Source: a virus. Taken from it: a DNA stretch of 51,457 nucleotides. The notes beneath the pieces were generated by a model. The model did not search any database and had not been told where the DNA came from. It saw nothing but the letters and a program-made list of their open reading frames with translations. Both the position numbers and the translations under genes were made by a program. Of the stretch, positions 1-51,457 are shown one piece after another (positions within the stretch are counted from its first letter, which is position 1; each line of letters begins with the position of its first letter). The DNA is taken from positions 1-51,457 of IMG/VR virus record IMGVR_UViG_3300046804_003072. The stretch is one strand, 5' to 3'.

Positions 1-2
1 CC

Positions 3-2654
3 GCTGGGGCACAATGGAATCTCGAACACAATGCGACCGTAAAAGGCCACAAGGTCGAAATCAACATTCAAAGTGTCAAAGCCGAAAAACCACACGTCAC
101 GGGAATTTATTCCTTGATGAAAGACGCATGGATTCGTAAGCCAACAAAGATGAATGTGCAAGTGAACAAACCATTGATTCAAGTTCACTACACTGAAATC
201 AAGAAATTTGTCGAGAGTGCTATTCAGTCTGGCGACCGTGAAAAGATGAAGACTGCAAAGGACTATCTGGACGATTATCGCCAGCATGGTTTGGACACCG
301 CAGGAGAGTTGAGCACGCAGAACATTGTTTACAAGATTCTTCGTGCCAAGGGACTTATCAAGACTTTGAAGGATGCTATCATCGTTGCCTACGATAAGGA
401 AATGTCAGTGGACGAGGCGGAAGCCCCAACCATGACCAAGAAAGATTACATCGGAAGTATTATTGATGGAGAAGTGCGTGGCGAACCCGTCCCAGCAGGT
501 AAGGTGAAGTTCTACATGCATAACGATTTTCCCGGGTTGATTTCAGGAATGAATTCGACCAACTGGCGGTATAATGCTGAGAAGAATAGGGTGTTGTGGA
601 ACACGCAGCCCGAAGAAGAAAGCAAATCCAAAGTGACCGACTTTTTGACAAAGCGTGGCATTGTGAACCCGATTCACAAAAACATGTATAACTTTGAAGA
701 AGTCACACAGGCAGACATCAAAGACCGCCACCCTCACCCCTTTGCTCCCCAAAAGTTGTCACCCGACAATGAACTCGTTCCCGATTTGGAAATGATGACG
801 CTTGACAACCTGAAATCGTTGATGAAGAAGGCTGGACGTGAATGGCGTTATGCTCGTGCTCATGAAGATTCTGAAGGCTGTAAACGAGCACTTGAAAAGT
901 CGAAGCTTTTCCATGATGAAATCAAACGTCGTCTTGCTTACATCAATAAGCCCGTGGCTGAAATGGCTAACATTTCGTTGCAAGGAAAACAGGCATTTGC
1001 CAATGACAACCCGTTGAAAAATGCTACGGTTGAAGATGTGAGCGGGAATGTTGTGCTTTTCAGGTCAGATACGGGTGGGTTTTTCGCACCCGGGTTTACG
1101 TTGGTGTATTTCATGGATTCCGATGAATCGGCACAAGCCATGAAAGATGGGAAGATTCCATATTTGATGGTTCCTCGTGGCACGTTTCATTCAGGTGGAA
1201 ATCCAATCACCGACATCTGGAAGAAAAAGTTTCAGAAGCCCGGAACGGAACATATTCTCGGCGTTGTCGAAGGTAATTCCAATGAGAATGAGATTTACAT
1301 TGACATGATTACGGTTCGCCCCGGCTGGCAGCGTAACAGCATTGCCCGTAAGATGATTGAGATTCTGAAAAAGAATTTCCCAAAGGCCAAGCTTGAAACT
1401 TCAAGCACAACCGACAAAGGTGCAAAGTTCTTCAAGGCTGTAAATGAATCCGTTGGCTATGAACGTGACCCAAACTATCGGTCATCTGCTGATTTTTTGG
1501 AACGACGGGACAGGCAAATGTGTGAGATTGCTACTTTTCTAAAAGAAAACCCCGGAACAACCCCTATTCCTTGGAAAACCATTCCCGCATCACTATTGAA
1601 GAAAACGTGGCTTATATTCGGGAAACGAAACATAGTTCATGAGAATGCGATTGATAAGATTGCAGACCAGATATTGACGAACATTGCACGTCTCTATGTG
1701 TCCAATGAGTTTGCAGGCCACAGCACCAACTATCACATGCCCGAAGAAGTGTTGGAGAATTGCGGTATTGAGTTTTCGGAGAAGGAATGGGATAAAAATT
1801 GTTGGCGGTTCGAGAACATTTCCGACTATGGAATGAAACCGTTACAAAAAATCTACCACCAAATCTTCGAGGCCGACACGCCCGAGGAAAAGCTTTACGC
1901 ATGTGACCGAGCATTAAACGTTGTTCATCAACGCAGTGACTTAGCATCAATTTTTGTTGAGGGTGGGACTGCTACTCTGAATGCTGTTGCTGAACAAGGT
2001 GGCTATGATTCTGGATATTCTTACGGCGATGTCAACCGAATGATGCAGAAAGTCAATGAGAGAATGGTCCATTCTTTTGAAACTGATTATGGTCGTGGTC
2101 CAACGTATGTTGAAATCTTTCAGAACCCAACTACAAAAGAACTTCGGGAATGTAAGCCCCACTATGAAATTGGAGCATTATTGACAGATAAAGACATCTA
2201 TGTATGGAATCGAGAAAAAGCATACCACAACAATGTTAAGACGCAATTGAAGTTGCCAGAAGCTTTGTCATTGATGCTTATTCCTGATAACAGCAACATT
2301 AACCGAATGGATATTCTTGTGACTGATGCCGTTAAAGGAACAAAGTGGGATAACAATCCACAGACCGAAAATTTCATCCGCAATCATCCATTCTTTCGTG
2401 GCAAACAAATTGACCAAATAATGTATTGGAACGAAGACATTGTAGGTGACTGGTCCGCTCTAAAAGATGAAGTCGCTGAAGGTTATGGTGCAGGAGTTCC
2501 CGAAGATGATAGGTTGCATATTCCAGACCACCGCTGGCAGATTCGCAGTAAAGATGCTCCAAAGACTCCAAAGATGCCATCTGAACAATTGACTGAGACT
2601 GAAAAAGAGGCAATCAATGAACTCGTTGACCAAGTAATTGCTGGGATGTTATGA
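3..2654 (+). CDS. Large multidomain phage protein with a GNAT domain, 5' end outside window
   Basis: The reading frame is open from base 3, so the true start lies before the window; an in-frame TTG/ATG at 114-119 is internal. About 883 residues are visible. The one domain I recognise is a GNAT-type acetyltransferase fold coded at about 1250-1480. It has a hydrophobic strand followed by V-R-P-x-W-Q-R-x-x-I-A-R-K, the shape of the acetyl-CoA pyrophosphate-binding loop and helix. The N-terminal part is Lys-rich and helical, and the C-terminal half is unrecognised. The last residues form a short amphipathic helix (E-A-I-N-E-L-V-D-Q-V). Such multidomain phage proteins are often packaged or injected, but nothing here proves it. 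The stop overlaps the next ATG (ATGA), so the two genes are translationally coupled. Confidence 0.75.
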   Translation, partial: AGAQWNLEHNATVKGHKVEINIQSVKAEKPHVTGIYSLMKDAWIRKPTKMNVQVNKPLIQVHYTEIKKFVESAIQSGDREKMKTAKDYLDDYRQHGLDTAGELSTQNIVYKILRAKGLIKTLKDAIIVAYDKEMSVDEAEAPTMTKKDYIGSIIDGEVRGEPVPAGKVKFYMHNDFPGLISGMNSTNWRYNAEKNRVLWNTQPEEESKSKVTDFLTKRGIVNPIHKNMYNFEEVTQADIKDRHPHPFAPQKLSPDNELVPDLEMMTLDNLKSLMKKAGREWRYARAHEDSEGCKRALEKSKLFHDEIKRRLAYINKPVAEMANISLQGKQAFANDNPLKNATVEDVSGNVVLFRSDTGGFFAPGFTLVYFMDSDESAQAMKDGKIPYLMVPRGTFHSGGNPITDIWKKKFQKPGTEHILGVVEGNSNENEIYIDMITVRPGWQRNSIARKMIEILKKNFPKAKLETSSTTDKGAKFFKAVNESVGYERDPNYRSSADFLERRDRQMCEIATFLKENPGTTPIPWKTIPASLLKKTWLIFGKRNIVHENAIDKIADQILTNIARLYVSNEFAGHSTNYHMPEEVLENCGIEFSEKEWDKNCWRFENISDYGMKPLQKIYHQIFEADTPEEKLYACDRALNVVHQRSDLASIFVEGGTATLNAVAEQGGYDSGYSYGDVNRMMQKVNERMVHSFETDYGRGPTYVEIFQNPTTKELRECKPHYEIGALLTDKDIYVWNREKAYHNNVKTQLKLPEALSLMLIPDNSNINRMDILVTDAVKGTKWDNNPQTENFIRNHPFFRGKQIDQIMYWNEDIVGDWSALKDEVAEGYGAGVPEDDRLHIPDHRWQIRSKDAPKTPKMPSEQLTETEKEAINELVDQVIAGML

Positions 2655-3325
2655 TTACCCTCAAACATCTTGTTTGTGAATCTCGCCATGCTGAACGTCC
2701 AAACAAAAGTTTGGATTTGCACATTCTCAAAAACTGTCGGCATGTTTTTGACGGCACAGTTTACCACGGGTCTCCTGCCGATGGATTGAAAGACATGTTG
2801 ACTCATGGAATTCATGGCACGGAGCATGGAGAACTAGCCGAGTATGAAACTCTCAGCACTTCAGTCAACTCCGAAGTTCTTCATCTTTTCTCTGATGGTC
2901 ATGGCGATACTGGCGTTGAATTTGCGGTAAAGGGTATTAACCTCATTGTGCTCGACCAGTTCTTGACCAAACTTTTGGCCGAACTCCCCGGCTCTGGCAT
3001 GGAACCAGAGGTAGATAACGAAGACGAGTTTGTGGAGTTTTGCATCAAACATGGAGTCCCACGGGGCGCATGGGGCAGAGACGAATTTTACCTTCCTTAC
3101 AACTATCTCTCGTCGTTGGGAGTGGATGCCATGACTTATGACTACGTTTGGCGTCGAATTGACCAAGGAATGCCACCATCCCCAAGGGATGAGAGTGAGA
3201 TTGCTTTTGTTGGTAAAGGTATAAAAAAGCTCGAAACGGCTGTGTCGGAGATATGGGTAGATGGTCAAACCTTTGAAATACGTGAAAAGGCACAAGCATT
3301 GGCTGCTATTGCAGAATATGCGTGA
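2651..3325 (+). CDS. Putative mono-ADP-ribosyltransferase
   Basis: The 224-residue protein shows the spaced signature of ADP-ribosyltransferases. VYHGS at residues 37-41 matches the NAD-binding Arg/His strand, LSTS at 68-71 matches the S-T-S motif, and ESEIAF at 181-186 matches the E-x-E catalytic loop (E183 as the catalytic Glu). First-strand His is typical of the H-Y-E group, while STS and ExE are typical of the R-S-E group, so this is a mixed pattern. T4 encodes three such enzymes (Alt, ModA, ModB) that modify host RNA polymerase and other proteins. The N-terminus ends a short hydrophobic segment in V-C-E, resembling a cleavable capsid-targeting leader like that of T4 Alt. It is coupled by ATGA to the upstream GNAT protein. 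The family call rests on motifs only. Confidence 0.55.
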   Translation: MITLKHLVCESRHAERPNKSLDLHILKNCRHVFDGTVYHGSPADGLKDMLTHGIHGTEHGELAEYETLSTSVNSEVLHLFSDGHGDTGVEFAVKGINLIVLDQFLTKLLAELPGSGMEPEVDNEDEFVEFCIKHGVPRGAWGRDEFYLPYNYLSSLGVDAMTYDYVWRRIDQGMPPSPRDESEIAFVGKGIKKLETAVSEIWVDGQTFEIREKAQALAAIAEYA

Positions 3326-3344
3326 TTTTTTCTTCATTGGCATA

Positions 3345-3352
3345 TATTTATA
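3345..3352 (+). promoter_or_regulatory. TATTTATA box, candidate late promoter for the tail tube gene
   Basis: TATTTATA lies 34 nt before the tail tube ATG at 3387, in a 61-nt gap. An AAGGA ribosome-binding site is at 3371-3375. This is one of the looser copies of the recurring box; there is no -35 element. Confidence 0.4.
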
Positions 3353-3386
3353 ACCATAGACGAGAACCACAAGGAAAAAATAACCT

Positions 3387-3878
3387 ATGGCAGACTTACT
3401 GACAAACAACGAAATGTTTTATACGATTTGGGAACCCAAGACCAAGAATCGCTTCTTGATGTATGTGGATGGCATCCCAACGTATCTAATCCGCAAGACC
3501 GACCGTCCAAAGTGGACACAGGAACGCAAGACGATTGATTACATCAACTTGCAGTGGTTCTATAAGGGTAAGACAACTTGGCAAGAAATCACGCTTGAGT
3601 TGTTCGACCCAATCGTTCCTTCTGGTGCTCAGACCGTATTCGAGTGGTTCCGTCTATCCCACGAATCCGTGACTGGCCGTGATGGTTATCAAGACTTTTA
3701 CAAGAAGGAAGTTACCATTGACGTTCTTGGCCCTGTCGGTGACAAGGTTGAAGAATGGACTCTCAAGGGTGCTTTCCCAACCTCGTTCGATGGTGGTGAA
3801 CTCAACTGGACAGATGGCGGCGACCCCGTTATCATTACGATGAATCTGTCCTACGACTACGCCATCCTCCAATACTGA
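3387..3878 (+). CDS. Tail tube protein, T4 gp19 type
   Basis: At 163 residues the protein equals T4 gp19 in length. It has the family's pattern: an N-terminal W-E-P-K-x-K-N-R-F segment, a central region of beta strands including L-x-L-F-D-P-I-x-P-S-G, and a C-terminal strand ending I-I-T-M-N-L-S-Y-D-Y-A. It would polymerise as hexameric rings inside the contractile sheath. Start chosen at ATG 3387, preceded by AAGGA and a TATTTATA box. The gene is monocistronic: a UUCG-loop terminator follows directly at 3901-3924. The sheath protein is not in the window. Isolation from the tape measure and baseplate genes by small accessory genes suggests a rearranged tail module. Confidence 0.85.
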   Translation: MADLLTNNEMFYTIWEPKTKNRFLMYVDGIPTYLIRKTDRPKWTQERKTIDYINLQWFYKGKTTWQEITLELFDPIVPSGAQTVFEWFRLSHESVTGRDGYQDFYKKEVTIDVLGPVGDKVEEWTLKGAFPTSFDGGELNWTDGGDPVIITMNLSYDYAILQY

Positions 3879-3900
3879 TTCTCGTCGCAAGCTATACAAG

Positions 3901-3924
3901 CCTCGCCTTCGGGCGAGGTTTTTT
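3901..3924 (+). terminator. Rho-independent terminator after tail tube gene
   Basis: Perfect 7-bp stem CCTCGCC/GGCGAGG with a TTCG tetraloop, followed by six T residues. It ends the tail tube transcript and sits just before the promoter for the next gene. Confidence 0.9.
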
Positions 3925-3938
3925 CGTCTTATAAAAAG

Positions 3939-3967
3939 TTGACTTCTTTTGAACGTTTGATATTTAT
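3939..3967 (+). promoter_or_regulatory. Promoter TTGACT-N16-TATTTAT for hsp20
   Basis: TTGACT at 3939-3944, a 16-nt spacer, and TATTTAT at 3961-3967. This is the clearest copy of the TATTTAT box that also has a sigma70-like -35 element. The Hsp20 ATG is about 90 nt downstream, so this transcript would carry a leader. Confidence 0.55.
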
Positions 3968-4057
3968 GTGGTGTCATATACGATGACAAGTCTTACGCCT
4001 CTTGTGAGGGTAGGATTTTTTAACAGACAAACCATTGTTGTTAGAAAGGTACACGTT

Positions 4058-4546
4058 ATGAAAAACGCATTAACACGTTACAATCCTGCCGTTCCGTCTC
4101 TCTTCAATCGAGACGAGTTTTTGACCCCATTCTCATCGTTCTTCGATGAAATTTTCGGAAACCGTTTTCCAGAACTCCACTCCGACCTCGGAGCAGATTT
4201 CTTTGGAAAGGGCACCTATCCGAAAGTCAACATTCGGGATGAAGAAAACGAAATGGTCATTGAAGCGGAAATCCCGGGTTTGACCAAAGACCAAGTATCG
4301 GTTGAAATCCAAGATGGCATCCTTCGCATCAAGGGAGAAAAACGTCAGGAAGATGAAACGAAAAAGAAGAATTACGTTCATCGGGAGTTGAAGCAGTCAT
4401 CCTTCTGTCGCTCATTCACGTTGAATGATAATCTCGACCAAAGCCAAGTAAACGCAAAGTTTAAAAACGGCTTGTTGGAAGTCAGCCTCAAGAAAGTAAC
4501 CCCATCCCCTAAAAAGGAAGAGGTAAAGAAAATCGAGATTAAGTAA
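4058..4546 (+). CDS. Small heat shock protein Hsp20
   Basis: The 162-residue protein has the alpha-crystallin domain at about residues 45-150: P-K-V-N-I-R-D near its start, E-A-E-I-P-G-L-T-K-D-Q-V-x-V-E in the middle, and R-x-F-T-L plus N-G-L-L-E-V-x-L-K near the end. The G-L-L-E-V signature is diagnostic. It is an ATP-independent holdase chaperone that keeps unfolding proteins soluble. Start chosen at 4058 because AAGG lies 9 nt upstream and the N-terminus M-K-N-A-L-T-R-Y is typical; longer in-frame starts give an unnatural extension. Hsp20 genes are known in T4-like cyanophages and other large phages, where they may assist virion assembly. It has its own promoter and terminator. Confidence 0.95.
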   Translation: MKNALTRYNPAVPSLFNRDEFLTPFSSFFDEIFGNRFPELHSDLGADFFGKGTYPKVNIRDEENEMVIEAEIPGLTKDQVSVEIQDGILRIKGEKRQEDETKKKNYVHRELKQSSFCRSFTLNDNLDQSQVNAKFKNGLLEVSLKKVTPSPKKEEVKKIEIK

Positions 4547-4559
4547 ACCCTCAGTCGCA

Positions 4560-4585
4560 AACCCCGCCGTTTGGCGGGGTTTTTT
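4560..4585 (+). terminator. Rho-independent terminator after hsp20
   Basis: 9-bp stem AACCCCGCC/GGCGGGGTT with GTTT loop, running into a T tract. The T tract abuts the TATTTAT box of the next gene. Confidence 0.9.
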
Positions 4586-4587
4586 CA

Positions 4588-4594
4588 TATTTAT
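4588..4594 (+). promoter_or_regulatory. TATTTAT box, 4 nt before ATG
   Basis: TATTTAT followed by TGAC and then the ATG at 4599. There is no Shine-Dalgarno sequence and no -35 hexamer: the upstream bases are the hsp20 terminator. If this is a -10-type late promoter, the transcript would be leaderless. Confidence 0.55.
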
Positions 4595-4598
4595 TGAC

Positions 4599-4901
4599 AT
4601 GTGGACATACAATGAAGCAAAGCCCTTCGCCGAAAAAATTGGCGGGAAGATTGTCGGGTCAGTAAAGACCAAGGGCAAGTCCGACCACGATTTAGACATC
4701 TTGGTTCCAGAATATAGCCAAAAGGTTGGGAACATTGTTTCAAGTTTGGGGTTCACATATATGGGCAGTCAAGTTGTTTCTCCCAAAGAAATCAAACGAA
4801 GCAGAAAATTTGGTGGAAAGGCCGATTTTTGGCTTAGAAACAGACGGTTTGAAAACCTGATTGACCATAGGGTTATCGAGGTTTGGGTGGTAGAAAAATA
4901 A
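4599..4901 (+). CDS. Minimal nucleotidyltransferase-fold protein
   Basis: This is a 100-residue single-domain protein of the Pol-beta/MNT superfamily. G-S near residue 20 is followed by K-S-D-H-D-L-D-I-L-V (the D-x-D metal pair), and a third acidic position lies in K-A-D-F-W-L near residue 82. All three carboxylates expected for nucleotidyl transfer are present. Bacterial MNT proteins of this size often pair with a HEPN protein, but no HEPN-like gene is adjacent. The substrate is unknown and could be a nucleic acid 3' end, a protein or a small molecule. It is expressed from its own TATTTAT box with no ribosome-binding site. Confidence 0.6.
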   Translation: MWTYNEAKPFAEKIGGKIVGSVKTKGKSDHDLDILVPEYSQKVGNIVSSLGFTYMGSQVVSPKEIKRSRKFGGKADFWLRNRRFENLIDHRVIEVWVVEK

Positions 4902-4921
4902 GCTTTAGACCCCCGAAACGA

Positions 4922-4928
4922 TATTTAT
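4922..4928 (+). promoter_or_regulatory. TATTTAT box directly before ATG
   Basis: TATTTAT abuts ATG 4929, with a second in-frame ATG at 4935. There is no Shine-Dalgarno sequence. The box is placed as for the neighbouring genes except for the gap (0 nt to the first ATG, 6 nt to the second). Confidence 0.45.
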
Positions 4929-5852
4929 ATGCGTATGAAACCACAATTGCTTGAATACCTTGTGCGTGCTTGCACTCGGGAAGTCCTAAAACAACTCAAT
5001 GAAGGTGTAGAAACTGTTGCTCAAGCGCATGGCATCACACCTGTAAATGACAAGGAATTTTATTCCGACAAACATGGGACATGGTGTAACAAATGTGGTA
5101 GTGGGGTAACAACTGTAAAGACCAAAAAAGGCATTGCTTACAAGTGTAATTCAAACAATGGTAAGGCCAATTGTGCAAATTCACGAGTAGATGAGGATGA
5201 AACAAAAGGCGCAGCCGCCCCTCCCGCCGATGGTCAAGGAACAGCCGACCAACCAGCCGTGCCAAAAGCAGAACCAGCCGCAGCACAGCCCGAAGCAAAG
5301 CCATCCCAACCCGAAACTCCAAAGCTTAAGCCAATCAAGGGCATCAACGTAGTCAATCCTCGGGAAAAGTCTGAAATCAAACTATTGGATTTTCGTGGAA
5401 AGAAAGACCCAGCTTCCATCGAACGCACTCTTTACAGCCGTGCATCAGCAATGGCAGGTTCAAAGGTAAAGGTTGCACTGTCCACTATTCGTGCGGTGAC
5501 AAAGGCACTTGATAACCCAAACACTCCACTTTTTCTTTACATCGGCCAATATGACCCACAGTCCGAAGAATTGTATTTGATGGCTGATAGCAGCATTGAC
5601 GTTGCCAAAGACGCCTCCGTAAATCCTGAAGAGTTGGCCGCTGGCGAACTTTCAACTTATCACTCTACCGACCCAGCCGACCCAGCAGAATATGACCCTG
5701 AAACAATGGGTACTGCATACGTTCAAAAAAGCCCGGGATTCAACGACCGTTCACAACATGAACCAGAAGTTGAGTTTGGCGACAATTCGATTGATGAAGA
5801 AATTCGCCAGTTGATTAAGCGCATGGTCAACGAAACTCTCGACCCAAGATGA
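4929..5852 (+). CDS. Unknown protein with zinc-ribbon-like motif and terminal amphipathic helices
   Basis: The 307-residue protein is not recognised. Residues 1-24 form an amphipathic helix ending Q-L-N-E. Residues about 50-80 carry C-N-K-C, then a Cys about 18 residues later and another 8 residues on, a plausible zinc ribbon. A Pro/Ala/Glu/Gln-rich linker follows at about 95-140, then a compact alpha/beta region and a C-terminal helix (E-I-R-Q-L-I-K-R-M-V-N-E). The N-terminal helix ending [LI]-x-E resembles T4 prohead-protease leaders, so an internal virion role is possible. Start may be 4929 or 4935. The stop overlaps the next start (ATGA), so the two are co-translated. Confidence 0.6.
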   Translation: MRMKPQLLEYLVRACTREVLKQLNEGVETVAQAHGITPVNDKEFYSDKHGTWCNKCGSGVTTVKTKKGIAYKCNSNNGKANCANSRVDEDETKGAAAPPADGQGTADQPAVPKAEPAAAQPEAKPSQPETPKLKPIKGINVVNPREKSEIKLLDFRGKKDPASIERTLYSRASAMAGSKVKVALSTIRAVTKALDNPNTPLFLYIGQYDPQSEELYLMADSSIDVAKDASVNPEELAAGELSTYHSTDPADPAEYDPETMGTAYVQKSPGFNDRSQHEPEVEFGDNSIDEEIRQLIKRMVNETLDPR

Positions 5853-6193
5853 AAAATCTCGAACTCGAAACATTGATTAAAGGAATCGTCCGAAACATTT
5901 TGAAGGAATACGCTTCCTTGTCATCTTCAGACGTTCAACAGATGGTCAATTCTGACCCAACCCTTGACCCATCAGTTCCTCCAACGGACGCCCAAACCCC
6001 TGCTGAGAAAGCACGTATGGAACGTGAGGCAGAATTGAATCGTCAAAAGGACATCAAGCAAAAGCAAAGCGAATTGGATTCCAAGAAGAAAGAAATGGAT
6101 TTCAATAAGAAGAAGCTTGACCAACAAAAACGATTTGAAGTTCCTACTCTGACCAAAGACCTTCAAAAACTCAAGGGTGCATCCCTCGAATAA
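5849..6193 (+). CDS. Small coiled-coil protein with T4-like leader
   Basis: The 114-residue protein is not recognised by family. The N-terminal helix (L-E-T-L-I-K-G-I-V-R-N-I-L-K-E) ends in L-K-E, matching the [LI]-x-E rule of T4-type prohead protease. A Pro-rich stretch is followed by a charged coiled coil at about 45-95, rich in Lys, Gln and Glu. It is coupled by ATGA to the upstream zinc-ribbon protein. Scaffold, core or internal head protein is a reasonable guess, but no function is shown. Confidence 0.6.
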   Translation: MKNLELETLIKGIVRNILKEYASLSSSDVQQMVNSDPTLDPSVPPTDAQTPAEKARMEREAELNRQKDIKQKQSELDSKKKEMDFNKKKLDQQKRFEVPTLTKDLQKLKGASLE

Positions 6194-6201
6194 CGGTTGT
6201 G

Positions 6202-6729
6202 TTAAAATTTATTGTGTTGCACTGCGGTTTCATAGAACATCTTTAATGCTTCATACATTCCCGAAACTGTTTCAACTCCTTTGAAGGAATTGATTCCCCA
6301 ACAACAAAGAACAACATTTGTTGGAGTATATCCTTCGGTAGAGTTTATACGGTCGAGTGACATTGCAAATAGATTTCTTTCTTTTTCATCTTGTTGTCGA
6401 ATTTTCATCGTCACTCCGGTATAAAAGCATTTTCCTTTTTGTTCTTGATATTTTTTACGAACATCTTTAACTGTTAGAGAGAATGGAATCTTAACCCCTT
6501 TCTTTTTCCGTTGCATAGCCGATGATATTAAGTCATAGAATCTTTTTGTCAATAAATCTTCTGGAGATCGACTTTCTCTTAAATCTTTGCGTGTTTGAAC
6601 TGCTCTTGTTTTTCCACATGACTTACACCACGATAGATAAACTTGGCGAACTTTGTTGAAGTAGAACTCATCAATAGGTTTTGTTGTCTGACATTTGGGA
6701 CATGGTTTAGTTTGACGAATATATTTCAT
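6202..6729 (-). CDS. HNH-type homing endonuclease with N-terminal zinc ribbon
   Basis: The 175-residue protein starts with a zinc ribbon (C-P-K-C at about 10-13, C-K-S-C at about 35-38). The C-terminal half has G-K-C-F-Y-T-G and then S-L-D-R-I-N-S-x-x-G-Y-x-x-x-N-V-V-L-C-C-W-x-I-N-x-x-K. The same block recurs in the genes at 24388 and 37935, so these three are one family of HNH-like endonucleases. Start at 6729 is chosen because a TATTTAT box lies exactly 4 nt upstream; a longer frame to 6801 would run through that box. The gene is inserted against the direction of its neighbours, as free-standing homing genes often are. Confidence 0.7.
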   Translation of the reverse strand: MKYIRQTKPCPKCQTTKPIDEFYFNKVRQVYLSWCKSCGKTRAVQTRKDLRESRSPEDLLTKRFYDLISSAMQRKKKGVKIPFSLTVKDVRKKYQEQKGKCFYTGVTMKIRQQDEKERNLFAMSLDRINSTEGYTPTNVVLCCWGINSFKGVETVSGMYEALKMFYETAVQHNKF

Positions 6730-6733
6730 GGTT

Positions 6734-6740
6734 ATAAATA
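6734..6740 (-). promoter_or_regulatory. TATTTAT box, 4 nt before ATG (minus strand)
   Basis: On the minus strand TATTTAT is followed by AACC and ATG 6729. A weak TTCACT lies 17 nt upstream. Read on the plus strand the same bases give TATAAATA, the T4 late consensus, about 70 nt before the gene at 6808, so this element could serve either strand. Confidence 0.5.
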
Positions 6741-6807
6741 TATTTTTAGTAAGAAAAAGTGAAAAAAAAGCGAATGGCGGTCTATGTATTGAAAAGGTCA
6801 CAACTAT

Positions 6808-7641
6808 ATGTCAGATACGCCGCAACAAGTTATTTCAATCACCCGCCCAAGCGTGGGTGCCACCGTTCCACCCCCACAAAAGGCGGAATCCAAGTTCCCA
6901 ACCGAGGTTATCAGCCTTCCAAGTAAGGGTTGGTTCTATCCTCCTGAGAGTCCTTTGGCCAGCGGCCAATTGGAACTCAAGATGATGACCGCCAAGGAAG
7001 AAGACATCCTCACGTCCAAGAACCTTATCAATAAGAACATCGTTCTGGACAAGCTGTTGGAGTCTGTCGTCATTGACAAAACCATCAAATTGGACGACAT
7101 GTTAATTGGCGACCGCAACGCAGCATTCTTTGCTTTGCGTCGGCTGGCCTATGGTGACATGTATGAAGCCACTTTGACCTGTGGTCGTTGTGGCAAAGAC
7201 AATTCTCTGTCAATTGATTTGTCCAAGACGGACAACAAGCCATTTGACGAAACACAATTTCCCCGAGGCGAAAATAACTTCACCTTCAAACTTCCTCACA
7301 CTGGCATCACGGTCACATACAAAATGTTGACTAAGAAAGATGAAAATGCGATTGAGGCTCAGTTGAAGGGTCTGGAAAAGGTAAGCAAAGACCTTAGCCG
7401 TGAAGTTACCACTCGTCTCTCTTACATCATCACAAGTGTTGAAGGCGATTCATCCAAGGCTCGTATTGTCAAGTTCATCAATGATGAACTGCAAGCCCGT
7501 GATAGCCTCGCCCTTCGCCGCCAAATCCGTGATACCATGCCTGACATTGACACCACATTTGATTTCGTGTGTTCTCATTGCGGTCTGGAACGGAAGGAGG
7601 AAACGCCGATGGGCGTGTCCTTTTTTTGGCCTAACGGATGA
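6808..7641 (+). CDS. T4 gp26-family tail/baseplate protein, likely tail assembly chaperone
   Basis: The 277-residue protein matches the T4 gp26 (T4_baseplate) family. Near residue 35 it has E-V-I-S-L-P-S-K-G-W-F-Y, then L-K-M-M-T-A-K-E-E-D-I-L and a helical core. Two zinc-knuckle pairs, C-G-R-C and C-S-H-C, flank an inserted beta region at about 128-260. It ends F-F-W-P-N-G. The last coding bases hold an AAGGAGG at 7594-7600 and a run of seven T at 7621-7627, and a second conserved-looking frame continues past the stop. Its place directly upstream of the tape measure gene is where G/GT-type tail assembly chaperones with programmed frameshifts lie, which suggests the same job here. Confidence 0.75.
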   Translation: MSDTPQQVISITRPSVGATVPPPQKAESKFPTEVISLPSKGWFYPPESPLASGQLELKMMTAKEEDILTSKNLINKNIVLDKLLESVVIDKTIKLDDMLIGDRNAAFFALRRLAYGDMYEATLTCGRCGKDNSLSIDLSKTDNKPFDETQFPRGENNFTFKLPHTGITVTYKMLTKKDENAIEAQLKGLEKVSKDLSREVTTRLSYIITSVEGDSSKARIVKFINDELQARDSLALRRQIRDTMPDIDTTFDFVCSHCGLERKEETPMGVSFFWPNG

Positions 7642-7867
7642 GTATAAGGTCAATCTCCACGAACTAATCTACGACTTGGCCAACATTGGCAAGTTGGGAT
7701 ATGACGCCGTTTATACCATGCCTGTGCATTACAGGTCTTTCTACATTCGCAAACTCACCCGAGACAAGGAAAAAGAAAAGGCGGCATACGAGAAAGCCCA
7801 AGGTATGCAGGATGGGGCATCCTCTTCCAAAATCGTTAAAGGCCCGCAGATTGGTCCACGGGTTTAA
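7622..7867 (+). CDS. Frameshifted C-terminal extension of the gp26-family gene
   Basis: A frame with protein-like content (D-E-Y-K-V-N-L-H-E-L-I-Y-D-L, then Y-T-M-P-V-H-Y-R-S-F-Y-I-R-K-L and a charged helix) runs on after the gp26-family stop. It has no ATG, GTG or good TTG near its start: the first in-frame ATG upstream is at 7481, deep inside the gp26 frame. The join with the gp26 frame falls on seven T residues at 7621-7627, where a +1 or -2 slip would fuse the two products. The M-P-V-x-x-R-x-F-Y motif resembles a small protein I recall encoded after gp26 in other T4-like phages. An indel in the homopolymer during sequencing is the main alternative. Confidence 0.55.
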   Translation, partial: FFGLTDEYKVNLHELIYDLANIGKLGYDAVYTMPVHYRSFYIRKLTRDKEKEKAAYEKAQGMQDGASSSKIVKGPQIGPRV

Positions 7868-7871
7868 GGAT

Positions 7872-8150
7872 TTACCCGATGGCACTGATATGTCTTAGGT
7901 TTGCCACGACCAGAATTGTCCAAGAAACAACACAAATGCCCCACAATCCAATTTTTAGAATGGTGAGTTTGATATAGTAGGATGGGGACGGATATTGGAT
8001 TTCTTCAGCAAGACTTCGGTAAAACATCGGGGCAACTAATCCTCCGACGAAGCAGGATAGAAGCAACATTATGGCAAGATGACTTCCAATACTCTTCAGT
8101 AAGGAGAAAATGTTATCTACTATAGTTTCGTTTGAGTTTTCTGTTTTCAT
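7872..8150 (-). CDS. Small two-helix membrane protein
   Basis: The 92-residue protein has two hydrophobic segments, at about 24-45 (I-M-L-L-L-S-C-F-V-G-G-L-V) and 64-84 (L-K-I-G-L-W-G-I-C-V-V-S-W). An acidic N-terminus precedes the first. Probably an inner-membrane protein; function unknown. It is transcribed against the tail genes from a sigma70-like promoter whose -10 hexamer ends 6 nt before the ATG, so the mRNA would be leaderless. Together with the gene at 8431 it forms an early-type island within the late tail region. Confidence 0.65.
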   Translation of the reverse strand: MKTENSNETIVDNIFSLLKSIGSHLAIMLLLSCFVGGLVAPMFYRSLAEEIQYPSPSYYIKLTILKIGLWGICVVSWTILVVANLRHISAIG

Positions 8151-8156
8151 GTTCTC

Positions 8157-8184
8157 ACTATAGCAGACTGCTATAAAAAGTCAA
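8157..8184 (-). promoter_or_regulatory. Sigma70-like promoter TTGACT-N16-TATAGT
   Basis: Minus strand: TTGACT at 8184-8179, 16-nt spacer, TATAGT at 8162-8157, then GAGAAC and ATG 8150. The expected start site, 7 nt after the -10, is the A of the ATG. Confidence 0.75.
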
Positions 8185-8191
8185 GGAAAAG

Positions 8192-8431
8192 TTACCATTG
8201 AATGATGTATGCGTTTATCGTTATACCCTCATAGTATTCGATGGTGTATTTCGCCTTGAACAAATATCTTAAGATAGGCCATATTTGATGGTTTGGAATG
8301 TTATTATAATACGAAGAAACAGGCCAAACGAAATGCTTATATCCTTTCGATTTCCGGTCTTCAATGATTTTTAATATCATTTTCAACTCTCGTTTAAGGG
8401 AAATTGGTGTGTGTGGCATATGAGATTTCAT
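8192..8431 (-). CDS. Small hypothetical early protein
   Basis: A 79-residue basic protein when started at 8431 (M-K-S-H-M-P-H-T-P). It holds a helical N-terminal half (L-K-R-E-L-K-M-I-L-K-I-I-E) and an aromatic-rich C-terminal half (K-H-F-V-W-P-V-S-S-Y-Y). No family recognised. Start 8431 is preferred over 8449 because a TATAAT hexamer lies 6 nt before it, exactly as for the gene at 8150. Host-takeover genes are typically this small and promoter-rich, but that is inference. Confidence 0.55.
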   Translation of the reverse strand: MKSHMPHTPISLKRELKMILKIIEDRKSKGYKHFVWPVSSYYNNIPNHQIWPILRYLFKAKYTIEYYEGITINAYIIQW

Positions 8432-8437
8432 AGTTGG

Positions 8438-8465
8438 ATTATAGCACAAATCTCAAGGGTTGCAA
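8438..8465 (-). promoter_or_regulatory. Sigma70-like promoter TTGCAA-N16-TATAAT
   Basis: Minus strand: TTGCAA at 8465-8460, 16-nt spacer, TATAAT at 8443-8438, then CCAACT and ATG 8431. Same spacing as the promoter at 8157-8184. It sits back to back with the plus-strand TATTTAT box at 8467-8473. Confidence 0.75.
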
Positions 8466-8466
8466 C

Positions 8467-8473
8467 TATTTAT
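8467..8473 (+). promoter_or_regulatory. TATTTAT box, 4 nt before tape measure ATG
   Basis: TATTTAT, then AATC, then ATG 8478. No ribosome-binding site and no -35. This is the head of the tape measure/baseplate operon. Confidence 0.55.
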
Positions 8474-8477
8474 AATC

Positions 8478-10946
8478 ATGGCTGACACTTATACATCTGA
8501 CATCAAATCCGCTATTTCTCAAAAAACCGAGGTTCAGGAACTTGGTGCTGCGTGGCTTAATGTAGCCGATATTCAGAAAAAGATTACCGACTCATATAAT
8601 GAAGAAGTGAATGTTCTTCAAAAAATGGTTGGGGTTGAGGGACTTCTTAAAAAAAATGTTATTGACCGATTTAAGGATGAGATGACCCTCAAATCCAAAT
8701 TGAAAAACCTCGAATCTCAAATTACAACCTTAAAAGAAAAGTCTCATTCTATTGTTGATGCGGCGACGAGAGACGAGGCCAAATTATCTCTGGAAGGTAT
8801 GTTGCAGAGAAAATTAGCGTGGGAAAAAGAAGCCGAAATGCTAAACAAAATAAACCGAACGGGTTTAGGTGTATTTTTGTTTTTCTTGAGTAACGCTGTT
8901 TCACTATTCAAAAAATTGGATTCGGAAGCATGGGAGTTTAGGAAAGCGGTTGGAATGTCTCGGGATCAATCTGAACATTTGAAAGATATTGTCCAAGGAG
9001 TTTCTATAGAATATACCCATATTGGAGTTACTGCTAAAAATGTAAATTCAGCAATCATTTCGGCTGGACAAGCAATGGGCAGTATGCATAACGTTACAAG
9101 AAAAGTTGCTTCAACAATTTCTATCCTTGAGGCTCAGTTAGGAGTCGCCGCAGAAGACACCACCACCATACTCCGTAATTTTGCGGTAATGTCTGGAACT
9201 ACAATGGAAACGCAGAATAACATGGTGTATTTTGCTCAAGCACTATCTGCCGCTGGGGGCGTAAGTTTTACACAGATTGCAAAAGATTTTAGAAGTATGA
9301 AGGATACTACGTTTCTAATGGTATCTCGTCTTCCATCTGTCATGGCAAAAACCGCAGTCGAATTAAGAAGAATGGGAACAGATATAAATTCGGCGGCAAG
9401 CTCATCTCGAAAACTTTTGGATTTTACACAAAATGTTCAAGATGAAATGGAGGCTTCCGTATTACTTGGTCATTCAATTAACCTTCAAAAAGCAAGAGAA
9501 TTGGCATATAATAGGGACATAGAAGGCAGCACTAAAGAAATTTTACGATTGGCGAAACAATCAAACTTTGCACATGGTATGGATACGTTTCAAATGGAGG
9601 CGTTTGCTAAAGCAACTGGTAGAAGTGTGGAAGATTTACTGAGTATGGTTCAGGCAAGTGAAGAAATGGATAAGGCATTGTCATCTTCCGACCCAAAAAT
9701 AAAAACAATGGCCCAAGAGTATCAGAGATTGAAAAATGCAAATGAAGCGGCAGCACAAGCAGCCGGAAAAAACGTAGAGTATCAGCTTATGCTAAAAGCA
9801 AATCAAGAACGATTGACTGCAATTTCTCAAAAATGGGAACAGATGCTTGCTCGGGTTAGTCAATGGTTTTTACCTATTATTGATGGAGCATTATCATTTG
9901 TAGATGCTATTATGCCTGCCGTTCCGTTACTCATGGGAATGACTTCATTTTTTGAAAAAATTGGTGAAATAATATCAAATAAAGTAACTCTTTCGTTAAT
10001 GAACGCTGTCCGATATGGGGAAAAGTTATCGTTTATTGCAAAAGTTTTTACTTCTGTTCAAAAAGCATTTTCATGGATTGGAAGTATAGCTAAAGTTGGT
10101 GGCTTCATCGGAAGCTGGGCACCGTTGGTATTCAAGTTTGTCGCTCCATTCTTTAAGCTTTTAGGCCCAATTGGATGGATTATCACGGCATTCCAAGCCA
10201 TCAGCGGATTTGTTCGTGGGTTTAAAGAGGGTGGATTGCTTGGTGGATTGAAGGGAGCGTTTACATCAATTATACCGTTTGGTGACAAAATTTGGGATTT
10301 CATATCTAAGTTGTGGAATGCAATTGGTCCAATTGGGCAAGCAATTATCAAATGGACCAATCCACTATATTTGGTATATCGTGCAGTTCAAGCTATAATA
10401 AATGTTATTCCCAAAATTGGGGCCGTCATCAAAGAAACATTTTCTAATGCGTGGAATGGAATTAAAGATTGGCTTGGATTTTCACCATCTAATCTCGGAT
10501 TGCGAATTGTTAAAGGAATATTATCTATTCAAACAATGTTATTTGATGCTATAACATATCCTTGGAGACACGCTTTCGCATGGATTGCGGACAAACTACC
10601 CGGTATGGGTAAGATAGCAGAAAAGCTTCGGGGTGGGTTTGGGGGAATGACCAATTCAATTGAATCTAAAGTTACACAACAACAAATTCAACCTACTCAA
10701 ATTGCTGAGAAGCCTGCTCAAGTTACCACCCCAACTCAAGCCCCAGCACAGGCACAAACTGCCGAGGCTCAAGCAACCACACAGGATAATGGAAAATTGT
10801 TGGCCAGCATCTTGGAGTCCATCAACATTTTGAACAAAAATTTGGAATCAGGAAAGATTGGTTTCTATGTGGATGGCCAATTGCTTTCTGCAACCATTGC
10901 CCGCCAAACGGAATTCCGTGGTGGCTATGGAGTGAATAAGGTATAA
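8478..10946 (+). CDS. Tail tape measure protein
   Basis: The 822-residue protein has the tape measure layout. The N-terminal half is helical and coiled-coil. Hydrophobic, Gly-rich segments follow at about 130-150 (L-G-V-F-L-F-F-L-S-N-A-V) and 470-640. A Gln/Thr/Pro/Ala-rich linker lies near 730-770, before a short conserved-looking C-terminal domain. It would span the tail tube and set its length, and the membrane-like segments may insert into the host envelope. Start chosen at 8478, 4 nt after a TATTTAT box; the in-frame TTG at 8460 lies inside a minus-strand promoter. Base composition is more AT-rich than the baseplate genes that follow. It is followed after 3 nt by the next gene. Confidence 0.85.
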   Translation: MADTYTSDIKSAISQKTEVQELGAAWLNVADIQKKITDSYNEEVNVLQKMVGVEGLLKKNVIDRFKDEMTLKSKLKNLESQITTLKEKSHSIVDAATRDEAKLSLEGMLQRKLAWEKEAEMLNKINRTGLGVFLFFLSNAVSLFKKLDSEAWEFRKAVGMSRDQSEHLKDIVQGVSIEYTHIGVTAKNVNSAIISAGQAMGSMHNVTRKVASTISILEAQLGVAAEDTTTILRNFAVMSGTTMETQNNMVYFAQALSAAGGVSFTQIAKDFRSMKDTTFLMVSRLPSVMAKTAVELRRMGTDINSAASSSRKLLDFTQNVQDEMEASVLLGHSINLQKARELAYNRDIEGSTKEILRLAKQSNFAHGMDTFQMEAFAKATGRSVEDLLSMVQASEEMDKALSSSDPKIKTMAQEYQRLKNANEAAAQAAGKNVEYQLMLKANQERLTAISQKWEQMLARVSQWFLPIIDGALSFVDAIMPAVPLLMGMTSFFEKIGEIISNKVTLSLMNAVRYGEKLSFIAKVFTSVQKAFSWIGSIAKVGGFIGSWAPLVFKFVAPFFKLLGPIGWIITAFQAISGFVRGFKEGGLLGGLKGAFTSIIPFGDKIWDFISKLWNAIGPIGQAIIKWTNPLYLVYRAVQAIINVIPKIGAVIKETFSNAWNGIKDWLGFSPSNLGLRIVKGILSIQTMLFDAITYPWRHAFAWIADKLPGMGKIAEKLRGGFGGMTNSIESKVTQQQIQPTQIAEKPAQVTTPTQAPAQAQTAEAQATTQDNGKLLASILESINILNKNLESGKIGFYVDGQLLSATIARQTEFRGGYGVNKV

Positions 10947-10949
10947 CCT

Positions 10950-13247
10950 ATGGGAAGCCAACAATCAATTCAACCGACCCCATCGTTAATTTCGATTCCG
11001 TCGAATTATCCCCACTTCCCTACTCCGGGTAAGTTGCAAATTTTGTGGGAAGGTAACAGCAAGAGCCTGTATCATCGTCTTTCTCCCTATGTGAGTTATG
11101 ACCAAAACAGCGGCTTGATTAAGGGATTTACCATTCAACCATATTGGTATGTTTATCCCGATGAAAACAAGAAGGGATTGAATGCTCTCAAGAGATATGA
11201 ATCTCGTGTTTTTCCAATTGGTTCTGCTCCAATTGATGTTGTCCGAACCGCAAAATTCTTGGGTTCTGGCAATGGTATCATTTTCTTAGGCAAACAGTTC
11301 CTACTTCAAACTGGAAATCCATACAACGAAACTCGTATTTATAACCCCTCATCACCCATTGTTGCAGCAGGAATGGGTCTGGCATTCAACACTGTTCGAC
11401 CAAATCGTGCATTTGATACTTCTGCGGGGTTAGCGGGTGTCGCTGGTAGTCTTCTTGGTGGTCTCGGTTCAGCCATTTTTGGCAAATCTATTAACCCACC
11501 AGCAGGAACCAAGGGTGGTGCTCTTCCACTTATCAATGCCAAATCTGGCGGCAAAGGACTTCTCCGTGCCGGTACTGCAATTGGGGGCGTTGGCAATGTA
11601 GATGCGATGTGGAAAAAGAAGCAGGGGTTTGGATTCATCAAATCTCTTTTTGCAAACTTCATTCCTCAACGCCAAGATGAAAATGTGAAATATCGCAGTG
11701 ATGAAGGCACATATGGCAAAATGATTGCTGATGCGAATTTCAGATTGTGGATGGATAGAGCAAGTCCAACTATCGAACTAAAGTCGGCGAGAACTCCTCC
11801 GTTCCAGATGTGGGTTGCTGGTGGAACTTTGATGCGTAAGGATTCAGAAAACGTCAAGGTTTCTGTGCGGCAATTTGGATGCTACATGAATGAGGACGGA
11901 ATGAATGCGTTTTACGCAACGGCAAAGTCCATAGAAAGTGGAAGGTACATCCCCACTGTCGGTCATGTCGGGTATGAACGCAAAGCGAGTACGAACGAAC
12001 TTAAACCGGGCATACGATATAGTGATAACATTGGTGAAAGGGTCAATGCTGATTATGATGCATCCGACATCATGTATAACTATTCCTTTTATGCTGACCC
12101 ACCAGAAAGGTTCTTAACCAAGAGAAGCGATACGGACATTGTTCGGACAACTAACCTGCAAATGACCAAACTCTTGAATAAAATCAAGGAGACGGGAGTT
12201 TATGATGTCACAATTCCAGATGGGGCACGAGTTATCACGAGCAACCAACAGTCTGATAGCCCTGCGGGATATGACCGACTTTTCAAGACGGCTGAAAAAG
12301 GAAAATCTCCAATGAACTATCCATTGGGTGTCCTCAAGGATTACAGAACATCCCGAGTCGTAGATGACAAACTCACAACGAACCCCGGTGAAAAGTCGCT
12401 TAAACTGCCTACGGCTGGACGAATGGATGCTTTGAACACTTTGACAGTGCTTGGGAAAGACCAGAAAGTTCCTAACTCACTCGTGAAGGGATGGACCAAG
12501 TGGCAACCGTATGTTGACGACCAAATTGCATTTTTCTTCTATGACGTAGTGAATGAGAAATACATACCATTCCGTTGCACCGTGAAGGGGCTGAATGAAA
12601 GTCTCGCAGCCTCATGGGAAGACATGCAGTTCATTGGACGTGGTGACAAGGTGTATTCATACGGTGGATTCACTCGGAATCTTTCATTCGGAATGAAAAT
12701 TGTCATTGGAAGCATCATTGAACTCGCCCCCACATGGCAACGTATCAACTACCTTGCAACTTTGGTCAAACCCGCAAACTATACTTTTTCGCAACAGAAT
12801 CAATCGTATAACCGCTTTATGGTTCCTCCGATGGTCATGCTGACGTTGGGTGATATGTATAAAGACCACCCAATACTCATCAACTCAATCAACATTGTTG
12901 TTCCCGATGATGCAGCATGGGAGACCCAACACCAAGTAAACAATGAGCAGTGGGAATACCTAGCCTCGTTTATCAAGAGCAAGTCTGCTTTGAAATTTGG
13001 CCAACTGCCACGGGAAATTGAAATCTCTGTCGGAGCAGTATTGTTGGAAAAGGAACGGGCAATTGTTGGTGGTGCAAACTTCGGACATGCCCCACGGCAA
13101 GATGATAATCCATATCGGTGGAATACCGATGCTGTCTTGAGTGCTACACAGATGACACCACTCGATAAGTCGCTTGTTGTGACGAAAGACAATGCGACCA
13201 TCTATAGCGACGATGAAGCTGCTGCACAGGAAAGAGAGTTTAGTTAA
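10950..13247 (+). CDS. Baseplate/tail-tube junction structural protein
   Basis: The 765-residue protein shows features of T4-like tube-initiator and baseplate proteins (gp48/gp54-like). The C-terminal third has a tube-like module with F-x-R-N-L-S-F-G-M-K-I, then P-P-M-V-M-L-T-L-G-D-M-Y, and finally L-P-R-E-I-E-I-S-V-G. A Gly-rich insert at about 140-200 (G-L-A-G-V-A-G-S-L-L-G-G-L-G) may be flexible or membrane-seeking. It lies between the tape measure and LysM-type gene, a typical baseplate position. Start ATG 10950 has an AAGG just before it. The exact baseplate role is inferred from position and the C-terminal pattern. Confidence 0.6.
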   Translation: MGSQQSIQPTPSLISIPSNYPHFPTPGKLQILWEGNSKSLYHRLSPYVSYDQNSGLIKGFTIQPYWYVYPDENKKGLNALKRYESRVFPIGSAPIDVVRTAKFLGSGNGIIFLGKQFLLQTGNPYNETRIYNPSSPIVAAGMGLAFNTVRPNRAFDTSAGLAGVAGSLLGGLGSAIFGKSINPPAGTKGGALPLINAKSGGKGLLRAGTAIGGVGNVDAMWKKKQGFGFIKSLFANFIPQRQDENVKYRSDEGTYGKMIADANFRLWMDRASPTIELKSARTPPFQMWVAGGTLMRKDSENVKVSVRQFGCYMNEDGMNAFYATAKSIESGRYIPTVGHVGYERKASTNELKPGIRYSDNIGERVNADYDASDIMYNYSFYADPPERFLTKRSDTDIVRTTNLQMTKLLNKIKETGVYDVTIPDGARVITSNQQSDSPAGYDRLFKTAEKGKSPMNYPLGVLKDYRTSRVVDDKLTTNPGEKSLKLPTAGRMDALNTLTVLGKDQKVPNSLVKGWTKWQPYVDDQIAFFFYDVVNEKYIPFRCTVKGLNESLAASWEDMQFIGRGDKVYSYGGFTRNLSFGMKIVIGSIIELAPTWQRINYLATLVKPANYTFSQQNQSYNRFMVPPMVMLTLGDMYKDHPILINSINIVVPDDAAWETQHQVNNEQWEYLASFIKSKSALKFGQLPREIEISVGAVLLEKERAIVGGANFGHAPRQDDNPYRWNTDAVLSATQMTPLDKSLVVTKDNATIYSDDEAAAQEREFS

Positions 13248-13249
13248 GT

Positions 13250-13549
13250 ATGAAGAGATACACGAGCACACCAACTCAAAACAGGTTTGATGGAAAGCGA
13301 GTCTATAAGACTACCACATATCCTGTGATTGTGCCCCTTCCAACCGACATTCAAGTTGTTTCCAATGAAGGAGATTATTTAGATTCCTTGGCATATAAAT
13401 ACTATGGAGACCCCACATTGTTTTGGGTGATTGCTTTGGCAAATAACCTCGGAAAAGGAAGATTGAGCGTTCCACCCGGATTAACACTACGTATTCCTGT
13501 CAATGTCAATGATTTGATAGACCAATTCAACCGACTGAATTCACAATAA
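13250..13549 (+). CDS. LysM-like baseplate wedge protein, gp53 type
   Basis: The 99-residue protein has the small phage LysM/gp53 signature: D-Y-L-D-S-L-A-Y-K-Y-Y-G-D-P-T-L-F-W-V-I-A near 42-62, then P-P-G-x-x-L-R-I-P at about 75-83. The family joins the baseplate hub or tube to the wedge. T4 gp53 is about twice as long, so this is a compact form. It starts 2 nt after the preceding stop and ends just before the next gene, within one baseplate operon. Confidence 0.8.
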   Translation: MKRYTSTPTQNRFDGKRVYKTTTYPVIVPLPTDIQVVSNEGDYLDSLAYKYYGDPTLFWVIALANNLGKGRLSVPPGLTLRIPVNVNDLIDQFNRLNSQ

Positions 13550-13552
13550 GTT

Positions 13553-16027
13553 ATGGCAACGCCGTTAATACCGTGGGAACCATGTAACATCCCAGAAGAA
13601 CTCCAAGGCGAGCTTAATCGTCGAAAAATCAACCGTAGTTTTCGGTTCATTGAAGGAGCAAAAGGAGAGTGGGACAAGGATGATGGTGAGTGGAACCAAT
13701 ATCGAGGCCCAATGACGCCGTGGGTTCGGTTTTGCTCAAATGGTTATGGCCGTGAAGACATGCAACCTCCAAAGCCGGGGTTTGTCTTCTTTGGAGGAAA
13801 AAACTTCTACAGTGGCTACGGGTTTGAAAAAAATACAAGTGGAGTTCAAGAGGGTGTTATTGGATATGTTCCTGATGGAAAAGGAACAACGCACACCATC
13901 ATAAACGACCTCAATACAAGTGACTATCCGATTCACGTTCCACCACCCGAGATTGAGAAAATCACGGTCACAATCCAGAAAGAACTGTTCCGCCGTGCAA
14001 CTGTGGAATGGACTTGCTTTTCCAAAAAACAGTTGGAGTATATGACTCCATACTTCCTCGTTCCCGGCATCACATGTGTTTTGGAATGGGGATGGAATCA
14101 TTTTGACCCGACATCACTAATTCGCCTCGATTTAGTTGATGAACTCAAACGGCTCAATAACAACCCATACCCACTTTACACCAAACACATTCTGAAATCG
14201 AAGGGAAACTACGATGTCCTTTTCGGAAAGATTACTCATTTCGAGTGGTCTGCCGATGGAAACAAGTTGAAGTGTAAGACTGAAATTACTTCACAAGACC
14301 GCATTTATGCTGGTCTAGTAGTTGATTCCAACGCCACAGCACAAAATCCAACCGATGATAAAAAAGACGAGGACGTGCGACCTCTCGACAACATGAAGCA
14401 GTTCGTTGAGAAATCGTTAGGACAGTTCAAATCCGTTAAAGATACGGATCCTGCCAACATTGATGGGTTGCAAGATTTCGTGACATATCTCCAAGACCAC
14501 CATCAGAAAAACTGGAAAGAGTATATCTATGCGGTTTTCTATGGCAGAGATATTAACGACACGAAACAAGACACCGTTCAGTTTGACAACAAGAAAGAAG
14601 ACTTTGACAGAAAAAAGAACGATGACGTTTGGTTGAGCATGGGATTGGTCATGGAGATTATCAACTACTTTGTGTCGCCCGCAAGGGGATACAAAGGAGC
14701 AGAGATGTTCCGTGTAGATATTGACGACTGTGTTATCAGCGGGCATCCAAATCTCATTTCATCCGATGGAGAAGTTTTACTCATTCCAAATGCCGAAGCT
14801 CCGAAGTATTTCGTCGGTGTTCCGGGGCGAAACTCATTAGAGTCCGCTTCGGATAAAGAGAAGGATTATGATTCGGTAATGAACCAAACAACCAATCCAG
14901 ATCCAGTGGTGAAGTGGATGAAGAAAGATGAAGCGGAAGCAAAGGGGATGCTTGCTGATTATCGAATACAGAAAATATGTCGTCCCACACAAAACGCAAT
15001 CAAACGAGATAACCTCGACGAGTTGATTAACAAGATACGTTACGATAAGGCTGGAAGCGGCCAAACGTTTGAGTTTCCGTTTTTGAACGACGCATCACTT
15101 GTTCCCAACTCAAAACCATACCCACGACGATACGCCGGGCTTTTGAAGAATCTTTACTTGAACACAAAATGTTTCAAGAAATGGGTAAACGATTCAAGCA
15201 TCAAAACTTACCCTCAGCTTATCGAAAAGCTTTTGGGCGAAATCAGTATTGCGGCAGGAAACTTTTGGGACTTCCGAATTGTATCCGGTACTGGACGTGA
15301 TGGATTATTGCCAGATGAGCCAGCAACGATGAAGATTGTTGATAACCGATTCATGACCACTGCAAATCGTGGAACTCCATACTTCTTTGATTACTTCGAT
15401 GCCGACAGTCTTCTCCAAGGACTTAGCTTTAAGCCTACCTTGAGCAACGCTCAGGCAATCCGCACCATTTACGCCCAAACCAACAACCCCGACAAGAAGA
15501 CGACATTGACAAATGGAGAAAATGAGTTGTTGGATTACCATTTCCGTGACCGACTCTTCATGGATGAAAACAAGAAGAACACAAGACCCATCAAGACGTC
15601 AACTGATAACTTTGACAAGACGATAACTGAACTTCAACAGTTATCCCCAATGGCAGGGTCATATCAAATGACGATGAAAAACAAAAATGGCGTCATCGTC
15701 GTTCGTCGTTTGTGTCTGCCCGCTTCGGATATTTTGAAGTTGTTGTTGGATGATGGTGACGAAGAGAGAAATCCCAAATACACTGGAATCATGCCGGGTA
15801 TTCAGGCACAATTCACCATTCAGGGAATCGGGGGTCTCAGAACGTTTATGATGTTCTTGGTTCGCAATTTGCCAGAGCCATATTCGCACAAAAACATTGT
15901 TTTCCGAATCGTGGACGTTCAAGAGTCCATTGATATGAGTAAATGGACAACCACTGTGACCGCAGGCGTTATCCCGCTACGAGAACACATCAAGAAGCGT
16001 CTCCAAATCAACACGAAAACAAGTTGA
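13553..16027 (+). CDS. Large baseplate structural protein
   Basis: The 824-residue protein is a probable baseplate hub or wedge component. Notable blocks are Y-F-L-V-P-G-I-T-C-V-L-E-W-G-W-N near 165-180, a segment S-K-G-N-Y-D-V-L-F-G-K-I, and a C-terminal domain ending V-T-A-G-V-I-P-L-R-E-H. I recall the E-W-G-W-N block from baseplate proteins of other large myophages, but cannot name a T4 counterpart. It is the last gene of the tail operon (8478-16027), and a sigma70-like promoter begins right at its stop codon. Confidence 0.6.
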   Translation: MATPLIPWEPCNIPEELQGELNRRKINRSFRFIEGAKGEWDKDDGEWNQYRGPMTPWVRFCSNGYGREDMQPPKPGFVFFGGKNFYSGYGFEKNTSGVQEGVIGYVPDGKGTTHTIINDLNTSDYPIHVPPPEIEKITVTIQKELFRRATVEWTCFSKKQLEYMTPYFLVPGITCVLEWGWNHFDPTSLIRLDLVDELKRLNNNPYPLYTKHILKSKGNYDVLFGKITHFEWSADGNKLKCKTEITSQDRIYAGLVVDSNATAQNPTDDKKDEDVRPLDNMKQFVEKSLGQFKSVKDTDPANIDGLQDFVTYLQDHHQKNWKEYIYAVFYGRDINDTKQDTVQFDNKKEDFDRKKNDDVWLSMGLVMEIINYFVSPARGYKGAEMFRVDIDDCVISGHPNLISSDGEVLLIPNAEAPKYFVGVPGRNSLESASDKEKDYDSVMNQTTNPDPVVKWMKKDEAEAKGMLADYRIQKICRPTQNAIKRDNLDELINKIRYDKAGSGQTFEFPFLNDASLVPNSKPYPRRYAGLLKNLYLNTKCFKKWVNDSSIKTYPQLIEKLLGEISIAAGNFWDFRIVSGTGRDGLLPDEPATMKIVDNRFMTTANRGTPYFFDYFDADSLLQGLSFKPTLSNAQAIRTIYAQTNNPDKKTTLTNGENELLDYHFRDRLFMDENKKNTRPIKTSTDNFDKTITELQQLSPMAGSYQMTMKNKNGVIVVRRLCLPASDILKLLLDDGDEERNPKYTGIMPGIQAQFTIQGIGGLRTFMMFLVRNLPEPYSHKNIVFRIVDVQESIDMSKWTTTVTAGVIPLREHIKKRLQINTKTS

Positions 16028-16052
16028 CTTGCGTAACCATTTATGATAGTGT
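16024..16052 (+). promoter_or_regulatory. Sigma70-like promoter TTGACT-N17-TAGTGT
   Basis: TTGACT at 16024-16029 overlaps the stop of the baseplate gene; TAGTGT follows after 17 nt. The polymerase ATG is 9 nt after the -10. It switches the region from late tail to replication genes. Confidence 0.6.
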
Positions 16053-16061
16053 GCTCGACTG

Positions 16062-17408
16062 ATGATAGAGACACACGAGGATTTACAACGCTTTCATAGA
16101 GAAAATCTCGAAGGTGATTGGATTGTACATATCGTCCCCACGGATGGCGAAGTTCACGCCGTTGCCTCAAAACCCTCTTTACTCTTCATCCGAAACCTTT
16201 CTACATCAAAGACTTACGGGTTTTCTTTCTGCCACCCAGATTCTATTCCAACTATCAGTCAGCAAGATATTTTGGCGGAACTGAGCATCCACAAAAATCA
16301 AAAATGGGCACTTGACAAAAAGATTGTTGACCAACTCTTGCCACTTGAAAATGTTCTTGATGCGAATCTTGCGGGCTACATGATGGACAACTCAATCATT
16401 GAACTTGCTGAGTATGAGACACCTGCTCATGGCCTTATCAGACGAAACTCTCACGGTCACAATCGTCTAAATCAAGCCATACCAATGGTGAAGCATTTGG
16501 AAACGTTTGATGGGATGGCGGACGATTTGACAAAGATGTTGAAACATTTCACGGTTGACACGGCCTTCACTCGGTTTAACTCGCTCATCATTGAAACCCT
16601 TGGTAGATTGGAGTCGGAAGGAATTTACGTGGATAAGGACTTGTTCCACAAACATTTTGACGTGGAGTGTGACGGTATGGTGTATAGTCAATACAACGTC
16701 TATACAGCCACGGGGCGTCCGAGCAATCGTTATGGTGGAGTGAACTATGCGGCACTGAATCAATCAGATGGTAGTCGGCGATGTTTCCGCTCTCGGTATG
16801 GTAACGACGGACGTATTGTTGTCATTGATTACACAGCATTTCATCCTCGGATTATCAGCACGCTAACGAAATACCCCATTGACGTTGACGTTGACATTTA
16901 TGAGTATCTCGCCAAGCTTTTCTTTCAGAAAAAAGAGGTTGATGAAACTGATATTGCCAATGCAAAGCAGTTGACTTTTCGCCAACTCTACGGCGGCGTG
17001 GAAGAGAAATATGCTCACATAAAATACTTGGCAAATCTCAAAACGTTCATCAATGAACAATGGGAACTTTTTCAACAGCATGGGTATATTGAGACACCAC
17101 TCTTCAAACGCAAGATTACCTCCCACCATATCCATGACCCTAATCCCGCCAAGCTTTTCAACTATATTCTTCAAGCCGTAGAGGGTGAGATTGCCATCCC
17201 CAAGCTCAAGAGTGTTCAAGAATACTTGCAGGGTAAAAAGACCAAAGCCATTCTCTACACCTACGACGCAGTTCTGTATGACTTCCATAAGGAGGATGGA
17301 TTGAAGACATTGAACGATATTCGGCGAATAATGAGTTTCGATGGGGCGTTTCCAATGAAAACTTACATAGGCGAGACCTATCAAGACGTGAAGTTGGTAA
17401 GCTTGTAA
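16062..17408 (+). CDS. Divergent family-A DNA polymerase-like protein
   Basis: The 448-residue protein shows the polymerase core of family A in order. T-A-T-G-R-P-S-N-R-Y-G-G (215-226) matches the T-G-R-L-S-S region. V-I-D-Y-T-A-F-H-P-R (254-263) is motif A with the metal-binding D256. K302-x8-Y310-G311 is motif B. N-Y-I-L-Q near 367-371 matches the conserved Q-helix. Y-D-A (401-403) is motif C, where H-D-E is normal, so D402 is kept but the adjacent Glu is Ala. The ~200-residue N-terminal part lacks the D-x-E of a proofreading exonuclease. It may be a compact polymerase or a partner of a polymerase encoded elsewhere. It has its own promoter. Confidence 0.7.
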   Translation: MIETHEDLQRFHRENLEGDWIVHIVPTDGEVHAVASKPSLLFIRNLSTSKTYGFSFCHPDSIPTISQQDILAELSIHKNQKWALDKKIVDQLLPLENVLDANLAGYMMDNSIIELAEYETPAHGLIRRNSHGHNRLNQAIPMVKHLETFDGMADDLTKMLKHFTVDTAFTRFNSLIIETLGRLESEGIYVDKDLFHKHFDVECDGMVYSQYNVYTATGRPSNRYGGVNYAALNQSDGSRRCFRSRYGNDGRIVVIDYTAFHPRIISTLTKYPIDVDVDIYEYLAKLFFQKKEVDETDIANAKQLTFRQLYGGVEEKYAHIKYLANLKTFINEQWELFQQHGYIETPLFKRKITSHHIHDPNPAKLFNYILQAVEGEIAIPKLKSVQEYLQGKKTKAILYTYDAVLYDFHKEDGLKTLNDIRRIMSFDGAFPMKTYIGETYQDVKLVSL

Positions 17409-17436
17409 AATATGTTCTTTTGCCGATCCTTTGGCA

Positions 17437-17443
17437 TATTTAT
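17437..17443 (+). promoter_or_regulatory. TATTTAT box upstream of 17455 gene
   Basis: TATTTAT with an 11-nt gap to ATG 17455; AAAGG lies between them. This copy leaves room for a ribosome-binding site, unlike the 4-nt copies. Confidence 0.4.
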
Positions 17444-17454
17444 ATTTCAAAGGT

Positions 17455-18225
17455 ATGGCTAACATTGTTGATAGAGTATTTGCCGAGGTTTGTTTGGACG
17501 AACGCATCAAAGACGGCATTTTCCGATTAGAAGAAGAAGAGCACATGAATGCTCTTCGTGATTATTTCCTGAAGAGAGGAATTACGCAGGAGGCCGCTGT
17601 TGCTGTAACCAATCGCATGGTTGAAGGACGCTTCCCAGAACGTCAAGCCTACAATAAGGATGGCATTCTAGTCACATTCCCAACCCCACAGCACAAAGCA
17701 AAGGCTATTGCTCGGGGAACACATTTTGAAAAGAATCCGGCTCCGCAGAATTCTACTCCACCGAAAGAAGAGCCAAAGCGTCCAGATTTGAAGCCGACCG
17801 ATAAGGCTGATGATTTGCCGCCCAAAGAGCCTGCACAAGCCCCAGCCCCAAAGGAAGAGCCTGCTGGCGGCGTTGTGAACAAGGTTCAGCAAGGTGGAGT
17901 GGAGTTGGCAGTCGAACCGCCCCGTGGTGCTGAAAAGCCAGAATCCGCTCCCGTGCCCCAAGCACCCCAAGAGCCTCAAGCACCAAGAAGGCCTGAGAGA
18001 ATTGCGGCAGAGAAAGAAGTCATCAAACAAATTTTGGCGACTGATGATACGGCATTGAATCCCGTTGACCCAGCATTGAGTGAGAACAGCAATCCTGAGT
18101 TGGAGAAGAACATCCGAGAAATGCGGGAGAAGATTGTGAAAGTGGTGGACAGCCTTCCATATCCTGAACTGAAAGAACTATACAACCGAGTGTTCATCAA
18201 ATACGTTTACGGAGTGGGTAAATAA
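17455..18225 (+). CDS. Unknown phage protein with Pro/Ala/Glu-rich linker
   Basis: The 256-residue protein has two folded ends. The N-terminal domain (1-95) has C-L-D-E-R-I-K-D-G-I-F and P-E-R-Q-A-Y-N-K-D-G-I-L-V-T-F-P-T-P, ending A-R-G-T-H-F-E. A long Pro/Ala/Glu-rich linker spans about 98-190. A short helical C-terminal domain follows. The layout suggests a structural or head-associated protein, but I do not recognise a family. Start chosen at ATG 17455 with AAAGG upstream, rather than an in-frame TTG at 17431 inside the TATTTAT box region. The next gene follows after 12 nt. Confidence 0.6.
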   Translation: MANIVDRVFAEVCLDERIKDGIFRLEEEEHMNALRDYFLKRGITQEAAVAVTNRMVEGRFPERQAYNKDGILVTFPTPQHKAKAIARGTHFEKNPAPQNSTPPKEEPKRPDLKPTDKADDLPPKEPAQAPAPKEEPAGGVVNKVQQGGVELAVEPPRGAEKPESAPVPQAPQEPQAPRRPERIAAEKEVIKQILATDDTALNPVDPALSENSNPELEKNIREMREKIVKVVDSLPYPELKELYNRVFIKYVYGVGK

Positions 18226-18237
18226 GGTTTCAATTCT

Positions 18238-18636
18238 ATGAGTGACTTTGACAATCGCCAACTGTTGTGTACATTCACAACCACTAAAGATTTCCGTGAA
18301 GTCGTAGCTGAAGTTCAAAAGTTTTACGAGGTTTACAGCCAGCGTATTTTCGCCTTCACCAATGTCAAAAACCCCAAGGAAGTGTATCTGACGTATAACG
18401 TTGTGAACATGCAAAAGGGTGCTCCAAAATTTCCCAACACGATTCTGATTCATCGTAAAAAGCAAACCAACACGCTCTATACGTTGAACGCAATGAATCG
18501 TCTGATTGAAGAAGAAAATGGAAAGGCCGACAAGTCCTACGTGGTCAACTGGAAACTCTATTCCAACTCGTTGATTATCACGGGCGAAGTCTCCGTTCGC
18601 ATTATTCCTCTGAAAATCTTCAATGTCTTCGAGTGA
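18238..18636 (+). CDS. Conserved-looking hypothetical phage protein
   Basis: The 132-residue protein is alpha/beta, with L-L-C-T-F near the start, then E-V-Y-L-T-Y-N-V, and a motif R-K-K-Q-T-N-T-L-Y-T-L-N-A-M-N-R-L-I at about 80-97. I have an impression of similar proteins in T4-like phages but no function. It lies 12 nt after the preceding gene and probably shares its transcript. Confidence 0.6.
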   Translation: MSDFDNRQLLCTFTTTKDFREVVAEVQKFYEVYSQRIFAFTNVKNPKEVYLTYNVVNMQKGAPKFPNTILIHRKKQTNTLYTLNAMNRLIEEENGKADKSYVVNWKLYSNSLIITGEVSVRIIPLKIFNVFE

Positions 18637-18677
18637 CAGCACTTCAAATATAAAATCATTTTCACACATTTGATGCA

Positions 18678-18684
18678 TATGTAT
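18678..18684 (+). promoter_or_regulatory. TATGTAT box, 4 nt before ATG
   Basis: TATGTAT, TCAT, ATG 18689. One mismatch to TATTTAT with the same 4-nt gap. No ribosome-binding site. Confidence 0.4.
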
Positions 18685-18688
18685 TCAT

Positions 18689-19210
18689 ATGAAATCAAAA
18701 AATCAGAGAAGAGTTATTAACGTTCCCAAAGAACAGTTTGATACAATCAAAGCGTATTGTGATGCACGAACTTTGGATATGCCTAAATGGGTAGTAAAAA
18801 ATTCCCTTGAGAAAATCCCCAACATCAATCAAGAAGATGATTTTTTATCTTTACTTGAAGATGACTCATCTATCAAGTTCAAAACATATGAAAACGTAGA
18901 ACCAAGGTTTAGGTTTACAAAAGAGTTTATTTGTAATGTGTTATTTCCTGATACCGACCATGCGGCATGGAGTGTGGAAAAAATGCCCGAATATAAATGT
19001 TTTCATATAAAAGAAATAGTTACATCTTCTCCGTTTTCTAAGCCGACTACTTATTATGGTGTAGGAGATTATGCATTTGTTGCAATACAGAATGCATATA
19101 AAGATTTGTGTGATAGTATTGAGTGGTGTATTGAGTTCGACCATAAGACAAAATTACCATATTGGGTGTATAGGCTTTTTACCAATGATAAATCATATTA
19201 TGAGACGTAA
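18689..19210 (+). CDS. Hypothetical protein with ribbon-helix-helix-like N-terminus
   Basis: In this 173-residue protein, the first 45 residues (R-R-V-I-N-V-P-K-E-Q-F-D-T-I-K-A-Y and a second helix ending S-L-E-K-I) could be a ribbon-helix-helix DNA-binding unit. The rest is aromatic-rich and unrecognised. The gene is more AT-rich than its neighbours and overlaps the start of the endonuclease VII-like gene, so the two may have arrived together. Confidence 0.5.
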   Translation: MKSKNQRRVINVPKEQFDTIKAYCDARTLDMPKWVVKNSLEKIPNINQEDDFLSLLEDDSSIKFKTYENVEPRFRFTKEFICNVLFPDTDHAAWSVEKMPEYKCFHIKEIVTSSPFSKPTTYYGVGDYAFVAIQNAYKDLCDSIEWCIEFDHKTKLPYWVYRLFTNDKSYYET

Positions 19211-19655
19211 AAGACAAGAATATGCTCGTCAATACTATCTGAAGCATAAAGAGAAATTTCAGAAAAGAAGTGCAGAGTATTATTCAAAACATAAGGATGA
19301 GTATAAAATAAAATTTCAGGATTACAACCGAGCATACTATCGGAAGAATAAAGAACGAATAAATCGGAATCGTAAGCGAGACAAGTCATACATGTCTAAC
19401 TTCCATCTGCGAAGAAAATATGGGATGAGTGAACATGACTATATCGAGATGTTTAGATTACAGACTGGCTGTTGTGCAATTTGCGGCAAGGAGGCGTTAA
19501 AATATAAGCGTAAACTTGCAGTTGACCATAATCATACAACCGGAAAAATTCGAGGACTGTTATGCGTAAAATGCAACGGTGGACTCGGATGTTTTGAAGA
19601 AAATCCCGTGTTGTTTGACAAGGCCAAAGAGTATCTGTCCAAATTTTCCACTTAA
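19200..19655 (+). CDS. Endonuclease VII-like nuclease
   Basis: In this 151-residue protein the C-terminal half matches the recombination endonuclease VII / HNH-EndoVII family: C-A-I-C-G-K-E, then A-V-D-H-N-H-T-T-G-K-I-R-G-L-L-C-x-x-C-N at about 98-120. D-H-N-H is the catalytic block, and two Cys pairs bind zinc. The N-terminal ~65 residues are a repetitive Lys/Tyr/Arg helix. In T4 the family resolves Holliday junctions; many phage copies are mobile free-standing endonucleases. Low GC and position just before the SSB gene fit either role. Start may be 19200 or 19185; both overlap the previous gene. Confidence 0.75.
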   Translation: MRRKRQEYARQYYLKHKEKFQKRSAEYYSKHKDEYKIKFQDYNRAYYRKNKERINRNRKRDKSYMSNFHLRRKYGMSEHDYIEMFRLQTGCCAICGKEALKYKRKLAVDHNHTTGKIRGLLCVKCNGGLGCFEENPVLFDKAKEYLSKFST

Positions 19656-19780
19656 AATAAGTTGTGAATTTTCGTTTTCTGTGATAGGATGATATGTATA
19701 GTAGATAACTCGATTAGATGTAATCTTTGATTATTGATACTCCGATTATCTAACTTAAACCAATTATCTGATTAAAAACT

Positions 19781-20629
19781 ATGGCAATTAACATTGCAAA
19801 ACTCGCCGCACGTCTCCAAGAATTTGAAGACGGTAAGAAAGCCTCCGAATTCTCGAAGCTTCTCTGGAAACCAAAAGAAGGAACCCAACGGGTTCGCATC
19901 GTCCCCTACAAGTATAACCCTGAGTCTCCGTTCATCGAACTCTCGTTCTACTACAACCTCGGTGGCAAACACTACCTGTCTCCTTCCACCTTTGGCAAGC
20001 CCGACCCGATTCAGGAAGTCATTGACGTTCTCCGCTCTAGCGGCAGCAACGAAGAGAAGGAAATCGCCAAGAAACTGCAAGCAACCCCTCGCACTTACGT
20101 CCCCATCATCGTCCGTGGTGAAGAAGACCAAGGTGTTCGTTATTGGGGCTTCGGCGTGCAGGTTTACAAGGAACTCTTGAAGTTGATGACCAACCCTGAG
20201 TGGGGTGATATTACCTCCTACACGGAAGGTAACGACATCGAAGTTACCTTCACGAAGGTCTCCAACAAGAAGAACGTCAAGACTGGTCAGGCATTCCCTG
20301 AAACCAAGATTTTGGCTCTTCCTCGCAAGACGCCCGTCGTTGACCCGACTCGTCGTGACTTGATGGAAAAGGTCAAGGAACAGACGGAAATCACCAAGAT
20401 TTTCCCTCTGAAAACCTATGAAGAACTCAAGGACGCCGTTGAAAAATGGCTGCATCCCGAAGACGGTGCTGACGCCGCTGCTGCGCCTGAAGGCACTGAC
20501 ACCCAAGAGGTTCAGTCGGAGTCTCAAACCGCTGCTCCCGTAGCGGCTACCGCTCCTACAACCACGGCTGCTGCTCCCGCCCAAGGCGAAGCAATGGCTG
20601 CTGAGTTCGAGAAATTCTTCAAGAGTTAA
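19781..20629 (+). CDS. Single-stranded DNA-binding protein, T4 gp32-like
   Basis: The 282-residue protein follows the gp32 pattern. The basic N-terminal segment is for cooperativity. The core has L-W-K-P-K-E-G-T-Q-R-V-R-I-V-P at about 28-42, F-I-E-L-S-F-Y-Y, and I-V-R-G-E-E-D-Q-G-V-R-Y-W-G-F-G near 110-125. The Cys/His zinc site of T4 gp32 is absent. A C-terminal Ala/Thr/Glu-rich linker ends E-F-E-K-F-F. It coats ssDNA and recruits replication and recombination proteins. The 125-nt region upstream holds a possible TTGTGA-N17-TAGGAT promoter. The downstream gap to uvsX contains a perfect 15-bp hairpin. Confidence 0.85.
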   Translation: MAINIAKLAARLQEFEDGKKASEFSKLLWKPKEGTQRVRIVPYKYNPESPFIELSFYYNLGGKHYLSPSTFGKPDPIQEVIDVLRSSGSNEEKEIAKKLQATPRTYVPIIVRGEEDQGVRYWGFGVQVYKELLKLMTNPEWGDITSYTEGNDIEVTFTKVSNKKNVKTGQAFPETKILALPRKTPVVDPTRRDLMEKVKEQTEITKIFPLKTYEELKDAVEKWLHPEDGADAAAAPEGTDTQEVQSESQTAAPVAATAPTTTAAAPAQGEAMAAEFEKFFKS

Positions 20630-20653
20630 TCGCTCCGAAGAACAATCAATCAA

Positions 20654-20689
20654 AATCTTGGGGAGTAGCAAACACTACTCCCCAAGATT
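20654..20689 (+). other. Perfect 15-bp hairpin between SSB and UvsX genes
   Basis: AATCTTGGGGAGTAG at 20654-20668 pairs fully with 20675-20689 around a CAAACA loop. No T tract follows, so it is not a classical terminator. It may stabilise or process the mRNA, or limit read-through to uvsX. The uvsX start at 20720 has no ribosome-binding site. Confidence 0.75.
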
Positions 20690-20719
20690 CCTACTCTCTC
20701 ATTTTCAACCCAAAATTTT

Positions 20720-21898
20720 ATGGCTGCTGCAAAGAAATCTTCAAAACACGTAGAACTGGATACAAAAGGAGTCGCCCGTGACGACTTGGCACTTTTGCTT
20801 CAAAAGGAAATCAACAAATCTCAAAAGGATGGTAGCAAGGTTGCTTACTTCTTGGATGAAGAAGAAACTCCGTGGGACATCGTGGAATGGGTTTCTACTG
20901 GTGCAACCATGCTTGACTTGGCAATTTCCAATCGCCCTCACGGTGGTCTTCCCGTCGGAAAAATCATCGAGTTGAGTGGTTTGGAAGGAACTGGTAAGTC
21001 TCTGATTTGCGGCCACTTGATTGCCGAAACACAGAAGCGTGGTGGCCAAGCAATCTTCTTCGACTCCGAATCCGCCATTGACAAGAATTACTGGCGAGCA
21101 CTCGGGATTGATGTTGCTCAAGTTCCTTGCGTAGCATTCACTACTCTCGAAGAACTCTTCACCCGTCTCGAACTGGTCATCGGCACTTTCCGCAAAGTTG
21201 CGTCTGACCGATTGCTTACCATTTTCGTGGACTCAGTTGCTCAAGCTTCCATTGAAAAGGAAATGGAAGCTGACCACGGTATTGATGGCTACAACACAGG
21301 TAAGTCACTCATTCTCGGCAAGGCAATGCGTAAGATTACAAATCTCATTGCCAAGCAACGCATCCTTCTCGTCTTCACCAATCAACTGCGTTACAACATG
21401 AATGCAGGTCCGTTCGGTGACAAGTGGATTACTCCCGGTGGTAAGGCACTTTCATATTCTTGTTCAGTGCGCCTCCGTTTGGCAAATCTCGGCAAGGTCA
21501 AGAAGGGCGACGAAGTTATTGGTGTCGAGGCTCAGGCCCAAGTCATCAAGAATCGTTGCGGCCCTAACTACCGCATTGCTGCATTCCAGATTCACTACGA
21601 TTCCGGCATTCAAGACTTGGCAAGCTGGCTCGGCTACATGAAGGACAATGGTCTTATCACGGGCACTGCGGCCAAATACACCTACAAGCGTCCAAGTGGT
21701 GAGGAACTCCAATTCAACACGGCAAAGTTTGTCGAGTTGGTGAACACAGATGCCGCTCTGAAAGAAGAAATCTATCAGGTCATCTGCAACAATTACATCA
21801 TGAAGTATCGTGACCCGAACTCCAAAATCGTTGAGGATGTTGAGGTTACGGATAACGAAAATGACGACATCACCAAGAACGCTGTTAAAGATGAGTGA
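20720..21898 (+). CDS. uvsX: RecA/UvsX recombinase
   Basis: The 392-residue protein has the RecA-fold ATPase core: Walker A G-L-E-G-T-G-K-S at 87-94, Walker B L-L-T-I-F-V-D-S at about 165-172, and T-N-Q-L-R-Y-N followed by P-G-G-K-A-L (loop L2 and core). It has the C-terminal acidic tail seen in UvsX and RecA. It forms filaments on ssDNA for strand exchange and recombination-dependent replication. It is larger than E. coli RecA by about 40 residues and lacks its C-terminal pattern, so UvsX-like fits better. It is followed by an 8-nt overlap with a small gene. Confidence 0.9.
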   Translation: MAAAKKSSKHVELDTKGVARDDLALLLQKEINKSQKDGSKVAYFLDEEETPWDIVEWVSTGATMLDLAISNRPHGGLPVGKIIELSGLEGTGKSLICGHLIAETQKRGGQAIFFDSESAIDKNYWRALGIDVAQVPCVAFTTLEELFTRLELVIGTFRKVASDRLLTIFVDSVAQASIEKEMEADHGIDGYNTGKSLILGKAMRKITNLIAKQRILLVFTNQLRYNMNAGPFGDKWITPGGKALSYSCSVRLRLANLGKVKKGDEVIGVEAQAQVIKNRCGPNYRIAAFQIHYDSGIQDLASWLGYMKDNGLITGTAAKYTYKRPSGEELQFNTAKFVELVNTDAALKEEIYQVICNNYIMKYRDPNSKIVEDVEVTDNENDDITKNAVKDE

Positions 21899-22040
21899 AC
21901 TTCCAGTAACGCAGGGGGACGAATGTCCCCCTGTGATTATTCCTGCGGAATTCCCTCGGACAAAAATCACCATTGGTGAACTCATAGACTACGTTGCTCA
22001 AGAGGCAACGAAAAAAGTCTTGAAGAACATTGATTCATGA
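21891..22040 (+). CDS. 49-residue hypothetical protein
   Basis: A small protein between uvsX and the HNH gene: acidic/Pro-rich start (M-S-E-L-P-V-T-Q-G-D-E-C-P-P) and a C-terminal helix (G-E-L-I-D-Y-V-A-Q-E-A). Overlaps uvsX by 8 nt and the next ATG by 4 nt (ATGA), so it is translated by coupling. Function unknown. Confidence 0.55.
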   Translation: MSELPVTQGDECPPVIIPAEFPRTKITIGELIDYVAQEATKKVLKNIDS

Positions 22041-22453
22041 ACCCTTGTTTTGAATGTGGTAGTTCTGAAAATTTGGTGGAACACCATGTTGTTCCTCGTT
22101 CTCGGGGAGGAACTAAGACGATAGTATTATGCCAACTTTGCCATGACAAAGTTCATGGTTGCCGTCAGAGAAATATCAGTATTTCTCAACTGTCCAAAGA
22201 AGGAATCGAGCGTGCTAGATTGAAAGGGAAAAAACTTGGAAACCCTCGGCCACAAGCGGCGTTTGCTAAAGCTATCATCACCATCAAAAATAAACGAAAG
22301 GCGTTCGTTGATAAAATGTCAGGCGAACTTTCAGGTTATCGTAGCTCTGGAATGACTTTGGATCAAATCGCACAAAAACTTAATGCGGATGGAGTTCCTA
22401 CGGCTCGTTCTGGTAAATGGACTCCAACTGCTGTTCGACGTATTTTAACATGA
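22037..22453 (+). CDS. HNH endonuclease with serine-recombinase-like DNA-binding tail
   Basis: The 138-residue chimera has an HNH nuclease at residues 1-45 (C-F-E-C, then E-H-H-V-V-P-R-S-R-G-G-T, L-C-x-x-C-H-D-K-V-H). Next comes R-A-R-L-K-G-K-K-L-G-N-P-R-P, the linker seen after the catalytic domain of resolvases. The C-terminus is a helix-turn-helix (S-S-G-M-T-L-D-Q-I-A-Q-K-L-N-A-D-G-V-P-T) typical of recombinases. No recombinase catalytic domain is present. The nuclease probably borrowed a recombinase DNA-binding module for targeting. ATGA overlaps at both ends place it neatly inside the replication operon, as expected for a homing gene. Confidence 0.75.
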   Translation: MNPCFECGSSENLVEHHVVPRSRGGTKTIVLCQLCHDKVHGCRQRNISISQLSKEGIERARLKGKKLGNPRPQAAFAKAIITIKNKRKAFVDKMSGELSGYRSSGMTLDQIAQKLNADGVPTARSGKWTPTAVRRILT

Positions 22454-23532
22454 ACCTCTCAGCCGAAGACAGAAGCCGACTCTCGGGCATCCTTAAGAAC
22501 TTGGGTAACAAGGTCACGGACGCTCACAAGAACTGGTCTCGTTCAACCAATTCTGATATTCTGATAGTTGATGGCACGAACACCTTCATTCGTTGTTGGT
22601 CTGCAAACCCAGCAATGGATGAGAATGGCCATCACACAGGCGGCATAGTTGGCTTTCTTAAATCGGTCGGTTACGCCATTAAACTACTCGCACCGACCCG
22701 CTGCGTCATTGTGTTCGATGGCGTCGGCGGGTCTTTCAAACGTCGCCAAATCTTTCCTGAATACAAGGAGAAGCGCAAGGGACGCATCCGCCTCAATCGT
22801 GCCTACGAAGAATTAAGTGATGTCACGACCGAAGAAGAAAGCTGCATCAAACAGTATCTTCGATTGTTGCATTATCTACAAGTTCTGCCAGTCAACATCC
22901 TTTCCATTGACCACGTAGAAGCTGATGATGTAATAGCTTATCTGGCAACGGACTACTTCAAAGATTCTCGGAAGACATATATCATGTCTTCGGACAAGGA
23001 TTTTCTACAACTGGCGTCGGACAAAATTGCTATTTATTCGCCAACGAAAAAACGAATTTATGGTCCTGCCGAAGTAGTTACTGATTACAACATCCACCCA
23101 AACAATTTCGTCCTGTTCCGAGCAATGGACGGGGATGACTCAGACAACATCAATGGTATTGAGGGTGCGGGCAACAAGACCATTGCTAAACATTTTCCGT
23201 GGCTGAATGAACCAGTTGTTCATACAATTGATGAAATCGTGCAGAAGGCCGATGGACTCAAGAACAAATACAAGGTTTGCAGCCGAATCGTTGAAAACAA
23301 ATCCATCATTGAGCGTAACTACGCTTTGATGCAATTGAAAGAAACGATGCTGACTACTGTTGCACAGCTACATTGCAACGAAGTTTTGAAGACAGATAAG
23401 ATTCCTCGGCTCGACCGTGGAGCGTTTTTCAAGTTGGTGCGTGAGGACTTGATTGATGCAAATTTACCAAACCATACCCAATGGGTAGGCGAAGTATTTA
23501 ATCCACTGGACACCGTAACTAGAACTGAATGA
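22450..23532 (+). CDS. 5'-3' exonuclease / RNase H (T4 Rnh type, FEN family)
   Basis: The 360-residue protein is of the FEN/5'-nuclease family. Metal-binding acids appear in I-L-I-V-D-G-T-N (near 40), H-V-E-A-D-D-V-I-A-Y (near 155), and S-S-D-K-D-F-L-Q-L (near 180). The H3TH region D-G-D-D-S-D-N-I-N-G-I-E-G-A-G follows near 225. It removes RNA primers and flaps during lagging-strand synthesis. Start 22450 forms an ATGA overlap with the upstream HNH gene and the stop forms another with the methyltransferase gene. Confidence 0.9.
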   Translation: MNLSAEDRSRLSGILKNLGNKVTDAHKNWSRSTNSDILIVDGTNTFIRCWSANPAMDENGHHTGGIVGFLKSVGYAIKLLAPTRCVIVFDGVGGSFKRRQIFPEYKEKRKGRIRLNRAYEELSDVTTEEESCIKQYLRLLHYLQVLPVNILSIDHVEADDVIAYLATDYFKDSRKTYIMSSDKDFLQLASDKIAIYSPTKKRIYGPAEVVTDYNIHPNNFVLFRAMDGDDSDNINGIEGAGNKTIAKHFPWLNEPVVHTIDEIVQKADGLKNKYKVCSRIVENKSIIERNYALMQLKETMLTTVAQLHCNEVLKTDKIPRLDRGAFFKLVREDLIDANLPNHTQWVGEVFNPLDTVTRTE

Positions 23533-24092
23533 ATATTATCTTAAATAATAAAGTATTGGATGCAATTGATATGTCGTTTGCAAATCCAACTATATCATTT
23601 TCATCCAAAAGTGGATATGAACACTATCGGTTTTTAGCTTACATTTCGGGTCTTTTTGAAAATAAAATTTTAATTGATATTGGAACTCGTGTAGGTTCCT
23701 CTGCGATTGCAATGGCAAGAAGTGGAAAAACAATTGTTCATTCATTTGATATTGAAGATATTCCGGGAAAGGTAACTTTTCCGAATGTTACTTATCATGT
23801 GTGTGATGTTCTTAAGTCTGACCATCAGACAATGATTTTGGGGTCTCCGTTCATTTCACTTGATACCGCACATGATGGTGTATTTGAACGTCAGTTTCTT
23901 GAGTTTTTACGACAGAATAAATATAGGGGTATTCTGTATCTGGATGATATTAACACTGATATGTTTGGAGAAATGCGGAAGGTTTGGGCTGAAATTGGGG
24001 AAACAAAAATTGACATTACTAAATATGGTCATTTTTCCGGTTCCGGAATTGTTATTTTTGATACAGAAAATGTAAATGTTATTTGTGAATAA
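23529..24092 (+). CDS. Class I SAM methyltransferase-like protein
   Basis: The 187-residue protein has a methyltransferase Rossmann fold: L-I-D-I-G-T-R-V-G-S-S-A (motif I, about 49-60), H-S-F-D-I-E-D-I (end of strand 2), and later S-L-D-T-A-H-D-G and I-L-Y-L-D-D-I. It resembles the small sugar/FkbM-related or Methyltransf_24 type rather than a DNA methylase; no N/D-P-P-Y motif. Clearly AT-richer than flanking replication genes. Coupled by ATGA to the exonuclease gene. Substrate unknown. Confidence 0.55.
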   Translation: MNIILNNKVLDAIDMSFANPTISFSSKSGYEHYRFLAYISGLFENKILIDIGTRVGSSAIAMARSGKTIVHSFDIEDIPGKVTFPNVTYHVCDVLKSDHQTMILGSPFISLDTAHDGVFERQFLEFLRQNKYRGILYLDDINTDMFGEMRKVWAEIGETKIDITKYGHFSGSGIVIFDTENVNVICE

Positions 24093-24094
24093 AT

Positions 24095-24391
24095 ATGAAA
24101 AAGTATAAACTGCTTCGTTTCGGAAAATCTTACATCAACCGCACAGGGGATTTTGTGGTATCATTGATGTATGGTGACAAAAAACATGGTTATGTTTTTG
24201 CTGCCCAACACGCTAATCCTACCGTATGGCTCGGTACGGTGCAAACACTAAGCCGTGTTGTGCCGAATGATGGTAACTGGATTGATATAACTCCTGAACA
24301 GTTCAATGTAGCGTCCGCATTGATGATTTCCGGGATGACCATGCAACTTACGGCTAATACTACAGTTGTTTCACCATTTTCAAACATATGA
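24095..24391 (+). CDS. Hypothetical protein in AT-rich cassette
   Basis: A 98-residue, mostly beta protein (Y-K-L-L-R-F-G-K-S-Y-I, F-V-V-S-L-M-Y-G-D-K). No family recognised. Starts 2 nt after the methyltransferase stop; the last codons overlap the ATG of the HNH gene (ATGA). Confidence 0.5.
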   Translation: MKKYKLLRFGKSYINRTGDFVVSLMYGDKKHGYVFAAQHANPTVWLGTVQTLSRVVPNDGNWIDITPEQFNVASALMISGMTMQLTANTTVVSPFSNI

Positions 24392-24741
24392 GATTACATC
24401 ATCATTCCAGTAATGAGCGAATTTCTGGAAGTTTTTGGTGGGGGATTCAAAAAAATGCCAAAAAGCGTGGACTTGTATTTGACCTTGATAAAAAAGCTAT
24501 GTGGGATCTTTTTTTGATTCAAAATGGAAAATGTGCATTGAGCGGTGTAGAAATATATTTTGGAAAGGGATTAACTCGTAAAGGACAGACTGCCTCTATA
24601 GACCGAATTGATTCATCAAAAGGATACGTAATTGGAAATGTTAGATGGGTGCATAAAATAGTAAATCAAATGAAATGGTCTATTTCTGACGAGGATTTCT
24701 TGAATTGGATTAGATGTATAGCCAATCATCAGAAATTATGA
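24388..24741 (+). CDS. HNH-like homing endonuclease
   Basis: The 117-residue protein is of the same family as the genes at 6202 and 37935. It has N-G-K-C-A-L-S-G, then A-S-I-D-R-I-D-S-S-K-G-Y-x-x-x-N-V-R-W-V, and a final helix with W-S-I-S-D-E-D-F. It lacks the N-terminal zinc ribbon of the 6202 copy. Probably a small free-standing homing endonuclease that carried the AT-rich cassette 23529-24741 between exonuclease and helicase genes; that is inference. Confidence 0.65.
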   Translation: MRLHHHSSNERISGSFWWGIQKNAKKRGLVFDLDKKAMWDLFLIQNGKCALSGVEIYFGKGLTRKGQTASIDRIDSSKGYVIGNVRWVHKIVNQMKWSISDEDFLNWIRCIANHQKL

Positions 24742-24857
24742 CTCGTCAATTTTTTATAATGAGAATAGACGCCACAATGTTTTCGGGTTCCAGTTATTAT
24801 AAGTTTACTCCTTACCGATATGTTGGTAAGATGTGGCAGTAAGATGAAAGAAGACCT

Positions 24858-26246
24858 ATGGATAATGTAACTCCTGAAGTGAACACACTGAAGACTTACG
24901 GGCCAGTGTTCCAAACAAAATGTATCGCAAATCTCGTCTCCGACCGAGCGTTCTTGGAACGGATTGTGGACATTCTGTCGCCCGATTATTTTGAGACCGA
25001 CGCTCACAAGTGGATTGTTAAGTTCGTTTCCGAATACTTTCCCAAGTATCGGGAAATCCCGACGATGGAAGTTTTCGCCGTTGAAATTCAACGCCTTCCT
25101 GATGCTGTTCTCCAAGAAGCCGTCAAAGCACAAGTCACGGCGGCATACAAAGTCGTATCGTCCACCGACCGAGAACACATCAAAGAAACCGTTCTTCAAT
25201 TCTGTAAAAACCAGAAGTTGAAGAATGCCATTTGGGATGCTCATGAGTATTTGAAAAAGGGTGATTATGACAGCATTTGGCATGTCATCAACGAAGCCTC
25301 CCGAGCGGGTATGGAACGCAACCTTGGGCATGATTACATGCTTGACGTTGACCAGCGATTCTCTGCCGCCGCCCGTGACGTGATTAAGACCAATTGGCCA
25401 ATCATTGACACCCATTTGGATGGTGGACTCGGTAAGGGTGAACTCGGATTCATCGTCGCTCCTGCTGGTAGCGGTAAGTCGTGGTTCTTGGCTCGCCTTG
25501 GTGCGGAAGCCATGAAGCAAGGCAAGAATGTGATGCATATCACTCTTGAGTTGAATGAGAAGTATGTCGGCCTTCGTTACGATGCAATCTTCTCTGGCAT
25601 CGCTTTCCAAGAAGTTCGGAACAACATTCCTGCGGTCAAGAAATCCCTCGAAGGAATCCCCGGCAAATTGTTCATCAAATACTTCCCCATCAAGACTGCA
25701 TCGGCAGCGACCATCAAGATGCATATTGACCGTCTGCAACTGATAATGGGTATCAAGATTGACCTGTTGGTTGTGGATTATGCCGACTTGCTTCGCCCGT
25801 TTGTTCATGACAAGAATGCCAACTCCTACAGTGATGGCGGCAGTGTCTATGAAGAAATTCGTGCGGTTCTCGGTGAATTGCAAATTCCCGGTTGGACTGC
25901 TTCTCAGTCGAATCGTGGCGCACACGAAGAGGAAGTCATCGAAGCCCACAACGTTTCCGAAAGCTACAAGAAAATCATGACTGGTGATTTCATCATGTCG
26001 CTGTCACGTAAGACAGAAGACAAGATGGCGGGCACTGGTCGTATTCTTGTGATGAAGAATCGTTTCGGTCCCGATGGACTTATCTACCCCTGCGAGTTTG
26101 ACACGTCATGTGGCAAAATCAACATCTACGACAAAGACTCGGTTGAAGGCATGGAAATTCTTTCCAAGGCCAAGACTGCTCAAGAAAGTATGAAGGACAT
26201 CGTTCGCAAGCGTTGGAAAGAAACGCACGACGAATCTTCAGACTAA
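24858..26246 (+). CDS. Replicative DNA helicase, DnaB/gp41 type
   Basis: The 462-residue protein has a DnaB-type RecA-fold ATPase: Walker A A-P-A-G-S-G-K-S at 201-208, the E-L-N-E of helix H1a at about 231, Walker B I-D-L-L-V-V-D-Y at 301-308, and the W-T-A-S-Q-S-N-R sensor region. C-terminal M-K-N-R-F-G-P-D-G matches the DnaB R-N-G-P tail. The N-terminal ~160 residues form a helical domain, shorter than in DnaB. It unwinds the fork and works with primase and the SSB above. The gap before it (24742-24857) has only a 27-codon open frame at 24759-24842 and a short hairpin. Confidence 0.9.
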   Translation: MDNVTPEVNTLKTYGPVFQTKCIANLVSDRAFLERIVDILSPDYFETDAHKWIVKFVSEYFPKYREIPTMEVFAVEIQRLPDAVLQEAVKAQVTAAYKVVSSTDREHIKETVLQFCKNQKLKNAIWDAHEYLKKGDYDSIWHVINEASRAGMERNLGHDYMLDVDQRFSAAARDVIKTNWPIIDTHLDGGLGKGELGFIVAPAGSGKSWFLARLGAEAMKQGKNVMHITLELNEKYVGLRYDAIFSGIAFQEVRNNIPAVKKSLEGIPGKLFIKYFPIKTASAATIKMHIDRLQLIMGIKIDLLVVDYADLLRPFVHDKNANSYSDGGSVYEEIRAVLGELQIPGWTASQSNRGAHEEEVIEAHNVSESYKKIMTGDFIMSLSRKTEDKMAGTGRILVMKNRFGPDGLIYPCEFDTSCGKINIYDKDSVEGMEILSKAKTAQESMKDIVRKRWKETHDESSD

Positions 26247-26270
26247 ATATCTCCCGAAACTTTTGAAGTG

Positions 26271-26298
26271 CGTTGCTGAGAAAAATTTTTCAGCAACG
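26271..26298 (+). terminator. Hairpin after helicase gene
   Basis: CGTTGCTGA at 26271-26279 pairs with TCAGCAACG at 26290-26298; the A5/T5 inside extends the stem with a one-base bulge. No T tail follows, so termination efficiency is doubtful; it may act as an mRNA 3' end. Confidence 0.5.
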
Positions 26299-26306
26299 TT
26301 ACCTTC

Positions 26307-26314
26307 TATAAATA
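26307..26314 (+). promoter_or_regulatory. TATAAATA box, T4-late-like, before ribonucleotide reductase
   Basis: TATAAATA in the plus direction, 22 nt before ATG 26337. It matches the T4 late consensus but a metabolism gene is expected earlier, so this may be coincidence. Confidence 0.25.
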
Positions 26315-26336
26315 TCTACTTATACGTTACGCTAAA

Positions 26337-28340
26337 ATGCAAACGAAACTTTACACTATGGATAAATTCAGACTGACCGACACCTTCCTCGACAAATACA
26401 AAAGAACCAAACCCCCATTCGGATTCAACGGCCTCGGTGAACTTGTTTACTTACGAACATATTCACGCATCAAAGAGAACGGTGATAACGAAAAATGGTG
26501 GGAAACCGTGCAACGTGTTGTAGAAGGCACGTTTAACATGCAGAAAAAGTGGATTGAAACCCATCGCCTTGGGTGGAATGCCATGAAAGCACAAAAATCT
26601 GCCCAAGAAATGTATGACCGCATGTTCAACATGAAGTTCCTTCCTCCGGGTCGGGGACTGTGGGCAATGGGCACTCCAATCACAGAAGAACGTGGCATCT
26701 TTGCTGCCCTTAACAACTGTGCATTCGTATCAACCGCAACAATTAAGGAGGACTTGTCCAAAGCATTTTGCTTTTTGATGGATATGTCCATGCTTGGGGT
26801 CGGCGTTGGATTCGACTGCAAAGGTGAGGGAAAGATTGAAGTCTGTAAGCCCACCGCAAGTGAAGACAACACGTTCGTCATCCCCGACACTCGTGAAGGA
26901 TGGGTTGAAGCTACCAGACAACTCATTGACTCCTATTTCCTTGGGACAAAAGAAATCAAGTTTGACTACTCTCAAATTCGCAAGGAAGGTCTGCCTATCA
27001 AGGGCTTCGGGGGCGTATCCTCTGGTCCTCAACCGTTGATTGAAGTCCACCGTGACATTCGCAAGGTTTTGGATAAGAACGCTGGCAAGCCAATTACAAC
27101 CACTACCATCGTTGACATCATGAACTTGATTGGTAAGTGTGTGGTGGCTGGTAACGTTCGCCGCACGGCTGAAATTGTGTTCGGTGATTACAAGTCATCT
27201 GAATACTTGGATTTGAAGAATTACAAAGTCAATCCTCAACGTGAGGAATATGGTTGGACTTCCAACAACTCCATTTTCTGCGACCTCGGAATGGACTATA
27301 CCGAGTCGGCCAATCGCACCAAGATTAACGGCGAGCCGGGGTTTGCTTGGCTGGAAAACATGAAGGGATATTCCCGCATGAACAACGGCAAAGACAACAA
27401 AGACCATCGGGTTGAAGGTGGAAATCCATGTTTGGAACAAAGCCTTGAATCGTATGAACTCTGCTGCTTGGTTGAAACCTTCCCATTCAATCATGATTCC
27501 CTCGAAGACTACTTGATTACCCTTAAGTATGCCTATCTTTACGCCAAGACAGTTACTCTTGGACAAACTCATTGGGCAGAAACCAATCGAGTCATGTTGC
27601 GTAACCGTCGTATCGGTTGCAGTATGAGCGGTATCGCACAGTTCGTTGGAAAGCATGGTTTGCATGAATTCAAGAACTGGTGTGAAACGGGCTACAAGAA
27701 GTTGGAATACTATGATGAAGTCTATTCGGATTGGCTGGCTATTCCGAAGAGCATCAAGAAGACTTCTATCAAACCATCGGGAACGGTCAGTTTGTTGGCT
27801 GGTGCGACTCCCGGCATCCACTATCCTGAGAACGTGTATTACATTCGTCGTATGCGTCTCTCGAAGCACAGTGACTTGATTCAGCCGTTGAAAGACGCTG
27901 GCTACAAGATTGAGCCGTGCTACGGGTCGGAAACAACCACGTTGGTTGTTGAGATTCCAGTCAAGATTGGTGACAACATTCGTCCTGTTCGTGACGTTAG
28001 CATTTGGGAGCAGGCAGCGATGGCTGCGTTCTTGCAACGGTATTGGGCAGACAATCAGGTGTCCTGCACAATTTCTTTCCGTAAGGAAGAGGCGGAACAA
28101 ATCAAGCATGTGCTCAACTTCTATCAATATCAGCTAAAAGGCATATCATTTTTGCCATTGCTGGAAAGTGGTGGAACGTATCGGCAAATGCCATATGAGG
28201 CCATTACGGAGAAGAAGTATAACGAGTTGGTGGACAAACTCAGCCCAATTCGCTTCAAACACATCAAGAATGAAGAGGCGGACGTTGAGAAGTTCTGTAA
28301 CAACGATGTCTGCGAAATAAAGCCAAAAGCCGCCAAATAA
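26337..28340 (+). CDS. Class II (adenosylcobalamin-dependent) ribonucleotide reductase
   Basis: The 667-residue protein is of the monomeric RTPR type. P-P-G-R-G-L-W-A-M-G near 107-116 and N-C-A-F-V-S-T near 131 start the barrel. G-G-N-P-C-L-E-Q-S-L-E-S-Y-E-L-C-C-L holds the N-x-C-x-E radical site, and K-P-S-G-T-V-S-L-L-A-G-A-T-P-G-I binds phosphate. The C-terminus has C-N-N-D-V-C, a redox-active Cys pair. It makes dNTPs without oxygen dependence but needs B12 from the host. No cobalamin riboswitch can fit in the 90-nt upstream gap. Start 26337 or 26358. Length is slightly below the Lactobacillus enzyme (~740). Confidence 0.93.
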   Translation: MQTKLYTMDKFRLTDTFLDKYKRTKPPFGFNGLGELVYLRTYSRIKENGDNEKWWETVQRVVEGTFNMQKKWIETHRLGWNAMKAQKSAQEMYDRMFNMKFLPPGRGLWAMGTPITEERGIFAALNNCAFVSTATIKEDLSKAFCFLMDMSMLGVGVGFDCKGEGKIEVCKPTASEDNTFVIPDTREGWVEATRQLIDSYFLGTKEIKFDYSQIRKEGLPIKGFGGVSSGPQPLIEVHRDIRKVLDKNAGKPITTTTIVDIMNLIGKCVVAGNVRRTAEIVFGDYKSSEYLDLKNYKVNPQREEYGWTSNNSIFCDLGMDYTESANRTKINGEPGFAWLENMKGYSRMNNGKDNKDHRVEGGNPCLEQSLESYELCCLVETFPFNHDSLEDYLITLKYAYLYAKTVTLGQTHWAETNRVMLRNRRIGCSMSGIAQFVGKHGLHEFKNWCETGYKKLEYYDEVYSDWLAIPKSIKKTSIKPSGTVSLLAGATPGIHYPENVYYIRRMRLSKHSDLIQPLKDAGYKIEPCYGSETTTLVVEIPVKIGDNIRPVRDVSIWEQAAMAAFLQRYWADNQVSCTISFRKEEAEQIKHVLNFYQYQLKGISFLPLLESGGTYRQMPYEAITEKKYNELVDKLSPIRFKHIKNEEADVEKFCNNDVCEIKPKAAK

Positions 28341-28354
28341 TCTGCTTAGGAACA

Positions 28355-28395
28355 AAAGAGACCCGTGAACTTTTTTTAGGTTTACGGGTCTCTTT
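28355..28395 (+). terminator. Terminator hairpin after ribonucleotide reductase
   Basis: AAAGAGACCCGT at 28355-28366 pairs perfectly with ACGGGTCTCTTT at 28384-28395 around a 17-nt loop. Only a short T run ends the 3' arm; the TATTTAT box of the next gene starts 4 nt later. Confidence 0.7.
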
Positions 28396-28398
28396 CTA

Positions 28399-28405
28399 TA
28401 TTTAT
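28399..28405 (+). promoter_or_regulatory. TATTTAT box upstream of 28434 gene
   Basis: TATTTAT with a 28-nt gap to ATG 28434, right after the terminator hairpin. No -35 seen. Confidence 0.4.
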
Positions 28406-28433
28406 AACCATAACACAATGTCTGTGGATACCT

Positions 28434-28823
28434 ATGCTTGATGTCAATGTCTTAATCACAATTCTGCCGCCCATTTTGGCAGCAGTTTTTGCGTATTTGA
28501 TTGCCCGCAAACGTAATGCGGCCTCGGAACGAGTCAATCGTGCCAAGATAGAGGCTGATGTCCAAACGCAGGCATTGCAAATAGTCCGGGGTGTAATGAA
28601 TGACATGCGTGACGAGTTCAAGCGTGAAATTGACGCCCTTCACAATGAAAACAAATCTCTTCGAGAAGAGATTGAAGAAAACAAAAGCCGACTTATGGTC
28701 CTTCAGAAACAATTGGTTGCCAGCGATGAGTTGGTAGAAACCATGCGGTCGGAAATTTCAGCCCTCAAAAAGACTCTGGCTGTGTATGAAGCAGAGATTG
28801 AGCGTTTGAGAAAGAGCGAATAA
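28434..28823 (+). CDS. Membrane-anchored coiled-coil protein
   Basis: The 129-residue protein has an N-terminal hydrophobic segment at about 5-23 (V-L-I-T-I-L-P-P-I-L-A-A-V-F-A-Y-L-I) followed by R-K-R-N, and then a continuous coiled coil to the end. The shape fits an inner-membrane spanin (Rz-like) or another anchored scaffold. No o-spanin or lysozyme gene is adjacent, so the spanin idea is weak. The next gene follows after 5 nt. Confidence 0.6.
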   Translation: MLDVNVLITILPPILAAVFAYLIARKRNAASERVNRAKIEADVQTQALQIVRGVMNDMRDEFKREIDALHNENKSLREEIEENKSRLMVLQKQLVASDELVETMRSEISALKKTLAVYEAEIERLRKSE

Positions 28824-28828
28824 AATCT

Positions 28829-29143
28829 ATGACTGGTTTATTGGTTAAGAAGTATCATGTAGCTGTTTTCTCGTCCGACGACGGCTTTGTGACTCAGGTT
28901 GTAAGTGCTCTCAAAGAATGGTATAACAACCAAGTCGTCATCAAAACTTACGGGGATACCCATGAGTTTTTCGAGGCAATCAACGTCAATAAAGCCAAGA
29001 AACAACCCTTTGACTGTGCGGTGCTTGCTCCCCGCAACGACGCCGAAAAAATGGTGCTTCGTCAGTCCAACCCAAATCTTCGGGTAATCGTTTGCAAGGA
29101 TGCCCAAAACATCCCAGCACAGGTATCCCGAGGTATGTTATAA
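28829..29143 (+). CDS. Small CheY/receiver-like protein
   Basis: The 104-residue alpha/beta protein starts with a strand and D-D turn (V-A-V-F-S-S-D-D-G-F) like the acidic pair of response-regulator receivers. A second strand/helix follows, then P-F-D-C-A-V-L-A-P, which aligns with the phospho-acceptor strand. The conserved receiver Lys is not obvious, so it is probably a degenerate receiver fold. No kinase is nearby. Confidence 0.4.
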   Translation: MTGLLVKKYHVAVFSSDDGFVTQVVSALKEWYNNQVVIKTYGDTHEFFEAINVNKAKKQPFDCAVLAPRNDAEKMVLRQSNPNLRVIVCKDAQNIPAQVSRGML

Positions 29144-29169
29144 AATCACCTTTTCCGCAACCAGAGCCA

Positions 29170-29195
29170 TATTTATAAGTAGCGAAATATAAATA
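29170..29195 (+). promoter_or_regulatory. TATTTAT and TATAAATA boxes upstream of 29203 gene
   Basis: TATTTAT at 29170-29176 and a T4-late TATAAATA at 29188-29195, the latter 7 nt before ATG 29203. Two late-like elements in one 59-nt gap. Confidence 0.45.
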
Positions 29196-29202
29196 CACTG
29201 CC

Positions 29203-29934
29203 ATGCAACCAGACAAATTTCACAATCTCGTTCGTCGTATTCTCAAGGAAGAAATGGAAAAGACTTCCGCAGTGGGAGTAAAGTCCCAAACCCGCCTTCC
29301 TGAAATGAATGGTAACGGCGTTGACCCCGAGAAGAAGACCAAGACGTTTGCGACCGACGCTAACAGCCGTGATGCCTCAAACAAAGAAGCTTTGCTTGCC
29401 GACTTGATTGATTTCGTTGGCAAGAAGGACGAGAGCGTAAGTATCGTGTGGGATGACCACGACGATATTATGGTCAATGGCCGTGATTTGAAATACATTC
29501 GTGTTTCGCCTCGGTGGGAAGATTCCTATGTCGTCGAAATGATGACTCGGAACGAAGACCGAGTTCTAGTTACTGGATTGACTTGGAAGCAAGTTAAGGA
29601 ATTCGTCAAGAACAACATTTCTGGCACTACAACTACTACTGAAAAAGCTTACGACAAATCATATCGTAATCGTGAAGACCAAACTCCTGCACCTGACAAG
29701 GGATTGCCACAAAAGGACAAGCCCGCAATTAAGCCGCTTACCAACGAAGACCCAAAGACTGCAAAGAACAAAGACAAAGACTTCACAGAAAAAGACGTTA
29801 AGAAGGAAGAAGATTTGCCAGACAAGCCGATGAAAGAAGTTGGTGATTTCAAGAAACAAGATTCACACAAAGTCAAAGACCCGGTTAAACTTCGCAAACG
29901 CAAACCAGACACCAAGCTTACGGTTAAACCCTGA
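29203..29934 (+). CDS. Probable internal virion protein with T4-like leader and basic tail
   Basis: The 243-residue protein begins with an amphipathic helix (F-H-N-L-V-R-R-I-L-K-E-E) ending I-L-K-E, a fit to the T4 prohead-protease rule [LI]-x-E. The middle is a small alpha/beta domain at about 60-145 (I-V-W-D-D-H-D-D-I-M, Y-I-R-V-S-P-R-W-E-D-S-Y). The last 100 residues are Lys/Asp/Pro-rich and disordered. Highly charged packaged internal proteins of T4 look similar, but the function is unknown. It has its own promoter boxes and a UUCG terminator. Confidence 0.6.
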   Translation: MQPDKFHNLVRRILKEEMEKTSAVGVKSQTRLPEMNGNGVDPEKKTKTFATDANSRDASNKEALLADLIDFVGKKDESVSIVWDDHDDIMVNGRDLKYIRVSPRWEDSYVVEMMTRNEDRVLVTGLTWKQVKEFVKNNISGTTTTTEKAYDKSYRNREDQTPAPDKGLPQKDKPAIKPLTNEDPKTAKNKDKDFTEKDVKKEEDLPDKPMKEVGDFKKQDSHKVKDPVKLRKRKPDTKLTVKP

Positions 29935-29953
29935 TTCATTTTCAATCTTCAAC

Positions 29954-29980
29954 AGCACGTCCTTCGGGACGTGCTTTTTT
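29954..29980 (+). terminator. Rho-independent terminator
   Basis: Perfect 9-bp stem AGCACGTCC/GGACGTGCT with TTCG loop and six T. Same design as the one at 3901-3924. Confidence 0.92.
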
Positions 29981-29981
29981 G

Positions 29982-30010
29982 TTGACTTCCAACCCGAGTT
30001 ATGCCATACT
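29982..30010 (+). promoter_or_regulatory. Sigma70-like promoter TTGACT-N17-CATACT
   Basis: TTGACT at 29982-29987 directly after the terminator T tract, 17-nt spacer, CATACT at 30005-30010, then 7 nt to ATG 30018. The start codon would again lie at or next to the transcription start. Confidence 0.65.
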
Positions 30011-30017
30011 CGGTAGA

Positions 30018-30941
30018 ATGAGTGAAGTAGATTTTGACAAAATCATCCGCAACGCTGCCTCCACAAAACCCAAAGAACTGATTATCAGTGATTTGAAGTG
30101 GAAGTATTTGCTGCGAGCCGTTTTACGGGGTAAAAACGTGATGATTGTAGGCCCGTCGGGGTGCGCCAAGACAATGGCAGCACGATGCGTTGCCGCCCAA
30201 CTTGGGCGACCATTTGAGAAGTTCAACATTGGCTCAACGCAAGATGCCCGTGCAACGTTGATTGGCAACACGACCTACAAAAAGGAATTGGGCACAGTCT
30301 TCCACCAATCGGCATTTGTCAAAGCCATCACTACACCCAACACCGTCGTTCTCCTTGACGAATTTACTCGTGGCACACACGACGCATGGAACATTCTGAT
30401 GACCGTCACAGACCCAATTCAGCGTTGCCTTCGCCTTGATGAATCGGAAGACAGTCAAGTTATCACTGTTGCCGATGGAGTGTGTTTCATTGCTACAGCA
30501 AACATTGGTAACGAATATACGGCAACCAAAGTTCTTGACAAGGCATCTGCCCGTCGTTTCCCAATCAAGTTGGAAATGAATCCACTCTCGGCACAGGAAC
30601 TCAGGAATTTGTTTACGATTCTCTTCGACCTTCGGACTCCCGAACAGGAAAAGTTGATGACGTTGCTCACCAATGTCTATGAAGATTTGATTGAACAATC
30701 TCGGATGGAAGACGCCTCCATTTCAACTATCATCCCTCCTGCCAACATGGTCGAAATGGCTGAGTTGGTGATGGATGGGTTTAACCTTGAAGAGATTGCC
30801 GAGGCTGCTATTTATCCAGAGTATCCCGATGAAGGTGGGGCAGACAGCGAACGGGCGTTCGTGAAATCCATTTTGCAGAAGTATTTCCCCAAGGATGTCA
30901 AGAGTCCCATCAATGACCCTCGGAAAAAGAAGCCGTTTTAA
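30018..30941 (+). CDS. MoxR/CobS-type AAA+ ATPase
   Basis: The 307-residue AAA_5-type ATPase has Walker A G-P-S-G-C-A-K-T at 45-52, Walker B V-V-L-L-D-E-F at 109-115, sensor 1 F-I-A-T-A-N at 157-162, and A-S-A-R-R-F with the arginine finger. MoxR-type ATPases act as chaperones with VWA-domain partners, and the next gene is such a partner, joined by a TAATG overlap. Often labelled CobS in phages, but no cobalamin-synthesis genes are present. Start 30018 is chosen over an upstream TTG because the promoter -10 lies 7 nt before it. Confidence 0.85.
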   Translation: MSEVDFDKIIRNAASTKPKELIISDLKWKYLLRAVLRGKNVMIVGPSGCAKTMAARCVAAQLGRPFEKFNIGSTQDARATLIGNTTYKKELGTVFHQSAFVKAITTPNTVVLLDEFTRGTHDAWNILMTVTDPIQRCLRLDESEDSQVITVADGVCFIATANIGNEYTATKVLDKASARRFPIKLEMNPLSAQELRNLFTILFDLRTPEQEKLMTLLTNVYEDLIEQSRMEDASISTIIPPANMVEMAELVMDGFNLEEIAEAAIYPEYPDEGGADSERAFVKSILQKYFPKDVKSPINDPRKKKPF

Positions 30942-33220
30942 TGAGCCACATACTGTCACCAGCCGAAGCAGACTTTTGGTTGGATGCTGAAAAGTATGCC
31001 AACTATTTTGAAGAGCAGACTGACCCTGCTAACGGAAGTGTTGTGTTCAGCATTGACATGGTTCGGCTTTCATCCATTCGGAAAGCCATCGCAAATTTCG
31101 TTCGCATTCTTACCCGTCAAAACATCCCCGTCTATTTCAATGACCAAGACGCTACGGTAAACTTCGGTGGCAAGACCATTTACATTTCGGCTCAAATCAC
31201 CAATAAGTATGATTTTGATGTCGCTGTAGGTCAAGCCCTCCACGAAGCTGCCCATACTCTCAAGACTGACTTCGACTCGGTGAAGATTGCATGGACAAAC
31301 ATTCCCCATCATATTTTTGCCAAGGCAGACTCCAAGAACATTTGGCGTCCATCATTGGAGAAGTTCATCCATACCATGTGGAATGTCATCGAAGACCGCT
31401 ATATTGATGACTATGTGTTCAATGAAGCACCGGGCTATCGGGGCTACTATGTGGCACTCTATGACCGATTCTTCAACGCTCCCGAAATTGATGAATATCT
31501 GGCCAGCGACATGTTTCGCTATCCAAGTCTGGATTCCTATTCTTTTCGTATCATCAATTTCACCAACGAGAACAGTGATTTGATGGCTTTGCCTCGGCTT
31601 GATGAAATCGCCGACGTGATTGACATCAGCAACATTTCTCGACTCAAGCGCACCGAAGACCGATTGGAAGTTGCGTTCAAAGTTGTGGAGATTGTCTTGG
31701 ATTGCTTAGAGAAAGAAGACCCAAAGCAGCAACAAGGCAGTCAAGGGCAGGGAAAGCCACAACAAGGCGGTGGATTGGCGAAGCCCGAAGACTTCTTTGA
31801 CTTCGGTGATGGACAAGAATCACAAGAAGACGAAAAGTCTGAAAAGGAATCCAAAGACGAGCCAAAGGCCGATAAGGAACAAAAAGGCAAGGATAAGCCT
31901 AAGAAGGAATCGCAAGAGGACAAGTCCGACGAAGAGGGTGATGAAGATGAAGAAGTAGATGTCAGTAAGAAGATGATTGAAGACATGTCGGATGTCATGA
32001 TGGGTAAAGACCCCGACCCAACCGACCACAAAGAGAACAAGCGCATCGTAAACAAAGTCGCCGACCAAGACCTTGACAAAGATGCCAGCAAGCAAATCAA
32101 AGACCTTGTGGAAAGCCAGCGCAAATTCTTGCGGGGTGAAATGCCCAAGGCTCAAGTCACGCCACAGCAAAAGGAACTGCTTGACTTGATTGAGAAACAT
32201 GGTATTGTGCTGGTCAGAGTAGATTGCCCGGAAATGCTTTTGGGTGATGATGGTAACTTGAAAGTGGATTGCATCGTTGTCCAGCAAATGACCAAAGAAC
32301 TTGTCCTCTCGGGACAAGACATGTTCCCTTTATGCGGCGTCAAAAAGTTTGGTCTTGGAAAAGATGACCCCGAACCTCCCAAAGACGTTGCGGATGCAGT
32401 CAAGAAGGGAATCGCCATCGGCACGAAGCTTGGTCGCAAGTTGCAGATTCGCAACGAAGTCAATCCTATCAAAATCGTTCGCAAGCAGAATGGGAAAATC
32501 AATCGTCGGCAATTGCATGAAGCTGCTTTTGATGCCGAAGATTTGTTCTTCAAGACCCGAATTGAACAGCATAATAAAGCCAGTCTGCATATCACCGTTG
32601 ACGCCAGTAGTTCAATGTCAGGCGACAAATGGAATCAGACTATGACCGCTGTAGTTGCCATCTGCCGAGCAACTTCCATGATTGATAATGTCCATGTCAC
32701 CGTCTCCTTCCGTGCCACTCAACAGACCGCAGGCACAGAATTGCCGTATGTGGTATTGGCATACGATTCAAGCGTGGACAGATTCTCAAAAGTGAAAAAT
32801 CTCTTCCCCTACCTCGTTCCAAATGGCTGCACCCCCGAGGGACTGGCTTTCGGGGCAATCATGAGCCTTTTCGAGAATATCACCCCTGACGAGGAAGACC
32901 GCTATTTCCTGAACCTCTCCGATGGCGAGCCTTGCTACGTCATCAGGATGCCCGGACAGGGCGTTAGACTGTCCTACATGCGTGAGACTGGCACAACCCA
33001 CACAAAGGCTCAGGTGGACAAGATTAGAGCCAAAGGCGTGGACATTATGAGCTACTTCATCACAGAGCAAAAGACCGATGTCAAGAATGAATATGCCGAT
33101 ACCTTGAAAAAGGACTTCCAGAAGATGTATGGCAAAAATGCACAGTTCATTAACCCCGAAAGCCTTGTGGACTTGGCCAAGACGATGAACAAGCTTTTTT
33201 TAACTCGGGCGACACAGTAG
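30941..33220 (+). CDS. VWA-domain protein with HExxH metallopeptidase-like domain (CobT-like)
   Basis: The 759-residue protein has three parts. The N-terminal domain carries A-L-H-E-A-A-H at 99-105, an HExxH zinc-protease motif, as in putative metallopeptidases linked to VWA proteins. A very acidic Lys/Glu/Asp/Gln linker lies at about 250-350. The C-terminal VWA domain has the MIDAS D-A-S-S-S at about 554-558 and a later L-S-D-G-E-P. It pairs with the MoxR ATPase upstream, which probably remodels a substrate bound by the MIDAS. The metallopeptidase could cut it. This is the second largest complete metabolism-like unit of the region, and its purpose in a phage is unknown. Confidence 0.8.
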   Translation: MSHILSPAEADFWLDAEKYANYFEEQTDPANGSVVFSIDMVRLSSIRKAIANFVRILTRQNIPVYFNDQDATVNFGGKTIYISAQITNKYDFDVAVGQALHEAAHTLKTDFDSVKIAWTNIPHHIFAKADSKNIWRPSLEKFIHTMWNVIEDRYIDDYVFNEAPGYRGYYVALYDRFFNAPEIDEYLASDMFRYPSLDSYSFRIINFTNENSDLMALPRLDEIADVIDISNISRLKRTEDRLEVAFKVVEIVLDCLEKEDPKQQQGSQGQGKPQQGGGLAKPEDFFDFGDGQESQEDEKSEKESKDEPKADKEQKGKDKPKKESQEDKSDEEGDEDEEVDVSKKMIEDMSDVMMGKDPDPTDHKENKRIVNKVADQDLDKDASKQIKDLVESQRKFLRGEMPKAQVTPQQKELLDLIEKHGIVLVRVDCPEMLLGDDGNLKVDCIVVQQMTKELVLSGQDMFPLCGVKKFGLGKDDPEPPKDVADAVKKGIAIGTKLGRKLQIRNEVNPIKIVRKQNGKINRRQLHEAAFDAEDLFFKTRIEQHNKASLHITVDASSSMSGDKWNQTMTAVVAICRATSMIDNVHVTVSFRATQQTAGTELPYVVLAYDSSVDRFSKVKNLFPYLVPNGCTPEGLAFGAIMSLFENITPDEEDRYFLNLSDGEPCYVIRMPGQGVRLSYMRETGTTHTKAQVDKIRAKGVDIMSYFITEQKTDVKNEYADTLKKDFQKMYGKNAQFINPESLVDLAKTMNKLFLTRATQ

Positions 33221-33250
33221 AGTTTTTATAAAATCCCTTTTTATAACGAC

Positions 33251-33296
33251 TTGCATGAAAAAAGGTCTTGACATATTATAGAACTTTTGATAACCT
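33251..33296 (+). promoter_or_regulatory. Overlapping sigma70-like promoters
   Basis: TTGCAT (33251-33256)-N17-TATTAT (33274-33279) overlaps TTGACA (33268-33273)-N17-TAACCT (33291-33296). Either would give a short leader before ATG 33343. This 122-nt gap holds no other feature. Confidence 0.5.
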
Positions 33297-33342
33297 CACA
33301 GGCGTCACTGCAAGGTGAACACAATTAACACAATTCAAATTT

Positions 33343-33732
33343 ATGAAACAACCTCAACGTAAGAATAACACAAATCGTGATTTGTCGCTGCCAACTTCAT
33401 CGGCAACGTATTTTACAATTCAAGATTTGGTGAAGCTCAATTCCAATCTGCTCACTGCTTCCAAGTCTGACATCACCATTCGGGTGAAGCTGACAAAAAA
33501 GATTGAAGATGGAAAAGTCGTCGAGATTGGCAGTCTCACTGGCGGCAAAGGCAGACCCCAAAAAGTCTTCGTCGTCGCTCCTGTGACCCAACTCGTTATC
33601 AACAAGGCCAAGGCCGATTCAATCAACTTGGTTGATAATGCCGACAAACTGGTGAATGCCATCAGCGTCAGCACTCCTACCCAAACTGCCACCGTTCCTA
33701 CTGCTCCGACAACGGTCACTTCCGCAGTGTAA
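33343..33732 (+). CDS. Possible winged-helix DNA-binding protein
   Basis: In the 129-residue protein, residues about 20-75 read like a winged helix. Y-F-T-I-Q-D-L-V-K-L-N begins, a helix with I-T-I-R-V-K-L-T-K-K-I follows, and the hairpin has G-K-G-R-P-Q-K-V-F. A Thr/Pro/Val-rich tail ends the protein. Own promoters upstream would suit a regulator. No family is confidently recognised. Confidence 0.4.
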   Translation: MKQPQRKNNTNRDLSLPTSSATYFTIQDLVKLNSNLLTASKSDITIRVKLTKKIEDGKVVEIGSLTGGKGRPQKVFVVAPVTQLVINKAKADSINLVDNADKLVNAISVSTPTQTATVPTAPTTVTSAV

Positions 33733-33760
33733 CCCCACAACAATGCCGTGTATCTTGATT

Positions 33761-33967
33761 ATGGCGAAGTCAAAGAAACCATCGAAGAAGGAAATTCTCA
33801 AAGCCCTCAAACCTTCGACATACAAGATATACGGCATTTATGACTTCCAAGAGAAGCGACTTGTCTATGTCCATTTGGATGAAGAACAAGTTGAGTTGGA
33901 ATTTGACTTGGAAGACTACGACGGGGAGCGGTTCGACGTAGTTTCGTTTGAAGTTTGTCTGCTTTAA
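33761..33967 (+). CDS. Small conserved-looking acidic protein
   Basis: The 68-residue protein has a Lys/Ser-rich start, then Y-K-I-Y-G-I-Y-D-F, L-V-Y-V-H-L-D-E-E-Q-V and E-F-D-L-E-D-Y. Two-stranded sheet plus helix likely. Start 33761 (M-A-K-S-K-K) preferred over 33743. Its last 4 nt overlap the convergent gene at 33964. Function unknown. Confidence 0.55.
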   Translation: MAKSKKPSKKEILKALKPSTYKIYGIYDFQEKRLVYVHLDEEQVELEFDLEDYDGERFDVVSFEVCLL

Positions 33968-34269
33968 TAGCGACGAATGTATTTTCCGATGGTCTCGATT
34001 GGACCATTGTAGGTATCAATTCTCCGATACCCATCCGCCGTCAAGATGTAGGAATAAATCCTAACCTTGGCGGCTTTTTGCACACCCATCAATTCATCAA
34101 TGCCTTTCAAGGTTGTCATGACAACGTTCTTAGACCCCCAAATGATTGGCTGGGTGAAGTCACGGTCGAAGAGAACCGCATGATTCAGGTCGGGATAGAA
34201 CAGGTGGAATACTTGACCGAGGACTTTTCCGCCCTTCTTTTCCGAGTTGACAACGTTTTGTGCGAGCAT
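33964..34269 (-). CDS. Hypothetical protein on opposite strand
   Basis: A 101-residue protein, N-terminal M-L-A-Q-N-V-V-N-S-E-K-K, then F-H-L-F-Y-P-D-L-N-H-A-V-L-F and a C-terminal Y-S-Y-I-L-T-A-D-G-Y-R-R. No family recognised. Single gene against the flow of its neighbours, with a TATTTAT box exactly 4 nt before its ATG, which supports it being real. Confidence 0.55.
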   Translation of the reverse strand: MLAQNVVNSEKKGGKVLGQVFHLFYPDLNHAVLFDRDFTQPIIWGSKNVVMTTLKGIDELMGVQKAAKVRIYSYILTADGYRRIDTYNGPIETIGKYIRRY

Positions 34270-34273
34270 ATTG

Positions 34274-34280
34274 ATAAATA
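34274..34280 (-). promoter_or_regulatory. TATTTAT box, 4 nt before ATG (minus strand)
   Basis: Minus strand TATTTAT, CAAT, ATG 34269. No ribosome-binding site. Confidence 0.55.
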
Positions 34281-34352
34281 GTCCTCGGGAGTTAAAATAA
34301 CTTGATGGATATAGGGGGATGTGGTAGGATGCGTTAAACAGAAGAAAAGCCT

Positions 34353-34520
34353 ATGGGCAAGTCTTACAAGCAAAATGACCGTCACTTTGTAAAAAGTGGG
34401 AAGACCTTTACCAAGCCCCGCAAACACGGGGCAGACCGCCGAATCAACTTCGACAAAATCAAACAAGTCATTCGCCAACCAAACGAGGATTTGTATGATG
34501 ATTTGAGAGGACTATCTTAA
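34353..34520 (+). CDS. 55-residue basic hypothetical protein
   Basis: Lys/Arg/His-rich short protein: M-G-K-S-Y-K-Q-N-D-R-H-F, K-P-R-K-H-G-A-D-R-R, ending D-L-Y-D-D-L-R-G. GAAGAAAAG precedes the ATG. The stop overlaps the next start (TAATG). Likely real given the coupling; function unknown. Confidence 0.5.
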   Translation: MGKSYKQNDRHFVKSGKTFTKPRKHGADRRINFDKIKQVIRQPNEDLYDDLRGLS

Positions 34521-34798
34521 TGCTCGCTACCATTGCCACTATTTGTGTTGCACTCTACTTGGCAGGACTCACAGTCCTGTTCTTTTTTCTGAACAAACGT
34601 CAGGAGAAGGAAGCCGAGTTGATTGAACAACTCACCAAGACCCTCGACGACCTAAAGCCTCAAATCTTGCTGCTTCAAGAGAACCAGCAGACCTTGCGGG
34701 CGAACGATGAAATTTTAGCCAAAGACCTCGAAACATTCTTCCATGAGTTCAAAGCCACTGAAAAGAAAGTCAAAATCCTCCGACAGCAGCAAAGTTGA
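34520..34798 (+). CDS. Membrane-anchored coiled-coil protein
   Basis: The 92-residue protein has one transmembrane segment at about 5-24 (I-C-V-A-L-Y-L-A-G-L-T-V-L-F-F-F-L), then N-K-R-Q-E-K, then a charged coiled coil to the end. Same build as the 28434 protein though not clearly homologous. It overlaps the gp62-like gene by 56 nt. Confidence 0.6.
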   Translation: MLATIATICVALYLAGLTVLFFFLNKRQEKEAELIEQLTKTLDDLKPQILLLQENQQTLRANDEILAKDLETFFHEFKATEKKVKILRQQQS

Positions 34799-35261
34799 AG
34801 GACCAAAGAAGCGCACGCTTTTTGACCATGTGAAGCACATTCGACAGGTGCAGGATCCAGATTACTATACTAATCTGTCCGACGAAGACCGCAAGAGTTT
34901 CAATCACTTCATGATTATTCGTGCCTTATCAATGGACGAAGAAATCTTGGAGACGATGGCACAACTCTACCAGATTTTTGACAAGATTCCTTCTCCCCAA
35001 TTCTACAAACTCTTGATTGCACTTGTTCCAAAGAGCAATCGCTTCTTCCCGTGGGTTAAATCCAAGCGGATGAAGCACAGCAAGGAACTGTTGGGCTACG
35101 TTGCCAAACGATTCCAAGTTGCCAAGTATCAGGCCAACGAGTATGTCAACTTACTCCTTCGCACTGAGGCTGGTCAAGGCGAATTGGTGAACATCTGTAA
35201 AGCATTCGGGCTTGAAGACAAAGAGATTGAAGACTTGTTTGATGAAAAATCGGACGACTGA
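34743..35261 (+). CDS. Clamp-loader small subunit, T4 gp62-like
   Basis: The 172-residue protein is recognised by the gp62 pattern. After a basic, disordered start come R-T-L-F-D-H-V-K-H-I, then F-Y-K-L-L-I-A-L-V-P-K-S-N-R-F-F-P-W-V-K at about 84-103 and L-G-Y-V-A-K-R-F-Q-V-A-K-Y-Q-A-N-E-Y at about 115-132. T4 gp62 has the same P-R-G-K-R and A-K-R-Y-Q-V blocks. It would join a gp44-type ATPase (not in window) to load the sliding clamp. Clamps also activate late transcription in T4, which is relevant to the promoter boxes noted here. It is followed after 5 nt by the dNMP kinase. Confidence 0.7.
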   Translation: MSSKPLKRKSKSSDSSKVEGPKKRTLFDHVKHIRQVQDPDYYTNLSDEDRKSFNHFMIIRALSMDEEILETMAQLYQIFDKIPSPQFYKLLIALVPKSNRFFPWVKSKRMKHSKELLGYVAKRFQVAKYQANEYVNLLLRTEAGQGELVNICKAFGLEDKEIEDLFDEKSDD

Positions 35262-35266
35262 AATCT

Positions 35267-35956
35267 ATGAAAGTAATCGGTATTGGCGGCTTCGCTCGTG
35301 CAGGCAAAGATGCGTTTGTCAGCATTGCAAAAAACATTCTTGAGAAGAATGGATACACTTCCCGGCGGTTTGCGTTTGCCGACAATCTGAAACTTGAAGT
35401 TGGAAGTATGCTCAAGGCCAACTGCTTTGAGTTGGATGTTTACACCAGCGATTCCAACGCTAAGAGCAAACTTCGCCCCTTGATGGTCTGGTGGGGCTGC
35501 GCTCGCCGAGATTTGAGTAATGGTGGACTGTATTGGGTGGAACAAGTTCACAAGCAGTTGGAGGCGGTTCAGGCACAATTAGCTGCCACTGGAATGAGCG
35601 ATGACCGCTTCGTAGCACTCATTTCCGATGTTCGGTTTGTCAATGAGGCCAAATGGCTTCACGAGAAGTGGGATGGACAATTTGTCCATCTTCGTCGGTT
35701 CTCCATGCAAGATTGCCGTGACGGATACGGCGATACTGTTCAAGGCAAGGTATTCGACCCAGCCCCCAACGAAGAAGAAGCCAAGAATGACCCTCTCATT
35801 CAGGAAATGGCCGATGTCAAGGTGGAATGGGAAAGTCGAAGAATTGCTCCGGGTGGATGCGTTACCAAAGACCCATATCTTCAAGGAAAAGTTTTGGAAG
35901 CATTGAACTCAACCACTTACTTCAAGCATACGACTACCGGGATATTATCAGTATGA
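35267..35956 (+). CDS. Deoxynucleoside monophosphate kinase
   Basis: The 229-residue protein has a P-loop G-F-A-R-A-G-K-D at 8-15, R-F-A-F-A-D-N-L-K at about 34-42, and the W-W-G-C-A-R-R-D segment near 85, as in T4 gp1-type dNMP kinases. It phosphorylates dNMPs to dNDPs and complements the ribonucleotide reductase. Last gene of the plus-strand block; its 3' end overlaps the convergent gene by 23 nt, and a plus-strand terminator lies 115 nt further on. Confidence 0.8.
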   Translation: MKVIGIGGFARAGKDAFVSIAKNILEKNGYTSRRFAFADNLKLEVGSMLKANCFELDVYTSDSNAKSKLRPLMVWWGCARRDLSNGGLYWVEQVHKQLEAVQAQLAATGMSDDRFVALISDVRFVNEAKWLHEKWDGQFVHLRRFSMQDCRDGYGDTVQGKVFDPAPNEEEAKNDPLIQEMADVKVEWESRRIAPGGCVTKDPYLQGKVLEALNSTTYFKHTTTGILSV

Positions 35957-36227
35957 GTTGGTTCTGTTCCGAGTAGAAGGCAACCTGTCTCTCACCCGTT
36001 TTGGATAGAAACTCGTTTTTGAAACGAGATACAACATGGCGGACCCCATCCAAATACATCTTCGTGCAAGTCCGATAAAGGTCATCTTTATCGGATTTTT
36101 TGTGGCAGTTGCATGAAGCTGCGTAGTTGTTTATACAATGCACCAACTGAATGAAGCTCTGGTCAAGTTGAACCAGATTGTTGGCACTTAAGAAGCGTGC
36201 CATTTCGGTTGGATTGTTGATATTCAT
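35934..36227 (-). CDS. Small hypothetical protein ending the minus-strand operon
   Basis: The 97-residue protein is helical, with S-F-I-Q-L-V-H-C-I-N-N-Y and a cluster C-N-C-H-K-K. No family recognised. Starts 3 nt after the membrane protein stop, with GGGTAAG upstream. A plus-strand terminator is embedded in its coding sequence at 36071-36101. Confidence 0.55.
   Translation of the reverse strand: MNINNPTEMARFLSANNLVQLDQSFIQLVHCINNYAASCNCHKKSDKDDLYRTCTKMYLDGVRHVVSRFKNEFLSKTGERQVAFYSEQNQLILIISR
36071..36101 (+). terminator. Plus-strand terminator inside a convergent gene
   Basis: TCCGATAAAG/CTTTATCGGA perfect 10-bp stem, GTCAT loop, six T on the plus strand. It would end the transcript of the dNMP kinase block. 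The same bases encode part of the 35934-36227 protein. Confidence 0.8.
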
Positions 36228-36230
36228 TTC

Positions 36231-36629
36231 TTACCCGAGTAGTCGGTCAATGACTACAAACACAAACACACTTCCAAGAATCAAGAGTGGAAGTTCACAT
36301 GCAAGCCCGAAGAGGGTCATCAGAATCGTCAGGAAGCCCACCCCAACGAGGGATGCCAGCAAGAACAGAATGCACTTCCCCAGCAAATAGAATAGGCATA
36401 GCCACACTGCAAGACAAATCGGGCACGTAATCAGGCGCACGAAAAAGCAGTTGTGGTAACGACGTAGGTAGATGTGATACGTCAACGATACGTCTTGGTA
36501 TTGTTTGGCATCGAAGTCTTTGTAGAACGACAGGAAGTTAAGACCGAACAAGCGGCAATACTCAACCCACACGTCGGTTCTGAACCACAGAAGTAGAATG
36601 AGACTTATTATAGAACATGCTAGTATCAT
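36231..36629 (-). CDS. Multi-pass membrane protein
   Basis: The 132-residue protein has an N-terminal hydrophobic helix (1-17), a soluble Tyr-rich middle, then R-L-I-T-C-P-I-C-L-A-V-W-L at about 66-78 and two more hydrophobic helices. The C-P-I-C-L-x-V-W block is familiar from phage membrane proteins of unknown function. It has its own TATTTAT box 4 nt before ATG, just after the glycosyltransferase stop. Confidence 0.7.
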   Translation of the reverse strand: MILACSIISLILLLWFRTDVWVEYCRLFGLNFLSFYKDFDAKQYQDVSLTYHIYLRRYHNCFFVRLITCPICLAVWLCLFYLLGKCILFLLASLVGVGFLTILMTLFGLACELPLLILGSVFVFVVIDRLLG

Positions 36630-36633
36630 GTCT

Positions 36634-36640
36634 ATAAATA
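36634..36640 (-). promoter_or_regulatory. TATTTAT box, 4 nt before ATG (minus strand)
   Basis: Minus strand TATTTAT, AGAC, ATG 36629. It lies between the stop of the 36644 gene and the start of the membrane protein. Confidence 0.55.
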
Positions 36641-36643
36641 GCC

Positions 36644-37942
36644 TTACAGAAGTCGAAAATTTATGTCATCAATGGGAGGATTGTTGACGACCAGAGCCTC
36701 TTGAATTCGATTCCTCACAGGGACGTTGGCAATGTTTACGGTGATGCTGCCTAACTCAAACGTTCCCACTTCCAATGAAGCGTTGTTCTCATGTATGATG
36801 TCGTTGATTTTGACAATGACCACATCATTGAAGATATTCTCACTTTGCGTCATATCCACGTTCAACACTACGTCGTCTTGCACGGGGAAGTCCACAAAGA
36901 CATCCTCGGCCTTGAGCGTTCGGTAGTATTTCTTGTAGAGTTCCCAATCCGAAGGGCTGATATTCAACAACTGGTTGGCAAAGTCGTGGAATTTGTTGAA
37001 CGAATCACGGAACTGTTGACGCACTACGAAGTTGTCAACGTAGATGCGTTGAAACCGATAGTAGTTCTGAATGATAGGCGCAGCGTTGTGCGGGGTGACA
37101 TTGGTAAAGTTTGCACTGACCCAATACTTGTATTCTTTTTCAGGGTCAAATGTCGTGTCATGTTTGAACGTAGGCCATTTCTGTAAGAAGCGGGTCATTT
37201 CCACCATGTCGGCCTGCTGTTGCAATGCCGTGCGTGCCTTGGCCTTTTCCGTCCACCATTCGATGCCTCGGGATGACGTGCAGGTAAAGTGATAGACCAG
37301 AGCATTCCATGCTTGTTCAATCTTCAGCCCCTTCATTGTGAAGCGATACAGAAGGTCAGAGTCTTCACGAGACCGACGGAAAAGTGTGTCATGACCACCA
37401 ATCTCTAACCAATGTTTTTTGTAGAGGGTGAAGGGAGCAAACCAGTAGTTTGTGATTCGGTCTTGCTTTCGTTGGTTGGCAAATCTGGTGAAAGCGTCCA
37501 AGTCGAATGCCCGTGGGTTGAGTCCGAAATCGTGAGTAATCTTCTCGGGCGATTCAGGATGTAATGGTGGTTCAATGCGGGTGGACGATATGATGTTTGA
37601 TTCATTTAAGTGCTTAAGAACTTCCAAGTCGTAATCAGTCGAAATTACCATATCACTCTGTAAATATGATACAATTGGATACTTAGCCATTTCAAACATC
37701 AGGTTGATGTTTCGGGCATATCCAATAGGTATTGGTAATGGGTTTACGACAATTTTTAGATCGGAGAAAATAGATTTTTGAGTCTTCAAAAACTCAACTG
37801 TACCTTGGTTGTCATTCTCAACATAAACAATGATTTCATGGTCATGTCGTGATAGATTTCTATGCAATGAACGAAACAGTAGTTCCAAATGAAATCGTTC
37901 GTTTCTGGCAGTATTGATACAAAATGTAATTTGGTTAGACAT
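36644..37942 (-). CDS. Family 2 glycosyltransferase
   Basis: The 432-residue GT-A enzyme has an N-terminal Rossmann-like part (I-V-Y-V-E-N-D-N, I-G-Y-A-R-N-I-N), Q-S-D-M as the D-x-D equivalent at about 96-99, and a central F-A-P-F-T-L-Y and G-G-H-D-T-L-F with R-E-D-S-D. The C-terminal ~170 residues are beta-rich and unrecognised. It adds a sugar to the glycan made by this operon. Overlaps the HNH gene by 8 nt; its 5' end is more AT-rich than the rest. Confidence 0.75.
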   Translation of the reverse strand: MSNQITFCINTARNERFHLELLFRSLHRNLSRHDHEIIVYVENDNQGTVEFLKTQKSIFSDLKIVVNPLPIPIGYARNINLMFEMAKYPIVSYLQSDMVISTDYDLEVLKHLNESNIISSTRIEPPLHPESPEKITHDFGLNPRAFDLDAFTRFANQRKQDRITNYWFAPFTLYKKHWLEIGGHDTLFRRSREDSDLLYRFTMKGLKIEQAWNALVYHFTCTSSRGIEWWTEKAKARTALQQQADMVEMTRFLQKWPTFKHDTTFDPEKEYKYWVSANFTNVTPHNAAPIIQNYYRFQRIYVDNFVVRQQFRDSFNKFHDFANQLLNISPSDWELYKKYYRTLKAEDVFVDFPVQDDVVLNVDMTQSENIFNDVVIVKINDIIHENNASLEVGTFELGSITVNIANVPVRNRIQEALVVNNPPIDDINFRLL

Positions 37943-38393
37943 GACGTATGTTCTTTATTTTTCGGATGGTCTTTCCCATAAGTAGCATTTCATCGTGAGT
38001 GAACACATTACTCTTTACGCCATTACACATTGGGCAGCAGACGCAACAATTTTTTACTGAATACCCTCGATTACTGTCTATTCGGTCAAGATAGTAATTA
38101 TAGTGGTTCTCTCTCCGGTTACGAGCGTGAGGTTGCCATTCTATATCACATCCACAATAACTACAAGATTTTATATCAGTAAACCTGACGAATTCTTGAT
38201 ATGTTATGTTGCAGGGCACATTACGTTTTTTGGCTTTGTGTCGAAGTGTTGTAAGTAAAAATTCATATGGCCTATTTTTGTGGCTACAACTCGTGCAGGT
38301 AAGATTAAGACGGATTGATTTTAAGAGGTTGCTCCGATGTGTGTAGGTCATCAATCCCCCACACTTGGGGCAGTCTTTGGAAAGAGTAGTCAT
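37935..38393 (-). CDS. HNH-like homing endonuclease with zinc ribbon
   Basis: The 152-residue protein has an N-terminal zinc ribbon (C-P-K-C-G-G at 9-14, C-T-S-C near 33-36). The nuclease block is C-S-Y-C-G, then Y-L-D-R-I-D-S-N-R-G-Y-x-x-x-N-C-C-V-C-C. Same family as 6202 and 24388. It sits between an SDR gene (ATGA overlap) and a GT2 gene (8-nt overlap), so it is inserted without breaking translation. Confidence 0.7.
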   Translation of the reverse strand: MTTLSKDCPKCGGLMTYTHRSNLLKSIRLNLTCTSCSHKNRPYEFLLTTLRHKAKKRNVPCNITYQEFVRFTDIKSCSYCGCDIEWQPHARNRRENHYNYYLDRIDSNRGYSVKNCCVCCPMCNGVKSNVFTHDEMLLMGKTIRKIKNIRHV

Positions 38394-39241
38394 GTTAATT
38401 CTTCAACCATTCGGACAATGCCTTGTTCGAGACCATACAAGTCATAGCCTTGTTGTGCCAATACGATACCGTTACCAGTGTAAGGGTTATCCAGTCCGGG
38501 GGTCTTGATTTCAAAGTTGTCAAGTTTACCCATGACGTGACAAATGTTTTTAGCAAGGTCAGACAGCAGAACTTTTTTCTGATAGACCAAGTTCATATGC
38601 CGAGTATCACTTTCTTGGTCTGTGATAACACGGTCAACGACCGCAGCAACGTCGTCAATGTAAAAGAAATCCATGTATTTGTCCTTGAGGATTTCAATTG
38701 GCAAACCTTGCTTCAACCGATTGATGGAACGTTTGATGAATCGAAAATCAGGTTCATCTGCTCCAAAGCAGCCGAACAGACGAAGTAAGAATGGATTGCT
38801 AACATCCCACCCGTCGTCATATGTGCCATTGACAAAGCGACGAGAAATGATGTTCTTGGTCAACCCATACAAATCCAAGGGGTAGTTGTGAAAGAGTTCA
38901 ACTTCACGAGCATCATCAATTGGGAAACGACGGTCAAATTCTGCGCCCGAACCAAAAATAATCGTCGGACGCTCAATCGAGTCGGCCATGTAGATGTTTT
39001 CATACATGGTTAGGTTGGAAACCAAATCACTCTCAGTGTTTTGAGCCGAGAAATGGCCTTTGAATGCAGTATGTATGATGGCGTCGGGACAATGACGATT
39101 CAAATACTCGACATATCCCTCGTAATTGGTCATATCCAACTCTTGACGAGTTGGAGCGAGAACTGTGTGGTCGTATTTGGGAAGTATGCGGGCAAGATTT
39201 CTACCAACAAATCCACCCCCACCTGTGATTAGAACTCTCAT
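38390..39241 (-). CDS. SDR sugar-nucleotide reductase/epimerase
   Basis: The 283-residue extended SDR has G-G-G-G-F-V-G at 7-13 (NAD(P) site), F-G-S-G-A-E-F for the Ser region, and Y-G-L-T-K (Y-x-x-x-K). The N-terminal half resembles WcaG/RmlD-type reductases. It directly follows the split transketolase, which fits a reductase of a freshly branched keto sugar (YerF-like) but a GDP-fucose-synthase-like role cannot be excluded. Coupled by ATGA on both sides. Confidence 0.75.
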   Translation of the reverse strand: MRVLITGGGGFVGRNLARILPKYDHTVLAPTRQELDMTNYEGYVEYLNRHCPDAIIHTAFKGHFSAQNTESDLVSNLTMYENIYMADSIERPTIIFGSGAEFDRRFPIDDAREVELFHNYPLDLYGLTKNIISRRFVNGTYDDGWDVSNPFLLRLFGCFGADEPDFRFIKRSINRLKQGLPIEILKDKYMDFFYIDDVAAVVDRVITDQESDTRHMNLVYQKKVLLSDLAKNICHVMGKLDNFEIKTPGLDNPYTGNGIVLAQQGYDLYGLEQGIVRMVEELT

Positions 39242-39714
39242 TTTGACAAATTCATGTAGGATGGACGACCATTATTGATGAAATGATGCATTGCATGAGC
39301 CATTGCTTCTTCGGACTCGGGTTTGTAAAGCGCAATGTTGCTCAAAGTTGACAAAACTGTGATGTCTTCATCTGCCCAATGGGTGTAGCCGAGGTATCCA
39401 TAGTCTTTGTTGCGTCCACCGCCGACGATTTTGATGGGCGTGTTCTCAAAATGCATGTAGTTGCGGATGAACTCGAATGGCCGATAGATGGCAAATGGGG
39501 TGATTGAATAACAAACAGGCACACGACCCTCCAACGCCATGCCACAGGCTGCGCCAATCATGAGTTGTTCGGCAGAACCAACGTTGAAGAAGCGAGTTGG
39601 ATAGGTATCCCGCACAGCATCCCATAGACCATAGCCCATGTCGGCAGTAATCAGCACAATGGATTCATTTTGACCCATGAGCGACAACAAATTGGCAGCA
39701 AATGCTTTTCTCAT
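39238..39714 (-). CDS. Transketolase C-terminal subunit (split enzyme)
   Basis: The 158-residue pyrimidine-binding (Pyr) domain of transketolase: I-T-A-D-M-G-Y-G, then F-F-N-V-G-S-A-E-Q-L-M-I-G-A-A-C-G-M-A with the Glu that activates thiamine diphosphate, and F-A-I-Y-R-P-F-E-F-I-R. The third domain of full transketolase is missing. It needs the N-terminal subunit encoded just upstream (TAATG overlap). Such two-gene transketolases are common and move two-carbon units. Confidence 0.85.
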   Translation of the reverse strand: MRKAFAANLLSLMGQNESIVLITADMGYGLWDAVRDTYPTRFFNVGSAEQLMIGAACGMALEGRVPVCYSITPFAIYRPFEFIRNYMHFENTPIKIVGGGRNKDYGYLGYTHWADEDITVLSTLSNIALYKPESEEAMAHAMHHFINNGRPSYMNLSK

Positions 39715-40412
39715 TACTGTGGTGCTCCTTCGACAATCGTTGCCCCAGCGACCAATGGCATTTCCTTGGTCAATTCCAGTGCTACAAGATAGTCTGGTTC
39801 TTTCATGATATGATAGTGGGCATTCATACCTTTCAAAAACGGAAATTCTTCGGTTGCTCTCTGAATGCCATGAACAATGGTGATGTTTCCATTGCTATTG
39901 AACGGTGCGAGACGGGCAGCAAACGTATTCAGAGGAATCTCACGATATGCCCCGAATCCATTGTGCATGATGTAAACCTTGATGTTTGGAATCTTCTCGT
40001 CGGCGATGAATCGGAGGCTTTCCCACACGACTCCCTCGGCGCATTCACCATCACTGAGCATGACATATACCTTGCGAGAAGGATTTGCCAAGGCCCGACC
40101 TACAGCGACAGAAATTCCCATTCCAAGACTACCAGTGGAGCACCAGATGAAGTTGTCGGGGTCTAAGTGAGGATGACCACCATGTTTCTTGAATAGTTTC
40201 TCGGCATCTACGCCGTGGTGTTTTTCCAGAACGACGTATTGTGCCAAGGCTGCGTGGCCGTTTGAAAGGATGAAGATGTCTTCGGGAGACTTCTGGTTGA
40301 AAATCATTTCGATGGTGTCCACACAAGACATATAGCTGCCCAAGTGGGACAGTTTGTTCTTGTATGCAATCTCAATGATGCGGCGTTTCAGGTCTTTGTT
40401 CAGAGTTACCAT
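39714..40412 (-). CDS. Transketolase N-terminal subunit (split enzyme)
   Basis: The 232-residue ThDP-binding PP domain has H-L-G-S-Y-M-S-C-V-D at about 21-30, I-L-S-N-G-H-A-A-L-A-Q, G-S-L-G-M-G-I-S-V-A-V-G and the Mg/ThDP motif S-D-G-E-C-A-E-G-V-V-W-E with the partner N near 155. Start taken at 40412 (M-V-T-L-N-K-D), overlapping the dehydratase by 7 nt. With the 39238 product it would form one active transketolase. In a sugar cluster its likely acceptor is a keto-sugar nucleotide. Confidence 0.85.
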   Translation of the reverse strand: MVTLNKDLKRRIIEIAYKNKLSHLGSYMSCVDTIEMIFNQKSPEDIFILSNGHAALAQYVVLEKHHGVDAEKLFKKHGGHPHLDPDNFIWCSTGSLGMGISVAVGRALANPSRKVYVMLSDGECAEGVVWESLRFIADEKIPNIKVYIMHNGFGAYREIPLNTFAARLAPFNSNGNITIVHGIQRATEEFPFLKGMNAHYHIMKEPDYLVALELTKEMPLVAGATIVEGAPQ

Positions 40413-41350
40413 ACAAAATGGTCGGTGTAATGTTCCACGATGCTGCGTAATTGGTAGTCGAATTGTTTTTTCGGCTTCCATCCCAAAGCTTTAAGCTTGG
40501 AGTCATCCAACGCATAGCGGACATCTTGACCATCACGAGAATACGTGAAATCGCAGAATTGTTCAACATTTTTTATTCCATACATGATGTGGACAATTCG
40601 TTCGACAACTTCGATGTTCTGTAACTCCTGATTTCCTGAGATATTATAGATTTCGTTCGTAACACCTGATTCTATGATGGTTACGACTGCCTCTGCCGTA
40701 TCCGCAGCATGTAGCCACATGCGATAGGGCTTGCCTCCGTTGTGAAGGGGAATCTTTCGGTCCAAGTTCAGATATTTTACTGTCTTGGGAATCAGCTTCT
40801 CAACGTATTGGCCGATACCGTAATTGTTGGTTGGCCGGACAATGATGTAGGGGACTTTGAAGGTTCGTGCCCAAGCCAAAATGAGCATGTCAGCAGCCGC
40901 CTTGGTTGCTGAATATGGGTTGGAGGGCTTGAGAAGGTCTTTCTCGGTGTGTGCGCCTTCGGAAATGTCGCCATACACTTCATCAGTGCTGAAATGAAGC
41001 AAGGTGGGCATCTTAAAGAGACCCTTTTGCCGAATCAGTTCCAACAAATGTTTGACACCATTGATGTTTGAGTGGAGAAATTCATCGCTGCTTACGATAG
41101 AGTTGTCAACGTGCGTTTCTGCCGCAGTATTGATAACATAGTCACAATCCAACAAGGATGTCAGGTCGTTGATGTCAGACTTGATGAACTTGAAGTTGGG
41201 GTTCTTTTGAAAGGCTTCCAGACGGTCTGGTTGAGAAGCATATGTCATCTTGTCAACGCCAATGACATACCAGCCTTTGTCAAGGCAGGCTTGCGTGACA
41301 TATGCCCCAATGAATCCGAGGCATCCCGTGACATATACAATCTTTTTCAT
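40406..41350 (-). CDS. NDP-glucose 4,6-dehydratase (RmlB-like)
   Basis: The 314-residue extended SDR has G-C-L-G-F-I-G at 9-15, A-A-E-T-H-V-D-N-S-I at 76-85, S-T-D-E-V-Y-G at 121-127 with the Asp-Glu dehydration pair, and Y-S-A-T-K at 146-150. These are the full RmlB set. It makes NDP-4-keto-6-deoxyglucose. The nucleotide (dTDP or CDP) cannot be read from sequence by eye. Gene order places it just before the transketolase pair. Confidence 0.88.
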   Translation of the reverse strand: MKKIVYVTGCLGFIGAYVTQACLDKGWYVIGVDKMTYASQPDRLEAFQKNPNFKFIKSDINDLTSLLDCDYVINTAAETHVDNSIVSSDEFLHSNINGVKHLLELIRQKGLFKMPTLLHFSTDEVYGDISEGAHTEKDLLKPSNPYSATKAAADMLILAWARTFKVPYIIVRPTNNYGIGQYVEKLIPKTVKYLNLDRKIPLHNGGKPYRMWLHAADTAEAVVTIIESGVTNEIYNISGNQELQNIEVVERIVHIMYGIKNVEQFCDFTYSRDGQDVRYALDDSKLKALGWKPKKQFDYQLRSIVEHYTDHFVW

Positions 41351-41583
41351 ACTCCGTCTTGCTTTTGTTTGCGCTTCTTGGCAATGAATTTGCGAATCAA
41401 TTCAAGTTGAACTTCAACTGAGAAGCCATTTTTGACTCCCGTTTCTAAGTCTTCGTCCAACTGTTCCATTGTAACGCCCATGCTTTTCAGAAGTTCGCTC
41501 TTGACGTAATCCTTGTCTTCTTGGGACATCCAAGGCTCGTAGAGCATTTCAAAAATCTGGTTTAGTGATGCTTCGTGTTTCAT
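41347..41583 (-). CDS. 78-residue hypothetical protein in the glycan operon
   Basis: Helical, charged protein (Q-I-F-E-M-L-Y-E-P-W-M-S-Q-E-D, then M-E-Q-L-D-E-D-L and a basic end K-K-R-K-Q-K-Q). Start 41583 gives ATGA overlap with the methyltransferase; stop overlaps the dehydratase ATG. No family recognised. Confidence 0.55.
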   Translation of the reverse strand: MKHEASLNQIFEMLYEPWMSQEDKDYVKSELLKSMGVTMEQLDEDLETGVKNGFSVEVQLELIRKFIAKKRKQKQDGV

Positions 41584-42275
41584 ACCTTTTTCTTCAATAC
41601 AAAATACCAATTCCAACTGGTTCTTAGTTCTTCGGGCATTTCTTCTTCGGCCTGCAACCGTGGGTAATCAGGTGTTTGTAGGGGTGACGGGTAAACCGAA
41701 TCCACCACAAACCCATGAATGTAGAAGAAATACAACACGTTGTCGTAATCCCACAGTCCACGGTAGAGAAATTGATGCCCCATTCTCCAATTGGGCACGC
41801 TGATTAAGACCTGAGAGGTTTCAGTCGTCAGAGCATGAATCTTACGTAACACATTAGAGGGAGCGAGCAAATGCTCCAATACATCATTACATATCACCAA
41901 GTCATAGGAAGAGTTCAACCCATTTGTATCAAGGTCAATGGCGATGTCTTTGACGAAGAACTTGCCCTTAAAATTATTCTCCTTGAAGAATTTCTCAGCA
42001 AATGGCTTATCCACCAGATGATAGTCAATCTCAAGGTCTTTTTGAACCAGTTGGCTCAAATGTCCCGGTCCAGACCCAATTTCAAGGACAGTCTTGGCCG
42101 ACCCTTCCTTGATTACTTCACGGACAAGCTGGGCTTCATATTCATAACGAATTTCCCATCCCTTCTCGTGGACACGGGTTGTGTTTTCCCATTCATTTGA
42201 ATCCAAGGTGTCAAGGTCTTTGTGGACGTTGAAATCTCGTTCAAACGGGACGTGTTGTAATCGGAAGACGCTCAT
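41580..42275 (-). CDS. Class I SAM methyltransferase
   Basis: The 231-residue protein has motif I V-L-E-I-G-S-G-P-G-H-L-S at about 62-73, L-V-I-C-N-D-V-L-E-H-L-L (motif post-II with the D-V-L-E-H signature) and a C-terminal cap. Methyltransf_11-type enzymes in glycan clusters usually methylate sugars. ATGA overlaps on both ends. Confidence 0.8.
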   Translation of the reverse strand: MSVFRLQHVPFERDFNVHKDLDTLDSNEWENTTRVHEKGWEIRYEYEAQLVREVIKEGSAKTVLEIGSGPGHLSQLVQKDLEIDYHLVDKPFAEKFFKENNFKGKFFVKDIAIDLDTNGLNSSYDLVICNDVLEHLLAPSNVLRKIHALTTETSQVLISVPNWRMGHQFLYRGLWDYDNVLYFFYIHGFVVDSVYPSPLQTPDYPRLQAEEEMPEELRTSWNWYFVLKKKV

Positions 42276-43621
42276 AGGGCTTTGAAAAACTCGTTGACCT
42301 TTGTTTCTACGTAATCAAGTTGGTTATGGTTGATGACGGGGCTTGTTCCCAAGAATAATGTGTCGGTGGTAACTTTGGTTGCCACTGGATATGCTGTCTT
42401 AGCATTGGAAATAGTTGCTCCACTCCAATGATATGAATTCAATCCCTTGGTTAGTTCGCTATATGCTGGTTGTAAGAGAATGTTCCCACCAAAATAGTTG
42501 CGTGTCTGAATTTTGTTACCTTCCAAGAATTGTGTCAAAGTTGACCGCTTAAAAGGAGCAGAGTCACGGACTGTGATTGGAAATGCGAACCACGACGGGT
42601 CAGAAAGCAGAGTCGCCCCGTGCATGTGGAAGTATTGCTCATAGGGGTTGAATATCTGTGACAGTCGGCGGTGATTAAACTTGCGACGTGAATGGATTTC
42701 AGGCAACTTATCCATTTGTGCCAGACCCATTGAGCATTGAAGTTCGATTGGCTTCAGATTGTAGCCAATGTTGTCATAGACGTATTTGTGGTCGAAGATT
42801 TCATCTGGAATCTCAGGAATCCATGCGCTGAAGCGGCAACCACAGCTTCCTTTGGTTGAAAGGTTTGCTTTCTTACCAACACAGAAGCAACCACGTCCCC
42901 ATTCACGGAGACTGCGGGCAATCTTTTCTTGAATGTCATTGGAGCAGGCAACAAACCCACCTTCACCCATTGTCATGTGATGGGCAGGATAGAATGAGCA
43001 AGTAGCCATATCTGCCGTAGAACCGACAGGAATGCCCTCGTAGGTTGTTCCCAAAGCATCGCAGCAGTCTTCCAATACAATCAGACCATACTTTGATTTG
43101 ATAGCATCAAGACGGGTCATGTCGGGAGGATTTCCAAGAACATGTGCGAACATCAAGACCCGTGCCCCATTCTTGGCTGCTTCCTCAACTTGGTCGAGGT
43201 TCAGGTTGAGTGTGCTCAACTCAATATCAACAAACACAGGTGTAAGCTTGGCTTGAATGATGGGATTAACGGTTGTAGGGAAACCAGCCGCAGGAACGAT
43301 GACTTTAGTGCCATCTTCCCACTTGAAGTATTTCTTGGCAGTCAGCACCATGATAAGATTGGCACTGGAACCACTGTTTACGACAATACCGTGCTTTTTT
43401 CCGAGCAACGGTGGGAACTTGCTTTCAAACTTCATGGCATCTTCGCCAAGAACCAACCACTCGTTGAGAAGTGAGCCGATGGCGTTGACGTATTCTTTCT
43501 CGTCGAAGTACGCACCAGCATATTGAACCCAATCTACTCCGGGCGTCCACTTCTTTGCCGCTTGCTTTTCCAAAATGTATTCAGCGACATCCTTGAGAAT
43601 TTCATCTTTACTTTTTGCCAT
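42272..43621 (-). CDS. PLP-dependent sugar 3-dehydrase, RfbH/E1-like
   Basis: This is a 449-residue DegT/DnrJ/EryC1-family protein. In the catalytic loop S-F-Y-P-A-H-H-M-T-M-G-E-G-G (209-222) the Schiff-base Lys of aminotransferases is replaced by His215, the hallmark of 3-dehydrases making 3,6-dideoxyhexoses. C245-x-C247 and C260-x-C262 lie where CDP-4-keto-6-deoxyglucose 3-dehydrase (E1, RfbH/DdhC) binds [2Fe-2S], which separates it from ColD. It would remove the 3-OH of a 4-keto-6-deoxy sugar. The partner flavin/iron-sulfur reductase (E3) is not in the window. The gene overlaps the GME gene by 14 nt. Confidence 0.85.
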   Translation of the reverse strand: MAKSKDEILKDVAEYILEKQAAKKWTPGVDWVQYAGAYFDEKEYVNAIGSLLNEWLVLGEDAMKFESKFPPLLGKKHGIVVNSGSSANLIMVLTAKKYFKWEDGTKVIVPAAGFPTTVNPIIQAKLTPVFVDIELSTLNLNLDQVEEAAKNGARVLMFAHVLGNPPDMTRLDAIKSKYGLIVLEDCCDALGTTYEGIPVGSTADMATCSFYPAHHMTMGEGGFVACSNDIQEKIARSLREWGRGCFCVGKKANLSTKGSCGCRFSAWIPEIPDEIFDHKYVYDNIGYNLKPIELQCSMGLAQMDKLPEIHSRRKFNHRRLSQIFNPYEQYFHMHGATLLSDPSWFAFPITVRDSAPFKRSTLTQFLEGNKIQTRNYFGGNILLQPAYSELTKGLNSYHWSGATISNAKTAYPVATKVTTDTLFLGTSPVINHNQLDYVETKVNEFFKAL

Positions 43622-44615
43622 TGGTCATTTGGTCGTAAATCCACGCATAGGTCTTTTCCAAGCCTTCACGCATGGTGATGCTTGGTTCCCAGCCCAACAC
43701 TTGCTTGATAAGCGTGTTGTCCGAATTGCGGCCACGAACACCCTTCGGTGCGTCGAGCTTGTAAGAACGCTTTAGCTTGATGCCAGCGATGTCTTCCACC
43801 GTGTCAACCAATTGGTTGATTGAAATAAGGTCTTCTCGACCAAGATTGATAGGTTGTGAGAAGTCTGAATCCATCAGCTTGTTAATGCCGAGAACACAGT
43901 CATCAACATACATAAAGCTACGAGTCTGCTCACCATCACCCCAAATTTCGATGTTGTGATTGCCTGAAAGCTTGGCAGCAATGACTTTGCGACAAATTGC
44001 GGCTGGTGCTTTCTCACGTCCACCTTCATATGTGCCCTTTGGCCCATAGACGTTATGGAAGCGGGCTACCCGAACCTGAATGCCGTAGTCTTCCATGAAG
44101 TGTCGGCACATACGCTCACTGAAAAGCTTTTCCCATCCGTAGCCATCTTCGGCCATAGCAGGATAAGCATCAGCTTCTTTGAGAGCAACAATGTCTGTGG
44201 TGGTTTGCTTGTCATGAGCATAGACACAGGCAGACGAAGCGTAGAAGAACTTCTTCACACCAGCTTCCTTAGCTGCCAGAATCAAGTGTGTATTGATAAG
44301 CACGGAAAGCATACATTCGGCTTTATGAGTTTCGATGAAACCCATTCCACCCATGTCCGCAGCAAGGTTGTAAACTTCATCAACTCCGTTGTCTTTCCAA
44401 TTTCCAACCAGTCCATGATTCTTGGTGACAGCATAACGGCACATACCAAGGTCTTTCATATCCAATTGAATGTTTTCAGCACCACTAAATGCTTGATACC
44501 ATTCGGTGACTGGTTTGATGTCCACGGCACGAACTTCATAACCTTTGGATAGTAAATCTTTGACGAGAAATCCGCCAATGAATCCGCCTGCACCTGCGAC
44601 TAGAACTTTTTTCAT
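43608..44615 (-). CDS. GDP-mannose 3,5-epimerase
   Basis: The 335-residue protein has the complete GME signature: G-A-G-G-F-I-G near 8-14, N-L-A-A-D-M-G-G-M-G-F-I, S-S-A-C-V-Y with the acid/base Cys, Y-G-W-E-K (Y-x-x-x-K), R-F-H-N-V-Y-G-P, and E-K-A-P-A-A-I-C-R-K with the second catalytic Lys. It converts GDP-D-mannose to GDP-L-galactose (and GDP-L-gulose). Start set at 44615 (M-K-K-V-L-V-A-G) because a longer frame is not conserved in pattern. GME is best known from plants and is rare in phages. Confidence 0.92.
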   Translation of the reverse strand: MKKVLVAGAGGFIGGFLVKDLLSKGYEVRAVDIKPVTEWYQAFSGAENIQLDMKDLGMCRYAVTKNHGLVGNWKDNGVDEVYNLAADMGGMGFIETHKAECMLSVLINTHLILAAKEAGVKKFFYASSACVYAHDKQTTTDIVALKEADAYPAMAEDGYGWEKLFSERMCRHFMEDYGIQVRVARFHNVYGPKGTYEGGREKAPAAICRKVIAAKLSGNHNIEIWGDGEQTRSFMYVDDCVLGINKLMDSDFSQPINLGREDLISINQLVDTVEDIAGIKLKRSYKLDAPKGVRGRNSDNTLIKQVLGWEPSITMREGLEKTYAWIYDQMTNGKK

Positions 44616-44619
44616 AACT

Positions 44620-45318
44620 TTATGGTTTGACTGCCCACGTTGTATCCCATTCCAATTCCTCGGCTGGAATGTCTTTCTCATCGGTCACGATTTGTCCAAT
44701 GCGACCAAGCACGATTGCTTCGATTTGATAGTTTGGCTCCAAAATAGCTTTGAAACCGGAAAACTTGTTGTCCAACCCTTCATACAGTTGAACATCTGCA
44801 AAAGTCTCAAGGTGAAGCTTCTTGATTTTCTTTTGTGATAGATAATCACCCATCGTTCGGAGAATTGTCAAATCACTGCCTTGACAGTCCGACACGTAGT
44901 AATCAATAGTGTCAACCCCTTTTGCTTTGAGGAATTCGCCGAGGTTAATGGTTTCAACTTCGACTTGTTTGATGGATTTGTCGTTGGGATGATAACGACC
45001 AGTATCTCCACCATAAGGAGTTCCAGCAGGACACCAGATAGCAGCACTTTCACCCAAAGACGTGGCTACACGATTTGGTGTGATGTAAAGAGTGGCCTTT
45101 CCATTTTTGTCAGAGCAGGCCAGATTGAAAATGTGAGCACCACTAATTCCATCCATTATTCCCTTACACATGGCGAACATTTCAGGGTCAGGCTCGAAGG
45201 CATAAATGGTTTCGTATTGTCGTGCTAATGCCCGCAGCGAATTGCCATTGTTAGTTCCACAATAGACGAGGGTCTTTCCTTTGGAAGTAATGTCACCATT
45301 GAGTTGATACGTTATCAT
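44620..45318 (-). CDS. FkbM-family methyltransferase
   Basis: The 232-residue protein has Y-A-F-E-P-D-P-E-M-F at about 39-48 (SAM-binding acidic strand), A-C-S-D-K-N-G, and Y-Y-V-S-D-C-Q-G-S-D-L-T-I-L, matching the FkbM K-I-D-V-E-G-x-E-x-x-V-L block. Such enzymes O-methylate sugars. 4-nt gap to the GME gene; ATGA with the gene upstream. Confidence 0.8.
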   Translation of the reverse strand: MITYQLNGDITSKGKTLVYCGTNNGNSLRALARQYETIYAFEPDPEMFAMCKGIMDGISGAHIFNLACSDKNGKATLYITPNRVATSLGESAAIWCPAGTPYGGDTGRYHPNDKSIKQVEVETINLGEFLKAKGVDTIDYYVSDCQGSDLTILRTMGDYLSQKKIKKLHLETFADVQLYEGLDNKFSGFKAILEPNYQIEAIVLGRIGQIVTDEKDIPAEELEWDTTWAVKP

Positions 45319-46133
45319 TGGTAGTGCTTGATTATCTCGACCAAGCCTTCATTGATTTCCGTGGTAGGTTTCCACAGATTCAAGATGTATTGGTCTGGTT
45401 CGTTACGTTGTCCCTTTTGAACAGTGTCTTTGTCCACTCCGGGCACAATTGGAACGTTACCACATAGTTTAGAGATATTCTGTGCAATGTCAATAATTTT
45501 TAACCACTTAAATGTGGTAATGTGAAGCTCTTGGTCTCGGGGAACATTTTTATATTGTTCTGCTAATGTCAACAGACACTCAGAACAGTCCCGAGCGTAT
45601 AAAAACTGACGTTCTTCTTCACCATCGGTTCGCATACGAATTTCCTTGTTTTCCAAGGCCATCTTCACAAAGTCCGTAATGACGTGTGTCTTCGCCGGGT
45701 CATGTTCTACCCCATACACGTTCCAAAACTTCACCACAAGCCCGCCAAGGCTCTTTGTGTAGAATTCTCCGAGGGCTTTAAGAGTGCCGTAACTCGAAAA
45801 GGACATATTCGACATCTGGCTGGACGCAAAGATGAATGGCTTATTATATCTTCGGAGGGCATCGAAGGTCACTTGCATGAGGCGGGTGTTGTTGTCAATG
45901 AACTGGAAGGTGTGTTGGTAAGCCTTCAAATACGTTGAACCACCGACATCAAATGCCAAGAAGAACACAAAGTCGGCTTCTTGCATGTAATTGTCAATGC
46001 GACCAGCCACTCGCAAGTCTTCCACTGCTGTTCGGGCAATGTCAAAGTGACGGACTTGATGGCCTTCCGATTTCAAATAGGTTGCGAGTGCCGCACCGAT
46101 TTGACCTGACGAACCTAAGACGAGACATTTCAT
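45315..46133 (-). CDS. NAD-dependent epimerase/dehydratase (SDR)
   Basis: The 272-residue extended SDR has G-S-S-G-Q-I-G at 7-13, F-A-S-S-Q-M-S near 102, Y-G-T-L-K (Y-x-x-x-K), F-W-N-V-Y-G and R-Q-F-L-Y-A-R-D-C. Substrate unknown; could epimerise or reduce the dideoxy or GDP-linked sugar. ATGA overlaps on both sides. Confidence 0.78.
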   Translation of the reverse strand: MKCLVLGSSGQIGAALATYLKSEGHQVRHFDIARTAVEDLRVAGRIDNYMQEADFVFFLAFDVGGSTYLKAYQHTFQFIDNNTRLMQVTFDALRRYNKPFIFASSQMSNMSFSSYGTLKALGEFYTKSLGGLVVKFWNVYGVEHDPAKTHVITDFVKMALENKEIRMRTDGEEERQFLYARDCSECLLTLAEQYKNVPRDQELHITTFKWLKIIDIAQNISKLCGNVPIVPGVDKDTVQKGQRNEPDQYILNLWKPTTEINEGLVEIIKHYQ

Positions 46134-47002
46134 AGTGATTCAAATTTCTGTTTGTAATTGTTGAAGACCCAATCGAACCGAGTGTTGTAGGCTCGTGCCT
46201 TCTCAACATTCTCTTGCACCGCAGCAATCTTGCTGTGATACAGTTCGGGAGTCAGGGTAGGCAACAAAGCATCCAACTCTTCAATTGTGTTGAATGAAAT
46301 GATGCCATCGGGATTGAAATACTTTCCGATGTTATCTGTGCCCCACCAAATCGGAATTGTTCCTGCGGCCAATACGTCGGTAAGGATTTCCGTAAAGTAA
46401 TCATCAGACTTCGAGTTCATGATGGCGAATGAAAAATAGTAGGGAGCTACCGCCAGAATTTTACCAAGTCGTCCACCATTGTAGTTGTCAATGATGTTGT
46501 TGTAGCCACTACCATACGTCTCAATTTTGCCGGGATAACGATTGACGACGACGTGACGAAGCTTGTGTCCTTCCGTCCATTGTTTGTGGGAAGCAACGAT
46601 TGAAATCAATCGTTCTTTTTCATACATACCAAACTCTTCGAGTTTGATGCGATTGCCGCCCGCAGGCATCCACAGATAACGGTCGCCCACCAAGTCTTTG
46701 AGCCACGTTTGAGGACTCATGACATAGGTGAAATGTTGGTGGTTCTCTCGAATCCACTTGTAGGGATGAAACAAAGAGGGATTGTTGCCGCAACAGAAGT
46801 CGTAGATAGCAGGGGCTTCGACGATGGCTGCAATTTTGATTTTGTTGGGATGCTGAACGTGGTTGGGGAGGAATGTGTCCTCGAAAATGTGAACGTCACC
46901 ATCAGGAGTTCCCTTTACCCAATCCCAAACTTCTTGGGCAGGAGGAATCATGTCAACGTAGTTGGAACGCTCTTCGGCTGTGTGATATGTAACTTTTTTC
47001 AT
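46130..47002 (-). CDS. Family 10 glycosyltransferase (alpha-1,3-fucosyltransferase-like)
   Basis: The 290-residue protein has the GT10 donor-binding block near 194-235: Y-F-S-F-A-I-M-N-S-K-S-D-D-Y-F-T-E-I-L followed by A-A-G-T-I-P-I-W-W-G. The usual E-N is M-N here and T-E-K is T-E-I, so it is a divergent member. GT10 enzymes use GDP-L-fucose, and some can use GDP-L-galactose, which the GME in this operon makes. Confidence 0.75.
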   Translation of the reverse strand: MKKVTYHTAEERSNYVDMIPPAQEVWDWVKGTPDGDVHIFEDTFLPNHVQHPNKIKIAAIVEAPAIYDFCCGNNPSLFHPYKWIRENHQHFTYVMSPQTWLKDLVGDRYLWMPAGGNRIKLEEFGMYEKERLISIVASHKQWTEGHKLRHVVVNRYPGKIETYGSGYNNIIDNYNGGRLGKILAVAPYYFSFAIMNSKSDDYFTEILTDVLAAGTIPIWWGTDNIGKYFNPDGIISFNTIEELDALLPTLTPELYHSKIAAVQENVEKARAYNTRFDWVFNNYKQKFESL

Positions 47003-47907
47003 ATGTTTGATGCAAGTATTGTTCCGATATTTGAAAACTCCGTGTATGGTATTCTTAATAACTGAACTTGATTGTTTTTAGCCCATTTAGTCTTTAAGGA
47101 GTCTCTACGTTGATTGTTTTTTAACTCCCGATTGGTCATTTTGTGTCTTCCATGATGTATGCATTTGAAATGTTGTTCGCCATCATATTCAATCAATATA
47201 TTTTTTAATGGAATAAAAAAATCAAATGGTAATTTCTTATTTGTTTTTGGATTCCGCAAATCATCGAAAGTTTTCTGTCGTATGTAATTGACGTGGTTAT
47301 CTTTTAACCACTTTTCAATTTTCAATTCTCCCCGTGAAGAGTTACATATCGGACATCCATGCCCCTTTAGATGATTGTGTGGAGTTTGTAAAAAATCCCC
47401 ATGAATTTTACATGTGATAGTAATGTCAGAATGTGCCGATGAATAATCTACTTTAGAGTAGTCATACAAATCTCCATGTTGTTGAATTGCATTTTCAATA
47501 AAATCTTTTGAAGATTTTTTGAAATTTCCATAACATACCGGACACCCCTGCTCTCCATATAAATGGTTTACGGGTGATTGGAAAAAATATCCATGAATTT
47601 TACAACCTATAGTTATTTTTTCATATCTATTTTTATATTCCGATTTAGAGTAATCATACTTGTTCCCATGAATTTCTTTGGCACGTTTAATAAATTCTTG
47701 CGTAGTCAATTTCAAATTATTACTACATGATTTACACCCAAATCCTTGCAAATGTGCTCCTGCGGATTGTCTAAAATCTCCATGTTTATTGCACGTTATT
47801 ACAATCTTTTCTTTTACTCCAGAATAAATAGATTTGGAATAATCATATTTATTTCCATGCGTTTTAGAGGCTCGGGCTATAAAATCTTTAGTTGTTAATT
47901 TTCGCAT
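46999..47907 (-). CDS. Homing endonuclease with zinc-ribbon repeats and PD-(D/E)XK/Vsr-like domain
   Basis: The 302-residue protein has three tandem repeats of ~60 residues, each F-I-x-x-A, H-G-x-x-Y-D-Y-S, then I-x-C-x-x-H-G-x-F and H-L-x-G-x-G-C-x-x-C. These zinc-binding DNA-recognition repeats are followed by a nuclease domain with D-F-F-I-P-L and I-L-I-E-Y-D-G-E-Q-H-F. That arrangement is seen in Vsr/EDxHD-like homing endonucleases. Low GC, inserted between two glycosyltransferase genes with ATGA overlap downstream and 13-nt overlap upstream. Start 47907 or 47922. Confidence 0.75.
   Translation of the reverse strand: MRKLTTKDFIARASKTHGNKYDYSKSIYSGVKEKIVITCNKHGDFRQSAGAHLQGFGCKSCSNNLKLTTQEFIKRAKEIHGNKYDYSKSEYKNRYEKITIGCKIHGYFFQSPVNHLYGEQGCPVCYGNFKKSSKDFIENAIQQHGDLYDYSKVDYSSAHSDITITCKIHGDFLQTPHNHLKGHGCPICNSSRGELKIEKWLKDNHVNYIRQKTFDDLRNPKTNKKLPFDFFIPLKNILIEYDGEQHFKCIHHGRHKMTNRELKNNQRRDSLKTKWAKNNQVQLLRIPYTEFSNIGTILASNI

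Positions 47908-51457: not shown

Follow-up and report, generated by a model that had tools for sequence, protein, structure and literature searches.

A phage gene cassette with a split minimal transketolase, probably for the synthesis of a C4-branched 3,6-dideoxyhexose

Main finding

We analyzed a viral DNA stretch of 51,457 nucleotides, referred to here as the window, and found a gene cassette whose probable product, judged from its sequence, is an activated 3,6-dideoxyhexose branched at C4 and meant for a glycan that the phage makes. A transketolase encoded in two halves would add a ketol unit to the sugar, and an SDR enzyme would reduce the resulting branch. The carrier of the cassette is a T4-like phage.

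Gene content and order

The cassette consists of genes for an E1-type 3-dehydrase, a methyltransferase, a small open reading frame, a 4,6-dehydratase, the N- and C-halves of a transketolase (TKn and TKc), and an SDR, in this order and all on the minus strand (Table 1). The five core genes (E1, 4,6-dehydratase, TKn, TKc, and SDR) are all open, and overlaps are found at each of the dehydratase/TKn, TKn/TKc, and TKc/SDR junctions. The operon that a first-pass annotation had proposed from these five functions is thus present as an overlapping gene block whose members match Pfam and NCBIfam models. This block is no chance grouping, since in most of 64 distinct viral loci TKn, TKc, and SDR are likewise contiguous and a dehydratase is present. 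The methyltransferase has homologues between E1 and dehydratase in the related loci L002 and L009 (63% and 59% identity). For the 89-aa open reading frame no Pfam, NCBIfam or PHROG match was obtained, and none was seen in related viral loci. Downstream of the SDR, homologues of the GT2 glycosyltransferase (48–66% identical) follow in L002, L006, L007, L008, L009, L013, and L086; among the closest relatives, they do so in loci with transketolase, YerE-like, and PDH-like modules alike.

Table 1 Features of the cassette in the window.
Feature	Position	Strand	Evidence
RfbH-family NDP-4-keto-6-deoxyhexose 3-dehydrase (E1), PMP-dependent	42272..43621	-	NF011936, 3bcx/3bb8, residues
Class I methyltransferase, possible sugar O-methyltransferase	41580..42275	-	PF13489
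89-aa ORF	41347..41616	-	no family match
NDP-glucose 4,6-dehydratase, RmlB-like	40406..41350	-	TIGR01181
Minimal transketolase N-half, ThDP pyrophosphate-binding domain, 232 aa	39714..40412	-	PF00456, alignment, AlphaFold/Foldseek
Minimal transketolase C-half, pyrimidine-binding domain only, 158 aa	39238..39714	-	PF02779, alignment, fold
SDR, candidate ketoreductase acting on the added branch	38390..39241	-	PF01370, position after TKc, tree
GT2 glycosyltransferase, candidate transferase of the branched sugar	36644..37942	-	PF00535, homologues after SDR

The 3-dehydrase and the 4,6-dehydratase

The E1 protein scored 438.3 bits against the RfbH model NF011936 (cut-off 423), and its best solved relative is the E1 enzyme 3bcx/3bb8 (E=3e-87). 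The histidine that replaces the PLP-binding lysine, numbered His215 in the first-pass annotation, is His214, which aligns with residue 220 of 3bcx. The four cysteines named there were recovered as putative [2Fe-2S] ligands, C187-x57-C245-x1-C247-x12-C260, and are kept in long viral homologues. The published E1 pattern is C-x57-C-x1-C-x7-C, so that the last spacing in the phage protein is five residues longer (x12 vs x7).

The 4,6-dehydratase scored 309 bits against TIGR01181 (cut-off 365), compared to 70 bits against the CDP-glucose 4,6-dehydratase model TIGR02622 (cut-off 278). Within 29 viral records, i.e. the window and 28 relatives, the best TIGR01181 matches reached 267–333 bits in 26, and TIGR02622 exceeded its cut-off in none, the window included. 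Homologues of the dehydratase are 60–75% identical in most viral cassettes. By these scores the enzyme is RmlB-like, on the dTDP side, and not of the CDP-glucose type. The CDP-linked route that had been assumed is therefore not favoured for the virus. The combination of an RmlB-like dehydratase with an RfbH-type E1 is not the classical pairing.

Two further functions of such a pathway were looked for in the window and its relatives. The E3 reductase domain PF00175 was found in none of the 29 records. No PF00483 nucleotidyltransferase match was obtained in the window; PF00483 proteins occur in only 6 of the 29 records, and the three that were scanned match no characterised type that would indicate the nucleotide. 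Since neither gene was found in the window, and E3 is absent from the 28 relatives as well, the host must supply both functions.

A minimal transketolase in two halves

Both transketolase halves are present as annotated (PF00456 and PF02779), with TKn most likely starting at 40412 (MVTLNKDL...), as in its relatives, and not at 40481. In alignments of relatives with 6yak, TKn shows an invariant SDGE...N ThDP motif and invariant histidines at positions 23, 53, and 80, and it carries the GHP histidine and a TGSLG motif. In TKc, the predicted catalytic Glu49 and His112 are invariant when relatives are aligned with 6yaj. Taken together, the ThDP motif, the catalytic glutamate, and the four transketolase histidines of a predicted active site are all conserved across the two halves. 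The Transketolase_C domain PF02780 is found neither in the protein nor anywhere else in the window; as far as domain matches indicate, the enzyme is a minimal one of ThDP-binding and pyrimidine domains. The three-domain YerE architecture (TPP_enzyme_N/M/C) is not found in the enzyme of the window, which has transketolase domains.

Structure prediction agrees with this assignment, both halves being modelled as transketolase domains. The AlphaFold model of TKn has a pLDDT of 86, and its top Foldseek matches are transketolases; the best solved relative of TKc, by sequence and by fold, is 6yaj. After this split transketolase, the fold matches of TKc are mainly DXS, and by bit score this half is nearly as close to DXS as to transketolase (47.4 vs 56.7). 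As the absence of the C-terminal domain also means that the donor site may differ, the deoxy sugar could be branched by another unit, for example an acetyl group that derives, as with DXS, from pyruvate, or the donor could be a non-phosphorylated or otherwise unusual one. We consider this unlikely: TKn is clearly transketolase-like (79.5 vs 23.8 bits) and has the GHP histidine as well as the TGSLG motif, both halves best match the split transketolase 6yaj/6yak by sequence among solved relatives, and in sister loci the part that would use pyruvate is probably already taken by a PDH-E1-like module.

Occurrence in viruses and cells

This transketolase was found in 307 IMG/VR contigs and the 3-dehydrase in 437; related gene sets are present in hundreds of further viral contigs from the environment. 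Loci were compared among the matches listed, beyond which lie 227 transketolase and 357 E1 viral matches. Among the 64 distinct viral loci with the transketolase profile, the C-half is next to the N-half in 63 and the SDR follows in 61; a 4,6-dehydratase-type gene is present in 60, and a His-type PMP 3-dehydrase in 51 within the sequence examined. Where no 3-dehydrase lies nearby, a homologue is encoded elsewhere in 8 of 13 records. The sugar acceptor may vary among these loci, because 17 of the 64 have only a shorter His-type dehydrase without Fe-S cysteines in place of the Fe-S E1. Over 91 loci, the SDR lies within 100 bp after TKc in 96%. Starting from E1, 13 of 68 distinct loci have neither dehydratase nor ThDP enzyme within the sequence examined.

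The transketolase family is nearly virus-only, with 10 loci in 84,980 species genomes compared to the 307 viral contigs. A search of 794 genomes of two phyla returned only the two seed genomes and distant matches (open frames of ~260–410 aa). The cellular kin tie the enzyme to the CDP-dideoxyhexose pathway: RfbH directly precedes TKn-TKc in L171, and a CDP-glucose 4,6-dehydratase and a glucose-1-phosphate cytidylyltransferase-like gene lie beside TKn-TKc in L172. A collection of 50,697 phage records held no close relative of this transketolase, in agreement with the earlier remark that no phage had been described with this route. Matches in phage records to the transketolase halves and the YerE-like protein were at most about 35% identical, and the annotated ones are bacterial-type transketolase or acetolactate synthase. 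No phage route of this kind appeared in the titles and abstracts from a search of mostly open-access literature.

Exchange of ThDP enzymes in one slot

In related viral contigs, the slot between 4,6-dehydratase and SDR is occupied by a JanthE/YerE-like enzyme, a split PDH-E1-like pair (L007, L011, L029, and others), or the split transketolase. All three are ThDP classes listed as sugar-branching in a 2025 review (PMC12247030). The YerE-like protein of L006 matches JanthE (8rph) with 600 bits, has the CDG motif in common with it, and shows the TPP_enzyme_N/M/C architecture of YerE. The transketolase and PDH-type modules abut the SDR (median gaps 0 and 6 bp), whereas the median gap of the YerE type is 1860 bp and is filled in many loci by makers of alpha-keto acids: MhpE/MhpF, PanB (these over their cut-offs), HpcH/HpaI, and NeuB-like proteins. 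In a tree of the SDRs that accompany these enzymes (93 rows), the ThDP type switches about 21 times. The three mutually unrelated enzymes therefore appear to be interchangeable modules serving a single step, the carboligation to a 4-keto sugar. The proposal that the transketolase stands in the YerE position of a branching pathway is thus strongly supported by comparison of the loci.

The exchange bears on two other explanations. Pentose phosphate genes such as transaldolase do occur in phages, and the transketolase might act on ordinary sugar phosphates in auxiliary metabolism for nucleotide supply, merely adjoining deoxysugar genes. This is highly improbable and was rejected on the module exchange, as the YerE-like and PDH-like enzymes with which the transketolase is swapped have no role in that pathway; moreover, the SDR almost always directly follows the pair, the 4,6-dehydratase usually precedes it, and the enzyme, which has no C-terminal domain, is of a family almost confined to viruses.

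The second explanation is an unbranched product. In Salmonella and Yersinia, RfbH together with a reductase suffices to make paratose or abequose, and the phage SDR is distantly RmlD-like; it could be a 4-ketoreductase, as for paratose, abequose, and tyvelose, with the transketolase serving a separate sugar of the same cluster. We regard this as very unlikely, because among the matches listed all 49 distinct loci that were found by E1 alone, have a dehydratase to match, and extend at least 1.5 kb past it encode a ThDP carboligase, and because SDRs of one family come after each of the three carboligase types.

Branching by the slot enzyme is the preferred reading. On balance, we favour the broader view that tailed environmental phages practise combinatorial sugar branching, in which one chassis (RmlB-like dehydratase, PMP 3-dehydrase, SDR) would be combined with three swapped kinds of ThDP carboligase, accompanied in some cases by genes that make special alpha-keto-acid donors, each giving its own C4-branched 3,6-dideoxyhexose and the split-transketolase version giving a 4-C-(1,2-dihydroxyethyl) sugar.

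Proposed pathway

The sequences themselves establish gene content and order, active-site residues, recurrence, and module exchange, and the reaction steps given here are proposed from these. From its family, the 4,6-dehydratase would convert NDP-glucose, probably host dTDP-glucose, to NDP-4-keto-6-deoxyglucose. The RfbH-type E1, according to its family and active-site residues, would then remove the 3-hydroxyl with PMP, its [2Fe-2S] cluster, and a host reductase, yielding NDP-4-keto-3,6-dideoxyglucose. Anatomy and module exchange suggest that the split minimal transketolase draws a ketol unit of two carbons from a ketose (phosphate) of the host and couples it to the C4 ketone; the product would be a tertiary alcohol bearing a hydroxyacetyl branch. 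The SDR, a candidate ketoreductase in the place of YerF in the first-pass scheme, may reduce the ketone of the branch, leaving a 1,2-dihydroxyethyl group. We infer donor, nucleotide, and product, the last being most likely an NDP-3,6-dideoxy-4-C-(1,2-dihydroxyethyl)hexose; a glycosyltransferase, probably the GT2 at 36644, would transfer the finished sugar onto a glycan. The third step would fall in some related viruses to a YerE-like decarboxylase, often with genes supplying longer alpha-keto acids, and in others to the split PDH-E1-like pair; reductases of the same family would then complete different branches.

These findings suggest that viruses hold a large store of branched-sugar chemistry that has apparently gone undescribed, and that phages may diversify surface glycans by swapping C-C-bond-forming modules. 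Split-gene transketolases have been proposed for hydroxyacetyl transfer to keto sugars in a review that lists no in vitro characterisation for any of them (PMC12247030). If our reading is true, the split-transketolase version relies on an enzyme class without shown precedent for joining a ketol to a ketone. The viral sequences provide hundreds of candidate enzymes for the question of whether a ketone can accept a carbon unit from a transketolase. The cassette, with five core genes, is small enough to be rebuilt in vitro.

Comparison with known systems

The cassette belongs with sugar branching of the yersiniose/erwiniose type, a known kind. The yersiniose A pathway of Yersinia pseudotuberculosis is CDP-linked and comprises RfbF, RfbG, RfbH/E1, E3, YerE, and a ketoreductase. 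It has in common with the phage cassette a 4,6-dehydratase, a PMP/Fe-S 3-dehydrase, a ThDP carboligase, a reductase, and the expected acceptor 4-keto-3,6-dideoxyglucose. In contrast, the phage cassette has transketolase halves for YerE and an RmlB-like for the CDP-glucose dehydratase, lacks a cytidylyltransferase and E3, and is virus-borne.

In erwiniose/JanthE-type branching, YerE-like enzymes act on 4-hydroxy-2-oxoacids (PMC12247030, PMC12188165). The sister cassettes L006, L008, L021, and L042 resemble this type in combining a JanthE/YerE-like enzyme with MhpE/MhpF-like genes, which would make 4-hydroxy-2-oxopentanoate, whereas the window has neither a YerE-like enzyme nor donor-making genes. 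PDH-E1-like (alphaKADH2) enzymes, AviB1/AviB2 and KbDH-alpha/beta among them, are two-gene ThDP enzymes that place an acyl branch onto a ketone or keto sugar; this type has its counterpart in the modules of L007, L011, L029, and others and is not the enzyme of the window.

Split-gene transketolases have been proposed for branching in miharamycin and amipurimycin biosynthesis in Streptomyces (PMC12247030). They belong to antibiotic clusters, all from Streptomyces. The best solved relative of both phage halves by sequence is the split transketolase of Carboxydothermus hydrogenoformans (6yak, 6yaj), which has the same ThDP and catalytic residues; its chains comprise 309 and 341 residues, compared to 232 and 158 in the phage halves, which are without the C-terminal domain.

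Organization of the deoxysugar cassette

The window (51,457 bases, viral) appears to come from a T4-like tailed phage, judging by PHROG matches to UvsX-like recombinase, DnaB-like helicase, exonuclease, DNA polymerase and ribonucleotide reductase. The deoxysugar cassette lies inside a glycan cluster, and gene ends overlap across four of its genes (DH, TKn, TKc and SDR). The cluster also holds three probable nuclease genes, one of which separates SDR from a GT2 gene, and a GT2-GT11 fusion near a GT10-like gene, so that the glycan may additionally contain fucose or a similar sugar.

Features of the glycan cluster and its deoxysugar cassette
Feature	Position	Strand	Description
Glycan cluster	~51 to 36 kb	minus
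Deoxysugar cassette	43621-38390	minus
E1	42272-43621	minus	RfbH-type PMP 3-dehydrase
DH	40406-41350	minus	RmlB-like 4,6-dehydratase
TKn	39714-40412	minus	N-half of transketolase (TK), 232 aa, most likely start at 40412
TKc	39238-39714	minus	C-half of TK, 158 aa
SDR	38390-39241	minus	SDR reductase
Nuclease gene	37935-38393		probable homing-type or zinc-finger
Nuclease gene	46999-47922		probable homing-type or zinc-finger
Nuclease gene	50450-51160		probable homing-type or zinc-finger
GT2-GT11 fusion	47895-49451		glycosyltransferase with alpha-1,2-fucosyltransferase-like domain
GT10-like gene	46130

We infer the functions of all cassette genes. The deoxysugar block reported by the first-pass annotation was confirmed with corrections to the catalytic histidine, the transketolase (minimal) and the dehydratase (RmlB-like). 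Both transketolase halves are present, TKn as the ThDP-binding domain alone and TKc as the pyrimidine domain alone; a C-terminal transketolase domain was found nowhere in the whole window. Alignments of 14 viral copies per half showed an invariant SDGE...N motif, together with three transketolase histidines in TKn and Glu49 and His112 in TKc. For both halves, the Carboxydothermus split transketolase is the best solved relative by sequence, and Foldseek matched the AlphaFold models (pLDDT 86 for TKn, 88 for TKc) to transketolases. TKc is almost as near to DXS as to TK, which leaves use of a DXS-like donor as a less probable rival reading.

E1 exceeded the RfbH model's cut-off of 423 with a score of 438 bits, and among solved structures its best relatives are the E1 enzymes 3bcx and 3bb8. 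Its catalytic residue, first given as the adjacent His215, is His214, which aligns to residue 220 of 3bcx, the PLP-lysine position of aminotransferases. The four cysteines already recognized (C187-x57-C245-x1-C247-x12-C260) are kept among long viral homologues and match the E1 iron-sulphur pattern, the final gap being five residues longer.

The window dehydratase reached 309 bits with the dTDP-glucose model versus 70 bits with the CDP-glucose model. Cassette dehydratases are RmlB-like among 29 viral records, none of which passed the CDP-glucose model; the CDP-linked route assumed initially is thus not favoured, and the viruses probably use host dTDP-glucose. The E3 reductase expected elsewhere was likewise not found, its domain being absent from the 29 viral records searched, so electrons for E1 must come from the host or an unrecognised protein.

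Distribution and neighbourhood of the carboligase

A profile scan identified 307 TKn-encoding contigs in IMG/VR, which are fragments, compared to ten loci that the same profile located among 84,980 species genomes. The TK family is mostly viral. No additional close relative turned up in two more samples (396 and 398 genomes) or among 50,697 phage genomes, in agreement with the statement that no phage was known with this route.

Analysis covered the best 80 of the 307 matches, and likewise the 80 best for each scan; neighbourhoods of all loci were scored by profiles made from seed genes. Among the 64 distinct TK loci of these best 80, the C-half was next in 63 and SDR next in 61, while 8 kb on each side contained a 4,6-dehydratase-type gene in 60 and, in 51, a PMP 3-dehydrase whose lysine position is occupied by His. 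Eight of the 13 records without the latter nearby encode a homologue elsewhere. Since 17 of the 64 have only a shorter His-type dehydrase without Fe-S cysteines, the acceptor sugar may differ between viruses. In many of the TK loci (L095-L099, L105-L107, L110, L119, L139 and others), RfbH is replaced by a 380-aa PMP-type dehydrase with the motif SFYASHVITAGG and without Fe-S cysteines, possibly a cluster-free 3-dehydrase family. RfbH also occurs in isolated cyanophages, among them the Synechococcus phages RN05-S and S-H68 (L004, L005). In these two it is accompanied by genes for RmlB/RmlC-like proteins, a cytidylyltransferase and a transaldolase but not by TK, which makes them cultured examples of a related deoxysugar cluster.

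When E1 was the only starting point (best 80 matches), a ThDP enzyme was found in all 49 distinct loci in which the matching dehydratase is followed by 1.5 kb or more of sequence, although the TK profile was largely built from loci first reached via E1, which leaves this survey and the TK one partly dependent on each other. These enzymes are split TKs, split pairs that match the alpha and beta chains of PDH E1, or YerE/acetolactate-synthase-like proteins, of which one representative (L006) matches JanthE (8rph) at 600 bits and shares the unusual CDG motif of that enzyme. The placement of TK in the YerE position therefore held, the same place being filled by any of the three across cassettes. 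According to a 2025 review, YerE-like decarboxylases, alpha-keto-acid-dehydrogenase-type enzymes and transketolases are natural sugar-branching enzymes; branching by transketolases is unproven, the candidates to date being split genes of Streptomyces (PMC12247030). Three loci (L093, L112, L015) have paired adjacent branching modules, PDH-like with TK or YerE-like with PDH-like.

Exchange of carboligases and proposed donor supply

The strongest argument that different carboligases perform the same step is their exchange beside one reductase family. A tree of 93 SDRs requires 21 changes of ThDP type, against a mean of 29 after shuffling; even when only well-supported branches count, the TK label must change 11 times. 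Close SDR relatives stand beside different enzymes, for example YerE-like in L042 versus TK in L095/L097, and YerE-like in L012 versus TK in L114.

TK and PDH-like pairs adjoin SDR, the median gap being 0 bp for TK and 6 bp for PDH-like pairs, versus a median of 1860 bp for YerE-like genes. In many loci this gap is occupied by alpha-keto-acid genes: 4-hydroxy-2-oxovalerate aldolase with acetaldehyde dehydrogenase (both above cut-offs), ketopantoate hydroxymethyltransferase (above cut-off), HpcH/HpaI aldolases and NeuB-like synthases. Hydroxy-keto acids of that kind are preferred by the YerE-like ErwE (PMC12247030). The TK cassette is without keto-acid genes, which is consistent with a donor that may come from host sugar phosphates.

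Six YerE-type loci (L010, L012, L017, L073, L074, L077) encode two proteins in the gap that separates SDR from the YerE-like gene: a double-[4Fe-4S] protein of ~385 aa, which distantly resembles cyanobacterial LdpA (NF045992, 141 bits in L010), and one of ~126 aa. In L023, L040, L056, L075 and L080, the YerE-like enzyme is accompanied by an AroB-related putative sugar-phosphate phospholyase (L023: TIGR04425, 376 bits, cut-off 400), by a short SDR and by either an aldolase or a NeuB-like gene, a set that may lead to a longer keto-acid donor.

Cellular relatives and relation to yersiniose

Two Actinomarina single-cell genomes carry the same TK family. One has TK immediately downstream of RfbH (L171), the other beside a CDP-glucose 4,6-dehydratase (above cut-off) and a cytidylyltransferase-like gene (L172). 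These neighbourhoods tie TK to a dideoxyhexose pathway independently of viruses.

By analogy, the yersiniose-like mechanism proposed for the window is well supported. The cassette is not a member of the yersiniose pathway itself, because tests for that pathway's CDP dehydratase, its cytidylyltransferase, its E3 and its YerE found none of them.
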